From Candidatus Methylobacter titanis (GTDB taxonomy: Bacteria > Pseudomonadota > Gammaproteobacteria > Methylococcales > Methylomonadaceae): a stretch of 64,000 bases of DNA. Shown in pieces: positions 1-64,000 of this stretch. The translations under genes and the position numbers were made by a program. The number at the start of each line of letters is the position of its first letter. Within the stretch, counting starts at the first letter, position 1. The DNA is taken from contig JAQSDX010000003.1 in the NCBI GenBank assembly GCA_029946125.1, forward strand, positions 1 through 64,000, in the 5' to 3' direction. The notes under the pieces are model-generated. The model was not told where the DNA came from. It did no database searches and saw only the letters and a list, made by a program, of their open reading frames with translations.

Positions 1-217
1 TGCCATCGTTAGCATTTCTGGTGGCAACGGTCATGCCGCGTATTTGCGAGGTCATGCGGTTACTGATTGCCAGTCCTGCCGCATCATCCTTGGCCGAGTT
101 AACCCGTAAACCGGACGATAATCGCTCCATAGAAGTCGATAAGTCATTGTTAGTCTTATTTAATTGGCGTTGACTGTTGAGTGCTGAAATGTTGGTGTTA
201 ATTACCATGCCGGCCAT
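1..217 (-). CDS. fliC: Flagellin, N-terminal part (cut by window edge)
   Basis: Structural subunit of the flagellar filament, exported by the flagellar type III system. Only the first 72 codons are visible; the gene continues beyond base 1. The protein begins MAGMVINTN, then has the conserved flagellin D0/D1 helix with [20 protein letters not shown] and the [10 protein letters not shown] stretch, which identifies the family clearly. The start at 217 is preceded by a GGAGAA ribosome binding site five bases upstream; an in-frame ATG at 208 is the only alternative. A sigma-54-type promoter lies about 50 bases upstream. The variable central region and C-terminus cannot be judged, nor whether further flagellin copies follow. 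Confidence 0.95.
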
Positions 218-265
218 AGTTGTTCTCCTGGTAGAAAAATAAATTGTAAATGTCGAAATTTGATA

Positions 266-281
266 AGCTATTTTTATGCCA
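266..281 (-). promoter_or_regulatory. Sigma-54 (RpoN) promoter of flagellin gene
   Basis: Read on the minus strand the site is TGGCATAAAAATAGCT. It has the -24 GG and -12 GC dinucleotides exactly ten bases apart, as sigma-54 requires, with TGGCA at -24 matching the consensus. The expected transcription start lies about 12 bases downstream, leaving a leader of roughly 35-40 bases before the flagellin start at 217. Flagellin genes in many gammaproteobacteria use sigma-28; here the better visible match is sigma-54. Confidence 0.65.
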
Positions 282-585
282 AAAGTTAAATTAAATTCAA
301 GTAATTGAATTTAATAAGATTAATTTTATTGTTTGTGGTGGAGTCGGTTTTTTGACTAGGACGAATAATAGCGCTTTTGGATGAGTGACAGTTTTTTGCC
401 GCTCAATGTGGCATTGGCGGCAAAGTTTATATTTTTTATTTTGACTTTATATGTTGCGGATAATTTAGGGTATTACCGCCAATGCAGGTAGGCGCTGAAT
501 GATAGACATCGAAAAACATGTGTTGCTCTAAGCTTGGTTTAACTGACTTTTTTGAAATTAAGCATTAAAAATTCGAAGGGTGAGT

Positions 586-612
586 TAAAGTATTGTACGA
601 ACAGGTCGATAA
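586..612 (+). promoter_or_regulatory. Sigma-28 (FliA) promoter of yjfB-like gene
   Basis: TAAA at 586-589 and GTCGATAA at 605-612 are separated by 15 bases. This matches the sigma-28 consensus TAAA-N15-GCCGATAA at all but one position. The start codon of the small motility gene follows 31 bases later, with a TGGAGG ribosome binding site. The site therefore assigns that gene to the late flagellar class. Confidence 0.8.
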
Positions 613-643
613 TATTTTTGATGTCTAAATTTTGGAGGTTTTT

Positions 644-838
644 ATGATAGGTTCAGTAGGTGGTGCGCCGGGATTAGCAACGGCTCTTATGAAAGAGAAG
701 ACGGCGATGCAGGATGTGGAGGTCGCGGTAGTTAAGAAAGGTCAGGATATTGAAAAGGCTAAAGGGGAGTCGGCATTAAAGTTAATTGATTCGGCTTCTG
801 GCTCATTGGGGTCGGGGCGTATTGATGTGCGGGTATGA
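644..838 (+). CDS. YjfB-like putative motility protein
   Basis: A 64-residue protein of unknown biochemical role that resembles the YjfB_motility family of short proteins found next to flagellar genes. The family-like features are a helical core with VAVVKKGQDIEKAKGESALK and a C-terminus ending GSGRIDVRV. There is no signal peptide or membrane segment. The ATG at 644 is preferred over the TTG at 632 because TGGAGG lies at ideal distance before the ATG and the TTG overlaps that site. The sigma-28-like promoter immediately upstream and the divergent flagellin gene support a motility role. The activity itself is not known. Confidence 0.75.
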   Translation: MIGSVGGAPGLATALMKEKTAMQDVEVAVVKKGQDIEKAKGESALKLIDSASGSLGSGRIDVRV

Positions 839-883
839 TCGACTGATTTTGCGTTGATAGTGCGGCATACCAAGTCGGTTGGC

Positions 884-916
884 AAAAAAGAGCGGCTTTA
901 CGCTGCTCTTTTTTTT
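884..916. terminator. Bidirectional intrinsic terminator
   Basis: An A-rich arm, a stem of GAGC-GGC pairing with GC(T)GCTC, and a run of eight T form a hairpin usable in both directions. It lies between the end of the yjfB-like gene and the end of the convergent ypjD-like gene. Confidence 0.8.
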
Positions 917-918
917 GT

Positions 919-1713
919 TCAGATTTTCTTTAAAATAATTTCCAGCACCAGTTTGCTGCCAAAGTAAGCCAGCAGCAGTAAAACGAAGCCGGCCAAAGTC
1001 CAACGGACTGCGGTTTTTCCTCGCCAACCATAACGCAATCGGCCTATCAAAAGACAAGAAAAAATGATCCAGGCGATAATCGATAATACGGTCTTGTGTA
1101 CTAAATGCTGGGCGAATAAATCTTCAATAAATATAAAGCCGCTGATCAATGAAATGGTCAGAAAAAAAAGTCCCGTACCGAGCATTTGAAACAATAAGGA
1201 TTCCATGGTTTGCAAGGAAGGCAATGACTGGATAAAGCGTTTGGGCGGATGGCTTTTAAGCTGCTGGTCTTGAATGGCGAGCAAAATAGCTTGCAGGGCG
1301 GCAATGTTGAGCAGACTGAAGGCGATGATGGAGGTTAAGATGTGGATACTCATTTGCCAGTTGTAGGTGTGCAGTAGATGGGGTTTTTCGGACAGGTTCA
1401 GCTCTAGTGCCAGCATGATGGCTGCAAGCGGAAAGATAACGAGACCCAGTTTTTCGACAGGTTTGGTGATTGTTGCTATCAGCAGCAGCAAGGCGACAAT
1501 CAGGGAAATCAGCGATGCGGTGCTGATAAAGCTAAAATTAAAGCTGGCGTTCTGCTGGAAAGCGATAGATGTATATAATGTGTGCGCGCATACTGCTGTC
1601 CATGCCAGATAAAGCGGTGTACGCTTCTGTCTGTTCAGATGGGTATCTCGGGCAATAAACAGCGTGCTTGCCAGATAAGTGCAAATTGACAGAGTAACGA
1701 GTGTGGTGTTCAT
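919..1713 (-). CDS. YpjD/CcsA-family inner-membrane protein (cytochrome c assembly-like)
   Basis: An integral membrane protein of 264 residues with about eight hydrophobic segments. Its length and position next to ffh match the gammaproteobacterial YpjD family, whose domain is related to CcsA/HemX haem-handling proteins. A conserved-looking loop, YNWQMSIHILTS, carries the His that CcsA-type proteins use near haem. The ATG at 1713 (MNTTLVTLS) is chosen because it gives the usual family length and puts the first membrane helix at the N-terminus; upstream extension only adds polar, non-family sequence. It is transcribed divergently from ffh. The biochemical role in this organism is an inference; haem or cytochrome c maturation is the family hint. 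Confidence 0.75.
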   Translation of the reverse strand: MNTTLVTLSICTYLASTLFIARDTHLNRQKRTPLYLAWTAVCAHTLYTSIAFQQNASFNFSFISTASLISLIVALLLLIATITKPVEKLGLVIFPLAAIMLALELNLSEKPHLLHTYNWQMSIHILTSIIAFSLLNIAALQAILLAIQDQQLKSHPPKRFIQSLPSLQTMESLLFQMLGTGLFFLTISLISGFIFIEDLFAQHLVHKTVLSIIAWIIFSCLLIGRLRYGWRGKTAVRWTLAGFVLLLLAYFGSKLVLEIILKKI

Positions 1714-1951
1714 TAGGGTTGTTTGTATGGTTTTGTGATCAAGTGATAACGGTGTGGACTTGTTGCCTGAATGGATGCGGGTGGGCAGTGGCAGCGTCCT
1801 CATGATAAGACTGGCGGAATCTACAGGGCAGCACAAATTCCCTTGAGATTAATGCAAAGGCCTCAATGGCTATGTTAATATATCCCGCTCAATAGTCCTA
1901 GCGCATTTGTGTTAGTGAGTGGTTTCCTTAAAGATTAATAAAGACACTGAT

Positions 1952-3313
1952 ATGTTTGATAATTTAACCGATCGATTAAGTAGCACGCTTAAAAAAATTA
2001 AGGGTCAGGGGCGCTTGACTGAAGGCAATATCAAGGACACCCTGCGCGAAGTGCGTATGGCTTTGCTTGAGGCTGATGTCGCTTTACCGGTGGTTACGGA
2101 CTTTATTGAACGTATCAAGATAGGTGCGTTAGGCCAAGAAGTTCAGTCCAGTCTTTCGCCCGGGCAGTCTCTGATCAAGCTGGTTCAAGCTGAACTGGTT
2201 ACGGTAATGGGTGAGGCCAACGAAAAGTTGAATCTCAACGCGGTTCCGCCTGCGATTATTTTAATGGCCGGTTTGCAGGGCGCTGGTAAAACGACGACGG
2301 TGGCTAAATTAGGCCGCTGGCTCAAAGAAAATCAAAAGAAAAAAGTCGGCGTGGTCAGTACTGACGTTTATCGGCCTGCGGCTATTAAGCAATTGCAGAT
2401 GCTGGCAAATGAGGTTTCTTTGGACTTTTTTGACAGTGATGTGTCGCAAAAACCGGTAGATATTGCTAAAAACGCGATTGAAGCGGCCAAGAGAAAGTTT
2501 CTCGATGTCATTATTATCGATACCGCAGGTCGTCTGCATATTGATGATGAGATGATGGGGGAGATTAAGGAATTGCATGCGGCAATCAATCCTATCGAAA
2601 CCTTGTTTGTGGTTGATAGCATGACCGGGCAGGATGCTGCGATTACCGCCAAAGCCTTTAATGATGCCTTGCCGTTGACCGGGATTATCCTGACCAAGGC
2701 GGATGGCGATGCGCGGGGCGGGGCGGCGTTGTCTATACGCCATATTACCGGCAAGCCGATCAAGTTTATCGGCATGGGCGAAAAAACCGATGCTTTGGAG
2801 CCTTTCTACCCGGATCGTATCGCCTCCCGTATCTTGGGTATGGGCGATGTGTTGGGTCTGATTGAAGAGATCGAACAGAAGGTTGATAAAGAAAAGGCTG
2901 AGAAGCTGGTCAAAAAGCTGCAAAAGGGTAAGGCCTTTGATCTGGAGGATTTTCGTGAGCAGTTGCTGCAAATGCAGAATATGGGCGGAGTCGGTTCCAT
3001 GCTGGATAAATTGCCGGGTATGAATGACATTCCGCAGGAAATGAGAGATAAGGTTAATGATAAGGAATTATCGCGTCAGATTGGGGTGATTAATTCCATG
3101 ACCATGAAGGAGCGACGTTATCCTGATTTGATTAAAGGCGGCCGCAAGAAACGTATTGCTGATGGTTGCGGACAACAATTATCGGATGTTAATCGTATCT
3201 TGAAACAGTTTATGATGATGCAGAAAATGATGAAGCGTTTCAAAACAGGCAACATGACCAATATGATGCGGGGCATAAAAAATAATGTGCGCGGCATGAG
3301 TATGAGAAGGTAA
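1952..3313 (+). CDS. ffh: Signal recognition particle protein Ffh
   Basis: The SRP54 GTPase that binds 4.5S RNA and hydrophobic signal sequences on nascent chains and delivers ribosomes to FtsY at the membrane. The protein is 453 residues, the usual length. The N domain is followed by the G domain with P-loop GLQGAGKTT, DTAGR and TKADGD. The M domain is methionine-rich and has the RNA-binding KKRIADGCGQQLSDVNR segment and a C-terminal MMMQKMMKRF tail. The ATG at 1952 (MFDNLTDRLS) is chosen over a possible GTG at 1919 because it matches the family start. It is followed by the rpsP operon, the common gammaproteobacterial order. Confidence 0.97.
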   Translation: MFDNLTDRLSSTLKKIKGQGRLTEGNIKDTLREVRMALLEADVALPVVTDFIERIKIGALGQEVQSSLSPGQSLIKLVQAELVTVMGEANEKLNLNAVPPAIILMAGLQGAGKTTTVAKLGRWLKENQKKKVGVVSTDVYRPAAIKQLQMLANEVSLDFFDSDVSQKPVDIAKNAIEAAKRKFLDVIIIDTAGRLHIDDEMMGEIKELHAAINPIETLFVVDSMTGQDAAITAKAFNDALPLTGIILTKADGDARGGAALSIRHITGKPIKFIGMGEKTDALEPFYPDRIASRILGMGDVLGLIEEIEQKVDKEKAEKLVKKLQKGKAFDLEDFREQLLQMQNMGGVGSMLDKLPGMNDIPQEMRDKVNDKELSRQIGVINSMTMKERRYPDLIKGGRKKRIADGCGQQLSDVNRILKQFMMMQKMMKRFKTGNMTNMMRGIKNNVRGMSMRR

Positions 3314-3451
3314 TTATTGTTGCGTTAATGACGGCTTATTCGATGGCTAAAGTGAATGAATTTGACGGGATGTGCGTTGTTCTTTACTTATAGAGAAAAT
3401 CGAGTAAAATAAGTCGATTAAATTTTGACTAATTGTTTTTGAGGAACTTTG

Positions 3452-3703
3452 ATGGTAACCATTCGTCTTTCTAGAGGTGGCGCGAAAAATCGTCCTTTCT
3501 ACCACGTTGTTGTAACCGATAGCAGAAGCGGTCGTGATGGTCGTTATATCGAACGTCTTGGTTTTTTTAACCCGTTAGCGCGTGGTAATGAAGAAAAATT
3601 ACGTTTAGATTGCGACCGTGTTGATCATTGGAAAGCCAATGGCGCACAGCCTTCTGAGCGTGTTGCAAAATTGATTAAAGACGCACGTAAAGCGGCGGCA
3701 TAA
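3452..3703 (+). CDS. rpsP: 30S ribosomal protein S16
   Basis: A small-subunit protein needed for early 30S assembly. The 83-residue product begins [20 protein letters not shown], the S16 signature, and contains the typical ERLGFFNP stretch. A GAGGAAC ribosome binding site precedes the ATG at 3452. It is the first gene of rpsP-rimM-trmD-rplS, which couples ribosome parts with ribosome and tRNA maturation factors. rimM follows after seven bases. Confidence 0.97.
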
Positions 3704-3710
3704 ACCTAAA

Positions 3711-4217
3711 TTGTCAAAGCAACAGCATATAAGTGTCGGAAAAATTTCCGGCGTTTTTGGTATAAAGGGATGGGTTAAGGTATTTTCCTTTACTGATCCG
3801 AGGGAAAATATTTTAACTTATTCCCCCTGGTTGTTGAAAAAAGACGATGAAACAAAAACGGTTAGTGTTGTTGACGGGCAGCTGCAAGGTAAGACCATAG
3901 TCGCTCAGTTGACGGGTGTTAATGATAGAAATCAAGCAGAAAGTCTGATGGGCTGGGTTATTTTCATAACCCAAGAGCAATTGCCTAACGCTGCTAAAGA
4001 TGAATATTACTGGTCTGATTTGATTGGTTTGCAGGTTGAAACCGTTGATGGTGTTCAGCTAGGCCGGGTTGATAGTCTGCTGGAAACAGGCGCTAATGAT
4101 GTGATCATTGTTCAGGGAGAGCGAGAACGGGTTATTCCGTTTTTACAGGGACAAACGATAATTAGCGTTGATCTGGTTGCGGGTAAAATTATTGTCGACT
4201 GGGATCCTGAGTTTTAA
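3711..4217 (+). CDS. rimM: 16S rRNA processing protein RimM
   Basis: A maturation factor for the 3' domain of 16S rRNA, acting on the 30S head with S19. The 168-residue protein has the N-terminal barrel start [20 protein letters not shown] and the C-terminal PRC-barrel-like half with [11 protein letters not shown] and NDVIIV. It must start at the TTG at 3711, only seven bases after the rpsP stop and without a clear ribosome binding site, so translation is probably coupled to rpsP. Weak initiation would fit the low RimM:S16 ratio known in other bacteria. trmD follows eight bases later. Confidence 0.95.
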
Positions 4218-4225
4218 TTGCTGTC

Positions 4226-4963
4226 ATGCGTTTTGATGTTGTAACCTTATTTCCAGAAATGGTGGTAGCGGCTGCGGGTTGCGGCGTAACCGGCAGGGCA
4301 ATCGAACGCAACATCGTCAGTTTGTCGGTATGGAATCCTCGGGACTATACCGTGGATAGACACAGAACTGTTGATGATCGGCCTTACGGCGGCGGTCCTG
4401 GTATGGTCATGAAATATCAGCCCTTGCATGATGCGGTCAATGATGCGAAACAGGCTGGCGAAAAAACCGCCAAAGTGGTTTATTTGAGTCCGCAAGGCAA
4501 GCCGATTACTCAGGCTTTGTTGTCAGAAGCTTGTAATGAAACGCAATTAATTTTAGTTGCGGGACGTTATGAAGGTATTGATGAACGTTTTGTCGAGTTG
4601 GATTGCGACGATGAATGGTCTATCGGTGACTATGTTATCAGTGGCGGCGAACTTGCAGTTTTGGTAGTCATTGATGCAATAACGCGGTTGTTGCCGGGTG
4701 TGCTTGGCGATGAAGACTCTGCCCAGCAGGACTCTCACAGCGACGGTTTGCTGGATTGCCCTCACTTTACCAGGCCTGAACAGATTGAAGGACGTTCGGT
4801 GCCGACGGTTTTATTAGGTGGTAATCATGCGGATATAGCCCGCTGGCGAATGAAGCAGGCTTTGGGTAGAACTTGGCAGAAACGGCCGGATTTGCTGGAA
4901 AAAAAGAATTTGAGTGCAGAGCAGGAAAATTTGCTTAGAGAATTTATTGTGGAGTTGGTTTAA
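4226..4963 (+). CDS. trmD: tRNA (guanine-N1-)-methyltransferase TrmD
   Basis: Methylates G37 next to the anticodon using S-adenosylmethionine, preventing +1 frameshifting. The 245-residue product shows the SPOUT trefoil-knot landmarks [29 protein letters not shown] and [12 protein letters not shown]. The C-terminal domain carries [10 protein letters not shown], which contacts tRNA. It is the third gene of the rpsP operon and lies 14 bases before rplS. Length and motifs are fully typical. Confidence 0.97.
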
Positions 4964-4977
4964 ATTAAGGTGTGGTA

Positions 4978-5319
4978 ATGAGCAATATTATTGATGAATT
5001 GGAAGCAGAGCAACTGAAACAGATTCCTGACTTTGGTCCAGGTGACACGGTTGTTGTGCAGGTTAAGGTAAAAGAAGGCGAGCGTGAAAGAATTCAGGCT
5101 TTTGAAGGTATCGTGATTGCAAAACGTAATCGCGGATTAAACTCAGCTTTCACAGTAAGAAAAATTTCTCACGGTACTGGTGTTGAGCGTGTGTTTCAAA
5201 CTCACAGCCCTATCATTAGCGAGATCAATGTTAAGCGTCGCGGCGATGTACGTCGTGCCAAGTTGTATTACTTGCGTGACCTGACTGGTAAAGCGGCTCG
5301 TATTAAAGAAAAACTTTAA
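4978..5319 (+). CDS. rplS: 50S ribosomal protein L19
   Basis: A large-subunit protein at the 30S-50S interface. The product is 113 residues and carries the L19 core [25 protein letters not shown] and [25 protein letters not shown]. The ATG at 4978 (MSNIIDELE) is preferred over GTG 4972 because an AAGGTG ribosome binding site lies just upstream and the family begins this way. It is the last gene of the operon, followed by a strong terminator. Confidence 0.97.
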
Positions 5320-5340
5320 TCAGGCGTTTTTACATGAGAT

Positions 5341-5370
5341 AAAAAAGGCAGCTTTGAGCTGCCTTTTTTT
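5341..5370 (+). terminator. Intrinsic terminator of rpsP-rplS operon
   Basis: AAAAAAGGCAGC and GCTGCCTTTTTTT flank a four-base loop (TTTGA region), giving a GC stem followed by seven T. It lies 22 bases after the rplS stop. The A-run on the left arm lets it act in both directions, though no minus-strand gene ends here. Confidence 0.9.
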
Positions 5371-5417
5371 ATGGCTAATCTTTTATCGAATCATTAAAAT
5401 TATTTAAGGTTTATTTA

Positions 5418-5903
5418 ATGCCATTTATAATTCAGTGGGTGGAAAACTGTTTGGGATCTCAGGAAGTTGTGAGGCTTCAGACTCCGGCAGGACGACTGGC
5501 TTTATATTGCCAGCAGGGTGTGATCATCAAAACTGATTGGGAATTGGGTAATTACCCGGGTCTGACCGGTGAGCATGAATTAAACTCGTATTGGCAGCAT
5601 GTCGATAATCGCATTAATATTAAATTGTTAAAACAAGGCAGTGTATACAGAAACCAGGTCTGGACTGCACTTTGCCAAATACCCTTTGGCGAAACCATGA
5701 CTTATTCTGCATTGGCAAAAAAAATAGGTTCTTCTGCACGTGCGGTCGGTAATGCGTGTAGAGACAATCCCTATGCTTTATTTATTCCCTGTCATCGGGT
5801 GGTTTCTGTTTCCGGTATGGGCGGCTATTGCGGGCAAACTGAGGGCGATTTAATGGCTATAAAACACAAATTACTGGAATTTGAAGCCAGCCATAAAAAA
5901 TGA
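5418..5903 (+). CDS. ogt: Methylated-DNA--protein-cysteine methyltransferase
   Basis: A suicide DNA repair protein that moves the alkyl group from O6-alkylguanine onto its own cysteine. The 161-residue product carries the active-site motif IPCHRVV with the acceptor Cys, plus the helix-turn-helix region RNQVWTALCQIPFGETMTYSALA that inserts into the minor groove. The length is that of Ogt rather than the larger Ada. The start at 5418 has a weak AAGG ribosome binding site. The stop overlaps the xerD start (ATGA), so the two genes are co-translated. Confidence 0.93.
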   Translation: MPFIIQWVENCLGSQEVVRLQTPAGRLALYCQQGVIIKTDWELGNYPGLTGEHELNSYWQHVDNRINIKLLKQGSVYRNQVWTALCQIPFGETMTYSALAKKIGSSARAVGNACRDNPYALFIPCHRVVSVSGMGGYCGQTEGDLMAIKHKLLEFEASHKK

Positions 5904-6784
5904 ATGCAGCTGTTTTGATCGACCAATTTCTTGATGCTGTTTGGGTAGAGCAGGGCTTGAGCGAGAATACGCTTTCAGCCTATGGTAGTGATTTGAGGAT
6001 TTTTGCCAAATGGTTGGCAGGAAAACCTATGCTCGACGTTGATGGTGGAGAGTTATCAAGTTTTCTTGCCAGCCGCTATAAAGACGGCATAGGCAACCGA
6101 TCTACTGCGCGCATCTTGTCCAGTCTTCGACGGTTCTATGGCTATTATATCCGAGAAAACAGCATCAAGGTCGACCCCACCGCCTTGATAGAATCGCCCC
6201 ATATTGGCCAACTGTTGCCCACATCGCTTTCTGAAAAGGATGTCGAATTATTGTTGGCAGCGCCGGAAGTCACTAATACCTTGGGTTTTAGGGATAGAGC
6301 TATGTTGGAAATGCTTTATGCCACAGGACTTAGGGTGTCGGAACTGGTTAATTTAAAGTTTGAGCAGATCAGTTTTAGGCAAGGTGTGGTCAGAATTATC
6401 GGTAAAGGCAACAAAGAGCGACTGGTGCCGGTCGGTGAAGAAGCCATGAGCTGGCTGGAGGATTATATGAACCAAGCGAGAAAGACCCTACTTGGTGAAC
6501 GCCAATGTGATTATTTGTTTGTTACCAATCGAGCCGACGGCATGACTAGGCAGGCTTTTTGGCATATTATCAAACGTCATGCAAAAAAAGCCGGCATCAA
6601 CAAAGAACTGTCGCCACATACCTTAAGGCATGCTTTCGCTACGCATTTGTTAAATCATGGCGCGGATTTGCGTGTGGTACAACTATTGCTCGGGCATTCG
6701 GATTTATCGACCACGCAAATTTATACCCATATTGCCCGCGAAAGACTCAAAGAATTACATGTAAAATATCATCCAAGAGGATAG
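5900..6784 (+). CDS. xerD: Site-specific tyrosine recombinase XerD
   Basis: With XerC it resolves chromosome dimers at dif under FtsK control. The 294-residue product has an N-terminal SAM-like DNA-binding domain. The catalytic domain holds the tyrosine recombinase residues: Arg in ATGLRVSELVNL, Lys in KGNKERLVP, HxxR in SPHTLRHAFATHLL, the second His in LLGHSDLSTTQ, and the Tyr in IYTH. LLGHSDLSTTQIYTH is the XerD-type box. The start overlaps the ogt stop by four bases. The absence of integrase-like flanking repeats argues for the housekeeping role rather than a mobile element. Confidence 0.95.
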   Translation: MNAAVLIDQFLDAVWVEQGLSENTLSAYGSDLRIFAKWLAGKPMLDVDGGELSSFLASRYKDGIGNRSTARILSSLRRFYGYYIRENSIKVDPTALIESPHIGQLLPTSLSEKDVELLLAAPEVTNTLGFRDRAMLEMLYATGLRVSELVNLKFEQISFRQGVVRIIGKGNKERLVPVGEEAMSWLEDYMNQARKTLLGERQCDYLFVTNRADGMTRQAFWHIIKRHAKKAGINKELSPHTLRHAFATHLLNHGADLRVVQLLLGHSDLSTTQIYTHIARERLKELHVKYHPRG

Positions 6785-6789
6785 CTAAG

Positions 6790-7566
6790 ATGGCTCAAAA
6801 TATTCACCCGACCGCTTACATAGCACCGGATGTGTCGCTGGGAGACAATGTCACGGTAGGGCCTTTTGCCGTTATTGAGACCGGTGCTCAAATGGGTGCT
6901 AACTGCCAGATAGGCGCTCATGCCGTAGTACATAGTCATGTAAAAATGGGCAATGGCAATATTTTACATCCGCATGCGGTATTGGGCGGATTACCGCAAG
7001 ATACCGGTTTTAAAGCCGAAACGGTTTCCTGGCTTATTTGTGGCGATAATAACGTTTTTAGAGAGGGTTTTACTGCACATCGAGCCTCCAAAGAACATGC
7101 CGAAACGCGCATTGGCTCGGGTTGTTTCTTTATGAACAACAGTCATGTTGCGCATGACAGCATAATCGGAAATAACACTATATTCGCCAATAATGTCGCG
7201 ATTGGCGGACATGTTGAGGTCGGCAATAATGTTTTTATCGGCGGGGCAGTGGTTGCGCATCAGTTTTGCCGGATCGGTTCGTTTGCGATAGTGCAAGGCA
7301 CAACCGGTCTTAATATGGATGTTATTCCCTTTATGCTGATTGGCGGGCGTCCCGCGCGGCATTATAAGTTAAACACCGTAGGATTAAGACGTGCAGGAAT
7401 TACCGGAGAGCGCTATAAGGTGCTGTCGGCGGCATTTCGCCTGTTAAAGAACAGACAAAGCCTGGATGACTTGGAAGAAACGGAAGAATTAAAGCAATTG
7501 AAAGACTGGCTGGCCGTTAAGTCCAAGCGCGGCGTGCATGGCTTTGTTGATGTGTCGAAAAAGTAG
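6790..7566 (+). CDS. lpxA: LpxA-type UDP-N-acetylglucosamine acyltransferase
   Basis: A 258-residue protein made of left-handed beta-helix hexapeptide repeats, with the LpxA landmarks SHVAHDS (catalytic His), FANNVAIGGHVEVGNNVFIGG and VAHQFCRIG, and the C-terminal helical part GLRRAGIT. LpxA transfers a 3-hydroxyacyl chain from ACP to UDP-GlcNAc in the first step of lipid A synthesis. The start ATG at 6790 (MAQNIHPTAY) gives the usual length. The gene follows xerD by five bases and is not in an lpxD-fabZ-lpxA-lpxB cluster. It may therefore be the only lpxA of the genome, or a second copy with a different substrate. I cannot distinguish these. Confidence 0.8.
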   Translation: MAQNIHPTAYIAPDVSLGDNVTVGPFAVIETGAQMGANCQIGAHAVVHSHVKMGNGNILHPHAVLGGLPQDTGFKAETVSWLICGDNNVFREGFTAHRASKEHAETRIGSGCFFMNNSHVAHDSIIGNNTIFANNVAIGGHVEVGNNVFIGGAVVAHQFCRIGSFAIVQGTTGLNMDVIPFMLIGGRPARHYKLNTVGLRRAGITGERYKVLSAAFRLLKNRQSLDDLEETEELKQLKDWLAVKSKRGVHGFVDVSKK

Positions 7567-7781
7567 GGTGAGCAGTGCTTTTTTTGCCCGCATAAGATTT
7601 CAAGTCGGATGAGGATTTCAATCGCTGATCCCCTTCAATGTGGAAACGTCAATTCAGTATTGCGGCTAATGATGGATGCTGAAAAATTAACCTTGTCCGG
7701 CTTAAATTTCCAGTATCTGGTATCATAAGCGATTGAATTACGGCACTTCGCCGCCATTTACGTCAACATAAAGAGTCCTTA

Positions 7782-9170
7782 GTGAGTACTGCCAAATTTT
7801 CATCCCTAGCTTTAAAACCCGCCCTGCTTGAAAACATCGAATCCCTGGGTTACACCCAATTAACGCCGATACAGGCGGAGAGCCTGCCGCATATTCTTGA
7901 GGGCAGGGATGTGATTGCGCAGGCTAAGACCGGCAGTGGCAAAACTGCTGCATTTGGTATTGGTCTGTTATCCAAGTTGGATCTGAACAGTTTTAGAGTT
8001 CAGGCGATGGTTGTTTGCCCAACACGGGAACTTGCGGATCAGGTCGGCAAGGAGATTCGGCGCTTAGCGCGATTCACGCAAAATATTAAGGTATTGACCT
8101 TGTGCGGCGGCGTACCTTTCGGGCCGCAGCTGGGTTCGTTGGAGCATGGTGTTCATGTGGTTGTCGGCACGCCGGGCCGGTTGCAGGAACATCTGCGCAA
8201 GCGCAGCTTACGATTGAGCAATCTAAAGGTACTGGTGCTGGATGAGGCAGACCGGATGCTGGATATGGGCTTTGAAGAGGCTATTACCGACGTGATTTCC
8301 TACGCACCGACGCACCGGCAAACCTTGCTGTTTTCAGCGACGTATACCGATCCTATTCGGGAAATAAGCCAGAAATTTCAGTTTAAGCCGGTTTCCGTCA
8401 GTATTGAGAGCAGTCACCATGACAGCGATATTGAGCAGCGTTTTTACCAAGTAGAAAAGTCTAAACGGATCAACGCGCTGGCTTATCTTTTATCTTACTA
8501 TCGGCCTGAATCAGCCGTGGTCTTTTGCAATACCAAACGCGATTGCCAGGATGTGGCAAGTTCGCTTGAAAACAGCGGTTTTTCGGTTCAGGCCTTGCAT
8601 GGCGATTTAGAGCAAAAGCATCGGGATCAGGTATTGGTGCGCTTTGCCAATAAGAGCTGCTCTGTTTTGGTGGCGACCGATGTGGCCGCGCGAGGACTGG
8701 ATATTAAGGATATGCAAGCGGTGATCAATTACGAATTGCCTTGGGATCCTGAAATTTACGTGCACCGGATTGGGCGTACCGGCCGCGCCGGTAACAAGGG
8801 CCTGGCGCTTAGCTTATGCACGGAACAGGAATTAAACCGGGTTAAAGCGATTGAGGAGTATCAAGCTATTCCGGTTAAGTGGGACGAAGTGGCGCCTTTC
8901 CAGATGAGCCATGAGCCGCGCTTTGAGCCGCCGATGGTGACCTTATGGATAGACGGCGGGCGAAAAAATAAAGTGCGTCCGGGGGATATACTCGGTGCGT
9001 TAACGGGTGATTCGGGAATTGCCGGCAGTGAAGTCGGTAAAATCGATATTTTTGATGCCCATGCTTACGTGGCTATCAAGCAGGGCAGTGTTGATAAGGC
9101 CTTGGCTTGTTTGAGAAACGGTAAAATAAAGGGCCGCAATTTTAACGTTCGTAAGTCCCAGTGGGGATAA
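7782..9170 (+). CDS. dbpA: ATP-dependent RNA helicase DbpA
   Basis: A DEAD-box helicase that acts on 23S rRNA hairpin 92 during 50S assembly. The 462-residue product shows Q motif TPIQAESLP, motif I AKTGSGKTAA, PTRELADQ, TPGR, motif II DEAD, motif III SAT and motif [12 protein letters not shown]. The C-terminal 75 residues match the DbpA RNA-binding domain (RPGDILGALTGDSGIAGSEVGKIDI), which separates it from the other DEAD-box proteins. Translation starts at GTG 7782 with a weak AAGAG upstream. A perfect terminator follows the stop, and rhlE converges from the other side. Confidence 0.95.
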   Translation: MSTAKFSSLALKPALLENIESLGYTQLTPIQAESLPHILEGRDVIAQAKTGSGKTAAFGIGLLSKLDLNSFRVQAMVVCPTRELADQVGKEIRRLARFTQNIKVLTLCGGVPFGPQLGSLEHGVHVVVGTPGRLQEHLRKRSLRLSNLKVLVLDEADRMLDMGFEEAITDVISYAPTHRQTLLFSATYTDPIREISQKFQFKPVSVSIESSHHDSDIEQRFYQVEKSKRINALAYLLSYYRPESAVVFCNTKRDCQDVASSLENSGFSVQALHGDLEQKHRDQVLVRFANKSCSVLVATDVAARGLDIKDMQAVINYELPWDPEIYVHRIGRTGRAGNKGLALSLCTEQELNRVKAIEEYQAIPVKWDEVAPFQMSHEPRFEPPMVTLWIDGGRKNKVRPGDILGALTGDSGIAGSEVGKIDIFDAHAYVAIKQGSVDKALACLRNGKIKGRNFNVRKSQWG

Positions 9171-9173
9171 GCG

Positions 9174-9200
9174 AAAGGGCGACCTGCCGGTCGCCCTTTT
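9174..9200 (+). terminator. Intrinsic terminator of dbpA
   Basis: An eleven-base stem AAAGGGCGACC / GGTCGCCCTTT with a TGCC loop ends in a short T run, three bases after the dbpA stop. The same GGGCGACC core hairpin occurs at 63348-63367, so it belongs to a dispersed hairpin family. Confidence 0.85.
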
Positions 9201-9217
9201 AACGGTATAGGCTAAGC

Positions 9218-9241
9218 GGGACGGAGTTTGCAACCCCGTTC
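9218..9241. repeat. Imperfect palindrome related to the cysJ-cysI mosaic
   Basis: GGGACGGAGTTTGCAACCCC followed by GTTC is a slightly decayed copy of the perfect 30-base palindrome at 30223-30252. It sits between dbpA and the end of rhlE. Confidence 0.6.
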
Positions 9242-9347
9242 TTAACGTTTTGCTAACCTGAGTGATGCGGCAAAGGGACGGTCAGCACGAAACGTTTCGG
9301 ACGGGGCAACAGTCTCCCGTCCGGCTGTCGCCAAGTAGCTCGATAAT

Positions 9348-10610
9348 CTAAGCGCTTCTTGTCCGAGGCTTATTTCTGGACTGATTGCCGCCGGCCGGCT
9401 TGCGCGCTTGGTTTGAGTTTCTGGTCGGACGTGGGCCGCGCGGTTCCTCTGGCGGCATCGGCGGGGCCACTGCGGAGGCTTCAAAGCCGACAATTTGTTC
9501 GCGTTTGATCTCCTTGCCGATCAGTTTTTCAACCGAACGCAAGAAGCTGTATTCATCATGGGATACCAGTGATATGGCTTGACCTTCCTCGCCGGCGCGT
9601 CCGGTGCGGCCAATTCTATGCACATAATCTTCCGGCGCTTTGGGCAGTTCAAAATTGACGACATGCGGTAGCAGGTTGATATCAATACCGCGAGCTGCCA
9701 CATCGGTCGCCACCAGGACTCTGATTTCACCGGATTTAAAACCTGATAAGGCACTGGTTCTGGCGCCCTGGCTTTTGTTGCCGTGTATGGCCGCCGCCTT
9801 GATATTAACCTTGTTGAGTTTTTCGGTGAGCCGATTGGCGCCGTGTTTGGTAGTTGTAAATACCAAAACCTGTTGCCAATCATGCTCTTTTATCAGGTGA
9901 CAGAGCAGTTCGGTTTTATTGGCTTTATTAACCAGATAAGCGACTTGCTGAATCAGTTCGGCTGCGGTATTACGCGCGGCGACTTCGATTTTTATCGGAT
10001 TGACCAGAAGCCCTGTCGTCAGTTTGCGTATATCTTCTGAAAAAGTCGCCGAAAATAGCAGGTTTTGGCGTTTTTTCGGCAGGAAGGCAATAATTTTGCG
10101 AATATCCCGAATAAAACCCATATCGAGCATGCGGTCGGCTTCGTCGAGTATCAGTGTTTCTACTTGATCGAGTTTTACCGCATTCTGATTGACTAGGTCT
10201 AAAAGCCGACCAGGCGTGGCCACCAGTATATCGACGCCACCTCTTAATTTCATCATCTGCGGGTTGATTTTTACCCCGCCAAAAACGACTTCGGATTTTA
10301 AACGGGGATGCAGATGCGCCCCATACTTGTTTACCGATTCGCCTATTTGCGCAGCAAGTTCTCTGGTTGGAGTCAGTATCAATACCCTGACCGGCCGGTT
10401 ATTGCCGTAAGCCTTTTGTGATAAGCGGTGCAGGATGGGCAGGGTAAATCCTGCTGTTTTACCGGTTCCAGTCTGTGCGGCCGCCAAGACATCATGGCCG
10501 CCTAAAACGGCTGGAATGGCTTGTGCCTGAATGGGGGACGGCGTGGTATAGCCGGCATCAGCAATGGCACGCAACAGTGGATCAGATAAACCGAGGGTGG
10601 TAAATGGCAT
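9348..10610 (-). CDS. rhlE: ATP-dependent RNA helicase RhlE
   Basis: A DEAD-box helicase of the RhlE group, linked in other bacteria to ribosome assembly and RNA turnover. The 420-residue product has Q motif [53 protein letters not shown] and [10 protein letters not shown]. After the helicase core, from about residue 385, comes a basic low-complexity tail rich in Pro, Arg, Asn and Lys, typical of RhlE. It has no DbpA RNA-binding domain. It is transcribed toward dbpA, with the tRNA-Arg gene upstream in the same orientation. Confidence 0.92.
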
Positions 10611-10793
10611 ATTTTTAGAGTCTCAATAAAAGGTTGCTGTTGACAAACGTCTTACAGCTTGGTGAAAACAGTGTAGGGCTTATTAAAAAAACGCGGCAAT
10701 GAATGATGGTTAAGTTGATTGCGGTAATATTGGCGTTTTGATAGAGGTGGAATGTCTTGTCGCGGGTAGGCGAGTGTAAGTCGTTGATATGAA

Positions 10794-10870
10794 TGGTGCC
10801 CCGAGGCGGATTTGAACCACCGGCCTGTCCCTTAGGAGGGGACCGCTCTATCCAGCTGAGCTATCGGGGC
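10794..10870 (-). tRNA. tRNA-Arg (anticodon CCT)
   Basis: Read on the minus strand, a complete cloverleaf starts GCCCCGA and closes with TCGGGGC followed by A and an encoded CCA. The D arm has AGCTCAGCTGGATAGAGC. The anticodon stem is GTCCC/GGGAC with loop CTCCTAA, so the anticodon is CCT, reading AGG. The T arm has GGTTCAAATCC. The length is 77 bases including CCA. Confidence 0.96.
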
Positions 10871-10934
10871 AAAAACAGAATGAATTTTACCATAGATGGC
10901 TATTTAATTCATTGGTTCTGTGCGGGTTAAGTGA

Positions 10935-11429
10935 TTATACCGAAATTAAGGTGCGGGAATACCGGTCACTCTTGGCTGAGCCATCGGAACCGTAAGTATT
11001 TGCGAATTCCGGCTTGCCTTTTAAAATATCCAGTGAACGTTTGGTGTGACGAGATAAAAGATCAATACCGGCACCGTTTTGTTCATTCAAGCTTTTGCAT
11101 TCTGTGCAGACAAGCATTAGCTGCGCCCAGTTGCTAATGGATTCGGCGGTTAACAGGCCAGCTGTTTCAGCCCGTTTAAAATATTCGCTGATACTTTTTT
11201 GATCATTAGGCAGCTTTTCGGTTGCCAAGACTTGAGCGAGTTGCGTATTGAACTGCTCCAGTTGCACAACCAATTGCTTTTTGTTGGCTGCGATAGTGCT
11301 AATCAATTCAGCTTGCTGCGTTTTTTTTAAGGCATCAAGTTCCCGATTGAGTTCCTGATGAAGCTGCTGCGCCAATTGTAGTGCATTAAGGATGAGTTGT
11401 TCAGTAATGGGGTATGTTTTTTGTATCAT
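10935..11429 (-). CDS. flgN: Flagellar export chaperone FlgN
   Basis: A cytoplasmic chaperone for the hook-filament junction proteins FlgK and FlgL. The 164-residue product is almost entirely alpha-helical with long heptad-like stretches (LQLAQQLHQELNRELDALKK), and the C-terminal part resembles FlgN where FlgK/FlgL bind. It follows flgM with a two-base gap, the standard flgM-flgN pair, so it should share the sigma-28 promoter upstream of flgM. Sequence conservation in this family is low, so the call rests partly on position. Confidence 0.85.
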   Translation of the reverse strand: MIQKTYPITEQLILNALQLAQQLHQELNRELDALKKTQQAELISTIAANKKQLVVQLEQFNTQLAQVLATEKLPNDQKSISEYFKRAETAGLLTAESISNWAQLMLVCTECKSLNEQNGAGIDLLSRHTKRSLDILKGKPEFANTYGSDGSAKSDRYSRTLISV

Positions 11430-11431
11430 GG

Positions 11432-11740
11432 CTATGGACTATTTTCTTGGGGCATTAATTTCTCAAGTTGAAGCATTTTCTTGGCAACTTTCTCCGCATC
11501 TACCTGATAACTTCCGTCAGCAAGCGCTTTTTTTATCGAGTTGACCTTGTCAATATCTACGGGTGAGGCAGAAGATGAGCCCAAGGCTCTTTTTATTTCT
11601 TGCGTTGCGTTCGTCAATGCAACACTGTCGTCTTTTTTTGTCGGGGGAACAGCAACTTTTTGCCCGCTATCGACTCCCGTTTTCGGGGTCGTTTTGAGCG
11701 GCACCGGACTGTTCATTCTGCCGTTTATCTCGATAGCCAT
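11432..11740 (-). CDS. flgM: Anti-sigma-28 factor FlgM
   Basis: Binds and silences FliA until the hook is complete, then is exported through the hook-basal body. The product is 102 residues, with an unstructured Pro/Thr/Lys-rich N-terminal half that allows secretion. The C-terminal half is helical (VDIDKVNSIKKALADGSYQV, AEKVAKKMLQLEKL), matching the FlgM domain. A sigma-28 promoter lies 36-62 bases upstream, giving the usual autoregulatory loop. It pairs with flgN, and flgA lies upstream on the same strand. Confidence 0.92.
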   Translation of the reverse strand: MAIEINGRMNSPVPLKTTPKTGVDSGQKVAVPPTKKDDSVALTNATQEIKRALGSSSASPVDIDKVNSIKKALADGSYQVDAEKVAKKMLQLEKLMPQENSP

Positions 11741-11775
11741 GATAAATTCCTTAATAATTTTTTCATTTGAGATTT

Positions 11776-11802
11776 GTATCGGCAGAGCGGTAAAAAACTT
11801 TA
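11776..11802 (-). promoter_or_regulatory. Sigma-28 (FliA) promoter of flgM-flgN
   Basis: On the minus strand the site reads TAAA, 15 bases, GCCGATAC, matching TAAA-N15-GCCGATAA at all but the last position. It is placed between flgA and flgM, so flgM-flgN can be expressed as a late operon apart from flgA. Confidence 0.85.
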
Positions 11803-11818
11803 ACGATTTTCTGTGCGT

Positions 11819-12517
11819 TTAGTCATTAACGGAGACTAATCCAGGCTCGATAACGGTGGCATTAATCAGGCGTCCTGAGTTCTGGTTTTTAATCCTGATC
11901 AGTTGCCCTTTAGTGCCGTCCATCATCGCTACTCCGCTCATCTTGATAGAAAAATTCGGTTTTGTTGAGCTGATAACAACTTTATCCCCTCTTTTGATAA
12001 GCTTGGGTTCGACAAGGTTTCTCAGGCTGAGAATGGTTCCGCTATTAAGTTGGCGTGTGACCTGTTTGTTTTCAACTTGTTCCAGTTGAGTGGCAAAATC
12101 TTCTCTGAGGTTAGACACGTCTCTTTTTTCGATAGCAAGATGTTGCCGGGTAATGATGTCACCGCGTTGTACCGGGTGAGATAGGACGAAGACCATTTGA
12201 TAAGTCTTGATGATCGCAGAAGTAAAAATCGACCATTTTTTTCCTGTGTTACAGCGTACACCGATAGCGGTTCTGCCTGCCTTAATGAGATTGTTGGTTG
12301 TGTATGCCTCCAGCGGATCGATGCATTGAGGTAAATTTAAGCGACTGTCCAATGGAACTAGACTGACTTCGTATTCTCCCGGGAGGTTGATATTTTGTGC
12401 AATATAACCGTTAACGGCCTCACCAATAGATTCGTGAGATTGCGAACCTTGTTCTGCGTTGGCCGGGGCGAAAAAGATAAAGAGTAATGCCAAAAAAAGA
12501 GGTGTTTTTTTTATCAT
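11819..12517 (-). CDS. flgA: Flagellar P-ring assembly chaperone FlgA
   Basis: A periplasmic chaperone needed for FlgI to polymerise into the P ring. The 232-residue product begins with a signal peptide (MIKKTPLFLALLFIFFAPANA). The C-terminal SAF-like part carries HPVQRGDIITRQHLAIEKRDV and RGDKVVISSTKPNFSIKMSG, the FlgA core. It is divergent from flgBCDEF. No clear sigma-54 or sigma-28 box was found directly upstream on its strand. Confidence 0.93.
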   Translation of the reverse strand: MIKKTPLFLALLFIFFAPANAEQGSQSHESIGEAVNGYIAQNINLPGEYEVSLVPLDSRLNLPQCIDPLEAYTTNNLIKAGRTAIGVRCNTGKKWSIFTSAIIKTYQMVFVLSHPVQRGDIITRQHLAIEKRDVSNLREDFATQLEQVENKQVTRQLNSGTILSLRNLVEPKLIKRGDKVVISSTKPNFSIKMSGVAMMDGTKGQLIRIKNQNSGRLINATVIEPGLVSVND

Positions 12518-12760
12518 GGTAGAACTTTGTTTTATGACGTGGTCAGGTGACTCGGTATGATTAAAATCAGCTTGTTTGATAGAACAGCCAATTTATTGAC
12601 ATGTTATTTGGACTGCAAGTCGATTAATTGGCTGGTTATTTATTAGCGGCTACTTTTTGCCGGATTATTTAAAGGTATTCTAATCCTAATCAGTTGCCGA
12701 GTAGTGGCAAATAATTTTAAAAAACCATAGCTAATTGATTTTAATTGATTTGTGTGTTTT

Positions 12761-12776
12761 TGGCATATGCTGTGCT
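12761..12776 (+). promoter_or_regulatory. Sigma-54 (RpoN) promoter of flgB operon
   Basis: TGGCATATGCTGTGCT has the required GG and GC pairs ten bases apart and TGGCA at -24. The expected transcript start is near 12787, leaving a leader of about 26 bases before the flgB ATG with its GTGAGG ribosome binding site. This places flgBCDEF in the RpoN-dependent middle class. Confidence 0.75.
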
Positions 12777-12812
12777 TTTGTTTTTGTATCAGTAATCAGT
12801 GAGGCAACTATC

Positions 12813-13205
12813 ATGGCTATTAATTTTGACACAGCGCTTGGCATTGAACCTAAGGCCCTGGCTTTTCGAGAAAAACGGGGTGAGATACTGGCGGCTAATT
12901 TAGCCAATGCAGATACGCCCAACTTTAAAGCCCGTGATCTGGATTTCAAGTCAGTTTTGAAACAAAGCTTGGCTTCGGGCGTAAGCATGGAGCGTACCCA
13001 TGCCGGGCATATTACACCGCAGCAACAAGTATTTGGCGCTAATGTCATGTATCGGAATCCCAGTCAGGTGTCATTAGATGGTAATACCGTCGAAGCGCAT
13101 GTTGAACAGGCTAAATACGCTGAAAATGCGGTGCAATATCAAGCTAGTCTACAGTTTATTAATGGTAAGTTTTCCGGCCTGATGGCCGCTTTGAGAGGGC
13201 AATAG
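12813..13205 (+). CDS. flgB: Flagellar basal-body rod protein FlgB
   Basis: A proximal rod subunit in the periplasm. The 130-residue product has the rod-family N-terminal motif KRGEILAANLANADTPNFKARD, and the C-terminal YAENAVQYQASLQFINGKFSGL helix that packs into the rod. The ATG at 12813 (MAINFDTALG) is chosen over the longer frame from 12735 because it has the GTGAGG site and normal FlgB length, and because the sigma-54 start lies downstream of 12735. flgC follows after two bases. Confidence 0.95.
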   Translation: MAINFDTALGIEPKALAFREKRGEILAANLANADTPNFKARDLDFKSVLKQSLASGVSMERTHAGHITPQQQVFGANVMYRNPSQVSLDGNTVEAHVEQAKYAENAVQYQASLQFINGKFSGLMAALRGQ

Positions 13206-13207
13206 TC

Positions 13208-13624
13208 ATGACGGCTTTAAGTATATTCGATATTGCCGGCAGCGGTATGAATGCTCAGTCGTTAAGGCTGAATCTGGTCGCCAGCAATATATCCAATGCG
13301 AACAGTGTCAGCAGCAGTGCGGCGGAGGCATACAAATCCAGGCAGCCGGTATTTGCCGCTGAATTACATAATGCGATGAATAAGCATAATGCCACCAGTA
13401 AGGTCAATGTGCTGGGCGTAGTCGAGAGCCAAGAGGCTCCTGTTATGGAGTATTCCCCGAGTCATCCTATGGCTGATAAAGACGGCTATATCTTCAAATC
13501 GAATGTGAATACGGTCGAAGAAATGGCCAATATGATGTCGGCATCACGCTCTTACCAAAATAATGTCGAAGTGTTGAATACGGCAAAGCAGATGATGCTT
13601 CAGACCTTAAAAATGGGACAGTAG
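13208..13624 (+). CDS. flgC: Flagellar basal-body rod protein FlgC
   Basis: A proximal rod subunit, 138 residues. It begins MTALSIFDIAGSGMNAQSLR and has LVASNISNANSV, the conserved rod-hook N-terminal motif. The C-terminus has VEEMANMMSASRSYQNNVEVLNT, the matching helix. Second gene of the flgBCDEF run, with flgD ten bases downstream. Confidence 0.95.
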   Translation: MTALSIFDIAGSGMNAQSLRLNLVASNISNANSVSSSAAEAYKSRQPVFAAELHNAMNKHNATSKVNVLGVVESQEAPVMEYSPSHPMADKDGYIFKSNVNTVEEMANMMSASRSYQNNVEVLNTAKQMMLQTLKMGQ

Positions 13625-13634
13625 GGAGATAAAA

Positions 13635-14318
13635 ATGGCTATTCAAGGCGCAGTAAATCCATACAGCAATTTAACCGCCACCGCTAAATCAGAATCAGCG
13701 GCAACACCTAAAAAAACCTCATTAGGACAGGAGCAGTTTTTAAAGTTAATGACCACGCAGATGACCCATCAAGACCCGACCAAACCGATGGAAAATGGTG
13801 ATTTTTTGTCGCAAATGGCGCAGTTTGGAACGGTATCGGGTATTCAGGACTTGCAAAAGTCATTTGGTGATTTTGCCGGTTCAATCAATTCCAGTCAGGC
13901 CTTGCAGGCAACGAGTTTGGTCGGACGATATGTGTCGGCGCCAGGGACGCAGGGCTTGTTGAACGTCGGGGGGGATATATCCGGTAATATTAATTTAACC
14001 GACAGCGTAACCAATATTAAGGTCAAAGTAACTAACGCTGCCAGCGGAGAGCTGGTACAAGATGTCGATATGGGTAGTCATAGCGCGGGAAAAATACCTT
14101 TTGTTTGGGATGGCCTGAATTCAAACGGTGTCATGGCCAATCCCGGCGTCTATAAAATTGAAGCAACGGCGAGTATCGACGGCAACAATACCGTATTGGA
14201 AACAGATATTCATTCGCAGGTTGACAGTGTCAGCATGGCTAGCGGCACTACGGGAATGAAAATTAATCTGACCGGATTGGACAGCGTTGCTTTTAATCAG
14301 ATCAAACAAATTCTTTAG
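13635..14318 (+). CDS. flgD: Flagellar hook capping protein FlgD
   Basis: A scaffold at the growing hook tip, later replaced by FlgK. The 227-residue product has the FlgD N-terminal segment LGQEQFLKLMTTQMTHQDPT and MENGDFLSQMAQFGTVSGI. It then has a FlgD-type Ig/tudor-like half with PFVWDGLNSNGVMANPG. It sits directly before flgE with 15 bases between, carrying a GGAGGT ribosome binding site. Confidence 0.95.
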   Translation: MAIQGAVNPYSNLTATAKSESAATPKKTSLGQEQFLKLMTTQMTHQDPTKPMENGDFLSQMAQFGTVSGIQDLQKSFGDFAGSINSSQALQATSLVGRYVSAPGTQGLLNVGGDISGNINLTDSVTNIKVKVTNAASGELVQDVDMGSHSAGKIPFVWDGLNSNGVMANPGVYKIEATASIDGNNTVLETDIHSQVDSVSMASGTTGMKINLTGLDSVAFNQIKQIL

Positions 14319-14333
14319 GACTGGAGGTGTAAC

Positions 14334-15701
14334 ATGGGTTTTGCAACAGCATTAAGCGGCTTAAAAGCCGCATCAACAAGTTTGCAGGTAACCGGCAATA
14401 ATATTGCCAACTCGCAAACGACCGGTTTTAAAGAATCACGGGCCGAATTCGCTGATGTCTATGCGTCCAGTATCGGTGGCGTCAGTAAGACGCAACCAGG
14501 TTCTGGGGTAAAGGTCACCGAAGTGGCTCAGCAATTTAATCAGGGCAATATCGAGTCTACTCAAAACAGTCTTGATCTGGCCGTCAGTGGCAATGGTTTT
14601 TTTGTATTGGCGGATACGGTGAATCTTCCTGACAAAAATAACCCGAATGCCCCCGTGGACCCTTCGGTACCCAGCGCCTATACCCGTAATGGCGCGTTTC
14701 AGTTAGACAGCTCAGGTAACGTGGTTAATGATAAGGGCCAGTATTTATTGGCTTTTGCCGCTAACGGCACTACTGCAGCGGAGGGTTTTAGTGTCGGGGT
14801 TTTTAGGCCGCTGACGATTGATACTGCCCAGGGCTTGCCCAACGCTACCGAAAATATCAATATGAAACTGAATATCAACGCGGCTGCCGCTGTGCCGCCA
14901 ACGGCAGCGTTTGATCCTACCGACCCTTTGTCCTATAACAATACGACATCGGTCACGACTTATGATATCCAGGGTAACGCGCATATCGCATCAACCTATT
15001 ATGTGAAAACAGCGACGGCTAACGAATGGGATGCTTATCTGTTTCTTGATGATTTTGGCATTACAACGGGTGGACCTGCGGTGCCGCCAGGAGGAGCACC
15101 GCCATCGACAGTGGTTACGCCAGTTAATACTCCCGGAACGCCAATGAAGTTGGCTTTTACTTCGACAGGGGTACTCGATACCGTTAATGCCGTTCCCGCG
15201 ACCAAGGTGGATTTTGGGGCTATCGATTTATCGGACATTGATCCTAATATCAGTGTCGATCCGATGGCCTTTGATCTGGATTTTTTTGGCACTACCCAGT
15301 TTGCTACGCCTTTTAGCGTTAATGGCTTGGATCAGGATGGTTTGCCTGCCGGTAATCTGACCGGCATTGATGTCGATGCCACCGGGGTGGTATTTGCAAG
15401 GTACAGTAATGGCGGCTCCAAGGCTTTAGGGCAGGTGGCATTGGCCCGATTTCCAAGTAATCAAGCGCTGGCAAAATTAGGCGATACTTCCTGGGCAACG
15501 ACATCAACTTCCGGAGCGCCTATTTTTGGCGCGGCCGGCGACAATAATTTTGGTGGGATACAATCGTCAGCGTTGGAAGGTTCCAATGTGGATTTGTCCG
15601 AGCAGTTGGTTAAACTGATTATTGCACAGCAGGCTTATCAGGCTAACTCTCAAACGATCACCACCGAAAAAACCTTGATACAAACCATTCTGAATGCGTA
15701 A
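14334..15701 (+). CDS. flgE: Flagellar hook protein FlgE
   Basis: Builds the curved hook that joins rod to filament. The 455-residue product opens with MGFATALSGLKAASTSLQVT and NNIANSQTTGFKES and closes with EGSNVDLSEQLVKLIIAQQA and YQANSQTITTEK, the paired N- and C-terminal D0 helices. The middle (about residues 170-330) is long and rich in Pro, Thr and Val, forming the exposed hook domains, which vary between species. It ends the FlgBCDE run; flgF starts 81 bases later. Confidence 0.95.
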   Translation: MGFATALSGLKAASTSLQVTGNNIANSQTTGFKESRAEFADVYASSIGGVSKTQPGSGVKVTEVAQQFNQGNIESTQNSLDLAVSGNGFFVLADTVNLPDKNNPNAPVDPSVPSAYTRNGAFQLDSSGNVVNDKGQYLLAFAANGTTAAEGFSVGVFRPLTIDTAQGLPNATENINMKLNINAAAAVPPTAAFDPTDPLSYNNTTSVTTYDIQGNAHIASTYYVKTATANEWDAYLFLDDFGITTGGPAVPPGGAPPSTVVTPVNTPGTPMKLAFTSTGVLDTVNAVPATKVDFGAIDLSDIDPNISVDPMAFDLDFFGTTQFATPFSVNGLDQDGLPAGNLTGIDVDATGVVFARYSNGGSKALGQVALARFPSNQALAKLGDTSWATTSTSGAPIFGAAGDNNFGGIQSSALEGSNVDLSEQLVKLIIAQQAYQANSQTITTEKTLIQTILNA

Positions 15702-15782
15702 TGGGCTGTTTTCAGATTGCTGAAACGATATTTGCCTTTATTTTGTTTTAAAGTTCTGGTTTTAAGCTAAAGGGGAACTGTT

Positions 15783-16526
15783 ATGGATCGTAGTTTATAT
15801 ATTGCCATGAGCGGCGCCAAGCAGACGCTGATGGCGCAAACGGTGAATGCCAATAATTTGGCGAATGCGCAGACGACCGGTTTTAAATCCGATTTGGAGC
15901 AGTTCCGCAGTAGGCCTGTGCTGGGTGCTGGCTTTCCTACCCGGGTTTATGCGATGAATGAAGAGCCGGGGGTCGATCTTTCTCAGGGCGGCATGCAGAC
16001 GACAGGCGGCGATTTGGATGTGGCTATTAACGGTGAGGGTTATTTTGCCGTTCAGGGAATTGATGGTAAAGAAGCTTATACGCGCGCCGGTGATCTGCGG
16101 GTTACTCCGGAAGGTTTATTGCAGACCGGAGCGGGTTTGCAAGTGCTGGGGCAGGATGGGCCTATCACCATTCAGCCGGCAGAAAAGCTGACCATAGGCA
16201 GTGACGGTACGATCAGCATTATTCCATTGGGTTCGGGTAACGCGACTACACAGGTGGAAGTTGGCCGTATCAAAATGGTTACGATAGAGACGGACAACCT
16301 GGAAAAATCAAATGATGGCTTGTTGCATGCCAAAGATGGCAAACCGGTAGTAGCCAGTGCTGATGTCAGACTGGCACAAGGCGTTTTGGAAGGCAGCAAT
16401 GTGAACGCGATTAGCGCGATGGTCGATATGATTGAGCTGGCAAGAAATTTCGAGCTGCAAACGAAGGTGATGAAGAGTGTCGATGAAAACTCGGCAGTGG
16501 GTGCCAAGTTGATGCAAATGGGCTAG
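15783..16526 (+). CDS. flgF: Flagellar basal-body rod protein FlgF
   Basis: A rod subunit of 247 residues joining the proximal and distal rod. It opens MDRSLYIAMSGAKQTLMAQT with NANNLANAQTTGFKSD, and ends VSAMVDMIELARNFELQTKV-like sequence, the rod-family C-terminal helix. An AAAGGGGAAC ribosome binding site precedes the ATG. A palindrome and a terminator follow it, so flgG is probably transcribed mainly from its own promoter. Confidence 0.94.
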   Translation: MDRSLYIAMSGAKQTLMAQTVNANNLANAQTTGFKSDLEQFRSRPVLGAGFPTRVYAMNEEPGVDLSQGGMQTTGGDLDVAINGEGYFAVQGIDGKEAYTRAGDLRVTPEGLLQTGAGLQVLGQDGPITIQPAEKLTIGSDGTISIIPLGSGNATTQVEVGRIKMVTIETDNLEKSNDGLLHAKDGKPVVASADVRLAQGVLEGSNVNAISAMVDMIELARNFELQTKVMKSVDENSAVGAKLMQMG

Positions 16527-16550
16527 GATAAGCCCAAATTTGCACATTGT

Positions 16551-16580
16551 ATCGTTCCCACGCTCTGGCGAGGGAACGAT
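16551..16580. repeat. Palindromic repeat, GTTCCCACGC family
   Basis: ATCGTTCCC and GGGAACGAT flank a 12-base centre. Related GTTCCCACGC palindromes occur at 30309-30336, 30421-30448, 55001-55020 and 55143-55172. It sits in the gap between flgF and flgG, just before a terminator. Confidence 0.75.
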
Positions 16581-16600
16581 AGAGCAGAATTTATGTTCAC

Positions 16601-16629
16601 AAAAGCCGAGCTAAGCTCGGCTTTTTTTT
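16601..16629 (+). terminator. Intrinsic terminator after flgF
   Basis: AAAAGCCGAGC, a TAA loop and GCTCGGCTTTTTTTT form an eleven-base stem with a run of eight T. It separates the flgB-flgF operon from the flgG operon, which has its own sigma-54 site 35 bases downstream. Confidence 0.9.
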
Positions 16630-16663
16630 GCGTGGCGAATTGGGCTTTAGATAGCTAAAAAAA

Positions 16664-16679
16664 TGGCACAGATCATGCT
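16664..16679 (+). promoter_or_regulatory. Sigma-54 (RpoN) promoter of flgG operon
   Basis: TGGCACAGATCATGCT is a near-ideal match: TGGCAC at -24, TGC at -12, with GG and GC ten bases apart. The predicted transcript start near 16690 leaves about 33 bases to the flgG start codon. With the terminator just upstream, it defines a separate flgGHIJKL transcription unit. Confidence 0.88.
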
Positions 16680-16722
16680 TTATATTTAATTAAGACAATA
16701 AATTGGCACTGAGGAGATTATC

Positions 16723-17511
16723 ATGACAGAACGCGCATTATGGGTGGCTAAATCCGGTCTGGATGCCCAACAAACAAGAATGGCGGTTATTTCCAATAAC
16801 TTGGCGAACGTCAATACCACCGGGTTTAAAAGAGGCCGAGCTGTTTTTGAAGACCTGATGTATCAGAATATTCGTCAGGTCGGCGGGCAGTCCACGCAAA
16901 ATACTCAGCTGCCGACGGGTTTGCAGTTAGGAACCGGTGTAAGAACGGTTGCCACCGAAAAACTGCATACGCAGGGCAATGTTCAGCCGACGGAAAATTC
17001 GCTGGATGTGGCAATAAATGGCCGGGGGTTCCTGCAAATATTAATGCCTAACGGCGATACCAATTATACCCGCGATGGTTCGTTCAAATTAGACGCCACG
17101 GGGCAGTTGGTTACTTCAGGCGGGTTAACCTTGAATCCTGCGATTACCGTGCCTCAAGATGCGCTGAGCGTCACTATCGGCACTGACGGTACGGTATCCG
17201 TTTTGCAGCCGGGGGTTGCGGCACCGAGCGTGTTGGGCCAGATACAGACCGCCAATTTCATTAATCCTACCGGGTTGGAGGCCATTGGCGAAAACCTTTA
17301 TCGGGAATCTGCCGCCAGCGGCGCCCCGATAGTGGGAACGCCCGGGGAAGCAGAATACGGGACGTTGACTCAAGGCGCATTGGAAACCTCCAATGTCAAT
17401 GTCGTTGAGGAACTGGTCAATATGATTGAAACGCAACGGGCTTATGAGATGAACTCCAAGGCGATTTCAACCACCGATCAGATGCTGTCCTTTGTGACGC
17501 AACAATTATAA
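16723..17511 (+). CDS. flgG: Flagellar basal-body rod protein FlgG
   Basis: The distal rod subunit, 262 residues. It starts [20 protein letters not shown] with [20 protein letters not shown] and has the FlgG-type [20 protein letters not shown] segment. It ends [20 protein letters not shown] and STTDQMLSF, the standard C-terminal helix. A GAGGAGA ribosome binding site precedes the ATG. First gene of the unit driven by the sigma-54 site at 16664. Confidence 0.96.
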
Positions 17512-17526
17512 GTTAGGGGTGACGGT

Positions 17527-18213
17527 ATGATGACTAAAAAACCTGGCTTTTCCTTAAGCATCGTTGCCGTCACGCTGTCGCTGCTAGAGGCTTGCACATC
17601 GATACCGTCAAGGGATCCTGCATTTGCTCCGGTTGCGCCAGCCGACTTAAGACCGCCGGTACAAAGCAGCGGATCGATCTATCAGGCCGGTTACGATATG
17701 CGCCTGTTTGAAGATCACACGGCAAAAAGGGTCGGGGATATTCTGACGATTACTCTGTTGGAGAAAACCCAGGCAAAAAAGGCTGACGATCTTAAAACGC
17801 AAAAAGATACCTCAATGTCAGCCGAGGTTCCCTCAATGTTTGGCATTGCGGCATCTGCCTTGACGGGGCAGGATGTTAGAACCACGCTGGCGTCAGCAAA
17901 GGAATTTACCGGGAAGGGCGCTGCCGATCAAAGCAACAGCTTAATCGGCAATATTTCCGTTACGGTTGTCGAGCTGTTACCCAACGGCAATTTAAGCGTA
18001 CGGGGCGAGAAAAGAGTCACCTTAAATCAGGGCGATGAATTCATCCGCTTATCCGGCATCGTCAGGCCGGTCGATATAAACTCAGCCAATATTATCACCT
18101 CGGATAAAGTGGCCGATGTCACTATTATGTATGTAGGCGAGGGTGCCATGGCCGATGCCAGTAAAATGGGCTGGATGGCGAGGATTCTTAACAGCCCCTG
18201 GTTCCCTTTCTAA
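17527..18213 (+). CDS. flgH: Flagellar L-ring protein FlgH (lipoprotein)
   Basis: Forms the outer-membrane L ring. The 228-residue product has an N-terminal lipoprotein signal ending LSLLEACTS, so Cys would be the lipidated residue; Glu at the -2 position is unusual for a lipobox. The body contains [36 protein letters not shown] and the closing [20 protein letters not shown] and SGIVRPVDI motifs of FlgH. Two Met codons stand in tandem at 17527 and 17530; either could start. The next gene, flgI, starts 13 bases after the stop. Confidence 0.94.
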
Positions 18214-18226
18214 TAAGGATTTTGAT

Positions 18227-19330
18227 GTGAACGCATTATATAAGTATTTTATCTTTCTGTTCATGCTGGGCATCGTCTCCAGCGGCCCGGTTTATGCGGA
18301 ACGGATCAAGGATATCGCCTCTATCGAGGGTGTACGCAGCAATCAGTTGGTCGGTTACGGTTTGGTCGTCGGACTGGATAAATCCGGTGATAAAACGACT
18401 TTTACCGGACAAAGCTTACGCAGTATGTTGGCGCGTCTTGGACTGACCTTGCCTCCCGGCATTGATCCTAAATCAAAAAACATTGCAGCGGTTTCTATTC
18501 AGGCAGAACTGCCGGCATTTGCCAAACCGGGTCAAGCGATTGACGTCACCGTATCTTCATTGGGCGATGCAAAAAGCCTGCGAGGAGGGACCTTGTTAAT
18601 GAGTCCTTTGAAAGGCGCAGATGGACAGGTTTATGCCATTGCTCAGGGTAGTTTGATTGTCAGCGGCCTGAGTGCTTCAGGTCAGGACGGTTCAAGCATT
18701 ACCGTCAATAATCCCAATGTGGGCCGTATTCCCAATGGAGCGACTGTTGAGCGTACCGTTAACACCTCTTTTTCTGAAGGCGATGCATTGGTGTTTAATT
18801 TACATACTTCGGATTTTACCACCGCCAATCGGATGGCGGAGTCCATTAACAAAATATTGGGTGCCAATACCGCAAAGGCGCTTGATGCGACTTCGGTCAG
18901 GGTTAGTGCGCCGCTGGATCCCAATCAAAAAGTGACCTTTGCGTCGGTGGTCGAAAATATGACGGTGATTCCGGATGATGCACCGGCGCGTATTATTGTT
19001 AACTCCCGTACCGGGACTGTCGTTATTAACGGTAAGGTCAGGGTGCAGCCGGCGGCGGTGTCTCATGGCAGCCTGATCGTGACTATCAGTGAAACTCCGC
19101 AGGTCAGCCAGCCCAATGCATTATCCGGCGGACAAACGGCAGTTACACCGCAATCTAATCTCAAGATTGAAGAAGAAAAAAATCACATGTTTGTGTTTAA
19201 TCCCGGCGTTTCCCTGGATGAAATTGTTCAGGCGGTCAACAAGATAGGTGCCGCACCCAGTGATTTGGTGGCTATTCTTGAAGCGCTGAAATCAGCCGGC
19301 TCCTTGCATGCCGAGTTAATTGTTATTTAA
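18227..19330 (+). CDS. flgI: Flagellar P-ring protein FlgI
   Basis: Forms the periplasmic P ring around the rod. The product is about 367 residues with a signal peptide, followed by [20 protein letters not shown] and [12 protein letters not shown], the FlgI signature. Later come [20 protein letters not shown] and a C-terminal [10 protein letters not shown]-like stretch ([15 protein letters not shown]). The start is taken at GTG 18227 because AAGGA lies seven bases upstream and the signal peptide then begins correctly; the frame is open further upstream into flgH. It needs FlgA, encoded nearby on minus. Confidence 0.95.
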
Positions 19331-19370
19331 AGTGGTTAGTTTTTAAGCGCACATTTAGCCGGGGGTTGTT

Positions 19371-20414
19371 ATGTTAAAGGTACAGCATGCCGATGTTTAT
19401 ACCGACTTTAATGGCTTGGCTAAATTAAAAGGCGAGGCCCGAAAAGAGTCGCCGGAAGCGTTGAAAGAAGTTGCCAAGCAATTCGAGTCCATTTTTCTCA
19501 ATAATGTGCTGAAAAGTATGCGTCAAGCCAAGCTGGCCGATGGCGCCATGGATAACGATCAAAGTAAATTTTATAACGATATGTATGATCAGCAGTTGGC
19601 CGTCCATTTGTCGGGGTCTCCCGGCGTTGGTCTGGCCGACTTGATCGTGAAGCAATTGAGTCACGATAAACCCAAACATCAGCAGCAGGATACGGAAGAT
19701 GCTCTGAATAGATCCGGGGGAATATCACCTAGCGGTTCTGAACCGGCTCAGGCCGTTAACCGGCAGGCAAGCGGCAAAACCGACAGCCCGGTCGTCGCCA
19801 GCTTTAAAGACGGTCAAGTGATGCTTACGCCTTATGTTCATGACCGAAGCCCACTTGAGGCGGCAACTGAATTGCCGATGCAGTCTATGGGTGGATTAAA
19901 GACGGGTCACGTCTTGCCGATACAGTCAGCAGATGAGTTTGTCAGTCGCCTGCATCCCTTAGCCGTCCAAGCCGCCAGAGAATTGGGCATTGAACCCAAG
20001 GTTCTGTTGGCACAAGCCGCGCTGGAAAGCGGCTGGGGGCGTTCGGTGATAAAAAACAGTCATGGCGATAACAGTTTTAATCTGTTTAATATTAAAGCCG
20101 ATAAAGCTTGGCAGGGCAAACAGGCGCAGGTGTCTACACTGGAGTTTGATCAGGGTATTGCTAGAAAAGTGAATGCCGGGTTTAGATCCTACGATTCCTA
20201 CGAAGAAAGCTTTAGGGATTATGTCGACTTTATAAAAAGCAATCCACGTTATGGCGACGCCTTAAAAAAAGCAGGCAATGCGGAACACTATATGCATGAA
20301 TTACAACAGGCGGGTTATGCCACCGATCCGAAATATGCCGCCAAGGTCATGAGTATCTATCAAGGCAAGACCATGGCCGGATTTGAGCCTGATGTCACCG
20401 TGGCCATGAACTAA
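19371..20414 (+). CDS. flgJ: Flagellar rod-cap protein and peptidoglycan hydrolase FlgJ
   Basis: A bifunctional protein of 347 residues. The N-terminal domain (about residues 25-105) has VAKQFESIFLNNVLKSMRQA, the rod-binding FlgJ segment. A Gln/Ser-rich linker follows. The C-terminal domain (about 190-340) is a glucosaminidase/muramidase with VLLAQAALESGWGRSVIKNS, where the Glu is catalytic, and SFNLFNIKADKAWQGK. It opens a hole in the wall for the rod. It lies between flgI and flgK as in enteric bacteria. Confidence 0.95.
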   Translation: MLKVQHADVYTDFNGLAKLKGEARKESPEALKEVAKQFESIFLNNVLKSMRQAKLADGAMDNDQSKFYNDMYDQQLAVHLSGSPGVGLADLIVKQLSHDKPKHQQQDTEDALNRSGGISPSGSEPAQAVNRQASGKTDSPVVASFKDGQVMLTPYVHDRSPLEAATELPMQSMGGLKTGHVLPIQSADEFVSRLHPLAVQAARELGIEPKVLLAQAALESGWGRSVIKNSHGDNSFNLFNIKADKAWQGKQAQVSTLEFDQGIARKVNAGFRSYDSYEESFRDYVDFIKSNPRYGDALKKAGNAEHYMHELQQAGYATDPKYAAKVMSIYQGKTMAGFEPDVTVAMN

Positions 20415-20460
20415 TGATCACGTTAAGTTTGGCCGTTAACTCTCGGAACAGGACGCACTC

Positions 20461-22227
20461 ATGAGCGGATTACTATCAACATCATTATCAGGTTTGATGG
20501 CTGCTCAGCGCTCATTGGAGACTGTGCAACATAATATTTCCAATGTAAACACCGAAGGTTATAGTCGGCAACGGGTAGAACAAGCAACCAACGCGGCGCG
20601 CTTTACCGGCGATGGCTATATCGGTCAGGGCGTCAACGTCACCAATGTGACGCGCAGTTATGATCAGTTTATTAATAAGCAATTGAGTTCCAGCCTTTCT
20701 GCCTTTGGCGATGTCGACCGTTACCACCGACTTGCCACTAGCATCGATAATATCATGGCCGATCCCAGTACCGGGATAGCGCCGACGATGAATCGTTTTT
20801 TCAATGCGATCAATGAAGTGGCGGATGATCCTTCATCGGTGCCTGCCAGGCAAGTGATGTTGTCTGAAGCCGAAATTTTGACGCAAAGCTTCAACACCAT
20901 GAGCGGCCGCTTTGAAGAGATCCGCACGCAGAATAATAACGACATGATTGCCATGGTTAACGATATTAATTCTTACGCGACGGCAATCGCGAAGCTTAAT
21001 GTACAAATCGCCGAAGGCATCGGTAAAGCACAAGGCCTGAAACAGCCCAATGACTTGCTTGATCAGCAGGACGCTTTGATTGCAAAGTTATCCGCAATCG
21101 TCAATGTGTCTGTGTTGCCGCAGGAAAATGGTACCTCCAGTATTTTTATCGGCAATGGCCAGTCATTAGTGCTGGGCGGCGGCACCGCAACATTCACCAC
21201 CCTGCAATCTACATTCGATTCAAACCGCTTGGAAATTGGGCTGGTAACAACGAATAGTGTCACGGAAATCACCACTCAGATCAGTGGCGGTTCTTTGGCG
21301 GGTTCATTGCGCTTTCGGGATGAAGTACTGGATCCGGCGCAGCAAAAACTCGGGCGGGTTGCTGCGGGTTTGGCCATGGAGATTAATGCGCTACATGAAA
21401 AGGGTTTTGATTTGAGCGGTAACGCAGGAGAGGCCTTATTTAGCTTTTCCGGTGATGAAATTCCGGTTATTAAAAGTGCCCAGAATACCGGTAATGCAAT
21501 CGTTACCGCTAATTTTCAGGATGTTAATAGCAATCCATCAGCGGCTGGCAGTCTGGATTTTAGCGATTTTCGCCTGGAGTATGTTAGCGGAACTGATTAC
21601 ACCCTGACTAGGCTTCGGGATAATCAGGTGTTTAGTCTTACCGCTAACGCCACGGCAACCGCCGGCGTTGTTAGCTTGTCGTCGGCAACTGGTTTGCCGG
21701 GTATTGACATAACCGTTGATCAGAATGCGGGTGTATCAGGAGGCGATCAATTTCTAATCAGACCAACCTACAATGCGGCCCAAAAAATGGCTGTCGCTAT
21801 TGACGATCCGAGAAAAATAGCGGCGGCCACCAATATAGAACTGGATACGAATGGCGATCCTGTTGATGATGGCTCGGGCAACCCCGTTATTATCAGCGGC
21901 GCCATGCCCGGTGATAATAGAAATGCCTTGCAACTGGCAAATCTGGCTAATAAATTGGGCATGTTAGGCGGAACCGCGTCATTTAATAGTGCTTATAATG
22001 AAGTGGTTTCCGGTATCGGAACGTTGACGCGGGCCGCTAAACTGGGTGCTTCCGCACAGGAAACCTTATTAAATCAGGCCAAGGGCGCCAGAGAGAGTCT
22101 GGCTGGTGTGAACCTGGATGAAGAGGCGGCCAACTTGATAAAATTTCAACAAGCTTATCAGGCATCCGCACAAGCTATTTCGGTAGCCAGATCCTTATTC
22201 GATACTTTATTAGGCGCAGTGAGATAG
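20461..22227 (+). CDS. flgK: Flagellar hook-associated protein FlgK (HAP1)
   Basis: A junction protein between hook and filament, 588 residues. The N-terminus has SLSGLMAAQRSLETVQHNIS and NVNTEGYSRQRVEQAT, and the C-terminus has LDEEAANLIKFQQAYQASAQ and AISVARSLFDTLL, the paired helices of the HAP1 family. The middle contains variable beta-rich sequence. FlgN is its expected chaperone. It starts 46 bases after flgJ with no separate promoter that I could find. Confidence 0.95.
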   Translation: MSGLLSTSLSGLMAAQRSLETVQHNISNVNTEGYSRQRVEQATNAARFTGDGYIGQGVNVTNVTRSYDQFINKQLSSSLSAFGDVDRYHRLATSIDNIMADPSTGIAPTMNRFFNAINEVADDPSSVPARQVMLSEAEILTQSFNTMSGRFEEIRTQNNNDMIAMVNDINSYATAIAKLNVQIAEGIGKAQGLKQPNDLLDQQDALIAKLSAIVNVSVLPQENGTSSIFIGNGQSLVLGGGTATFTTLQSTFDSNRLEIGLVTTNSVTEITTQISGGSLAGSLRFRDEVLDPAQQKLGRVAAGLAMEINALHEKGFDLSGNAGEALFSFSGDEIPVIKSAQNTGNAIVTANFQDVNSNPSAAGSLDFSDFRLEYVSGTDYTLTRLRDNQVFSLTANATATAGVVSLSSATGLPGIDITVDQNAGVSGGDQFLIRPTYNAAQKMAVAIDDPRKIAAATNIELDTNGDPVDDGSGNPVIISGAMPGDNRNALQLANLANKLGMLGGTASFNSAYNEVVSGIGTLTRAAKLGASAQETLLNQAKGARESLAGVNLDEEAANLIKFQQAYQASAQAISVARSLFDTLLGAVR

Positions 22228-22238
22228 GAGCGATAGCG

Positions 22239-23531
22239 ATGAGAATTTCAACAGCTTGGGCGCAACAGCTTAGTGTTAACGCAATGGGCAAACAGCAAAC
22301 CGAATTGGCTAAGGTACAGCAGCAAATAAGCTCTGGACGTAAAGTGTCTACGCCTGCTGAAGACCCGGCGGCAGCGGTAAGGGTGCTGGATTTAGATAAG
22401 ACGATTGCAAAAACAGAGCAGCATCAAAGTAATATTGCCACGGTTCGCGGACGGTTGAATCTTGAGGAATCGGCTCTGGAAACGGCCAATAATATTATGT
22501 TTCGCGCCAAAGATCTGACTATTCAAGCCATAAGCTCCGCCACTCTAAATGACAGTGACAGGCTATCGATAAAGTTTGAAGTGGATCAATTAATCGAACA
22601 ATTGGCCGGCGTTGCCAATACCCAAAATGCCAATGGTGAATTTATTTTTTCGGGCGATCTTTCGACGGTACCCGCCTTTACCAAACAAGCGGCAACAGGC
22701 GAATATGTGTATCAAGGCGGCACGCAGCAGCGGGCTTTGCAGATTGGCTCTAGCAGGCAGGTAGCGGATAGCGATTTAGGTTCTACTGTATTTGACAATA
22801 TAACGTCGAGCAGTCCGGCAGCCGATGAAAATGGCAAGCGTAGTATTTTCAATACGCTAAAGGCGCTGTCTGACGGCTTGGGCGCATCGCTTAACCCGAC
22901 TTCAGGTGAAATTACCGGCGACCGGTTTTTACGCTATGGCTTGGATTATTCTACTGCCCCAGCTACATTTGACTTGACTGCCGATGGTGGGGCGCCGATA
23001 CCGATAAGCTTAAGTGGTCAAGCGTTTCCAGGTGTGGAAGATCTTGCCACTGAGATTAACAACCAACTTGCAGCCGCCGCTGCACCCGTTTCTGCGACTA
23101 TGCAAGCGCGAAGCAACGGCAATAGAATCGAGTTTGCCTCGGTAGCTACAGGTGCGGCTTCCAATATACAAATTAATAACACTTCAGGCACATTTTTAAC
23201 GGATGCCGGTTTTACTGAAGGCCAGAACCAGGCCGGGGTTGTCGCCCAAACCTATCAAAACCAGATGACCAGTGTTTTGGGTGATCTCGATGCAGCGCTA
23301 GGTAGATTTTTAGAGACAAGAACCAGTGTCGGAGCCAGGATGAATGCTTTGGACAACCAAGAATCTCAAAATGAAAAATTTGTCTTAGACACCACGACAA
23401 CGCTTTCTGAAACTCAAGATCTCGATTATGCCGATGCGATCAGCAAGTTTCAACTGCAATCCATCGCTTTGCAGGCCGGACAACAAGCTTTTGCCCAAGT
23501 CAATAAATTATCGTTATTTAATTATCTCTAA
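22239..23531 (+). CDS. flgL: Flagellar hook-associated protein FlgL (HAP3)
   Basis: The second junction protein, 430 residues, flagellin-like at both ends. The N-terminus has MRISTAWAQQLSVNAMGKQQ and QISSGRKVSTPAEDPAAAVR; the C-terminus has YADAISKFQLQSIALQAGQQ and FAQVNKLSLFNYL. Last gene of flgGHIJKL, followed by a large hairpin. Confidence 0.95.
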   Translation: MRISTAWAQQLSVNAMGKQQTELAKVQQQISSGRKVSTPAEDPAAAVRVLDLDKTIAKTEQHQSNIATVRGRLNLEESALETANNIMFRAKDLTIQAISSATLNDSDRLSIKFEVDQLIEQLAGVANTQNANGEFIFSGDLSTVPAFTKQAATGEYVYQGGTQQRALQIGSSRQVADSDLGSTVFDNITSSSPAADENGKRSIFNTLKALSDGLGASLNPTSGEITGDRFLRYGLDYSTAPATFDLTADGGAPIPISLSGQAFPGVEDLATEINNQLAAAAAPVSATMQARSNGNRIEFASVATGAASNIQINNTSGTFLTDAGFTEGQNQAGVVAQTYQNQMTSVLGDLDAALGRFLETRTSVGARMNALDNQESQNEKFVLDTTTTLSETQDLDYADAISKFQLQSIALQAGQQAFAQVNKLSLFNYL

Positions 23532-23538
23532 ATATAAA

Positions 23539-23581
23539 GGCCAAGAGTGAAAGACGAAAAAATCGACTTTCACTCTTGGCC
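23539..23581 (+). terminator. Long perfect hairpin after flgL
   Basis: A perfect 15-base inverted repeat (GGCCAAGAGTGAAAG and its complement) surrounds a 13-base centre. It begins eight bases after the flgL stop. There is no strong T run, only ATTTTC, so it may act as a weak terminator or as an RNA stabiliser for both flgL and the convergent small gene. Confidence 0.7.
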
Positions 23582-23612
23582 ATTTTCTACTCGTCGAATA
23601 GCCCGTGTAGGC

Positions 23613-23855
23613 TTACGGATAAATGACTTTAGGCTGAAAGCTGGCCGCCGGGTATTTAGCATCAAACTCGATTGCCTTTTCGGCGGTTTTTGGGGTTGGA
23701 CATTTAGTTGAAGGCTTGACTGAATCTTTATCGAGATAGATGACTTTAGGTTGAAAATTTGCTGCCGGGTATTGGGCATCGCTTCCGGCTGAAGCCGCTA
23801 ATGACGCCAACGCAATAACAGCGGTCGTCAATCCTAAGATAATTATTTTTTTCAT
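23613..23855 (-). CDS. Small secreted protein with two YPAAxFQPKVIY motifs
   Basis: I do not recognise a named family. The 80-residue product has a clear signal peptide (MKKIIILGLTTAVIALASLA ending ASAGS) and a mature part of about 55 residues. It carries the motif YPAANFQPKVIYLDKD near the start of the mature part and YPAASFQPKVIYP as its last residues, joined by a Lys/Pro linker with one Cys. The start at 23855 is preferred over 23900 because it begins the signal peptide. The protein is probably periplasmic or exported; a duplicated short motif at both ends suggests a binding or assembly element. It converges with flgL across the hairpin. Confidence 0.7.
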   Translation of the reverse strand: MKKIIILGLTTAVIALASLAASAGSDAQYPAANFQPKVIYLDKDSVKPSTKCPTPKTAEKAIEFDAKYPAASFQPKVIYP

Positions 23856-23976
23856 ATGATTTAACCTAGTAGTTGGTGCGGTAAGCCCCGCAGAAGTCAC
23901 TCTAACAAGGCTCGACGACTCAAGAGTATCGGATATTTTGGCCGAGGCTGCAACTGTTTTTCCAGCCGGAAAGTGA

Positions 23977-24714
23977 TCACAAAAGTTGTTTTATTTCGGG
24001 ATGATTTTTCAGTAATTGCTGCCTGAATGATTCAATAACCAGCTCATTGCCGCGCTCACTTCGGGGGATAGGTACGACGATTTCGCTAACGACCTGCATC
24101 GGCGCTGCCGATAAAAATATCAGTCGGTCAGCCAAGGCGATGGCCTCGCGCAGATCGTGGGTGACAAATAAAATCGTATGCGGACGTTGTTGCCATAGAT
24201 TCAGTAACAGCTCCCTGACTTGCCTGGCGGTCGGCGCATCCAGCGACACAAACGGCTCATCCATCAGCAACACCTCGGGATCAACAGCAAATGCCCTGAT
24301 GATCGCGACCCGGCGACTCATGCCCAATGACAGATGTTCTGGATAACTATGCTGCGATGCGGTTAATTGCATCGCCTCAAGCATCGCATCAATCACCTCG
24401 CGAGCTTGATGCTTATCCACTGCCAGCTCAATATTTTCCCTGACCGTACGCCAAGGCAGCAGGCGCGGATTCTGGAAAACGTAACCGATCTTGGGGGAGG
24501 TGTGTTGCTGGCCCACTAGAATATCGCCCTCGTAATCATTATCCAGGCCGGCAATAATATTTAACAGCGTGGTTTTGCCGCAGCCGGACGGGCCGACCAG
24601 ACAAATAAATTCCTCCGAAGTTAGCGACAGTTTAAGGTCGACGATACTGGGATCGGCCGCCGCCTGATAGGTTTTGTTGTCGATTTGGATTTGGATGTCG
24701 GTCATTTGCGCCAC
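23977..24714 (-). CDS. ABC transporter ATP-binding protein, NitT/TauT (SsuB-like) family
   Basis: The ATPase of an importer, 245 residues. Walker A is GPSGCGKTT, the Q-loop is VFQNPRLLPW, Walker B is VLLMDEPFVSLD and the switch His is in FVTHDLREAIALADR. The signature motif reads LSLGMSRR instead of the usual LSGGxxQR, a mild deviation. It is the last gene of a three-gene operon and overlaps the permease gene by 13 bases. The family takes up nitrate, sulfonates, taurine, cyanate or thiamine precursors; nothing here decides among them. Confidence 0.88.
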   Translation of the reverse strand: MAQMTDIQIQIDNKTYQAAADPSIVDLKLSLTSEEFICLVGPSGCGKTTLLNIIAGLDNDYEGDILVGQQHTSPKIGYVFQNPRLLPWRTVRENIELAVDKHQAREVIDAMLEAMQLTASQHSYPEHLSLGMSRRVAIIRAFAVDPEVLLMDEPFVSLDAPTARQVRELLLNLWQQRPHTILFVTHDLREAIALADRLIFLSAAPMQVVSEIVVPIPRSERGNELVIESFRQQLLKNHPEIKQLL

Positions 24715-25466
24715 CGTAGGGCTTTTTTGTCCAGAGGTTTTAAAATCAGCAGTTCTATCAGCTGAATGACCGCAACAAAAGCGATGGTATAAGCCAGTAT
24801 GCTGGCGACATCGAACAGTTGAAAGAACAAATGCAATTGATAACCCATGCCGTTGCTGCGGCCTAATAACTCGACCACCAGAATGATTTTCCAGATCAAG
24901 GCCAGACCGGAACGGGTTGCGCCCATCACAAACGGATGCAGTTGCGGCCAGATAACGTGAGTCAGGGTTTTACGTTTGCTGAAACGGTAACAGCGCGCCA
25001 TGTCCAGTAAGTCCTGATCCAGCATGCGTGTGCCTTCCCGGATCGTAACAATGACATTGGGCAGTTTGTTGATCACCACCGCGAGTATCGCCGCCGATTC
25101 AATCAGGCCGAACCAGACATAGCACAAGATAATGGTGACCAGAGCCGGGACATTTAAGAAGATTACCAGCCAGTTGTCGAAGAACGCATCGAGTTTTTTA
25201 TTGCGCCCCAGTACGATACCGATAGCGCAACCGAGCAACATCGCAATCGCAAAACTGATCACCAGTCGCAGCAGGGTGACGCCCAAGTGAAAAGGCAGCT
25301 GTCCCGATACGCAGGCTTGCCAGAAAACCTTGGCGACGGCTTCGGGCGCCGGCAAGGTGTTGCTGTCTAAATAAACAGCCAAACCCTGCCAGATGACTAA
25401 AAAAGCCAGTAATGACAGGGTCGGTAAAAGATTTTTAAGGCTAATCAAACCGAATCCTTTATTCAA
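24702..25466 (-). CDS. ABC transporter permease, NitT/TauT (SsuC-like) family
   Basis: An inner-membrane permease of 254 residues with about six membrane segments. The EAA loop region (MARCYRFSKRKTLTHVIWPQ) contacts the ATPase. It overlaps the binding-protein gene upstream by eight bases and the ATPase gene downstream by 13, so the three are translated as a coupled set. Substrate unknown. Confidence 0.88.
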   Translation of the reverse strand: MNKGFGLISLKNLLPTLSLLAFLVIWQGLAVYLDSNTLPAPEAVAKVFWQACVSGQLPFHLGVTLLRLVISFAIAMLLGCAIGIVLGRNKKLDAFFDNWLVIFLNVPALVTIILCYVWFGLIESAAILAVVINKLPNVIVTIREGTRMLDQDLLDMARCYRFSKRKTLTHVIWPQLHPFVMGATRSGLALIWKIILVVELLGRSNGMGYQLHLFFQLFDVASILAYTIAFVAVIQLIELLILKPLDKKALRWRK

Positions 25467-26418
25467 TGGACCAGAAAGTACCGGGTTGCAGGTGCTCTGA
25501 TTTCCCGGTTAACTGATTGTTACTTAGCTGACGGAGCATCGTATAAATGCGCTCCGCAGCCAGCTGTTCCGGTTTGCCCCAATGCTCAATGCTGCCTTCA
25601 CAATAACGCTGGCGCAGTTTGGTCTGGGTGGGCAAATCATCCGCCTGAGTTAACGGGATAACTTTTTTCCAGACGGCATCAGCCGTACACAGCTGATTTT
25701 TAGCCTGCTTGCTGGCGTTAAAAAAATGGTTGACCGCCTGTTTGTGTTCATTGGCCCAGCTTCGTTTGAACACATAACCCAGGCTAGGAACATCTTCCAT
25801 AATGCCTAAGCCTTCTAAAATCCCTTTGCCGTCAATAAGCTGGCGATACTGCTGGGCTTCAAGTCTGGCCGCAAAATGCCAATAGGTGAGCACCGCATCC
25901 ACGCGGTTGTGCTTGATTTGCTCGGTGATCAGCGGCGGTGCGCCGAATACTTTTTCCACCGAAGCATTCAAATCGAATTGTTCTTGTTGAGCTAGGGCCT
26001 GTAGCAACAGCCAGTTTTTGTCCAGCTCGCCACCGGCAATTCCCAGGCGTTTATCGTGGAGATCTTTTATCGAATGGATCGGGCTGTTTTCCGGTACAAC
26101 CAAGGCACCCGAGGTATTCGAATAAGGGTAAAAAGTAAAATCGGAACCGGTAGCGCGCAGCCTGGAAACCCAAATCCAGTCCGACACAATCATATCGACA
26201 GCGCCGGATTGCAACGCAATCTTGCCCGCTTCCGCATTGGCTAAATGCTGTATTTCCAATTGAAAGTCAGCGGCTTGGGGATTATCCTGTAAAGCCGCCA
26301 ATTCCCAAGCGGCGGTGCCGAAAGCCTGAACGCCGATGCGAATGACGGTTTTTTCCGCAGCATAACTGTTGCCTGAGGCAAGCAGGCACAGGCCGATAAA
26401 AAAGACATTAAACTTCAT
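25459..26418 (-). CDS. ABC transporter substrate-binding protein, NMT1/SsuA-like
   Basis: A periplasmic binding protein of 319 residues with a signal peptide (MKFNVFFIGLCLLASGNSYA). After cleavage it begins EKTVIRIGVQAFGTAAWELA, followed by LQSGAVDMIVSDWIWVSRLR and SIKDLHDKRLGIAGGELDKN, the pattern of NitT/TauT binding proteins. Its position first in the operon is normal for such systems. The ligand could be a sulfonate, nitrate, or an amine or pyrimidine. No regulator is adjacent. Confidence 0.85.
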   Translation of the reverse strand: MKFNVFFIGLCLLASGNSYAAEKTVIRIGVQAFGTAAWELAALQDNPQAADFQLEIQHLANAEAGKIALQSGAVDMIVSDWIWVSRLRATGSDFTFYPYSNTSGALVVPENSPIHSIKDLHDKRLGIAGGELDKNWLLLQALAQQEQFDLNASVEKVFGAPPLITEQIKHNRVDAVLTYWHFAARLEAQQYRQLIDGKGILEGLGIMEDVPSLGYVFKRSWANEHKQAVNHFFNASKQAKNQLCTADAVWKKVIPLTQADDLPTQTKLRQRYCEGSIEHWGKPEQLAAERIYTMLRQLSNNQLTGKSEHLQPGTFWSIE

Positions 26419-26636
26419 AGAAACTATCTCAATGACTAAGGAGAAAGTTGTCTATTCTATCTGGACGCAGAACTTGGTGCGAGGATGATTGCAATTATCG
26501 GTGTTGCCGCATTTCACTTTTGGGGCGGCGAATCCCCGCGGGATACGAGTAAATTTGTACCCTAGGTCTGCCGATTAAAACTTGAGCTGTCAGCACTTTT
26601 TCGGTATCGAACCTTTTGGATTTTAAGCGTTCCTGA

Positions 26637-26789
26637 TCAGTTTGCGTGCTCAATTCTCCGGCTGAGCCATTGATCGATTCGTTGCAAAATTGCTTTTCGG
26701 CGTTTGGGTTCTGAAAAAAGCTGTTCGTGGTGACTGGCTCCGGATAATGCCATGACTTCATTATCGGCGTGTTTTCCAAGCGTCACAGC
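26637..26789 (-). pseudogene. C-terminal remnant of a PldB-like alpha/beta hydrolase
   Basis: Read on the minus strand, one frame ends with MALSGASHHEQLFSEPKRRK followed by an ILQRIDQWL helix and a stop. This resembles the last 50 residues of lysophospholipase/monoglyceride-lipase hydrolases, where a His in a GAxHE-like turn completes the catalytic triad. There is no start codon or hydrolase core upstream; the ald gene ends at 26864. In the bases just after ald, another frame reads ELVTLYQTRIEV then stops, possibly more debris. I read it as the tail of a deleted gene. Confidence 0.4.
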
Positions 26790-26863
26790 GGCAAAGTAAA
26801 ATACGCCATGAATATAAAAAAAGTTATTAGACCTCGATCCGCGTTTGGTAAAGCGTCACCAAT

Positions 26864-27979
26864 TCACGAACTACCCAATGCTTGTATCGGGTCGGTATAT
26901 TTTAAGCCGAACGCTTCCGCCACGGCGGGATAGGTTACGGCCCCGCGATAGGTATTGAGTCCGCATTGCAACGCCGGATCTTTACGTACGGCGTCCAGGC
27001 CTTCGTTTGCCAGATGCAAGGCGTAGCCGGCCGTTTGGTTGTTCAGCGCAAAAGTACTGGTGCGCGGCACAGCGCCCGGCATGTTGGCGACGCAATAATG
27101 CACCACGCCGTCGATTTCATATGTCGGATGGCTATGAGTCGTAGGGCGCGTGGTCTCTACGCAGCCGCCCTGATCGACGGCCACGTCAACGATCACCGAG
27201 CCTTTGCGCATGGTCGGCAGCATGTTACGGGTAATCAGCCAGGGCGCTCGTCCACCGGGGATTAAAATCGCGCCGATGACCAGATCGGCGGTGTCGATGA
27301 CCTCTTCGATAGTCGATTCATTGCTGATACGCGTTTGCAGTTGACCGCGGTAAATGTCATCCAAATATTTTAAGCGGGTATGGCTGATGTCCAGTACCGT
27401 GACTTGCGCGCCCAAGCCGACCGCGACCCGCGCGGCGTTGGTACCGACGATGCCGCCGCCCAGAATGACGACATTGGCGGGAGCGACGCCCGGTACACCG
27501 CCTATTAAGACCCCGCGACCACCATGCGACTTTTGTAAATAGATTGCACCCACTTGAGTCGCCATACGTCCTGCCACTTCACTCATCGGTATCAATAAAG
27601 GCAAACTACCGTCTTCGGTTTGTACGGTCTCGTAAGCGATACCGGTGGTTCCGCTGGCTAACAGGGCGTCGGTCAGCGCTTTATCCGAAGCCAAATGCAG
27701 ATAGGTGAACAGCAACAAGTCCTGACGCAGATAGCGATATTCCGATGCAGTCGGCTCTTTTACCTTGACCACCATATCAGCCGCCCACGCATCTTCTGCA
27801 TGGGCAACGATTTGAGCGCCGGCAGACTGATATTCTTCATCCGAAAGCGAGCTGCCTTCCCCCGCGCCGCTTTGTACCAGCACCTGATGACCCCGGCGCG
27901 TTAACGCCTTGACTGAACCTGGCGTCAGACTGACTCGATTCTCGTTGTCCTTAATTTCTTTGGGTAGTCCGATTAGCAT
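26864..27979 (-). CDS. ald: Alanine dehydrogenase
   Basis: NAD-dependent interconversion of L-alanine and pyruvate plus ammonium. The 371-residue product starts MLIGLPKEIKDNENRVSLTP, contains the substrate-site VVKVKEPTASEY, the signature MSEVAGRMATQVGA and the Rossmann glycine motif VILGGGIVGTNAARVAVGLG. The length is normal. In methylotrophs it is a common ammonium assimilation route at high ammonium, which may be its role here. It stands alone on the minus strand. Confidence 0.95.
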   Translation of the reverse strand: MLIGLPKEIKDNENRVSLTPGSVKALTRRGHQVLVQSGAGEGSSLSDEEYQSAGAQIVAHAEDAWAADMVVKVKEPTASEYRYLRQDLLLFTYLHLASDKALTDALLASGTTGIAYETVQTEDGSLPLLIPMSEVAGRMATQVGAIYLQKSHGGRGVLIGGVPGVAPANVVILGGGIVGTNAARVAVGLGAQVTVLDISHTRLKYLDDIYRGQLQTRISNESTIEEVIDTADLVIGAILIPGGRAPWLITRNMLPTMRKGSVIVDVAVDQGGCVETTRPTTHSHPTYEIDGVVHYCVANMPGAVPRTSTFALNNQTAGYALHLANEGLDAVRKDPALQCGLNTYRGAVTYPAVAEAFGLKYTDPIQALGSS

Positions 27980-28163
27980 GGTTTGACTCCTGATCAGTGG
28001 AATGTAATACGCGGTAATAACAGTCTTGCAGGTCGAATTTACCCGCAGTGCCTAAGAGCGTAGCATAATCCGAGGTGATTTTTTTAATTACAGCTTAGTG
28101 CGATTGTCCGGTTGAATAAAGCGACATTATTAGATACTTATATCTACTAAATAGATGGCATCG

Positions 28164-28287
28164 TGCAACTTTTTGATAAAAGTTGCATGTGCCTTGACAG
28201 AGCCTGACAAGGCAAAGTATTTTAAAAGCCAGTAAGCTGAGCGGATAACCGGAAGCCGGTGGTCTTGATGGCTTACCGGCTTTTTTT
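28164..28287 (+). promoter_or_regulatory. Three successive hairpins ending in an intrinsic terminator, ahead of cysJ
   Basis: Three stems follow one another. The first is a ten-base stem at 28164-28187 with a TGAT loop. The second is TGCCTTG/CAAGGCA at 28190-28214. The third is GCCAGTAAGC/GCTTACCGGC at 28228-28280, which encloses a small CCGG/CCGG hairpin and is followed by seven T. A shorter competing stem AAGCCGGT/ACCGGCTT (28253-28260 with 28275-28282) uses the same right arm. The form is that of a leader with terminator, or of a small RNA, 118 bases before cysJ. I could not match it to a known riboswitch. Confidence 0.45.
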
Positions 28288-28404
28288 GGGCCAAAATCTA
28301 AGTAATGGCGGGTATTGTAGGTCGGGTTGACATAGCGTAACCTGATCGGAAAAAATTGCAAAATGTTGCGCTACCCTACATCCATTAAGAGCCGGGTTAT
28401 TTCT

Positions 28405-30183
28405 ATGCACTTATTATTACCTGAACGTAGCCAGACGCCATTAAACGACGATCAGCGCCATCTTCTCCAGCAATTCATGGCCGCTTTATCGCCGGAGCAA
28501 GCCGCCTGGGTTGGGGGATATTTGACCGGGTTGGCGGCCAACAATTTAACATCCGCCCCAAGCGCCGACGATATTGCCGATATTACCATTCTGGTCGGCT
28601 CGCAAACCGGCAACAGTGATGCGTTGGCCGAACAAATGCACCGCTTGGCCGTCGGTCGCGGCTTAAAAACGGTCATCAAAAAAATGGGCGACTATAAGCT
28701 TCCGCAATTGAAGGCCGAGAAAAACCTGCTGGTCATTGTCAGCACTTACGGTGAAGGCGAACCGCCCGACAATGCCAGGGAATTGGTCGAGTATTTATTC
28801 AGCAAGCGCGCTCCGTCACTCAAGCAAGTGCAGTTCGCCGTGCTGGGCTTGGGCGACTCCGGTTACGAGTTCTTCTGCAAAACCGGCGTTGATTTTGATC
28901 GCCGCCTGGAAGCGTTGGGGGCAACGCGGATTCATCCGAGGGTTGATTGCGATGTGGACTACGAGTCCAGCGCCGAAGCTTGGATGGATGCGGTGTTGAA
29001 TGAACTGTCGATGCGGCTGGACATAAAACCCCAGGCGGCAGACTTGTCGTTGCCATCTGTTGCGAGCGTCTCCACTTATTCGCGCAAGAATCCGTTTCCA
29101 GCGGTTTTACTGGAAAATATCGTGCTGAATGGGCGAGGTTCGATCAAGGAAACCCATCATCTGGAATTGTCGCTGGAAGGTTCCGGCCTGACTTACGAAC
29201 CGGGCGATGTGCTCGGTGTTTATCCGAGCAATGCGCCCGACGTGATCGATGCCCTGTTGCAGACCCTGCACTGTGGCGGCACCGAATGGATTATGCTTAA
29301 TGGCAAGGACGGCTTTCTTTATGACGCACTGTTTAGTCATTATGAAATCACCGCCATTACCCGGCCTATGGTGCAAAAATACGCCTTGTTGGCGAACAAC
29401 CGCAAGCTGGATCAGTTGCTGGGCGACAAGCATAAACTGAACGACTATCTGCGTGGCCGTGAAATTATTGACCTGGTAACGGATTTTCCAGTTGAGCACC
29501 TGTCGCCGCAGGCCTTTGTCGATTGTTTGCGCAAACTACCGCCGCGATTGTACTCGATTGCGTCCAGCCTGAAACAGCATCCCGACGAGGTGCATATCAC
29601 CGTGGCTGCGGTGCGTTACCACTCGCATGGCCGGAATCGTAAAGGGGTTGGCTCGACGTTTCTGGCCGAGCGCATTGACGAGGATGGGACCATTTCTGTT
29701 TATATCGATCACAACACTAATTTCAAGCTTCCGGTCGATCCTGCCACGCCGATTATAATGATCGGTCCCGGCACCGGCATCGCGCCTTTCCGCGCTTTTG
29801 TCGAAGAGCGCGAAGCGGTGGGCGCGACCGGTAAAAACTGGCTGTTTTTCGGCGACCAGCATTTCGAGACCGATTTTCTGTATCAAACCGAATGGCAGCG
29901 TTATTTGAAAAACGGGGTGTTGACCCGTATGAATGTCGCCTTTTCCCGTGATCAGGAGCAAAAAATCTATGTTCAGCATTTGATGGCTGAGCACGGTAAG
30001 GAACTGTATGCGTGGTTACAGGAGGGCACTCATCTTTACGTCTGCGGCGACGAAAAACGCATGGCGCACGACGTGCATCAGGCGTTGCTCAGGATTGTGG
30101 CGGCTGAAATCGGTTCGGACAATGCGCAAGATTATCTGGCGAACCTGCAAAAGGCAAAACGCTATCAGCGGGATGTGTATTGA
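28405..30183 (+). CDS. cysJ: Sulfite reductase (NADPH) flavoprotein alpha subunit
   Basis: Passes electrons from NADPH through FAD and FMN to CysI for sulfite reduction to sulfide. The 592-residue product begins with the CysJ-type LSPEQAAWVGGYLTGL segment. The flavodoxin domain follows (about residues 60-200, ILVGSQTGNSDALAEQM and VSTYGEGEPPDNA). Then come the FAD domain with PRLYSIASS and an NADPH-binding GPGTGIAPFRAFVEER. The C-terminus is RYQRDVY, as usual. The start at 28405 gives the normal length; a longer frame to 28363 runs into a dispersed repeat. cysI follows, but separated by about 380 bases of palindromes. Confidence 0.95.
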   Translation: MHLLLPERSQTPLNDDQRHLLQQFMAALSPEQAAWVGGYLTGLAANNLTSAPSADDIADITILVGSQTGNSDALAEQMHRLAVGRGLKTVIKKMGDYKLPQLKAEKNLLVIVSTYGEGEPPDNARELVEYLFSKRAPSLKQVQFAVLGLGDSGYEFFCKTGVDFDRRLEALGATRIHPRVDCDVDYESSAEAWMDAVLNELSMRLDIKPQAADLSLPSVASVSTYSRKNPFPAVLLENIVLNGRGSIKETHHLELSLEGSGLTYEPGDVLGVYPSNAPDVIDALLQTLHCGGTEWIMLNGKDGFLYDALFSHYEITAITRPMVQKYALLANNRKLDQLLGDKHKLNDYLRGREIIDLVTDFPVEHLSPQAFVDCLRKLPPRLYSIASSLKQHPDEVHITVAAVRYHSHGRNRKGVGSTFLAERIDEDGTISVYIDHNTNFKLPVDPATPIIMIGPGTGIAPFRAFVEEREAVGATGKNWLFFGDQHFETDFLYQTEWQRYLKNGVLTRMNVAFSRDQEQKIYVQHLMAEHGKELYAWLQEGTHLYVCGDEKRMAHDVHQALLRIVAAEIGSDNAQDYLANLQKAKRYQRDVY

Positions 30184-30212
30184 GTGAGGATTAAACGATA
30201 AGCTATGTAACG
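30157..30212 (+). repeat. 56-bp direct repeat, left copy (cysJ end)
   Basis: This stretch covers the last codons and stop of cysJ plus the following bases to ATGTAACG. It aligns without gaps with 30523-30578, differing at roughly nine positions. In this copy the cysI start region has decayed (GATAAG where the other has AATGGC). Confidence 0.85.
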
Positions 30213-30222
30213 TATACCCTGG

Positions 30223-30510
30223 GCCGGACGGGGTTTGCAAACCCCGTCCGGCTCGCTGGAGTGCAGGCTTTGCTTGTAAGCGCAAGCAAAGCTTGCACTC
30301 CCGTTTGTCTCGTTCCCACGCGCTGCGTGGGAATGCAGTCAAGGCGCGCTGCGCCGCGAGTCGCGGGCAACGTGTCGAAATGTGGAGTGTATCGACGTAG
30401 GACGCAGCGCGTCCCATATCGCATTCCCACGCAGCGCGTGGGAACGAGGGCAATCTCGCGAAGCTGGGGCTTCGGCTACTGGGTTCCCAAGCAGGAGCTT
30501 GGGAACCAGC
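30223..30510. repeat. Mosaic of five palindromic repeats between cysJ and cysI
   Basis: In order: a perfect 30-base palindrome at 30223-30252 (core GGGGTTTGCAAACCCC). Next is a long interrupted palindrome at 30258-30301 (GGAGTGCA arms). A GTTCCCACGC element at 30309-30336 has its exact inverted copy, 28 bases, at 30421-30448. GGACGCAGCGCGTCC lies near 30400. An arm pair at 30480-30510 (GGTTCCCAAGC / GCTTGGGAACC) closes the set. Nothing protein-coding was seen; the open frames are by-products of the repeats. The cluster probably forms strong RNA structure between two operon genes. Confidence 0.85.
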
Positions 30511-30522
30511 GTAAACCCGCGT

Positions 30523-30578
30523 AAACGTTATCAATGGGATGTGTATTCAATGAGGATTAAACAATGGCCTATGTAACG
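30523..30578 (+). repeat. 56-bp direct repeat, right copy (cysI start)
   Basis: The second copy of the cysJ/cysI junction. It still reads RYQWDVY in the old cysJ frame, but the stop is lost (TCA ATG A), and it carries the functional cysI start with a TGAGGAT ribosome binding site. Confidence 0.85.
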
Positions 30579-32285
30579 CCGGAAGAATTGGAAGAAGAAT
30601 TAAACAAGTGGGTTGAGGTCGAGCGGATCAAGGATGCGAGCAATTACCTTCGCGGCACGCTGGTCAAGAGCCTGGAAGACCCGCTGACCGGCGCGCTGGC
30701 CGAGGACGACACCCAGCTATCCAAGTATCACGGCATTTACCAGCAGGATGACCGTGATTTGCGGGACGAGCGCCGCAGGCAAAAACTGGAGCCTCACTAC
30801 CAGTTTCTGGTGCGCATCCGCGTACCGGGCGGAGTGTGTACGCCGACCCAGTGGCTGGAAGTAGACCGCATCGCCAATACCTACTGCAACCCTACTATCC
30901 GGTTGACCACGCGGCAGGCTTACCAGCTGCACGGCATCGTCAAGCGCGATTTGAAAAAAACGATTGCGGAAATCAACGCCGCCTTGCTGGATACCATTGC
31001 CGCTTGCGGCGACGTGAACCGCAACGTCATGTGCAATCCCAACCCTTATCAATCGAGGTTGCATGGGGAAGTCTACGAATATGCCCGCCGCCTCAGCGAG
31101 CATTTGACGCCCAGGACCACCGCCTACCATGAAATCTGGCTGGACGAGGAACTGCTGTCCTCAAGCCGACAGGACGAAGAGCCGATCTACGGCAAACATT
31201 ACCTGCCGCGCAAATTCAAGATAGCGCTAGCCATTCCGCCGAGCAACGATGTCGATCTGTTTGCCAACGATCTCGGCTTTATTGCGATCGCCGAGAACGA
31301 TCATCTGCTCGGCTTTAACGTCAGCGTCGGCGGCGGCTTGAGCATGACCCACGGCGACACGTCGACCTATCCGCGCTTGGCCGATGTGATCGGCTATTGC
31401 CCCAAGCACAAGACGCTGCAAGTCGCCGAGGAAATCGTCAAGATTCAGCGCGATTTCGGCGATCGAACCCAGCGCAAACACGCGCGCTTTAAATACACCA
31501 TTGAGGACCGGGGCCTGGACTGGTTAACGTTCGAGCTCAACCGGCGCTTGGGCTGGGCTATGGAGCCGCCCAAACCTTTCGTCTTCGAACATTCCGGCGA
31601 TCGCTACGGCTGGGTCGAAGGCGCTAACGACGCTTGGCATTACACGGTGTTTATCCCGAACGGCCGCATACTCGACACCGAGGATTACCCGATGATGACC
31701 GGGCTGCGCGAGATTGCCAAAGTGCATGACGGCGATTTCAGGCTCAGCGCCAACCAGAATTTGCTTATCGGGCAGGTCAGCAGTAAGCGGAAACCGGTCA
31801 TTGATGCGCTGCTGGAAAAATACCGGCTGGCTAATACTCATGACCAGACCGGGTTGCGCCTGAATTCGATGGCCTGCGTGGCTTTTCCGACCTGCGGTCT
31901 GGCCATGGCTGAAAGTGAGCGCTACTTGCCGTCGCTGCTCGATAAGCTCGATGTGATCATCAAACAGGCCGGGCTTGAACACGATCCGATCCTGATCCGC
32001 ATGACCGGTTGCCCGAACGGCTGTGCGCGTTCGTCGCTGGCGGAAATCGGTTTTATCGGCAAAGCGCCGGGCAAGTACAACCTGTATCTGGGCGCGGGTT
32101 TTTACGGCCAACGCCTGAATAAGCTGTACCGCGAGAATATCAACGAGGAACAGATTTTTGCCGAACTAAGTCCTATTATTCAACGGTATGCCCAAGAGCG
32201 GGAACCGGGCGAACGCTTCGGCGATTTTGTGATCAAGGCCGGTTATGTCAAGGAAGTGCTGGCGGGCAAAGATTTCCACTCATAA
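30564..32285 (+). CDS. cysI: Sulfite reductase (NADPH) hemoprotein beta subunit
   Basis: Reduces sulfite to sulfide with six electrons at a sirohaem coupled to a 4Fe-4S cluster. The 573-residue product has the sulfite reductase repeats ([30 protein letters not shown]). Cluster-binding Cys pairs occur in [15 protein letters not shown] and [12 protein letters not shown]. The C-terminus has [15 protein letters not shown] and [13 protein letters not shown]. The start [10 protein letters not shown] at 30564 has a good ribosome binding site. It is probably co-transcribed with cysJ despite the palindromes, which could set the CysI:CysJ ratio. Confidence 0.96.
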
Positions 32286-32409
32286 GAATGTCACGCCAGC
32301 TGAATTATTTACCGGCAACGCATTTACCCCGAGTAAAAATTTCTTAGCCATTGCATGAGGTCGGTTAAGTTGATGAAAAATCACCGGTGCCGACAATAAA
32401 TTCAAAGGA

Positions 32410-33288
32410 CTAGCCATAGACGCTGGCTCCGGAATCACTTGATTCCGACAACAATACGGGGGCTAATGATCGTTCATAATAACTACCCTGCACCAGATCA
32501 AAACCGGTATTGCGAGCCAGGGAATCAGATCTCTTTTCATCAATATGTTGCAGAATACTTTGCCCGCCTGTATTGGTCACCAAGGCTTTCAATTGGTGTA
32601 GTTTTGCCGGTAAGGTATTGTCACGTACATTATCCAGATACCGCGCTGATAAGCTGACATAATCGGGGGATAATTTTTGAATGAATTCAAATGATTGACT
32701 TTCTTTAGCAACGGAATCGAATTTAAGTCCAATTTGATAACCTCGATGTCGATAGTTTTCCAAGCCTTCAATCAGTACTTGATGATAACGTATATATTGG
32801 CTGTTTACGGCCAATATGATAACGATATTTTTAGTTTCTAATCCGCACTGCGTAATGACTTCTTGAAAATAAGCGCCGTGATCCTGTTTCACGCCAACTA
32901 TATGGCGTGGATCTACCTCCAAAAAAAGCAGGTCGTGCAAATGCGTTAACGGTAAAAAATTTAGCATGTGCACGGTGCGGGATAAGCGGTCAAAATTAAT
33001 GATAGATTCAAATTCATTGGTTTGGAGTGAATGATGAGGCAACAGATTTTCAATTTCGCTTGAATACAGATGCTGAACTTCATAAGTGGACACTTTGATT
33101 TTGGCGGTATGTCCAATGATCGCCGCAGGTTTTAAGGTCTGTCGTAGCGGCGAAAAACTGCTGTCTATCCGAACCGGGCCGAACAGGCCGCTTATTTTCC
33201 CCTGTTCCAGAATAAAGGGCCTAAAACTGGAGCGATGCTCCTGCCCGAATCGGTCATTGAAATATTCAACTAAATTTTGTAATGGCAT
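32410..33288 (-). CDS. Degenerate EAL-domain protein
   Basis: The 292-residue product resembles the c-di-GMP phosphodiesterase (EAL) fold. It has strand patterns such as LLFLEVDPRHIVGVKQDHGA, ETKNIVIILAVNSQYIRYHQ, YRHRGYQIGLKFDSV and a C-terminal TGFDLVQGSYYERS that corresponds to the FDLIQGYY-like end of EAL domains. I do not see the ExLxR motif or the metal-binding acidic set, so it is probably a binding or regulatory protein rather than an active enzyme. The start at 33288 (MPLQNLVEYF, with AGGAAT upstream) is preferred over 33396, because the extended frame reads through a terminator hairpin. Confidence 0.7.
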   Translation of the reverse strand: MPLQNLVEYFNDRFGQEHRSSFRPFILEQGKISGLFGPVRIDSSFSPLRQTLKPAAIIGHTAKIKVSTYEVQHLYSSEIENLLPHHSLQTNEFESIINFDRLSRTVHMLNFLPLTHLHDLLFLEVDPRHIVGVKQDHGAYFQEVITQCGLETKNIVIILAVNSQYIRYHQVLIEGLENYRHRGYQIGLKFDSVAKESQSFEFIQKLSPDYVSLSARYLDNVRDNTLPAKLHQLKALVTNTGGQSILQHIDEKRSDSLARNTGFDLVQGSYYERSLAPVLLSESSDSGASVYG

Positions 33289-33327
33289 AACTTTATTCCT
33301 TAACTCTAATAAAAACGTGTGAGCATC

Positions 33328-33386
33328 AGCGGGTTTCCGCTTATGCCATTCTCTCCCGGCGAAAAAAAAGCGGGTCGGAACCCGCT
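33328..33386 (-). terminator. Terminator with possible antiterminator, leader of the EAL gene
   Basis: On the minus strand AGCGGGT, a short loop and ACCCGCT (33386-33369) are followed by eight T, a good intrinsic terminator about 75 bases before the EAL start. A second AACCCGCT lies downstream (33335-33328), within its own small hairpin AGCGG/CCGCT. It could pair with the first arm instead and break the terminator. The arrangement is that of transcription attenuation, though no ligand or leader peptide is evident. Confidence 0.55.
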
Positions 33387-33396
33387 CAAGAAACAT

Positions 33397-33764
33397 CCTT
33401 GTATAGTTAGGAGGACGGACTTAAAAAGCTTCATCGTTTTGATGAGATTGGAAATAGTGTAGTGCGATTTTTGTTATTAATATAATGATATTATTCGATG
33501 TTTATATCGAATAAATTGATATATAGGCGGTATTTTTCATTCAGCCAACAAAGCGGTTAAGGGCCAAAAGGATCAACTTCATTGAAGATGATAGCCGGTG
33601 GGTGCTTTATTACGCTTTCCGCGTTTAGTGATATTGCGTTCGTCAAGAGCGCTGCACGACAATGATACCGCTGCAACGCCTATACGGCCCGTCGCGTTAG
33701 GCTGTGGCAAATGTTGCGGTCAGAAGAGATTAAAGGGGAATTCCGCATGAGAACGATTAAGAAC
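33397..33764. other. Gene-free AT-rich stretch with one inverted repeat
   Basis: No credible gene in 368 bases. The left part is strongly AT-rich and holds a perfect inverted repeat TTATTCGAT / ATCGAATAA with six bases between (33491-33514), a possible operator for the EAL transcript. The right part is of mixed composition with no feature recognised. Confidence 0.5.
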
Positions 33765-33793
33765 GAGCAAGAGGGTGAGTGTGTCTCTTGCTC
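33765..33793 (-). terminator. Hairpin after the Cys-rich secreted protein gene
   Basis: GAGCAAGAG and CTCTTGCTC form a perfect nine-base stem around an eleven-base centre, starting 13 bases after the stop codon. The following GTTCTT is only a weak T run. Confidence 0.6.
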
Positions 33794-33805
33794 GCCTGAG
33801 GATGA

Positions 33806-34168
33806 TTAACTTTTTCCGGGCAACATGCCGACCGAACCGGGTTTGATGCGTTTGCAAGTGACAACCATATCTTCCAGATGACACTGGCTTTTGCCTTGAT
33901 TAGCGCCAGCGCATGGTGTGCAGGCCGCTTTACCTTCATCCTTCACTTTTTCAACATGCCAGCCGTAACCTTGCGACTGGCAAAATGTTTTGCTGTATCT
34001 TTTAATATTATAGGCTTTTGATGCGGTTGCAATGGCTTGAGATTCTACGTCACATCCCGCCGAGGGCAGCGTATTAGCCATAAGATCCCGGTAAATATAT
34101 TCTGTCGCTAACGTTGTTCCGGAAAAAAAAGCTAATGCCACCGATAGGCAGATCAAATTAAGTTTCAT
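33806..34168 (-). CDS. Secreted Cys-rich protein of unknown function
   Basis: Not recognised. The 120-residue product has a signal peptide (MKLNLICLSVALAFFSGTTL, cleavage near ATEY) and a mature part of about 100 residues. The mature part carries six Cys (GCDVES, FCQSQG, ACTPC, QCHLED, TCKR), enough for three disulfides, so it is probably periplasmic or exported. An AGGAGAGCACC ribosome binding site precedes the ATG. A perfect palindrome GATAAC-A-GTTATC lies 50 bases upstream, a possible operator. Three tiny ORFs lie upstream on the same strand and may be part of the same transcript, separated by 136 bases. Confidence 0.75.
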   Translation of the reverse strand: MKLNLICLSVALAFFSGTTLATEYIYRDLMANTLPSAGCDVESQAIATASKAYNIKRYSKTFCQSQGYGWHVEKVKDEGKAACTPCAGANQGKSQCHLEDMVVTCKRIKPGSVGMLPGKS

Positions 34169-34217
34169 GGTGCTCTCCTGATTAGTATTTTACGCGGTGT
34201 GTACCCACGCTAAGGTT

Positions 34218-34230
34218 GATAACAGTTATC
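34218..34230. promoter_or_regulatory. Perfect 13-bp palindrome upstream of the secreted protein gene
   Basis: GATAACAGTTATC is fully symmetric around its central A. It lies 50 bases before the gene at 34168 and could be a regulator binding site. No cognate regulator is nearby. Confidence 0.4.
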
Positions 34231-34304
34231 GCCTATCTACAGACAGGTTAATTAAAGCCTGCTGTCTCTTTTAATAGGGCGTCTTGTCACGAGGATAATG
34301 AACT

Positions 34305-34478
34305 TCAGTTCAATACTCGGATATTCATCTGGGCTGTTTCTTCTTCCAGCTGCTGTTTGATGGGAGCGAATTTGTCATCTTCGCTTTGCTTGACTACGGT
34401 GATAACTATCAATAAAGCAGCTATTGTACAACCCACATACAGCCAGAAATTGTCTTTTTTTTGTGCTATTGCGCTCAT
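34305..34478 (-). CDS. Small single-pass membrane protein (57 aa)
   Basis: A 57-codon frame with an AAAGGT ribosome binding site eight bases before the ATG. It reads a short polar N-terminus (MSAIAQKKDNFW), then one membrane helix (LYVGCTIAALLIVITVV), then an acidic/amphipathic cytoplasmic or periplasmic tail (KQSEDDKFAPIKQQLEEET). Such a layout is very unlikely by chance. I do not recognise the family; it may be a small membrane regulator or an assembly subunit. It starts four bases after the stop of the preceding 34-codon ORF, suggesting coupled translation. Confidence 0.65.
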   Translation of the reverse strand: MSAIAQKKDNFWLYVGCTIAALLIVITVVKQSEDDKFAPIKQQLEEETAQMNIRVLN

Positions 34479-34482
34479 TTTT

Positions 34483-34587
34483 TTATACCTTTTGTTGTGT
34501 TAAATCATCAATGGACGTACCAAGGTTGATATGAGTACTATGCCTTTCATCAACGCAGGAACCGATTTCCACCTGAGGTTTATGCAT
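34483..34587 (-). CDS. Small ORF (34 aa), unknown
   Basis: Begins inside the stop region of the preceding ORF (ATGCATAA overlap) and reads MHKPQVEIGSCVDERHSTHI, then NLGTSIDDLTQQKV. The sequence is soluble-looking and contains one Cys and two His. A GAGG lies immediately before the ATG, too close for a classic site; a GTG five codons in is an alternative start. Support comes from its tight packing between two neighbours and its protein-like composition. Function unknown. Confidence 0.4.
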   Translation of the reverse strand: MHKPQVEIGSCVDERHSTHINLGTSIDDLTQQKV

Positions 34588-34666
34588 CCTCTGGATAAAC
34601 TACTTCACGTTGATATTTTGAGCGGTCAACAATCTTGGTGGCCAAGTTGGCACAAGCATGATGCAT
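34580..34666 (-). CDS. Small ORF (28 aa), first of a three-ORF chain
   Basis: A 28-codon frame with an AGGA ribosome binding site six bases before the ATG, directly downstream of a strong sigma-70-type promoter. It reads MHHACANLATKIVDRSKYQR then EVVYPEDA. Its stop overlaps the start of the next ORF by eight bases. It could be a genuine micro-protein or a leader peptide controlling the following genes. No family recognised. Confidence 0.45.
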   Translation of the reverse strand: MHHACANLATKIVDRSKYQREVVYPEDA

Positions 34667-34684
34667 AAAATATCCTCTTTTTAG

Positions 34685-34731
34685 TATAGTAGCGGATCAA
34701 TACTATAAAAGAATCTCAAGAATACTGTCAA
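34685..34731 (-). promoter_or_regulatory. Sigma-70-type promoter with overlapping operator
   Basis: On the minus strand TTGACA (34731-34726) and TATAGT (34707-34702) are 18 bases apart, a near-consensus promoter. The -10 is part of a perfect inverted repeat TATAGTA-N9-TACTATA (34707-34685) that also covers the transcript start, the usual position for a repressor. It drives the three small ORFs. Confidence 0.65.
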
Positions 34732-34946
34732 TTAATATCGATTCGATACGGGATGGGTTTGTTAAAACGGTTCTGCGAACCTGGTTCGCAATTGATGCAC
34801 TTCGTTCCCGGTACAGTGCTACTGCGCCTGCATTCGTCAGGTCATCCTATGACCCTAAAGCAAATTCTGCGACAATAAGATGTTATAATCTGCTTATAAA
34901 TTGCTGGGCTGATGCCTGCTATCACTATTTACTCATCAACGCATTT

Positions 34947-36416
34947 ATGAACGAAACAACAGTATTCAAACCTTGTGATCTGGTTATCTTTGGCGCTTTA
35001 GGCGATTTATCCCGCCGTAAGTTGCTTATTTCTCTGTATCGACTTGAAAAAGCTAATTTGCTTGAAGCTGATACTCGTATCATTGGCATAGATAGGCATG
35101 AGGGCGATAATTCAGGGTTCATCGAGATTATCCATGAAAGTTTGCAAGAGTTTTTAAATGAAATAATCGATGAAAAAATCTGGGCGAGGTTTTCGGCAAG
35201 ATTGGCTTATCTGAAAATAGATTTAACTCAGATGGATCAATACCCGCTGTTGAATACCCTTATTGATGGGCAGTCCAGGGTCATGGTGAATTATTTTGCC
35301 GTAGCCCCTTCCTTGTTTACCAATATTTGTCAGGGACTGTCTAAGTGCGGGGTTTTGAATGAAGAATCGCGCATGGTGATGGAAAAGCCGATAGGCCACG
35401 ACCTTCAATCTTCAAAAGATATTAATGATGCAGTTGCCGAGGTGTTCAACGAAAAACAGGTCTATCGTATCGATCATTATCTGGGTAAAGAAACGGTACT
35501 TAATTTATTAGCCTTGCGTTTTGCCAATGCTATTTTTACGACCAACTGGGATCACAATACCATTGACCATGTTCAAATTACCGTCGCTGAAGAAGTCGGT
35601 ATTGAAGGGCGCTGGGATTATTTTGATAAAACCGGTCAGTTGCGTGACATGCTGCAAAATCATTTGTTGCAGATTCTGACTTTTGTAGCGATGGAGCCGC
35701 CAGTCAATCTGGAGGCAAAAAGCATACGCAATGAAAAAATAAAGGTTCTTGCCGCGCTACGGCCGATTACCAAGGAAAATGTCGAGCTAAAAACCGTTCG
35801 TGGACTGTACTCGGCGGGGGAGATCAAGGGCAAGCCGGTGCCGGGCTATCTTGAAGAAGTCGGCGCTAATACGGAAAGTACCACAGAGAGCTTTGTCGCG
35901 TTGAAAGTGGCTATTGATAACTGGCGTTGGGCGGGGGTGCCGTTTTATCTGCGCACGGGTAAGCGGATGTCCTATAAGCGTACTGAAATCGTTATTAAGT
36001 TCAAACGCTTGCCGCATAACATCTTTAAAGAAAGCTTTGACGAGCTGCCGTCTAATAAACTGATCATTCACTTGCAGCCGAATGAAGGCATAGAAATTCA
36101 GATGCTGAACAAAATTCCGGGTATCGATGAAAATATTAAACTGCAAAAAACCAAACTGGATTTAAGTTTTTCTGACACCTTCAAAAACAGCAAGATTTTC
36201 GGCGGTTATGAGAAGTTGGTGCTTGAAGCCATGCGGGGCAACCCCACCTTATTTCTGAGTCGTGAAGAGATTGAGCAGGCATGGACTTGGGTCGATTCAA
36301 TACAGGATGCTTGGGCGCATGCCAATGTTGCACCGAAACCTTACTCCGCAGGTACTTGGGGGCCAGAGGCCGCTGACCAATTAATCGCCAGAGACGAAAG
36401 AGCTTGGGAAGAATGA
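34947..36416 (+). CDS. zwf: Glucose-6-phosphate 1-dehydrogenase
   Basis: Oxidises glucose 6-phosphate to 6-phosphogluconolactone with NAD(P). The 489-residue product shows the nucleotide motif FGALGDLSRRKLLISLYRL, the substrate-site signature RIDHYLGKETVLNLLALRFA and later GVPFYLRTGKRM. The length is normal. A TATAAT at 34884-34889 may be the -10 of its promoter, though no good -35 is visible. edd follows 84 bases later and eda after that, so it feeds the Entner-Doudoroff route. No lactonase gene is in the cluster. Confidence 0.96.
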   Translation: MNETTVFKPCDLVIFGALGDLSRRKLLISLYRLEKANLLEADTRIIGIDRHEGDNSGFIEIIHESLQEFLNEIIDEKIWARFSARLAYLKIDLTQMDQYPLLNTLIDGQSRVMVNYFAVAPSLFTNICQGLSKCGVLNEESRMVMEKPIGHDLQSSKDINDAVAEVFNEKQVYRIDHYLGKETVLNLLALRFANAIFTTNWDHNTIDHVQITVAEEVGIEGRWDYFDKTGQLRDMLQNHLLQILTFVAMEPPVNLEAKSIRNEKIKVLAALRPITKENVELKTVRGLYSAGEIKGKPVPGYLEEVGANTESTTESFVALKVAIDNWRWAGVPFYLRTGKRMSYKRTEIVIKFKRLPHNIFKESFDELPSNKLIIHLQPNEGIEIQMLNKIPGIDENIKLQKTKLDLSFSDTFKNSKIFGGYEKLVLEAMRGNPTLFLSREEIEQAWTWVDSIQDAWAHANVAPKPYSAGTWGPEAADQLIARDERAWEE

Positions 36417-36499
36417 AATAGATAACAAGCCGGTATGGCTATCGGCTATTGCCGCTACTCATCTTGCTACAATGATTAACTGTAGAAAAAGGAACAACT

Positions 36500-38320
36500 A
36501 TGCATCCCGTATTAGAACAAGTGACTAACGATATTATTGAACGCAGCCGTGAAACTCGCGCCGCCTATCTGGCGCGTATTGATGCGGCAGTAAAACAAGA
36601 GCCGCATCGTGCCGAGCTTGCATGCGGCAATCTTGCCCATGCCTTTGCCGCTTGCGGTGCCGATGAAAAAAGTGATTTAACCGGTCATCAAAAAGCCAAT
36701 ATTGCGATTATTTCTTCTTATAATGACATGCTGTCGGCACATGAGCCGTTTAAGGACTCTCCGGCGCTGATCAAGGCCGCCATCAAGGAAGCCGGCGGTG
36801 TTGCCCAGTTTGCTGCTGGCGTACCGGCCATGTGTGACGGCGTCACTCAAGGCCGTCCCGGCATGGAACTGTCGCTGTTCAGCCGTGATGTGATTGCAAT
36901 GGCTACGGCCATAGGTTTAAGCCACAACATGTTTGATGGCGCATTGTACTTAGGCGTCTGCGACAAGATTGTGCCCGGACTGCTGATCGGCGCTTTGAGT
37001 TTCGGCCATTTGCCTGCGTTGTTCGTACCGGCAGGTCCTATGCCTAGCGGTCTGCCCAACAAAGAAAAAGTGCGTATCCGCCAGCTTTACGCCGAAGGGA
37101 AAATCGGCCGTAAAGAACTGCTGGAGTCTGAGTCTGCGTCTTATCACAGTGCCGGTACTTGTACGTTTTACGGCACCGCAAACAGCAACCAGATGATGGT
37201 GGAGATTATGGGCTTGCATCTGCCGGGCAGTTCGTTCATTAATCCTTATACGCCATTGCGCGATGAACTGACCAAAGCCGCTGCCAAACAGGTTTTAAAA
37301 TTTACTGCGCTGGGTAATGATTTTCGGCCGATTGGTCATATGATCGATGAAAAAGCGATTGTGAATGCGATTGTCGGCTTATTGGCAACGGGCGGCTCCA
37401 CCAATCACACCATCCATCTGGTCGCCATTGCGCGTGCAGCCGGCATCATTATCAACTGGGATGATTTTGATAACCTTTCCAGAGCCATACCGTTTTTAAC
37501 CCGTATTTATCCGAACGGTCATGCCGATATTAATCATTTCCAGGCTGCCGGCGGTATGGGGGTACTGATTGCCGAACTGTTAAAGAACGGCCTGTTGCAT
37601 GAAGATATTCTGACGGTTGCAGACCAACGAGGCATGAAGAATTATGTACAAGAACCCAGGCTGGTTGACGGAAAATTAACCTGGGTGCCTTGCCCTGAAG
37701 CATCTTTAGACGCCAAAGTTATCAGTACCGTCGCCAAACCCTTTGCAACCGGTGGCGGTTTGCATGTTATGCACGGCAATTTGGGGCGCGGGGTGTCAAA
37801 AGTTTCTGCTGTGGCAGAAATACACCAGATCGTTGAGGCGCCGGCGATGGTATTTGATGATCAGGACGATGTGGTTGCGGCCTTTAGACGCGGCGAAATG
37901 GAGAAAGATGTTATTGTGGTGCTCCGCTTCCAGGGGCCGAAATCCAACGGTATGCCCGAACTGCACAAATTGACGCCGCCTTTGGGTGTGCTGCAGGATA
38001 GAGGCTTTAAAGTCGCGCTGGTGACGGATGGACGCATGTCCGGCGCTTCAGGTAAAGTACCCTCAGCCATCCATATGTGTCCCGAGTGTGAAGAGGGAGG
38101 TCCGTTAACGAAAGTGCGCACCGGTGACATTATCCATCTGAACACCCAAACCGGCGAGGTCAATGTACTGGTAGATGCGGATGAGTTTAATGCCCGTATT
38201 CCGGCGGCGAATAGTGCCAAAGGCCATCATTTCGGCATGGGCCGTGAGTTGTTTGGCGGTTTCCGTCTGGGTGCATCTTCTGCTGAAACCGGTGCCTCCA
38301 ATCTGTTTGTCGTCGATTAA
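36500..38320 (+). CDS. edd: Phosphogluconate dehydratase
   Basis: Dehydrates 6-phosphogluconate to 2-keto-3-deoxy-6-phosphogluconate, using a 4Fe-4S cluster as in the IlvD/Edd family. The 606-residue product contains the family markers [57 protein letters not shown] and [17 protein letters not shown]. The Cys in MCDG and GTCTFYG are the expected cluster ligands. An AAAAGGAACAA ribosome binding site precedes the ATG. Second gene of zwf-edd-eda. Confidence 0.96.
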
Positions 38321-38344
38321 TAACTATAAAAATTTGGTATAACA

Positions 38345-38995
38345 ATGACTAAAAATAACTGGAAAATTCAACCTAATATTATTTTAAATACTTGCCCGGT
38401 AATGCCTGTAATGGTCATCCAGAATTTAGAGGATGCTGTTCCTCTGGCCAAAGCTTTGGTTGCTGGCGGCATCAAAGTGCTGGAAATCACGTTACGCACG
38501 CCGATAGCGCTTGATGCGATCAGGCTTATCAGTCAGGAAGTCGAAGGCGCTATCGTCGGTGCGGGCACCATTACTACGCCCGAACAATTGAAAGCAGCGG
38601 AACAGGCCGGTGCCGTTTTTGCGATCAGTCCCGGATTAACGCCGAAGCTTCTAGCCGCCGCTCAGGCCGGAAATATAGCTTTGATTCCGGGCATAGCCAC
38701 CTTGTCGGAACTGATGTTAGGCATGGAGTATGGACTGGATCATTTTAAATTCTTCCCTGCCGAAGCAGCAGGTGGCATACCCATGCTAAAATCTATTTCC
38801 GGCCCCGTTCCTGGCGTGACTTTTTGCCCGACAGGCGGTATTTCGCCGGAAAATTACAACAGTTACTTGCAGTTAAGCAATGTTGCCTGCGTTGGCGGAT
38901 CATGGCTGGTGCCAGCAGATGTGATAAAATCGAAAAATTGGGCTAAGGTGACTGAACTGGCAAAACAGACCCTAGACAGAGCTGTTTCGGCTTGA
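38345..38995 (+). CDS. eda: 2-keto-3-deoxy-6-phosphogluconate aldolase
   Basis: Splits KDPG into pyruvate and glyceraldehyde 3-phosphate. The 216-residue product has [11 protein letters not shown] (Glu general base), [31 protein letters not shown], and the Schiff-base Lys in [13 protein letters not shown]. It also has [16 protein letters not shown] for phosphate binding. It starts 25 bases after edd and is followed by a terminator-like hairpin. Confidence 0.96.
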
Positions 38996-39096
38996 TTGCA
39001 TACTTTACGCCACTAGCTAAATAGATGAATGATGTTTTGGGGACTGTTATTGTATAAGTAAGTTCCCTTTAGAATACTAGCGAAGATCAATTGCAC

Positions 39097-39143
39097 AAAA
39101 GGCCGGCTAAATCTCGTAACTTAACGATTTAGCTAGCCTTTTT
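39097..39143 (+). terminator. Terminator of zwf-edd-eda
   Basis: AAAAGGC, two unpaired bases and GCTAAATC pair with GATTTAGC, two bases and GCCTTTTT, with a ten-base loop. A T run closes the hairpin. It separates the operon from gltA. Confidence 0.75.
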
Positions 39144-39181
39144 ATGCCGCTACAGACTATGTTTCAACACCGAGAAAACCT

Positions 39182-40483
39182 ATGACTAAACTGCGCAGTG
39201 TTACCTTAAATGAGAAAGCTCAGTCTTTATGTGAGCTGCCGATTTTATCTGGAGCTACGGGGCCCGATGTAGTAGATATTCAAACTTTGTACCAACAGAC
39301 CGGTATGTTTACCTATGACCCCGGGTTTACCTCCACGGCCAGTTGCAGTTCAGCGATAACCTATATAGATGGCGAGAAAGGCATACTGCTTTATCGCGGT
39401 TACCCTATCGAGCAACTTGCAGAACATTGTACTTTTTTGGAGGTTTGTTATCTGCTGTTGAATGGCGAATTACCCGACACCGATGAAATACAGAAGTTCG
39501 AAGACACCATAACCCTGCACACGATGGTGCACGATCAGCTGACTAACTTTTTTAAAGGATTCCGTCGCGATGCACACCCGATGGCCATTATGGTGGGTGT
39601 TGTTGGTGCATTGTCATCGTTTTATCATGACGCGCTGGACATTAAGTCTAAGAAAGATCGTGACCTGAGCGCCATTCGCCTGATCGCCAAAGTACCGACC
39701 ATCGTGGCGATGTGTCATAAGTACAGCACCGGCTTACCGTTTATGTATCCGCAAAATAAGCTAAATTACGTTGAAAACTTTATGCGGATGATGCTGGGTA
39801 CGCCTTGTGACGAGTTCTCGCCTAATCCTGTCTTGGTCAGAGCGTTGGACAGAATTTTGATCCTGCATGCCGATCATGAACAAAATGCGTCGACGTCAAC
39901 CGTGCGCTTAGCCGGTTCCAGTGGCGCCAATCCCTATGCCTGTATTACTGCCGGGATTGCCTGCCTTTGGGGAGCAGCCCATGGCGGTGCTAATGAGGCT
40001 GTACTCAATATGCTGGAGGAGATTGGCGATGTTTCCAACATTACTACCTTTATAAACAAGGCCAAGGACAAACGCGATCCGTTCAGACTGATGGGTTTTG
40101 GTCATCGGGTTTATAAAAACTATGACCCGCGTGCCAAGTTAATGCGTGACACTTGTCATGAAGTACTCACGGAATTAGGCCTGCACGATGATAAAATATT
40201 CAAATTAGCGTTGGAGTTGGAGCGCATTGCCCTTGAAGATCAATACTTCGTCGAGAAAAAACTTTACCCGAACGTCGATTATTATTCCGGCATTGTGCTG
40301 CATGCATTAGGCATACCCAGTAACATGTTTACCGCGATGTTCGCTATGGGTCGAACCGTGGGCTGGATTGCTCATTGGGATGAAATGATAGCCGATCCTG
40401 AGCAAAGAATAGGGCGTCCAAGGCAGCTTTATACCGGTGCAGCAAAACGTGATATTCCGCCGCAGCATATTAAACGGGCTTAG
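39182..40483 (+). CDS. gltA: Citrate synthase
   Basis: Condenses acetyl-CoA and oxaloacetate at the entry of the citric acid cycle. The 433-residue product resembles the hexameric type II enzyme. It has the N-terminal domain ([20 protein letters not shown]), the catalytic His in [44 protein letters not shown] with the second His, and the catalytic Asp region near [12 protein letters not shown]. It stands alone after the eda terminator. In a methanotroph it would serve mainly biosynthesis. Confidence 0.96.
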
Positions 40484-40520
40484 TGCTTGTAAAGTTAGCC
40501 ATTATTAATGGGTAATACCG

Positions 40521-40566
40521 CGAACGACTGCATGCAAAAGCCAATAGCTATTTTTGCGGTCGTTCG
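40521..40566. terminator. Bidirectional hairpin between gltA and the esterase gene
   Basis: CGAACGAC and GTCGTTCG (40521-40528 and 40559-40566) with inner GCAAAA/TTTTTGC arms form a long interrupted stem between two convergent genes. There is no extended T run outside the stem. Confidence 0.5.
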
Positions 40567-40571
40567 TCGTT

Positions 40572-41261
40572 TCAATCATTTGCTGAAGGGCATCTAAAAA
40601 TTGAATTGATAAACGCTGAAATGTGTTGAATTTCTTCAATGCAAAGACTGTGTTCCATAATGTAATCATGCCATTCGATATTGTAATCCATCAATTTTAG
40701 CGTATCGAATGCGGCTTTGCCGGACTCGACTGCAACGACGGGGTCTATGATGCCGTGAGCCATAAATATCGGTGTAGCCTTATTGGCGGCTGAATGCTCG
40801 GTTTTTAATTGTTCAATTGTCGGCAAATAAGTCGACAGCGCAACAATTCCGGCCAATTGATGCGGGTACTTTAAGCCGGTATGAAGCGCAATCACGCCTC
40901 CCTGGGAAAATCCGGCCAGTAAAATATGTGTTGATGGGATACCCTTGTCAATTTCCTGCTGGATCAATGGTTCAATCAAGTTGGCTGATTGATAGATACC
41001 GTCAATATCGACTTTGCGTTCCAGCGACATCTCCAAAATGTCGTACCAGGAGCGCATCGACATCCCTCCGTTGATGGTGACAGCCTGGATCGGCGCATTG
41101 GGAAAGATGAAATGGATATGGGCTTTCGCGGTTAACAGCAGTTCGGGAATCAGTCCTTCAAAATCATGACCATCGGCGCCTAATCCATGTAACCATATGA
41201 CGGAATATAGGTGCTCGGATTCAGGCTGTATTTCGATGGTGCTAAGTTGTCCGGAATTCAT
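40572..41261 (-). CDS. Carboxylesterase, phospholipase/carboxylesterase (Abhydrolase_2) family
   Basis: A cytoplasmic serine hydrolase of 229 residues. It has the family start YSVIWLHGLGADGHDFEGLI (oxyanion HGLGADG), FIFPNAPIQAVTINGG, and the nucleophile elbow LLAGFSQGGVIAL. An Asp follows in HGIIDPVVAVESGKAAFDTL, with a His near the C-terminus (YIMEHSLCIEE). Substrates are probably short acyl esters. It is followed on the same strand by a GFA-family gene upstream at 41281, with 20 bases between, so the two may be co-transcribed. Confidence 0.9.
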   Translation of the reverse strand: MNSGQLSTIEIQPESEHLYSVIWLHGLGADGHDFEGLIPELLLTAKAHIHFIFPNAPIQAVTINGGMSMRSWYDILEMSLERKVDIDGIYQSANLIEPLIQQEIDKGIPSTHILLAGFSQGGVIALHTGLKYPHQLAGIVALSTYLPTIEQLKTEHSAANKATPIFMAHGIIDPVVAVESGKAAFDTLKLMDYNIEWHDYIMEHSLCIEEIQHISAFINSIFRCPSAND

Positions 41262-41280
41262 AAATTCTCCAAAATAGTAA

Positions 41281-41694
41281 TCAATGCAAGGGATTGCCGT
41301 TAAATTTCGGCAGATCAGGGTTCATAGTGTCCCATGGCTGGGCATCTGCAACCCAAATATCTTTTTTGGGCTGAAAAATACCGGGATCATCGAGCGTTGC
41401 GGCGGCGACTGTTCTTATGTTGGTAAAGGTGCTGTTCCTGCCAAACAACGAGGTTCCGCATTCCGGGCAAAAAGCACGATAAACGGTATTGCCACTTGCC
41501 GCAACTGTGGCATATTCTTTATAGTTACCGGTTATGGTAAGGGCTGAGCTTGGAACAAATAGGCCGGCAAAATAGGGGGCGCCAATCGCTTTTTGACAGG
41601 TTCGACAATGGCAGTTGAAACCACTGATAGGTTTAGTCGATATTTTATATCTGACCGCACCGCAAAGACAGCCGCCGGTAATGGGCAGTTTCAT
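41281..41694 (-). CDS. GFA-family zinc protein (formaldehyde-activating enzyme-like)
   Basis: A 137-residue protein of the CENP-V/GFA fold. The zinc-binding Cys sets are GGCLCGAVRY, NCHCRTCQKAIG and FCPECGTSLFG. Family members include a glutathione-dependent formaldehyde-activating enzyme, but most are uncharacterised, so the activity is not assigned. The start at 41694 (MKLPITGG) has an AAGGAG ribosome binding site; the extension to 41715 lacks one. The gene precedes the esterase gene, a partner that would suit S-formylglutathione chemistry; this is speculation. Confidence 0.85.
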   Translation of the reverse strand: MKLPITGGCLCGAVRYKISTKPISGFNCHCRTCQKAIGAPYFAGLFVPSSALTITGNYKEYATVAASGNTVYRAFCPECGTSLFGRNSTFTNIRTVAAATLDDPGIFQPKKDIWVADAQPWDTMNPDLPKFNGNPLH

Positions 41695-41821
41695 ATTTTT
41701 CTCCTTCGACTGCACGGACAGATATTTGCCCCCTGTAATTGCAGGGGAGATTTGCCGGAAAATCTTAGTACAATAGGGCGAATATAGCTAAGTTTTAGTA
41801 AACAACACAGGGTCATAAACA

Positions 41822-42142
41822 ATGTGGGATGATCTTATTTTAATCGCTTTATTGCTGGGTGCATATCTGTACTGGTTTAACGGGCAGCAGGTCAAGGAGA
41901 TTGCACTTAAAGCAGTCAGGGCGCATTGCTCGAATCTGGATGTCCAAATGCTGGATGAGTATGTTGCGCTAAACAGCATCCGGCTGGTCAGAGATCAAAC
42001 CGGGAAGATGGGAGTGCGACGGGCATTTTTGTTTGAGTTTTCTTCAACCGGGAATGAGCGCTATAACGGAGCTTGTATTATGCTCGGGCGGCGAGTCAAA
42101 TCCATTCATATGGAGCCGTACCGGTTTGACGAGGAATTTTAA
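41822..42142 (+). CDS. DUF3301 family protein
   Basis: A 106-residue protein with an N-terminal membrane helix (LILIALLLGAYLYWF) and a soluble domain that contains AHCSNLDVQMLDEYVALNSI and RRAFLFEFSSTGNERYNGA, matching what I know of DUF3301, a gammaproteobacterial family with no assigned function. It is divergent from the GFA gene and 23 bases before the zinc-ribbon gene, with which it probably forms an operon. Confidence 0.75.
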   Translation: MWDDLILIALLLGAYLYWFNGQQVKEIALKAVRAHCSNLDVQMLDEYVALNSIRLVRDQTGKMGVRRAFLFEFSSTGNERYNGACIMLGRRVKSIHMEPYRFDEEF

Positions 42143-42165
42143 AAAATAATTTTGTGGAGGATCAA

Positions 42166-42453
42166 ATGAGTCAGTGTTCAGTCTGTGGTCATGAACGTAA
42201 CGATAGTGATATTAAGTGTCCGGAATGTGGCCATTTTTACTCAAAAATTGCCGAGATTATTGCCGAACAGGAAGCGCAGGAGGAAATGCAAACATTTCGT
42301 GGGCGATGTAAAAGAATCTTTAACGCGGAGGATAGTAAGCTCGCATTATTGACCGAGTTGAAGCTGATGAGGGAGGGACTGACTAAAAAAGGCCTATTTG
42401 CGCTTTTTGTCATTTTCGTCTTTGTGTTTGCTTTGGTTGCTTCTGTTTTGTAG
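42166..42453 (+). CDS. Small zinc-ribbon membrane protein
   Basis: A 95-residue protein. The N-terminus has two CxxC pairs (CSVCGHERNDSDIKCPECGH), a zinc ribbon. A charged helical middle follows, and the C-terminus is a single membrane helix (LFALFVIFVFVFALVASVL). The ATG at 42166 has a GTGGAGGATC ribosome binding site. No family assigned. Tail-anchored zinc-ribbon proteins often act as adaptors, but that is inference. Confidence 0.7.
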   Translation: MSQCSVCGHERNDSDIKCPECGHFYSKIAEIIAEQEAQEEMQTFRGRCKRIFNAEDSKLALLTELKLMREGLTKKGLFALFVIFVFVFALVASVL

Positions 42454-42473
42454 TCATCATTAAGCGATGACGT

Positions 42474-42524
42474 GCGCCATACGCTAAGCTGTTAGCTTTC
42501 CACAAACAGCTTAAGGTATGGCGC
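42474..42524. terminator. Bidirectional hairpin between zinc-ribbon gene and fdxA
   Basis: GCGCCATAC and TAAGCTGTT, separated by two bases, pair with AACAGCTTA and GTATGGCGC, giving two nine-base stems broken by a two-base bulge. The element lies between convergent genes and has no T run. Confidence 0.6.
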
Positions 42525-42539
42525 TGGGTCTAAGCTAAC

Positions 42540-42863
42540 CTATCTTTCCAATAGATCGAGTTTGCCTTCTTTCCCGTTCCAATCATCCGCATCAGTTAAA
42601 GGCGGTTTTACATCGGTAATAATAGGCCATTGTTTGGCCAGTTCAGCATTTAATGCGATGAAAACTTCCTGTCCTTCAGGCAATTCATCTTCTGCAAAAA
42701 TTGCGTTGGCGGGGCATTCAGGTTCGCATAACGTGCAATCGATACACTCATCTGGATCAATAACCAGAAAGTTAGGGCCTTCATGAAAGCAATCTACAGG
42801 ACATACATCTACACAGTCAGTAAATTTGCATTTAATACAGTTTTCGGTGACTACAAAAGTCAT
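42540..42863 (-). CDS. fdxA: Ferredoxin FdxA, 7Fe-8S type
   Basis: A small electron carrier of 107 residues. The Cys pattern [17 protein letters not shown], then [12 protein letters not shown], fits one 3Fe-4S and one 4Fe-4S cluster as in FdxA. The C-terminal extension of about 45 residues ([20 protein letters not shown]) is typical of the proteobacterial type. It stands alone on the minus strand. Confidence 0.94.
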
Positions 42864-43012
42864 AATTATTACCCGGAAAGTTGATTTCTAATTTAAGGCG
42901 TTATTCTAGCAGAAAGCATGGGATGATTGAATGCCGAGTTTGTTAAACACATCATTTAGCCGGGTTTGCTGTGATACCGAGGCAAGTAATGGCATCGTCA
43001 ATAGAGGCTCAT

Positions 43013-43489
43013 TTAGTCTTCGCGCCATTCTGAATAAGGATGTATTGCAAGATTGTTATTGTAATAACGTAAATCCCCGGTGACTTCCAAGCCTAGCCAG
43101 TAAGGTTTTGAAAAAGATTGTCCTGTTTCGTCCAGTTCAATTTCAGCGACTATCAAGCCCTGATTGTCGCCTGCAAACTCATCTATTTCCCAAAGATGAT
43201 TATCATCAGTGACGAAATGACGGGTTTTTTCGATTAATGGTTTTCTGCAAAGATTCATTAATATTTCGTTTGCATCAGTCATTGGAATTTCATATTCATA
43301 TTCATGCCGGTGAGTGCCGACAGTCGCCGTTTTTATGTTCAACCACGCATGATTATTGCTGATGCGCACCCTGATTGAGCTGGTTGCCTGAGAGCTTAAA
43401 TAGCCTTGTCGATATTCTACCGAATGGCTAACGTATTTGCGCCAGTCATCATTGGCGAGCAAAAATTTATGTTCTATTTCTATAGCCAT
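43013..43489 (-). CDS. CYTH domain protein (triphosphate tunnel metalloenzyme)
   Basis: A 158-residue protein that begins MAIEIEHKFLLANDDW, the ExExK signature of the CYTH fold. It continues with basic and acidic strands (RQGYLSSQATSSIRVRIS, EYEYEIPMTDANEI, LWEIDEFAGDNQGLIVAEIE) that form the tunnel. Short stand-alone members often hydrolyse tripolyphosphate or adenylate-like triphosphates with a divalent metal. The exact substrate is not predictable. It lies upstream of no obvious partner. Confidence 0.88.
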   Translation of the reverse strand: MAIEIEHKFLLANDDWRKYVSHSVEYRQGYLSSQATSSIRVRISNNHAWLNIKTATVGTHRHEYEYEIPMTDANEILMNLCRKPLIEKTRHFVTDDNHLWEIDEFAGDNQGLIVAEIELDETGQSFSKPYWLGLEVTGDLRYYNNNLAIHPYSEWRED

Positions 43490-43545
43490 GAGTAGATGTC
43501 TTTAGTATGGGTTACCATTCAGCTTGCGTAGCCAGACTAACCGGA

Positions 43546-43770
43546 TTAATGGAAAAAATGATCGTCATCGGCAACTATGTCGTCATTAGAATAGTCGTCC
43601 AGCGACAATGATTCTCCGGGAATTGTCTTTTCTTCCATTGCCCATTCTCCCAAATCAATCAATTTACACCGTTCGGAGCAGAATGGTTTGGAGACTTGTT
43701 CAGGAGTCCAGAGTACAGAGCATCCGCAGTTAGGGCACTTTACAATCAGTGTTTTATTGGATGTCGACAT
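43546..43770 (-). CDS. yacG: DNA gyrase inhibitor YacG
   Basis: A small zinc protein of 74 residues that binds GyrB and blocks gyrase DNA binding in E. coli. The four Cys lie in KCPNCGCSV and [15 protein letters not shown], and the tail is acidic ([17 protein letters not shown]). It overlaps the zapD stop by one base and is last in the pilBCD-coaE-zapD-yacG cluster, a gene order well conserved in gammaproteobacteria. Confidence 0.93.
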
Positions 43771-44555
43771 TAGAAGAGACAGCGGGTTAGATAAAAAGGA
43801 ATATCGTCAGGACTTTGTGTTGGGCGTTTATTGTCGGTAGACGGCACCATGAACCGGATGGTGCAGCGGTGTTTGCCGCCACTGATTTCTGCAAAGCAAT
43901 GTATGGATTTATCCAAGCTGACTTTAAGCAGTTGGTGGAGTTGGTGGGGTTGGTGGGCGTCCAGCGAAAATTGAAAAAAACCGGCTTCAGCTATCTCATG
44001 AGTAGGGGCGCTGCAATGACGAATAAAATTAAGAATCAGATCAATTGCGATACGAATGTCATTAAATGGGCTGCTCCAGTGTTCCAGGTCTTTTAATCGG
44101 GTAGCTTCATCCTGCTCAAGCCAGTAATGGAATTCGGGTAAGTCGAAAGAACAGGTTCCGCCAGGGATGGAACTACGTTGAGCAATGCTCTGGAATAGGT
44201 CGCTTTCCATGACAAGGGTGCCGATTTTTCCGTTAGTGGCATAGAGGTTTTTACTGGTTTGATTTAATGTGCTAAGCAGTTCTTCCAGTTTTTGAGTATC
44301 GACGCTTTGGTTATGGGCAATTTTATTGAGTACGTTGGCATGCCGATCCAGCTCTTTCAGGATTTCTGATTTGAGATCATTGCGTCTAAAAATAGTCATG
44401 ATATCGAGCAGCACGCTGATTGCAGCGCGTTTATCGTTAACCGTATCGCCCGTTAAAAAATGGCTGAATTGCAGGAAAAGTTGTTCTAGCCGTATAAAAA
44501 CCCGGATGCGTTCATTGAGCGGGAATTCATAGGTAATAGTAGTATTCACAGACAA
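43770..44555 (-). CDS. zapD: Cell division protein ZapD
   Basis: Cross-links FtsZ filaments at the division ring. The 261-residue product has the family N-terminus [20 protein letters not shown] and [20 protein letters not shown] in the middle, and ends with a beta-rich region including [17 protein letters not shown]. It follows coaE by one base and precedes yacG, as in other gammaproteobacteria. Confidence 0.93.
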
Positions 44556-44556
44556 G

Positions 44557-45159
44557 TTAATCCTGGTAAGCGCTTAATGAAAGGTATAAATTGTGCAGTT
44601 TTTTTACCTGTTCTGCAAGTCTATAATCAGTATTCGAGTTATCAATCAGATCGTCGGCTTTTGCTTTTCTGAATGCTCTGGACACCTGGTTGTCGATTAT
44701 GGACTGTATTCTGGCAACGGTCAGATTATCTCGAATCGTAACGCGTTCAATTTGCGTCTCAACAGGGCAGTCGATAACCAGTATCCGGTCAACAAGATGC
44801 GTCATGCCGGTTTCGAATAATAATGGAATGCTGATGATGCAATACGGAGCAATGAGTTGTTCAAGTTCTGTTTGCAGGGTTTTGTAGATTAAGGGATGAA
44901 GTATCGATTCAAGTTTTTGTTTCTGTTTGAGATCGGAAAAAACCAGTTCCCTGAGATTTTGTCTATTCAACGAGCCGTCCGGGTTGAGGATGGCGGGGCC
45001 AAATTCCTGTCGTATTCGAGCAAGTGCCGGCTGTCCTTTTTCGACCAGTCGATGGGCTATTTCATCAGCATCAAGCACCGGGATATTTAAAGCAGAAAAA
45101 ATCCGGGCAACTGTCGATTTTCCACAGCCTATGCCACCGGTTAATCCGATTTTCAGCAC
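44557..45159 (-). CDS. coaE: Dephospho-CoA kinase
   Basis: Final step of coenzyme A synthesis: phosphorylates the ribose 3'-OH of dephospho-CoA with ATP. The 200-residue product has the P-loop GLTGGIGCGKSTVARIF, the substrate region VLDADEIAHRLVEKGQPAL, and IPLLFETGMTHLVDRILVID. It lies four bases after pilD and just before zapD. Confidence 0.95.
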   Translation of the reverse strand: MLKIGLTGGIGCGKSTVARIFSALNIPVLDADEIAHRLVEKGQPALARIRQEFGPAILNPDGSLNRQNLRELVFSDLKQKQKLESILHPLIYKTLQTELEQLIAPYCIISIPLLFETGMTHLVDRILVIDCPVETQIERVTIRDNLTVARIQSIIDNQVSRAFRKAKADDLIDNSNTDYRLAEQVKKLHNLYLSLSAYQD

Positions 45160-45163
45160 GATT

Positions 45164-46045
45164 TTACAAACCTACAGTGGTCAAATAGAGTTGGTTAAGA
45201 TCGTTTCCCCATAATAGCGCGATCCATCCTGCTGCTGCTAAATAAGGTCCAAAAGGGATGGGCACGTTATGATCGTGTTTGACAAAAATAATCATGCATA
45301 GACCGATGATTGCGCCGACCAGTGATGATAATAAAATAATAATCGGCACGTACTGCCAGCCTAGCCAGGCACCGAATAAAGCCAGTAATTTGAAATCGCC
45401 ATAGCCCATGCCTTCTTTTCCGGTTATCAGTTTAAACAGATGAAATACCGACCAAAGGGCTGCATAGCCGACAACAGTGCCGATGATGCTGGCGTGAGCA
45501 TCAGTAAATACATCAAATAGACTCAGGCACAGACCCAGCCAAAGCACCGGTAGAGTGATGGAGTCAGGCAGTAACTGGTGGTCAATATCAATAAAGACTA
45601 ATGCAATCAACGACCAAGTCAGCAGCAGGGCGAAAGCGGCTTGAGGCGTGTAGCCAAAATGCCAGGCGACTATGAATGATGTTATCGCGGTGAACGCTTC
45701 TATGAGCGGATAGCGCATCGAAATGTGACAGCCGCATTGTGCACATTTTCCTCTTAAGAAAACATAGCTGATGACCGGGATGTTCTGGTAAGGCTTGATC
45801 GGCGTGTTGCATTTTGGGCAGCGTGATAAAGGAAAAGCCAGGTTGAAAGTTTCTTCTTTTTCGGTTTGCGCCGTTTCCTGATTAAGTTGCAAGTATGCGG
45901 TACATTCCTTGCGCCATCCTTGTTGCATCATGATGGGCAATCGATAGATGACGACATTGAGAAAGCTGCCGACCAGCAAGCCGATAACACCGGCTAAAAG
46001 TGAAAATAAAGGGCTTATAGTTAAAAAGGTATTAAGCTGTTGCAT
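45164..46045 (-). CDS. pilD: Type IV prepilin peptidase and N-methyltransferase PilD
   Basis: Cleaves the leader of type IV pilins and methylates the new N-terminus, at the inner membrane. The 293-residue product has the zinc tetracysteine loop (RCPKCNTPI and KCAQCGCH), catalytic aspartates in FIDIDHQLLPDSITLP and GMGYGDFKLLALFG, and about seven membrane helices. It follows pilC after an unusual heptamer repeat tract of about 130 bases. Confidence 0.95.
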   Translation of the reverse strand: MQQLNTFLTISPLFSLLAGVIGLLVGSFLNVVIYRLPIMMQQGWRKECTAYLQLNQETAQTEKEETFNLAFPLSRCPKCNTPIKPYQNIPVISYVFLRGKCAQCGCHISMRYPLIEAFTAITSFIVAWHFGYTPQAAFALLLTWSLIALVFIDIDHQLLPDSITLPVLWLGLCLSLFDVFTDAHASIIGTVVGYAALWSVFHLFKLITGKEGMGYGDFKLLALFGAWLGWQYVPIIILLSSLVGAIIGLCMIIFVKHDHNVPIPFGPYLAAAGWIALLWGNDLNQLYLTTVGL

Positions 46046-46071
46046 CGGTATTTTTTGAGGAGTGAGTGAAG

Positions 46072-46113
46072 GGCTAAAGGCTAAAGGCTAAAGGCTAAAG
46101 GCTAAAGGCTAAA
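46072..46113. repeat. Six perfect tandem copies of GGCTAAA
   Basis: The heptamer GGCTAAA is repeated six times without error. About 30 bases later comes TTTCGCCTTTCGCC and ACCTTTCGCC, an inverted degenerate version (GGCGAAA). One more copy, GGCTAAAGGCT, occurs near 49187 before pilB. The tract lies between pilC and pilD. Confidence 0.9.
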
Positions 46114-46176
46114 GATAAATTGTATTGGCGCCAGGGTTTTTCGCCTTTCGCCTTGTACCTTTCGCCTGATTTTTTT

Positions 46177-47394
46177 TCAAATCGCCGCACCCATTTTAAA
46201 TATCGGTAAATACATTGCGACAATCAGACCGCCGACTAAAATGCCCAGTATCACCATAATAATAGGTTCCATTAAGCTGCTTAAATTATCGACCAGGTTG
46301 TCGACTTCTTCGTCGAAAAAATCGGCAACTTTCAACAGCATGGAATCCATCGAGCCGGATTCCTCGCCGATAGCCACCATCTGTATCACCATGTTCGGCC
46401 AAAGATTGGACTGTTGCATCGCAAATTGAAGCCGTTGCCCCGTTGCTACTTCCTCGCGCATTTTTAACACGGCTTCTGAGTAGATAATATTGCCGCAGGC
46501 TCCGGCGACGGACTCCAACGCTTCGACCAAGGGTACCCCGGCTGCGGACATGGTTGCCAAAGTTCTGGCAAAACGCGCAACGGCAGACTTGTTTAAAATG
46601 AGGCCGACTACCGGTAATTTCAGCAGGGTTTTATCCATGAAGTGATTGAATGGCTTGGAACGTTTTTTAAAATAGCCAAATACGTAAACGGCGCCAATAA
46701 CAACGCCAACAACAACGTACCACCAAGCCTGCATCCATTCAGACATATGGACAACCATTTTAGTGAAGGCGGGCAGATCCGCACCAAAACTTTTAAACAT
46801 ATCGTCAAATACCGGCACCACAAAAATCAGCAGGATGGTAGTGACGATAAAAGCGACAACAATAACCGCGATCGGATAGGTCAGCGCCTTTTTGATCTTT
46901 TTCTTCATCGACTCGGTTTTTTCTTTGTAGGTAGCGATTTTATCCAGCAGCGTTTCCAATACCCCCGCCTGTTCGCCAGCTTCAACCAAGTTACAAAATA
47001 ATTCATCAAAATACAGCGATTTTTTGTTTAGCGCTTCGGCCAAGGTGTCGCCGCCTTCAATATCGGCTTTGATGCTCATCAGCAGGGCTTCCATGCTGGG
47101 ATTATCATGGCCTTTACCGACAATCTCGAACGACTGAACCAAAGGTACCCCTGCCTTAAGCATGGTGGCAAGCTGTCTGGCGAAAATGGCTATGTCGCCC
47201 GGGGTGATAGCCTTGACTTTTGCGCTGAATAACGGTTTGGGTTTTTTCTTGAGTTTAATGACGCGGTAGCCTTGTCGTCTTAGCTCCGTTTTTGCGGTGA
47301 TTTCACTTCTTGCAGAGATTATGCCACCGGTTTTCTTTTTGTTTTTGTCGGTTCCCGCCCAGACGAAATCTATTTGTTCAGTTTGCTGTGCCAT
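46177..47394 (-). CDS. pilC: Type IV pilus inner-membrane platform protein PilC
   Basis: An inner-membrane anchor of the pilus assembly motor. The 405-residue product has two GspF domains (about residues 65-190 and 270-395), each with the typical FARQLATMLKAGVPLVQSFE and FARTLATMSAAGVPLVEALE helices and a membrane segment. The N-terminus (FVWAGTDKNKKKTGGI) is PilC-like. It starts two bases after pilB ends. Confidence 0.95.
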   Translation of the reverse strand: MAQQTEQIDFVWAGTDKNKKKTGGIISARSEITAKTELRRQGYRVIKLKKKPKPLFSAKVKAITPGDIAIFARQLATMLKAGVPLVQSFEIVGKGHDNPSMEALLMSIKADIEGGDTLAEALNKKSLYFDELFCNLVEAGEQAGVLETLLDKIATYKEKTESMKKKIKKALTYPIAVIVVAFIVTTILLIFVVPVFDDMFKSFGADLPAFTKMVVHMSEWMQAWWYVVVGVVIGAVYVFGYFKKRSKPFNHFMDKTLLKLPVVGLILNKSAVARFARTLATMSAAGVPLVEALESVAGACGNIIYSEAVLKMREEVATGQRLQFAMQQSNLWPNMVIQMVAIGEESGSMDSMLLKVADFFDEEVDNLVDNLSSLMEPIIMVILGILVGGLIVAMYLPIFKMGAAI

Positions 47395-47396
47395 GA

Positions 47397-49109
47397 TTAT
47401 TCCTTGGTAATCCGATCAATTTCTTCCAGACTGGTTATTCCCATGCTTACCTTGTTGAGTCCCGATCTACGCAAATCATTAAAACCTTCAGCCAGCGCGC
47501 ACTCCGCCAGTTGATCGGTATTGCCGCCGTTTAAGATGAGTGTGCGCATTTTTTCGGTCAGCGTCAGGACTTGATAAATACCGACCCGACCTTTATAGCC
47601 ATTGGTGCAATGATCGCAGCCGACCGCGCTGAACATCTTAAGATCGCGTAACTCTTCCGGTTTGAAGCCGGTCTCAAGGAGCACTTTGTCGGGAAGGTGG
47701 GCCGGGACTTTGCAGTGTTCACAAAGCCTCCGGCCCAGACGTTGCGCCATAATCAAATTAACCGAAGAAATGATATTGAACGCAGGTATGCCCATTTGCA
47801 GCAGTCGATTTAAGGTTTGCGGGGCGTCATTAGTATGCAAGGTTGATAGCACCAAATGTCCGGTTTGTGCGGCTTTAACGGCGATTTCGGCGGTTTCCAA
47901 ATCACGAATTTCGCCGACCATGATGATATCAGGATCCTGCCGTAAAAAAGCCCGTAAAGCACTGGCAAAGGTCAGGCCTGCTTTAGGGTTCATATTGACC
48001 TGGTTGATGCCTTCTACGGTGATTTCAACGGGGTCTTCGGCGGTGGAAATATTGCGCTCCACGGTATTCAGGATATTTAAACCGGTATAGAGGGTAACGG
48101 TTTTACCGCTACCCGTTGGCCCTGTCACCAGGACTAAACCGTAAGGTTTGTTGATGGCTTCAAGGAATATCCTTTGTTGTTCCGGTTCAAAACCCAGTTT
48201 TTCGACGCCCAGCTGGGCGCTGGTAGGATCCAAAATACGCAGTACGACTTTTTCGCCGAATAGGGTAGGACAGGTATTTACCCGGAAATCAATCGCGCGA
48301 TTTTTGGATAAGGTCATTTTGATACGGCCATCCTGAGGGATCCTCCGTTCGGCAATATCCATTTTAGACATCACCTTGATGCGGGAGATAAGTCTGTTGG
48401 CGATGCTTTGGGGTGGCGTGGCAACTTGGCGAAGTATGCCGTCAGATCGGTAGCGGATGCGGAAAATTTTTTCGTAGGGTTCCATGTGTATATCGGATAC
48501 CCCCTGTTTGATCGAGTCTAACAATATCTTGTTAACGTAACGCACAATAGGCGCATCATCAATATCTGAGTTGACTTCGGCTTTAGCGGCATCTTCTTCG
48601 CCCCCGCTGATGTTCAGGTTGTCCAAATCCTCGTCAAGCATATCCGTCATTGAGGCATCGGCGGCCTCTAAGGCGGCCTCAATGGTTTTGGTAAGCTTAT
48701 CTTCTTCAACCAGAACGGCTTCGGGATTAAGGCGGCTGTGGAACTTGATGTCATCCAGGGCGTGAAAATCGGATGGATCGGATATGGCGACAAATAGTGT
48801 TTTTCCCCGGGTAAAAAGGGGAAGCGCATGGCATTTTCGGATGAGTTTTTCACCTACCAGCGTTACCGGGAGTTTACGGAAGTCGATGGCATTCAGGTCA
48901 AAAAAAGGCATTCCAAATTCAATGGAGGCTTGGAATGCGATCACCTTGCTGTCAATAAGCTTATTGCTGACAAGATAGTGTATTAACGAGACCTGTTTTT
49001 TTTGCGCTTCCTGGTTATAGGCTCGCGCATCATTTTCCGTTAGCAATCCTTTTTCAATCAAGCGCCGTATAAGGCCGCTAAATTGTAAATCTGTTAGTGC
49101 GGTATTCAT
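47397..49109 (-). CDS. pilB: Type IV pilus extension ATPase PilB
   Basis: A hexameric ATPase that drives pilus polymerisation. The 570-residue product has an N-terminal MshEN-type domain and the ATPase core: Walker [16 protein letters not shown], Asp box, [20 protein letters not shown] (Walker B) and the His box [21 protein letters not shown] zinc tetracysteine sits near the C-terminus (CEHCKVPA and [15 protein letters not shown]). The pilA pilin gene is not in the window. It heads the minus-strand cluster. Confidence 0.95.
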
Positions 49110-49195
49110 AGGATGATTGCTGGGGCAGTTGTTTGCAGTTGTTTGAGCAAATATAGGTTAAAAAGGGGTAAGGTACAAGGCAATGGGCTAAAGGC

Positions 49196-49305
49196 TGTGG
49201 GGGGCGGCTTTAGCCGCCCAGTGGCGACTGAAGTCGCCCCCACATTCAGGTGCCTAACTGTCAGAATAAAGTTGACTGAGTACTAGGCGCGAATAAATTC
49301 GCGCC
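49196..49305. repeat. Three palindromes between pilB and valS
   Basis: An outer TGTGGGGG / CCCCCACA pair encloses two hairpins, GGGCGGCT-TT-AGCCGCCC (49202-49219) and GGCGACT-GA-AGTCGCC (49223-49238), a cruciform-like unit. A third palindrome GGCGCGAAT-AA-ATTCGCGCC lies at 49286-49305, just past the valS end, and may help to terminate valS. The GGCGACTTTAGTCGCC family recurs at 62729-62754. Confidence 0.8.
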
Positions 49306-49339
49306 CACAGAAGCAATAATTGCCTCTTCACCTGCCTTC

Positions 49340-52201
49340 TTATAACGCTTGAATTTTACGCTGCTGTTCTTCCAAGTTGTTAAGTATCGAACGTAAATCA
49401 GCCAGCTTGGCTTTTTCTTTATCGATAACTTCCTGAGGCGCTTTGTCGACAAACGCCGGGTTATTCAACTTACCTTCGACTCTAGGCAGGTCGTTATGGA
49501 TTTTTTGTATTTCCTTGTCCAGTCGTGCCAGTTCCGCTTCCTTGTCGATTAAGCCCGCCATCGGGATCAGGATTTTCATCTCGCCGACTAGCGCCATTGC
49601 CGATTCGGGTGTGGCGTCATCAGCGTTTAACCAGGTAATCGATTCCAGCCTGCCCAGCTTTTGTAAATAAATCCGGTTGTTGGCTAAACTTTGTTGATCG
49701 GCATCCGAGCCGCTTTGCAATAATATCGGCAGTGGTTTGCTCGGAGCGATATTCATTTCGCCACGAATGCGGCGCACGCCCAGAATAAAACTCATTACCC
49801 AGTTGGTTTCGGCGATGGCGTTAGCATCGATTTGCGCTTCATCGGCAACCGGGTAAGGCTGCAACATGATGGTATCCGCTTTAATTCCCGCCAACGGCGC
49901 AACCCGCTGCCAGATTTCTTCGGTAATAAACGGCATGATCGGATGCGCCAAACGTAAAATCGACTCCAAAACCGTCAGCAGGGTTTTACGGGTGCCGCGT
50001 TGCAGCGCCTCGTCATCCGATTGCAACGATATTTTTGACAGTTCCAGATACCAGTCGCAATACTCATTCCAGGTGAACTCGTAAAGGGCTTGAGCGGCCA
50101 GGTCAAAACGGTAGTTGTCGATCGCGTTGGTGGTTACGGCCGTCACCTGATGCAGACGGGAGGTAATCCAGCGATCCACTTGGCTGTATGCGCACGGTGC
50201 GTCGGATAAACCATTATCCTGCTCTTCGGTATTCATCAGCACGAAACGCGCAGCGTTCCACAGCTTGTTGCAGAAATTGCGATAACCTTCGGTGCGGGCA
50301 AGATCGAAACGAATATCCCGGCCTGTAGACGCCAACGAAGCAAAGGTAAAACGCAACGCATCGGTACCGTAAGACTGAATGCCGTCCGGAAAATGCTTGC
50401 GGGTATCCTGCTCGATTTTTTTAGCTAAATGCGGCTGCATCATGCCGGAAATACGTTTTGCCACCAGCGCTTCCAGTTCAATGCCGTCGATGATGTCAAT
50501 CGGATCGAGTACATTGCCCTTGGATTTGGACATTTTTTGCCCTTCGGCATCGCGCACCAAGCCGTGGATGTAGACTTCCTTGAACGGCACTTCGCCCTGA
50601 AATTTCAAGCCCATCATGATCATCCGTGCCACCCAGAAAAAAATGATGTCAAAGCCGGTCACCAGTACGCTGGTCGGGTAATGCTTGGCCAGTTCCGGTG
50701 TTTGCTCGGGCCAGCCTAAGGTGGAAAAAGGCCACAAGGCGGAAGAAAACCAGGTGTCCAGCACATCTTCATCCTGTCTAAGCGAATAGTCGGCGGACAG
50801 ATTATGCTTGGCGCGGACATCCTGCTCGGAGTTGCCGACATAAATATTGCCCAGTTCGTCATACCAGGCCGGGATACGGTGCCCCCACCAGATTTGCCGC
50901 GAGATACACCAGTCCTGAATATTGCGCATCCAGTCGAAATAGGTGTTTTTCCAGTTATCCGGCACAAACTTGATGTCGCCGTTTTCAACGGCGGCAATCG
51001 CAGGTTCTGCCAATGGCGCAACCTTGACATACCACTGGTCGGTCAACAGCGGTTCGATAATGCTGTTGCTGCGGTCGCCGCGCGGCACCATCAATTTATG
51101 GTCGGCGATTTTTTCCAGCAAACCCAGAGCATCAAGATCGGCGACTATTTGTTTGCGCGCGACAAAGCGATCCAGGCCGATGTATTTGGCTGGAATCAGC
51201 TCGTTTTCGCCGTCGTCGTTGCCGCGTATCGCGGCGTCAACGGTAAACAGATTAATCAAGCCGCCATGCGGCAAATCCTGAATAACCGAGGTATGACGGT
51301 GGCGCGTCCAAACCTCGTAATCGTTAAAATCATGAGCCGGAGTGATCTTGACGCAGCCGGTGCCGAATTCGGGATCGACATACTCATCGGCAATAATCGG
51401 TATGCGGCGGCCTGTTAATGGCAGTTCCACGAACTCGCCGAGCAGATGTTTGTAGCGCTCGTCGTTCGGATGTATCGCCACCGCCGCATCGCCCAGCAGG
51501 GTTTCAGGGCGGGTCGTGGCGACGATCAAATGCCCCTGACCATTAGACAGCGGATAACGCAGATGCCACATGAAACCGTTTTCTTCTTCCGACAACACTT
51601 CCAGATCGGAAACGGCGGTATGCAAAACCGGGTCCCAGTTGACCAGGCGTTTGCCGCGATAAATCAGGCCTTCCTCATACAGCCGGATAAACACTTCCTG
51701 CACCGCATCGGACATGCCCTTGTCCATCGTGAAGCGCTCCTTGTCCCAGTCCAACGAAGAGCCCATGCGCCGCAACTGACGGGTAATGGTGCCGCCGGAT
51801 TCCTCCTTCCATTCCCAGACTTTTTCCAGAAATTTTTCGCGGCCCAGATCATGGCGGGTAAGGCCTTCCGCATTGCATAGCCTTTCGACCACCATTTGCG
51901 TGGCGATGCCCGCATGGTCGGTGCCCGGTTGCCACAAGGTGCTGCAGCCTTTCATCCGGTGATAGCGGGTCAGCGCATCCATGATGGTGTCCTGAAAGGC
52001 ATGGCCCATGTGCAAACTGCCGGTGACATTGGGCGGCGGAATCATGATGCAATAGGATTCACCCTCCGGTTTGGCCGCTGCCGAACCTGCTCCAGGCAGG
52101 TTTTCGGCATACACACCATCCCTGGCGCTAAAATAGCCTTTGTCTTCCCAGGTTTGATACCAGCGTTGTTCGATTGAATGCGGGGCGTATGTTTTTTCCA
52201 T
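49340..52201 (-). CDS. valS: Valyl-tRNA synthetase
   Basis: A class I synthetase that charges tRNA-Val and edits Thr-tRNA. The 953-residue product has the HIGH motif as [18 protein letters not shown] and the KMSKS motif as [16 protein letters not shown]. The CP1 editing domain (about 225-420) contains [22 protein letters not shown]-terminal coiled coil ([19 protein letters not shown]) contacts the tRNA. The length is typical. In most gammaproteobacteria it follows holC directly; here about 5.8 kb of accessory DNA lies between them. Confidence 0.97.
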
Positions 52202-52258
52202 GGATGCGTTATTATTTTCGTGAAAAGTTAGCTATTTTAGCAGGATTAAGGTCGGGAA

Positions 52259-52624
52259 TCAGGCTAGTGGATTTGATGATGGATTTTGCAGCCACATACT
52301 TATATTGCTTCTTATTTTATTAAGTCTGAGAGTATCAATAGTTCCCAGTTTGCCTATCAGGATGTTTTCATCAACAACAGCCAGTCTGCAGGCGCGAATT
52401 AAACTCGACTGCTTTAAGCCCGTTTGCTGGAAATCGGGTTCTTCCAAGTTAATAATTTCATCCAAAGCTGGAGCTGCTTGATGAAGCTGGCTGGAAATCA
52501 TGCAGATAAGCCAATCATCAAATTTCCCCGGCAGTTTCCGAAGTATCAGTGCAGGACGAAGTTTGCCGTCCTTTTGATCTGTTTGAGGAAAACGTAAAAG
52601 AACAATCTGGCCTTCTAAAATCAT
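52259..52624 (-). CDS. PemK/MazF-family toxin
   Basis: A probable endoribonuclease toxin of 121 residues with the beta-barrel start GQIVLLRFPQTDQKDGKLRP and ALILRK, the core of the PemK/MazF fold. It also has the conserved-looking LICMISSQ strand and SSLIRACRLAVVDENILIGK. It starts one base within the antitoxin stop (TGATG), so the pair is translationally coupled. The toxin is placed after the antitoxin, as normal. Located immediately upstream of valS with a 57-base gap. Confidence 0.85.
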   Translation of the reverse strand: MILEGQIVLLRFPQTDQKDGKLRPALILRKLPGKFDDWLICMISSQLHQAAPALDEIINLEEPDFQQTGLKQSSLIRACRLAVVDENILIGKLGTIDTLRLNKIRSNISMWLQNPSSNPLA

Positions 52625-52833
52625 CAGAATGTTTCTTTCAAGTCAGCAACGGAATAATTGGAATCTTCATTTTCCATCCCCCTCATTGCGGAGCTAATAG
52701 AAAAATCAGTCCAATGACTGTTTTCCTCTTTTTCCGTTTTAAGCTTAAGGTATTCTACAAAATCAAGTACTTCTGCCTGTTTTGATTCGGGTAATGACGT
52801 TACGGTTATTAATATTTTTTCTGACAAATTCAT
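52624..52833 (-). CDS. Antitoxin, DUF2281 type
   Basis: A 69-residue protein with the DUF2281 core SLPESKQAEVLDFVEYLKLK, commonly seen as the antitoxin of VapC- or PemK-type toxins. The C-terminal half is polar and acidic and probably wraps the toxin. A CGGAGAC ribosome binding site precedes the ATG. The two-gene operon should be autoregulated, but no operator is evident upstream, where dispersed palindromes begin. Confidence 0.8.
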   Translation of the reverse strand: MNLSEKILITVTSLPESKQAEVLDFVEYLKLKTEKEENSHWTDFSISSAMRGMENEDSNYSVADLKETF

Positions 52834-52864
52834 GATTGTCTCCGGTTAAGCTGCGAAGTTTGTC

Positions 52865-53096
52865 GGTTGGGTTAGGCGTTAGCCGTAACCCAACCCATAC
52901 ACGCAAAATGTCGGCTTACGCTATTGCTAACCCAACCTACGGTTGCGTATTCTGGTTTTAGCTTTTAAATTTATACGTATATTGTATCGTTTCTACGGCA
53001 ACCGTGGGAGCGATAACTGTCGTGGGCGCGGCCCGCTCCTACAAATATTATCCGTACAAACATTTATCGCTGTATTCGTAGGAGCGGGCCGCGCCC
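52865..53096. repeat. Palindromic repeats between mod and the antitoxin gene
   Basis: GGTTGGGTTA / TAACCCAACC (52865-52895) is one palindrome, with a related arm CTAACCCAACC near 52932-52942. Farther on, the 19-base element at 53024-53042 (ending GCTCCTAC) has its exact inverted copy at 53078-53096 (starting GTAGGAGC), separated by 35 bases. The same GTAGGAGCGGGC element occurs on the other side of mod at 55043 and 55113. Confidence 0.8.
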
Positions 53097-53110
53097 GCGA
53101 GCTTCGACAA

Positions 53111-54970
53111 TTAAAAAGCAATAAATAGATGCTTAAGATGCTGGCGCAGGTTCCATTTGGCATCGGTATTCAGGGCGCGTTCCAGGCAGATAAAGGCTTG
53201 CGGGTTTTGCAGTAATTGATCGACGGTTTTATTCGACAGCGTATTGTCCAGGCAAATCAATGCCGATTTCTCGCCATCATTGACAAGGCTGACAGCGTTG
53301 GCGGTGAATTGGGGTTGTTCCTGTAGCTGGTAATTGAGGCGGAAGCCGTTTTTCAGTAACACTTCATCGCGTATCTCGTGCGGCTCGAACAGGCCGATCA
53401 GTTGCGCTTCTTTTTCGGTGATGTAAGCTTCCAGCCGTTGCAGGTTTTCCGCTTCCGAAGCTTCCGGGTCGGGTTTGAAATCAACGCGCGGAAAATGCGA
53501 TTTGGTCAGTTGGTAGACTTTGAAACCGGCATTCAAAGGTTGGGGGTTTTCGCCATAGCCGTTAATCACCCGATTTACCCGCTCGATGGTGATGTCGGAT
53601 ATTTTTTTGAAACCGGCTTTATAAGCTTCGGAATCGGCTTTGGTTTGTTCGGGCAGTTGGACGAGGATAAATTTGCGGTTGCCGTTGTCTTGCTTGTTAA
53701 GCTCCAGGACGGCTTGAGCGGCCACTCCAGAACCAGAAAAGAAATCCAGAATCATATCATCTGGCTTAGTGCAAACTTGTGAAAGAAGCGTTTTTAATAG
53801 TGAGACCGGTTTTGAGTAATCAAATATATTGCCACCTAAAAGTTGCTGAATTGCTCGTGTGGCTTCGGTATTGAGACCAACTTTGTCCATCATTAAAGAA
53901 GAAAATGGATTGTATGTGCTTTTTAATTCGTTTCTGTACCGCTTTAGCATTGGACGTTTGCTGTTGTCCTCAGGAAAATAAACTCGTTCTTCAGCTATCA
54001 GTTTATCCATTGACTGAGGGATGTAAGCCCAAACTCTATTAGGATTAAATGGAAAAATATTGCCTGTAGCCGGATCAATAAGATCATAAGCCTGATTTGG
54101 ACGCATGGAAGCCGTCATGCCAACCGTTAAGTCTCCTAATACCCATTCGCCACGAGAGTCATCATCAGGATTCGAGTAACTTTTAAAATCTTTGGCATAT
54201 CCAGCAAAATCATTTAGCTCGCCTTTGTGATAGCAAATAACATATTCATGGTCAGTTGAAACATTATTATCAGCCATAGCTGAGGATGCCCGACGCTTCC
54301 AAAGTAACTGTACAACAAAATTTTCCTCCCCAAACACCTCATCCATCGCCTTGCGCAGGTTATGCACCTCATTGTCGTCTATCGAAACAAAGATCACGCC
54401 GTCGTCTTTCAGCAGTTGCCGCGCCAGCAATAAGCGCGGGTAGATCATGTTCAGCCAGTTGGAATGGTAGCGGCCGTCGCTGTCGGGATTGGTATCGACT
54501 TTTATCCCGGCTTCCGCGCCGCCGGTTTGCTCCCAGTAGGCTTGGCGCTGTTCGTTGTAATTGTCCGAATAAACAAAATCCTTGCCGGTGTTGTAAGGCG
54601 GGTCGATGTAGATGCATTTGACCGCGCCACGGTATGCGGCCAGCAGGCATTTAAGGCTTTCCAGGTTTTCACCCTCGATAATCAGGTTGCCGTTTGCCTT
54701 GCCGGGATTGACCGAGCGGGTTTCGTCATAGGTCAGCGCCGCCGTGGTAGGGTTGTAAGCGGCCTGTTTGGCGTTGCGCTTGCCCGACCAGGTGAAATCG
54801 TAACGTTCCTTGTTGTGGACGGTTTCTCCCGCCAATTGTTTAATATCGTCGAGTTTAAGCCGGCCTTCGCCGTCAAACAGGTCGGGGAACAGGCGTTTTA
54901 ATTCCTGCAAGCGTTGTTGCTGTCCGTCGGGGGTGTTAGGCATTTTTTGTTGCAGGGCGGATTCGTTCAT
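53111..54970 (-). CDS. Type III restriction-modification methyltransferase (Mod)
   Basis: N6-adenine DNA methyltransferase and specificity subunit of a type III system. The 619-residue product has DPPYNTG at about residue 123 followed by the target region, then DFFSGSG at about 408, the beta-class order. LIIEGENLESLKCLLAAYRG lies before the catalytic motif, as in Mod proteins. The region of about residues 230-405 is visibly more AT-rich than its flanks, in keeping with an exchanged target recognition domain. It follows res on the same strand; the usual order is mod before res. Palindromes flank it on both sides. Confidence 0.92.
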   Translation of the reverse strand: MNESALQQKMPNTPDGQQQRLQELKRLFPDLFDGEGRLKLDDIKQLAGETVHNKERYDFTWSGKRNAKQAAYNPTTAALTYDETRSVNPGKANGNLIIEGENLESLKCLLAAYRGAVKCIYIDPPYNTGKDFVYSDNYNEQRQAYWEQTGGAEAGIKVDTNPDSDGRYHSNWLNMIYPRLLLARQLLKDDGVIFVSIDDNEVHNLRKAMDEVFGEENFVVQLLWKRRASSAMADNNVSTDHEYVICYHKGELNDFAGYAKDFKSYSNPDDDSRGEWVLGDLTVGMTASMRPNQAYDLIDPATGNIFPFNPNRVWAYIPQSMDKLIAEERVYFPEDNSKRPMLKRYRNELKSTYNPFSSLMMDKVGLNTEATRAIQQLLGGNIFDYSKPVSLLKTLLSQVCTKPDDMILDFFSGSGVAAQAVLELNKQDNGNRKFILVQLPEQTKADSEAYKAGFKKISDITIERVNRVINGYGENPQPLNAGFKVYQLTKSHFPRVDFKPDPEASEAENLQRLEAYITEKEAQLIGLFEPHEIRDEVLLKNGFRLNYQLQEQPQFTANAVSLVNDGEKSALICLDNTLSNKTVDQLLQNPQAFICLERALNTDAKWNLRQHLKHLFIAF

Positions 54971-55000
54971 TTTTAGTTGTATTGTTGGATGGATGATTTA

Positions 55001-55172
55001 TCGTTCCCACGCCGGAGCGTTACTGCTATTCAGTTAAGCTTCGTAGGAGCGGGCCATGCCCGCGAGCGATGCCGATTAACTTTGGTAATCATTGTCGTGA
55101 TGTCGCGGGCGCGGCCCGCTCCTACGAAATCTTTTTGTGTTTATCGTTCCCACGCTCCGGCGTGGAAACGAT
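55001..55172. repeat. Nested inverted repeats between res and mod
   Basis: Four elements are arranged symmetrically. ATCGTTCCCACGCCGGAGCG (55001-55020) has an inverted copy with one mismatch at 55153-55172. TTCGTAGGAGCGGGCC (from 55040) has its inverted copy at 55113-55128. The whole block could fold into one large cruciform of about 170 bases. It ends three bases from the res stop and begins about 30 bases before the mod start. Confidence 0.85.
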
Positions 55173-55174
55173 GT

Positions 55175-57919
55175 CTATAGCTTTATATCGCCATAGTCTT
55201 TAACCGGCGCGTGAAAGCTGGCTTGTTGGTAGCCGCCCGGTGTTTCTTTGACTTGGTAAGTTACATCGCCGCCAATTTCGGCGCGAATGCCCAAGGCCTG
55301 AAAATGCTTAACCGCGCATTGGATTTTGGTGCGTTCGTCTTCGGTCAGTGCGTGGGTGTCGTTGAGGTCATTGGTGCTTTTGGTTTCGATGACAAAATAC
55401 AGCTCTTTATCGTCGTCGCTGTTTTTAAGGCTGCAATGTTTAACGACCAGCCCAAAGTCAGGTTGATAGTTACCGATGGGTGTGGGTATCTTGTAAAGAT
55501 CCGGCAGTTTCAGCACGCAGACGACTTTGGGATCGTCGTCGGCATTATGGGCAAAGTTGTGTTCCGGCATTGAGTCGGCATCACATATTGCAAAATCGTA
55601 AAGGCCTTTATTGGGCGTCGGCTCCACCGGCGAGTAGGTGTGAATGGCCTCTTTGAACAGATCCAATGGAAAGCTGTCGCCGGTCTCATGGTAACTGAGG
55701 GTGCGCAGCATTTCCGCCAGTTCAATGCGTTTGAGTTCTTTGCTTGCTTGTTGAATAAATAGCGGCGGATTGCGCAGTATCTGGGCCTTGTTATCCAATG
55801 CCTTGATGATCCTGAACACCACGCTGTAGCTGAGTGAGGTGTTTTCGCTGATTTGTTCGACAATATCCGCCGCCGAGTAACTGGCTTTAAGCTGGGCAAT
55901 TTCCCGGCCGATTTCCTCGCCTTGGCCTTGGATATTTTGCAGTTCTTTGATACGGGTCAGGCGTATCTCTGCTTCGTAACTGGCTATTTTTATTTTGCCC
56001 AGTTCTTGTATGCCGCGATTGATAATTTCAGCTTCATCAAAACTCACCGTGTATTGAGTTTTTCTCGCCAATGACTGCCAGAAGTTGCGGAAACTGTCGC
56101 TGTTGAAGCGCGCTTCGTGCCGGGTCAGTTTGTTTTGCTTTTTGTTGCCTTTGTGATTGTTACGCAGGGGTGGCTGTTTACCGTCTGTGCCGAATTCATC
56201 CGACAATTGCGCCTGATATTGCAGGGCGAAGGTTTCGTAAGTTTCATTGGGGATCAGGGTTAGCACATTGACTTCATCATCGGCATCGTTGCTGGCCGGG
56301 TCATAAATACGCTGGCCTTGCTGGTTAACACAGATACGCAGGCCCCGGCCTATCTCCTGACGTTTTTTGATTTCGCTGTAGGTCTGGTTAAGCGTGGCGA
56401 TGTTGAAAATATTGGGGTTATCCCAGCCGACGCCCAGCGCGGAATGCGAGAAAATGAATTCGACCGGATTGTCCAGCGACAACAGTTGCTGCTTGTCTTT
56501 GAGGATAAGGTCGTAGATTTCCCGGTTTTTGAGCATCGCGCTTTCGTTGTCGGTAAATTCGCCTTTGCCGGTACGCGCAAAGTAGTAGCCTTGCACGGCG
56601 ATAATTTGCGCCGGACTGGTTTGCTTGCCGGTGCGCTCCTGGTGAACGCGCTGATATTCTTCGGCAAACAGGTGTTTTATCAGCGGCTCGGCACCGATGT
56701 AATTATCGACTTTGTCGATAAAAATCAGCGACAGGCATTTGATACCGCGCGGGCTGAGTTTTTGCTGTTTATCAAAATGACTGCTGATTAACCAGTACAG
56801 TTGCTGGCGGAATATGCCGCCAATATCGCCCTGGCGCTGGTTTTGTTCTATTTCCACGCCGTTGCTGAAATGGATTTTCCAGTGCTTGTCGCGCAAGCCT
56901 TTGTAGATGCGCTCTACGGTAAAGTCTTGATAGCTGATGTTGTTGGTTATTGCGCCCAAATTATCGCCGACTTTAAGCCATTTGCTGGGTTTAAGCGTAA
57001 AGCCTGCCTTGATGTTGTGCCAGAGATTAAGCTTGGCTTTTGGGTCTTGTCCGGCTTGGGCTTGAATCTCCTGCAACTCTATTTTTAAGGTGGCTTCGTC
57101 GTTGATTTCTGCCACCGACAGCACTTCAATTTTCTTTACCAGACCTTCGGCGTAAGCATCGTAAGGCGTCAGGCGATAAAGCCGGTTGATGATGCGCTTA
57201 TGGGTGGCCGAATAACGAAACACAAACAGCGGCGTTAAGGTAGTCAGGCGTTTTTGCGCCAGCTCGGTATCCATGCCTTCTTGCGGCTCGTCCATGATAA
57301 TGATGGGGCGGGTTTGACCCAAGGCTTCAAGATAGCTAAAGCCGCCGATGCTGTCATCCCGGCCGGTTTGGTTGAGTATGCGATCTTCGGCAGTGAAGGC
57401 CTGAACGGTGGTCAGCATGATTTGCGGCTGATCGTCATTGATAAAATGTTTGAGTTGATTCAGGCGTTTGCTGTCGTATTCAAACCAGTGGATGTTGTGT
57501 TGATAATAGTCTTTAAGCTGTTCGGCAAAACTTTCCAGCGTGTTGATGATGCCTTCTTTCACCGCTATGGAAGGCACCAGAATGATGAATTTGGTATAAC
57601 CGTATTCTCGATAGAGTTCGTACAAAGTGCGGATATAAACCAGTGTTTTGCCGGTGCCGGTTTCCATTTCGATGCAGATTTGCGGCTCTTCGCTTAAGGT
57701 GGCTTCATTTTCTGCAAGGGCGTTTTGTTGCAGGATGGCGAGTTTATTTTTGTGTAGCTGCTCCGGGCTTAGCAAGCACAGGTTTGGGGTAATATCGGAT
57801 GCATTGGTTTGTGATAGTAACGGACGCTCGGATATATTTTTGCTTTGACCTTTGAAGAGTTCAACCGCGCTTTGTATGGCTTTGTTTTGATAGAGCAGGT
57901 CTTCAAGCTGAAGTTGCAT
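55175..57919 (-). CDS. Type III restriction enzyme, Res subunit
   Basis: The helicase-nuclease subunit of the type III system. The 914-residue product has Walker A CIEMETGTGKTLVYIRTLYE near residue 85, the DEAD-like box IIIMDEPQEGMD, SAT in RYSATHKRIINR and motif VI KKRQEIGRGLRICVN. A PD-(D/E)XK nuclease near residues 820-845 reads PDFGLVVK then YFVIETKST. All motifs needed for activity appear intact. It is 40 bases downstream of holC. Confidence 0.93.
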   Translation of the reverse strand: MQLQLEDLLYQNKAIQSAVELFKGQSKNISERPLLSQTNASDITPNLCLLSPEQLHKNKLAILQQNALAENEATLSEEPQICIEMETGTGKTLVYIRTLYELYREYGYTKFIILVPSIAVKEGIINTLESFAEQLKDYYQHNIHWFEYDSKRLNQLKHFINDDQPQIMLTTVQAFTAEDRILNQTGRDDSIGGFSYLEALGQTRPIIIMDEPQEGMDTELAQKRLTTLTPLFVFRYSATHKRIINRLYRLTPYDAYAEGLVKKIEVLSVAEINDEATLKIELQEIQAQAGQDPKAKLNLWHNIKAGFTLKPSKWLKVGDNLGAITNNISYQDFTVERIYKGLRDKHWKIHFSNGVEIEQNQRQGDIGGIFRQQLYWLISSHFDKQQKLSPRGIKCLSLIFIDKVDNYIGAEPLIKHLFAEEYQRVHQERTGKQTSPAQIIAVQGYYFARTGKGEFTDNESAMLKNREIYDLILKDKQQLLSLDNPVEFIFSHSALGVGWDNPNIFNIATLNQTYSEIKKRQEIGRGLRICVNQQGQRIYDPASNDADDEVNVLTLIPNETYETFALQYQAQLSDEFGTDGKQPPLRNNHKGNKKQNKLTRHEARFNSDSFRNFWQSLARKTQYTVSFDEAEIINRGIQELGKIKIASYEAEIRLTRIKELQNIQGQGEEIGREIAQLKASYSAADIVEQISENTSLSYSVVFRIIKALDNKAQILRNPPLFIQQASKELKRIELAEMLRTLSYHETGDSFPLDLFKEAIHTYSPVEPTPNKGLYDFAICDADSMPEHNFAHNADDDPKVVCVLKLPDLYKIPTPIGNYQPDFGLVVKHCSLKNSDDDKELYFVIETKSTNDLNDTHALTEDERTKIQCAVKHFQALGIRAEIGGDVTYQVKETPGGYQQASFHAPVKDYGDIKL

Positions 57920-57958
57920 CGTGTTCCTTGGTTTGCGCTAAAGGGTGAAAAGGTGTGC

Positions 57959-58441
57959 TTACCAATCTTTATGCATCGTAATCTTGATGCCTGACTGCTG
58001 ATAGCGGCGATAACGATTTCTGCCGGCTTCTTTGGTGGTTTCGCTGTTATCCAGTATTTCAAGAATGCGCTCGGTTTGCGGTCCTATGTCAGGATAGCGG
58101 GAAGACAGGTTGAATAGGACTTTTTGCCTGTTTTCGGGCGCGTCCAGCGAGCCGATCAAGATGACTTTTTCTGTGGCCGCACTCGCTCCCGGCGAGTCTG
58201 CGGCATACACACCAACCCTGGCAATATCGGGCAGTTCGCCGGTATATATCTGGTGCGGGATAAAACTGCCCGCCCTGAAAGTCCAGAGCAGGTCGTCTAT
58301 GATTTGGCTTTGTTCGGCTGAATCGGTGAGCACATAGCAAAAACTGCCGTTACGATAGGCTTTTTCGATCAGTTTGCAGGCAAACAGATACCTGTCGTCC
58401 AGCGATTCAGTCGGCAGTATATAAAAGCTGACTTCAGCCAC
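57959..58441 (-). CDS. holC: DNA polymerase III chi subunit
   Basis: A clamp-loader accessory that links the replisome to single-strand binding protein. The 160-residue product has the family pattern VSFYILPTESLDDRYLFACK, LIEKAYRNGSFCYVLTDSAE, DDLLWTFRAGSFIPHQI and VILIGSLDAPENRQKVLFNL. It lies between pepA and, normally, valS. The C-terminal ending (YRRYQQSGIKITMHKDW) is typical. The gap to pepA is 128 bases and shows nothing strong. Confidence 0.92.
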   Translation of the reverse strand: MAEVSFYILPTESLDDRYLFACKLIEKAYRNGSFCYVLTDSAEQSQIIDDLLWTFRAGSFIPHQIYTGELPDIARVGVYAADSPGASAATEKVILIGSLDAPENRQKVLFNLSSRYPDIGPQTERILEILDNSETTKEAGRNRYRRYQQSGIKITMHKDW

Positions 58442-58569
58442 TTAGGTGATTTCCACTAATGAATCGACTAAAAAAAACGTCCACGAAAAATACAAAAATT
58501 CTCATAACACGATTGTTGTGACGGCTTTTTTCGTGTCTTTCGTGGAGAGGGTTTTTCCTGCGGATCACC

Positions 58570-60066
58570 TTATGCCTTCGGCTGTTGAGCGCGGTTAATC
58601 AGATACTGGCTTAATAACGATACCGGGCGGCCGGTTGCGCCTTTGGTTGGGCCGGTGCGCCAGGCGGTGCCGGCAATGTCCAGATGCGCCCAGCGGAATT
58701 TTTCGGCAAAACGTGCCAGAAAACAGGCGGCAGTGATGGTGCCGGCATCTTTGCCGCCGACATTGGCCATGTCGGCGAAATTGGATTTAAGTTGTTCCTG
58801 ATATTCTTCCCATAGCGGTAAACGCCAAACGCTGTCGTTGGCGGTTTCACCGGCTGCAAGCAGGTCATTGCACAAGGCGTCATCGTTGCCGAGCAGGCCG
58901 CTGGTTACACGGCCTAAAGCCACCAGGCAGGCGCCGGTCAGGGTGGCCAGATCAATCACTACCTCGGGATTGAAGCGTTCGGCATACGTTAACGCGTCGC
59001 ACAGCAGTAAGCGGCCTTCGGCGTCGGTATTTAACACTTCAATGGTTTTGCCGGACATGCTGGTCAAAATATCGCCCGGTTTATTGGCGTCGCCATCCGG
59101 CATATTTTCTGACGAGGGAATCAGGCCGATAATATTCAACGGCAGTTGCAGTTGCGCCACGGCAAGCAAGGTGCCCAGAACAGACGCGCCGCCGCACATG
59201 TCGTATTTCATTTCATCCATGCCCGCAGGCTGTTTTAATGAAATGCCGCCGGCATCGAAAGTCAGACCTTTGCCGATCAGCACGATAGGCTTGGCGTCTT
59301 TATCGCCACATTGATAGTTTAGGGTAATGAATTTTGCCGGTTGACGACTGCCGCGCGAGACCGATAAAAGAGCACCCATGCCCAGTGCAGTCATATCGGA
59401 TTCTTCCAGGATGCTAACATTCAGACTGGCGTATTTTTTACTCAGCTCTATCGCCTGTTCGGCAAGATAGGTTGGGGTGCAGATGTTGCCCGGTAAATCG
59501 CTCAGGTGTTTGGTCAACTCCATGCCTTCGGCAATAGCCTTGCCTTGCAGCATTCCGGAATGCGCCAAAGTTCGTTCGGCTTCGGTGGCGGCAATAGAAA
59601 TTTTTTGAATCTGACTTTCTGTTTCTTTATCGGATTTTGTGTGGGTAAATTGATAGACGGCATCGTTAAAGACTTCGATGATATGCCGGGATTTCCATTG
59701 CCGGTCACGGCCTGCAACATCGCATTCCGCCAAACAGCAGACTATCGATTTTATTTGCGGTTTTTTCAGGCTGTTAACGGCGGCCAGCAGCGCTTTTTTG
59801 TAGTCTTTAGCGGATAAAGGCTTATTTTCGCCCAGTCCGACCAGCAAAATGCGTTCAATCTTGCTGTCTGGAACCGCGTTGATTAACACGGTTTCGCCGT
59901 TTTTTCCGCTCAGGTCGCCACGGCTGACGATGGTGTTAATGAGTCCGTGGGTGATGCTGTTAAGCGCGGTTGCTGACGGACTGAGTTGTTGGTCTTGATA
60001 AACGCCGACAATAATACAATCACATTGCAGGTCTTCTAATGGCGCGGTTTCTATTGAATAATCCAT
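58570..60066 (-). CDS. pepA: Leucyl aminopeptidase PepA
   Basis: A di-metal M17 aminopeptidase that in E. coli also serves as a DNA-binding accessory of Xer recombination. The 498-residue product has the metal and catalytic motifs VLIGKGLTFDAGGISLKQPA, DMCGGASVLGTLLA and the signature NTDAEGRLLLCDALTYAE. The C-terminal domain has HLDIAGTAWRTGPTKGATGR. The length is normal. It is divergent from lptF-lptG, the standard gammaproteobacterial arrangement. Confidence 0.96.
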   Translation of the reverse strand: MDYSIETAPLEDLQCDCIIVGVYQDQQLSPSATALNSITHGLINTIVSRGDLSGKNGETVLINAVPDSKIERILLVGLGENKPLSAKDYKKALLAAVNSLKKPQIKSIVCCLAECDVAGRDRQWKSRHIIEVFNDAVYQFTHTKSDKETESQIQKISIAATEAERTLAHSGMLQGKAIAEGMELTKHLSDLPGNICTPTYLAEQAIELSKKYASLNVSILEESDMTALGMGALLSVSRGSRQPAKFITLNYQCGDKDAKPIVLIGKGLTFDAGGISLKQPAGMDEMKYDMCGGASVLGTLLAVAQLQLPLNIIGLIPSSENMPDGDANKPGDILTSMSGKTIEVLNTDAEGRLLLCDALTYAERFNPEVVIDLATLTGACLVALGRVTSGLLGNDDALCNDLLAAGETANDSVWRLPLWEEYQEQLKSNFADMANVGGKDAGTITAACFLARFAEKFRWAHLDIAGTAWRTGPTKGATGRPVSLLSQYLINRAQQPKA

Positions 60067-60436
60067 AACTTAACTCGTTGATGTGTAAGAGAGCGTTATC
60101 TTGAACAGGTCGAAGAAGCTGTCGCAAGATGAGCCGTTTAGACGCAATTATACAACATAAATATCGATTTTTGATTGAGCCGGTACGGTTGGCGGTAAAT
60201 TGGATAGTTTGGATTCATCATCGAAAACATCAAGACCGGGGCTGCCAGCTTAAGGGCGGACAAGTACCACGGCTTAACTTTTAGGCTGTCTTCATTTAAG
60301 TTGGTAGCCAAAACCGGCGTTGTTTCTATAAAATGGCTGATAATTTACCCGTTTAAGGCAGGAGACAGTGCTCTTTTGACCTTGTATCGTGGACTTTCGT
60401 TGTACAACACATACGTTTTTGATGGGGAGAATACGC
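60067..60436. other. Intergenic region between divergent pepA and lptF
   Basis: No gene or RNA recognised in 370 bases. It should hold the promoters of both divergent units. TATAAA and GATAAT strings lie near 60328-60346, but no convincing -35 could be placed with correct spacing. An AGGAGAC near 60360 looks like a ribosome binding site, but the frame following it closes within a few codons. Confidence 0.4.
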
Positions 60437-61570
60437 TTGGAAGCAGCTTGGACTAAAGGCTATAAAACGGGGCGGCGCAAGATAGTCACTGTTCTGGATA
60501 AAATGGTTGCTTTGGATTTGTTAAGGACGTTGCTGGCGGTTTGGTCGGTGATTGTCGTGATTATCGTCAGTCGGCAGTTTATCAGGATTCTTGATAAGGC
60601 CATTGAGGGGCAAGTATCCAATCAAACCCTGATGACTGTTTTAGGGTTGAAAACGATTATTGCCAGCGCGACCTTTTTGCCTGCGGCCTTGTTTATGGCG
60701 GTGTTAATGGTTCTGGGCAGAATGTACAGGGATCAAGAAATGTCGGCAGTGGCCTCGGCAGGAGGCGGTGCCGGAACGGTCTATCGAGCTATATTCTTGC
60801 TGATTTTTCCTGTCACGGTGCTGTCAGCCGGCTTGTCATTTTATGCCTCTCCCTGGGCCGAGGCCATGATGGAGGAGTTGATGCATCAGGATAAGGAATC
60901 CGCCGATCTTAGAGGTATTGCCGCCGGAAAGTTTAGTGAATACAGCCAGGGAGATCTGGTTTTTTATGTAGAAAATATTGATGCCGATAAAGAAATGCAT
61001 CAGGTTTTTGTACAGCACAGACAGGGGGATCGTTTGGCGATTATCAATGCGGAAACAGGTCGGTTGAAAGATTTGCCGGACGGGCGCTATGTCATTCTGG
61101 AAAACGGTGAGCGCATACAAGGACAACCGGGGGCGTTAAATTTTGTGCTTGAACAGTTCACGGAATATGCGGTCAGAATAGAGAATAAAGAATCTATTGC
61201 TAATTTTGGCAAGGAGTCGATTGCCAGTGATACGTTAGTGGGTTCCGGCCAAATAGCCGATATTGCCGAGTTGCAGCGCCGACTGTCTATTCCTATGGGG
61301 ATAATATTGCTGAGTTTTATTGCGGTGCCTTTAGCGCAAATGTCGCCTCGTGGAGGTGTATACGGGAATATGCTGGTTGGTTTTATCATTTATTTTAGCT
61401 ATGGCAATCTTATTCGGGTCAGTCATAGTTGGGTTTTGAATCAAACCATTCCCGCCTGGCTCGGTATTGTTGGCGTCAATACCTTATTATTGTTGGTAGG
61501 CGGGGTTTTGTTGGCACGGTTATTTGGCTGGCAGTGGTTGCTGATGAAGCTTAGGGAGATCAATAAGTGA
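60437..61570 (+). CDS. lptF: LPS export ABC transporter permease LptF
   Basis: Inner-membrane subunit of LptB2FG, which extracts lipopolysaccharide and pushes it along the Lpt bridge. The roughly 377-residue product has three membrane helices, a periplasmic beta-jellyroll domain (about 130-260) and three more helices. It includes the coupling region MYRDQEMSAVASAGGGAG and IPMGIILLSFIAVPLAQMSP. The start is uncertain: TTG 60437 has GGGGAGA at good distance, ATG 60422 lies just upstream without one, and ATG 60503 would cut the first helix. The stop overlaps the lptG start by three bases. Confidence 0.88.
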   Translation: MEAAWTKGYKTGRRKIVTVLDKMVALDLLRTLLAVWSVIVVIIVSRQFIRILDKAIEGQVSNQTLMTVLGLKTIIASATFLPAALFMAVLMVLGRMYRDQEMSAVASAGGGAGTVYRAIFLLIFPVTVLSAGLSFYASPWAEAMMEELMHQDKESADLRGIAAGKFSEYSQGDLVFYVENIDADKEMHQVFVQHRQGDRLAIINAETGRLKDLPDGRYVILENGERIQGQPGALNFVLEQFTEYAVRIENKESIANFGKESIASDTLVGSGQIADIAELQRRLSIPMGIILLSFIAVPLAQMSPRGGVYGNMLVGFIIYFSYGNLIRVSHSWVLNQTIPAWLGIVGVNTLLLLVGGVLLARLFGWQWLLMKLREINK

Positions 61571-62637
61571 ATGTATTAACGGGCTATATCGTCAGGGAAA
61601 TAGTAAAGGGCTCTTTTATTGCCATTTTATTATTATTGACCTTATTTAATTTATTTACTTTTAGCGACCAGCTAAAGGACCTGGGCAAAGGGAGCTACGG
61701 CTTAACAGAGATTTTTTATTATCTTGCCCTGACCTCGCCGACCGTTTTTTATGAATTGATGCCTGCCTCGGCATTATTAGGCAGCCTGTTTATCTTGGGT
61801 GCGATGGGTAATAACCGCGAACTGATTGCGATGCAAGCCGCCGGCTTATCTGTTATGGGAATTATCAGAGCGGTGATGCTGGCGGGTGCTATTTTAGTTT
61901 TTATTGCCATATTGGTCGGTGAATTTGTGGCCCCGGTCACCGAACGGACAGCTCGGGTATTGAAAGTTACCGCCCAGAATGAACAGGTTGTTATGGGCGG
62001 CAATTACGGACTGTGGCTGCGCGAGGGTAAAAAATTCATTAATGTACGCAAAATACAAGATGATGGAAGCCTAGCCGACATCAGTATTTATGAACTGGAC
62101 GATCAGCGCCATTTGAGACAGTCAACGCATGCAGAGAAAGCCTTTTTTCAAGGCAATAAGCAATGGAAATTAGAGCAAATCAAGCAGTCGGATATTTCAA
62201 TACAGCAGGTGACGGCAAGCAGTCAAAATGAGCAGCTATGGCAATCCTCTGTTGCCCCGGATTTATTAAAAATTGTTGTAGTCAATCCGAATAATCTGTC
62301 CATGTATGATTTGGCTATGTACATTGGCTTTTTAAAGGACAACCATCAAAAATCGCATAGTTTTGAATTGGCTTTCTGGGGGCGGGTGGTGAATCCTCTG
62401 ATTGTTTTTGTGATGTTGCTGGTGTCTGCGCCCTTTGTTATCGGCGTTAAACGCGGCGTTAACGTAGGCGGAAGGATGATGATAGGCATTGTCATTGGCA
62501 TGGGATTTAATATCGTCGATAAAATAGTCGGGCATATCGGCTTGATTTATGAGATGAATCCGCCGTTAATGGCATTTGCTCCCAGTTTGGCTGTTTTGGC
62601 GGTGGCGTTATTTGCTTTGAAACGGGTGCAGAGCTAA
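61567..62637 (+). CDS. lptG: LPS export ABC transporter permease LptG
   Basis: Partner permease of LptF, 356 residues with six membrane helices and a periplasmic domain. The N-terminus NVLTGYIVREIVKGSF leads into the first helix. The coupling loop is ALLGSLFILGAMGNNRELIA followed by MQAAGLSVMGIIRAVM, and the conserved RVVNPLIVFVMLLVSAPFVI lies near the C-terminus. Translation starts at GTG 61567, overlapping the lptF TGA. Confidence 0.93.
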   Translation: MNVLTGYIVREIVKGSFIAILLLLTLFNLFTFSDQLKDLGKGSYGLTEIFYYLALTSPTVFYELMPASALLGSLFILGAMGNNRELIAMQAAGLSVMGIIRAVMLAGAILVFIAILVGEFVAPVTERTARVLKVTAQNEQVVMGGNYGLWLREGKKFINVRKIQDDGSLADISIYELDDQRHLRQSTHAEKAFFQGNKQWKLEQIKQSDISIQQVTASSQNEQLWQSSVAPDLLKIVVVNPNNLSMYDLAMYIGFLKDNHQKSHSFELAFWGRVVNPLIVFVMLLVSAPFVIGVKRGVNVGGRMMIGIVIGMGFNIVDKIVGHIGLIYEMNPPLMAFAPSLAVLAVALFALKRVQS

Positions 62638-62728
62638 TTCGACCCCCTGTGCACACGGCGTCAAGGGATGAAAATTAACGATACCTTGGATGCTTAAGCT
62701 TTCCGTTTTTGCACGTCATCAAGTCCAT

Positions 62729-62754
62729 GTGGGGGCAACTTTAGTCGCCCCCAC
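62729..62754. repeat. Palindrome after lptG
   Basis: GTGGGGGCAACT and AGTCGCCCCCAC around TT form a stem with one mismatch. It belongs to the same family as 49196-49244 and may work as the lptG terminator, though no T run follows. Confidence 0.7.
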
Positions 62755-62816
62755 AATTTGCTGGGTGTTCAAATTATTTGGACTCCATTCCTTAAAGTGT
62801 GTCAAGCGAGGTTAGT

Positions 62817-63347
62817 GTGACCATTAGAAAATTTAACGATAAACAGCCTAAAATCGGCAAAGCGGTGTTTATAGACGATAGCGCTGTGGTGATCGGCGAC
62901 GTTACCTTGGGTGATGATGTCTCTATCTGGCCGACGACGGTGGTCAGAGGCGATGTTGAAACTATCGCTATCGGCGATGGCACCAATGTTCAGGACGGTT
63001 CGGTATTGCATGTATCGCATTTTGGCAAATTTACCGACAAAGGCCATCCTTTAACCATAGGAAGGGGCGTCACTATCGGGCATAGAGCGGTTGTTCATGC
63101 CTGCACTGTGGGCGATTATTGTCTGATCGGCATAGGGGCGATTATTATGGATGATGCCGTTCTTGAAGATTATGTGATGCTGGGTGCGGGTGCGTTGGTT
63201 CCGCCGGGGAAAAAACTGGAAAGCGGCTATCTTTATGTCGGCTCGCCCGCCAAACAGGTACGGCCATTAACAGAGACCGAAAAAGAGTTTCTGGAATACT
63301 CGTCTCAACATTACATTCATTTGAAAAATGAATATTTGAAGGTGTAG
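62817..63347 (+). CDS. Gamma-class carbonic anhydrase-like (YrdA-type) hexapeptide protein
   Basis: A 176-residue left-handed beta-helix protein. Hexapeptide turns run through VIGDVTLGDDVSIWPTTVVR to GVTIGHRAVVHACTVGDYCL. The three metal-binding His fit those in SVLHVSH and GHRAVVHACTVG. The family includes active gamma carbonic anhydrases and YrdA, whose activity is doubtful. The start is taken at GTG 62817 because GCGAGG lies five bases upstream; the GTG at 62799 lacks a site. It converges with aroE, with a hairpin between them. Confidence 0.87.
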   Translation: MTIRKFNDKQPKIGKAVFIDDSAVVIGDVTLGDDVSIWPTTVVRGDVETIAIGDGTNVQDGSVLHVSHFGKFTDKGHPLTIGRGVTIGHRAVVHACTVGDYCLIGIGAIIMDDAVLEDYVMLGAGALVPPGKKLESGYLYVGSPAKQVRPLTETEKEFLEYSSQHYIHLKNEYLKV

Positions 63348-63367
63348 GGGCGACCGGCGGGTCGCCC
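63348..63367. terminator. Hairpin between the gamma-CA-like gene and aroE
   Basis: GGGCGACC-GGCG-GGTCGCCC forms a perfect eight-base stem in the 23-base gap between convergent genes. It is nearly the same sequence as the dbpA terminator at 9174-9200, but without the T run. Confidence 0.65.
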
Positions 63368-63370
63368 ATT

Positions 63371-64000
63371 TCAAGGTTTCCGCTCTGAATTCAACAGCTC
63401 AATAACCGGCCGAGTCTTTGGACGAATGCCTCGCCAGATAAAAAAAGCCTCTGCCGCCTGTTCAACCAACATACCCAGACCATCCAGGCTTTTTAGCGTA
63501 TGGTTTTCCTGTCCCCAACGCACAAAAGCGGTTGGCTCGTTGCCGTAGGCGAGATCGTAACACACACCTTCTTTAGCCAGTAAACCGGTCGGCAGTGGCG
63601 GCATGCAACCGCTTAAACTGGCGGAGGTTGCGTTTAAAATCAAGTCGAATTGCCGGTTTTTTAAGGCCTCAAAACCGCAGCCGGTGATTGAACCGCCGTT
63701 GTCAAATTCGGCGGCCAGCTTGACGGCTTTATCAACGGTACGGTTGGCGATAACAAGGGAGTGCGGGGTTTGTTCAAGAATCGGGGCTATGATGCCGCGA
63801 CTGGCGCCGCCTGCACCCAGAATCAATATGCGGCTGCCCGATAAGGCGATGCCATGATTGATGGTCAAGTCGGTTACCAGGCCGATGCCGTCGGTGTTGT
63901 CGCCTAACAGAGAGCCGTCCGCCTGGAGTGCGAGCGTGTTGACGGCTTTGCTCAGTTGAGCCCGTTCGGTTTTATGGGCGACGTAGTTCCAGGCGAGTTC
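63371..64000 (-). CDS. aroE: Shikimate dehydrogenase AroE, 5' end beyond window
   Basis: NADP-dependent reduction of 3-dehydroshikimate in aromatic amino acid synthesis. The last 209 residues are visible; the frame runs to the window edge. It contains AVNTLALQADGSLLGDNTDG (substrate site), the NADP loop ILILGAGGASRGIIAPIL with IANRT, and the C-terminal DGLGMLVEQAAEAFFIWRGI. An apparent start at 63868 is only an internal TTG. The N-terminal substrate-binding half, with its catalytic Lys, lies outside. Confidence 0.93.
   Translation of the reverse strand, partial: ELAWNYVAHKTERAQLSKAVNTLALQADGSLLGDNTDGIGLVTDLTINHGIALSGSRILILGAGGASRGIIAPILEQTPHSLVIANRTVDKAVKLAAEFDNGGSITGCGFEALKNRQFDLILNATSASLSGCMPPLPTGLLAKEGVCYDLAYGNEPTAFVRWGQENHTLKSLDGLGMLVEQAAEAFFIWRGIRPKTRPVIELLNSERKP

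Follow-up and report, generated by a model that had tools for sequence, protein, structure and literature searches.

A MarR-type operator suggests that a membrane and secreted protein pair of Methylococcales belongs to a hydroxylamine or nitric oxide response

What do the small genes behind a repressible-looking promoter in this genome do, and what controls them? The window is a 64,000-nucleotide stretch of a Methylobacter-type genome; among named relatives, Methylobacter sp. assemblies are the nearest. (G and L numbers are our labels for genomes and loci; G000 is the window's genome.) On the minus strand, a sequence-only reading had described a promoter with a -35 box TTGACA (34726-34731), an 18-base spacer, and a -10 box TATAGT (34702-34707) that lies inside the inverted repeat TATAGTA-N9-TACTATA (34685-34707). 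Downstream on the same strand it placed ORFs of 28 codons (34580-34666), 34 codons (34483-34587) and 57 codons (34305-34478), linked by an eight-base overlap and a four-base gap, and then, after 136 bases, a secreted 120-aa ORF with six Cys (33806-34168) and a hairpin (33764-33795). All of these features are where that reading put them, with that geometry; the hairpin is strong and, on sequence only, a candidate terminator. The unit is flanked by zwf (34947-36416, plus strand) and an EAL-domain gene (32410-33396, minus strand), and Rfam had no match within 32000-36000 at E 1.

Judging by their conservation, the 57-aa and 120-aa genes are real: they form an adjacent pair that is conserved across Methylococcales and is under purifying selection. 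We scanned the genomes of 84,980 species and found 135 loci, of which we kept 80; these are titled as Methylococcales genera or as unnamed gammaproteobacterial or proteobacterial assemblies. Among 274 sampled Gammaproteobacteria, the pair matched in three, all Methylococcales, and the other 271 were unmatched. Close relatives of the 57-aa protein adjoin the secreted-protein gene, and the C-terminal motif of the 57-aa protein is found upstream of that gene in 74 of the 80 loci. For the 57-aa gene, nine comparisons gave dN of 0.007-0.177 versus dS of 0.197-1.83; for the 120-aa gene, ten comparisons gave dN of 0.007-0.097 and dS of 0.092-0.917. Because the promoter block and both of these ORFs are conserved, they are more than chance. 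Also supported is the idea that a small membrane protein and a secreted partner rich in Cys form one compact regulated unit behind a repressible-looking promoter. A 13-bp palindrome that had been pointed out between the two genes (GATAACTGTTATC, 34218-34230) is present but is not conserved (among the 21 loci L031-L051, only the window's has it). Besides a MarR-family gene and a DUF2024 gene, which are described below, we recognised no neighbours of the pair beyond local synteny (the zwf-edd side, in some Methylobacter).

Neither protein belongs to a family in Pfam or NCBIfam, or matches the PDB by sequence. The 57-aa protein would span the membrane once: it has one predicted helix (identified by eye), with an invariant D-x-F-W-x-Y at the start and MNIR at the end in 13 aligned sequences. 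It has no Pfam match at E 10, and the 13 membrane-protein relatives have only weak, scattered Pfam matches (best E 0.0022, in one of the 13, which we disregarded). It does not qualify as an ArfB-type small membrane protein (NF051435; 12.3 bits versus a cut-off of 40). The membrane protein also has remote paralogs, 34-41% identical, that stand singly, at G000:C77:9407-9541 (L158:4354-4551) and at L160:5037-5219. Judged by eye, the one in G000 lies near a RegBA-like pair of sensor and regulator, and the one in G018 near an FNR-like regulator.

We found matches to the 120-aa protein in 41 of 61 genomes, including the window's. It is predicted from its N-terminal sequence to be secreted, and the six Cys after the signal peptide (C39, C63, C83, C86, C96 and C105) are invariant in an alignment of 59 sequences (A3). 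It is probably disulfide-bonded. A seventh Cys lies inside the signal peptide. The structure model is fairly confident (mean pLDDT 84.8), and searches with it gave no significant fold match: the best Foldseek E was 0.19 and the best VIA-align Z 6.3, spread over unrelated folds. We set aside matches to RPB7-like and dodecin folds (Z about 6) because unrelated folds tie with them. Pfam matches among the 59 members were weak and scattered (best E 0.0011, in two of them), and we disregarded them. The protein is not a cytochrome P460 or another c-type cytochrome: the A3 consensus contains no CxxCH, and none of the 59 members matched PF16694 at E 0.1. A second subfamily of secreted six-Cys proteins lacks the C-terminal tail PGSVGMLPGK (L109:6809-7144 and L110:6630-6977), and in those two regions no membrane-protein partner is grouped with it.

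The promoter of the pair contains two copies of one operator. The inverted repeat at the -10 box is real, but it is the weaker copy and does not stand alone: a second, better palindrome, which had been missed, lies just upstream of the -35 box. We call the upstream copy O1 (GTATCGAATCGATAT, 34735-34749, minus strand) and the downstream copy, which overlaps the end of the -10 box, O2 (GTATTGATCCGCTAC, 34689-34703, minus strand). They match 11 and 10 of the 12 informative positions of the 15-bp consensus GTWTCGNNNCGAWAC, respectively, and are 46 bp apart. We spotted the operator by eye in one genus and then scored it elsewhere, and the consensus was set after the first genera had been seen. The palindrome occurs twice, 45-47 bp apart, around the -35 and -10 boxes in 57 of 77 relative loci (two sites with at least 9 of 12 positions each; the 77 are the 80 kept loci minus L182, L197 and L222, which have too little upstream DNA), and as the loci share ancestry, these counts are not independent. 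TTGACA-like and TATA-like boxes lie between the operators in all 57, and the other 20 loci do not have the full dual operator. Dinucleotide shuffles of the same upstream regions gave a dual operator 0.29% of the time.

Within the genus, we aligned the promoter and leader of 20 of the 23 genomes. The promoter block GTATCGAATCGATATTTAGTTGACAG...TTATAGTATTGATCCGCTAC, which contains two versions of the one palindrome, is conserved in 19 of the 20. The exception is G004, which is also the only genome of the genus in which the -10 box is not kept; there, a MarR gene adjoins the pair and yet there are no good operators. O1 is at the same place in 19 of the 20 genomes (with an extra mismatch in G010, and absent from G004) and in other genera as well, and in certain other genera O2 departs less from the consensus (G028, for instance, has GTATCGACTCGATAT). 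One operator upstream of the -35 box and another over the -10 box of a near-consensus promoter is an arrangement that would fit repression.

Searching for the palindrome led to a second target gene in several genomes, which encodes a member of the MarR family whose C-terminal part carries the motif C-X2-C-X11-C-X15-C (MarR4C). Its MarR domain scores 44.1 bits against PF12802 (cut-off 27), and the structure model, which is of middling confidence (mean pLDDT 71.4), has Foldseek matches to MepR, MarR and others with E values down to 4e-7. The four Cys (C149, C152, C164 and C180) are invariant in 17 aligned sequences, and we infer that they form a metal or Fe-S site. Like other MarR-family repressors (PF12802, PF01047), this protein has a winged-helix domain, the MarR fold, and a palindromic site before its own gene. 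Unlike the MarR models that we listed from Pfam and NCBIfam, it has a four-Cys C-terminal extension outside the matched stretch, and also unlike MarR-family repressors, it is associated with two sites at the pair's promoter, spaced 45-47 bp from each other. In the window's genome, the MarR gene (G000:C81:20918-21466, 93% identical to the query) has one operator, ATATCGATTCAATAC, 77 nt upstream of its start. More broadly, 27 of 36 copies have an operator with at least 10 of 12 positions within 150 nt upstream and nine do not (this count is from 37 loci of 57 places, 36 of them read, with second copies and several distant genomes left out). Among control genes, 18 of 226 had such a site within 300 nt, and this may be high, as the controls were not screened for adjoining targets.

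The regulator and the operator also travel together beyond the methanotrophs. In 10 genomes from other gammaproteobacterial families, whose MarR proteins are 39-46% identical, a site with 11-12 of 12 positions lies no more than about 100 nt from the regulator gene in eight; one has a site at 0.57 kb and one has none. In 18 of the 80 loci, the MarR gene shares the locus with the pair (mostly 0.5-2.6 kb apart, and 5.5 kb in one case). Across 61 genomes, 37 have both the pair and the regulator, 10 have neither, 10 have the regulator alone (six of these have haoA), and four have the secreted protein alone. For this co-occurrence, Fisher's test gives p = 0.0009 (0.0045 outside the genus), with phylogeny uncorrected. 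The four genomes with a match to the secreted protein and no MarR are two incomplete genomes (G013 and G022) and two with weak matches (G044 and G050). The pair's operator is most likely bound by this regulator. In G024 and G030 (L152 and L153) there are tandem copies of MarR4C, the first of which lacks the four-Cys tail, which is a natural test of the tail. DUF2024 genes lie beside MarR4C in methanotrophs and in another gammaproteobacterium (L303:2746-3006, L254:4852-5205 and L217:3317-3685); in Methylotuvimicrobium buryatense 5G (L217), the DUF2024 gene (115.6 bits), the regulator and the pair are within about 3 kb.

The other genes that have the operator upstream give a clue to the function of the pair. 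We found haoA, the gene for hydroxylamine oxidoreductase, in 17 of the 61 genomes; the 23 same-genus genomes, several of which are incomplete, yielded none. We identified it from PF13447 (494.5 bits), seven or eight CxxCH motifs, and its position before haoB (HaoB was confirmed by TIGR04392, 252.6 bits versus 200); in NCBIfam, haoA had only a weak match to hydrazine dehydrogenase. Of 19 haoA matches, 16 have a readable start, and the operator is found at 12 of these and not at the other four (3 of the 12 sites are at or just inside the chosen start, and the site in G032 is some 0.4 kb upstream). Two of the sites are identical in sequence, GTTTCGATACGAAAC.

The operator is also found at one subfamily of cytochromes P460, which we separated from the others by a motif of our choosing (HVKSM and near forms). 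It is present at 7 of 9 HVKSM-type loci in Methylococcales (9 of 11 loci were examined) and at 5 of 7 loci outside the order (7 of 10 examined), versus none of 12 loci of the other Methylococcales type (12 of 28 examined; a 10-of-12 match in L265 falls within the gene itself, outside the counted stretch). In the ten genomes from other families, a P460 gene (PF16694) is near the regulator in five, plus two by motif only. Some gene orders join these parts directly. G031 has haoA-haoB-[two sites]-P460-MarR-DUF2024; in G058, haoA is divergent from P460 with a 12-of-12 site between them; and in G057, haoA is divergent from the pair with operators between them. G057 is the only genome in which the pair adjoins haoA, and we found neither haoA nor an HVKSM-type P460 beside the pair among the 80 named loci.

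Exact matches to the operator in eight genomes fall at 23 distinct sites, versus 9 for the reversed pattern. Nine of the 23 are at the regulon genes named here. Of the other 14, about 8 are inside open frames and 3 are upstream of a sulfate-permease-family gene. These three sites are some 60-120 nt upstream of a PF00916 gene in genomes from two families (L325, G046:C1:3977245; L330, G058:C1:558833; L338, G060:C1:3232627), and this gene may belong to the regulon too. A defence against hydroxylamine is no obvious explanation for them.

Since the same operator precedes haoA and one subfamily of P460, we place the pair in a hydroxylamine or reactive-nitrogen regulon. Specifically, we propose a MarR-controlled response to hydroxylamine or nitric oxide (NO) in which the pair serves as the envelope arm specific to methanotrophs, and from the comparison of these genomes we give this a probability of roughly two in three. 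The pair shares with haoAB (haoA, PF13447; HaoB, TIGR04392) the operator upstream and, in some genomes, an adjoining regulator or pair; unlike haoAB, it encodes no haem protein, and it persists in genomes that gave no haoA match, such as the 23 same-genus ones. The secreted member resembles cytochrome P460 (PF16694) in being secreted, by sequence, and in that one P460 subfamily has the operator; it differs in having six Cys with neither CxxCH nor a PF16694 match. The window's genome has no match to haoA or P460, so the hydroxylamine link there rests on its relatives. A P460 match is present in 6 of the 23 same-genus genomes. In this Methylobacter-type genus, where we found no haoA, the clear operator targets that we saw are the pair and the MarR gene itself, so the pair may be the regulator's main output there.

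Methane oxidisers convert ammonia to toxic hydroxylamine via methane monooxygenase, which bears on how much methane is removed in fertilised soils and waters and is a source of N2O (background, with PMC11928373 and PMC12636513). According to PMC11928373, methanotrophs cannot capture energy from hydroxylamine, and HAO and P460 may remove it; according to PMC12636513, transcripts of haoA, haoB and cytL rose with ammonia in one metagenome bin of a methanotroph. How hydroxylamine is sensed, and how methanotrophs without hydroxylamine oxidoreductase cope with it, are not explained in the available parts of either paper. Our literature search, with most subscription papers outside its scope, found nothing that links a MarR regulator to hao or P460, and did not find the protein pair, its operators, or their link to hao and P460 in print; in a paper on hypoxia and NO in Methylobacter (PMC6977074), a search of the main text for the terms "MarR" and "hypothetical protein" found neither. 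The type of regulation is ordinary (a MarR protein and a palindromic operator); any novelty would lie in the two proteins, the operators at their promoter, and the connection with hao and P460.

How might the system work? We picture a two-gene operon of Methylococcales, with a strong sigma-70-type promoter, that encodes a 57-aa inner-membrane protein and a secreted 120-aa protein. Dimers of the regulator on O1 and O2 would block RNA polymerase; hydroxylamine or NO would damage or ligate the four-Cys site and release the regulator; and the pair would then be made and would act on the periplasmic side of the inner membrane. The analysis shows the genes and their conservation, the operators, and the connections made by sequence and gene order; from these we infer the binding, the sign of control, the signal and the activity of the pair. 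The regulon suggests that the pair helps the cell to withstand hydroxylamine or NO. The fuller version, in which the pair is a haem-free envelope defence against these compounds under a MarR protein whose four-Cys site senses reactive nitrogen, is a tentative proposal that we consider well short of an even bet. If it is true, it would account for the survival of ammonia co-oxidation by Methylobacter and other methanotrophs that lack hydroxylamine oxidoreductase. The candidates are named (regulator, operator, targets and an order-specific protein pair), and they can be tested by deletion in culturable strains such as Methylotuvimicrobium buryatense 5G.

The regulator and operators could be as we describe while the signal is general thiol, metal or oxygen stress, with haoA and P460 being just two of the targets. 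Four-Cys sites can sense metals or oxygen. DUF2024 and thioredoxin-like genes adjoin the MarR gene in some genomes, the exact operator precedes a sulfate-permease-family gene in three, and the paralogs of the membrane protein lie near the RegBA-like pair and the FNR-like regulator (by eye). However, the most consistent enzyme targets are haoA and one subfamily of P460, and the available text of PMC11928373 ties both HAO and cytochromes P460 to hydroxylamine, which makes a general stress signal rather unlikely.

We consider it more doubtful still that the pair, under the same regulator, has nothing to do with reactive nitrogen and instead helps with the structure or assembly of the methanotroph membrane or of methane monooxygenase. 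Such a role would suit a pair whose sampled matches are confined to the methanotroph order and whose membrane-plus-periplasm layout has no haem motif or known domain, but it leaves aside the operator that the pair has in common with haoA and P460, as well as the divergent arrangement of haoA and the pair in G057.

This leaves the 28- and 34-codon ORFs, which had been read as the first two genes in a chain of three, or as part of a peptide-controlled operon. Neither idea held up. These ORFs are poorly conserved: in 18 of the 20 same-genus genomes they lack a start or have a broken frame, and their starts and lengths are kept in just two, the window's genome and G015, which are the only ones with intact peptides (G015 is identical to G000 in the 28-codon frame). 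In 7 of the 20, five of which use other starts, the 28-codon frame stays open over its last 24 codons, and in 4 the 34-codon frame does so over its last 27. A dN/dS check of the small ORFs had been suggested, and it bore out the 57-aa frame and not the other two: relative to G000, dN/dS was 0.04-0.24 for the 57-aa gene versus a near-neutral 0.64-0.87 and 0.53-1.2 for the 28- and 34-codon frames, which are short stretches and make for a weak test. The indels in the same-genus alignment are not multiples of three. On this evidence, neither the two ORFs nor the 13-bp palindrome goes beyond what chance would give. The two ORFs are probably leader and not genes, within a 5' leader (34479-34695, minus strand; the transcription start is taken from the -10 box) that, given these indels and the starts lost in relatives, is probably untranslated.

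The tight stop/start spacing, the open frame ends, and a leader hairpin that is conserved in some Methylobacter could instead point to leader peptides acting on the genes downstream through attenuation or translational coupling. A leader-peptide attenuator requires a conserved short reading frame, and the leader does not have one; with both start and length preserved in just 2 of the 20 genomes, near-neutral dN/dS, other first-frame starts that lie in O2 (itself at or before the inferred transcription start) or elsewhere, a hairpin in only 12 of 65 loci, and much shorter leaders possible in other genera, we consider leader peptides very improbable. The hairpin itself (GTTGAT-N18-ATCAAC, 34525-34554, minus strand) arose in none of 1300 mononucleotide shuffles, versus its 12 of the 65 loci tested. 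Across nine aligned leaders, its stem is near-invariant and its loop varies in length, and in Methylobacter it may add a further level of control.
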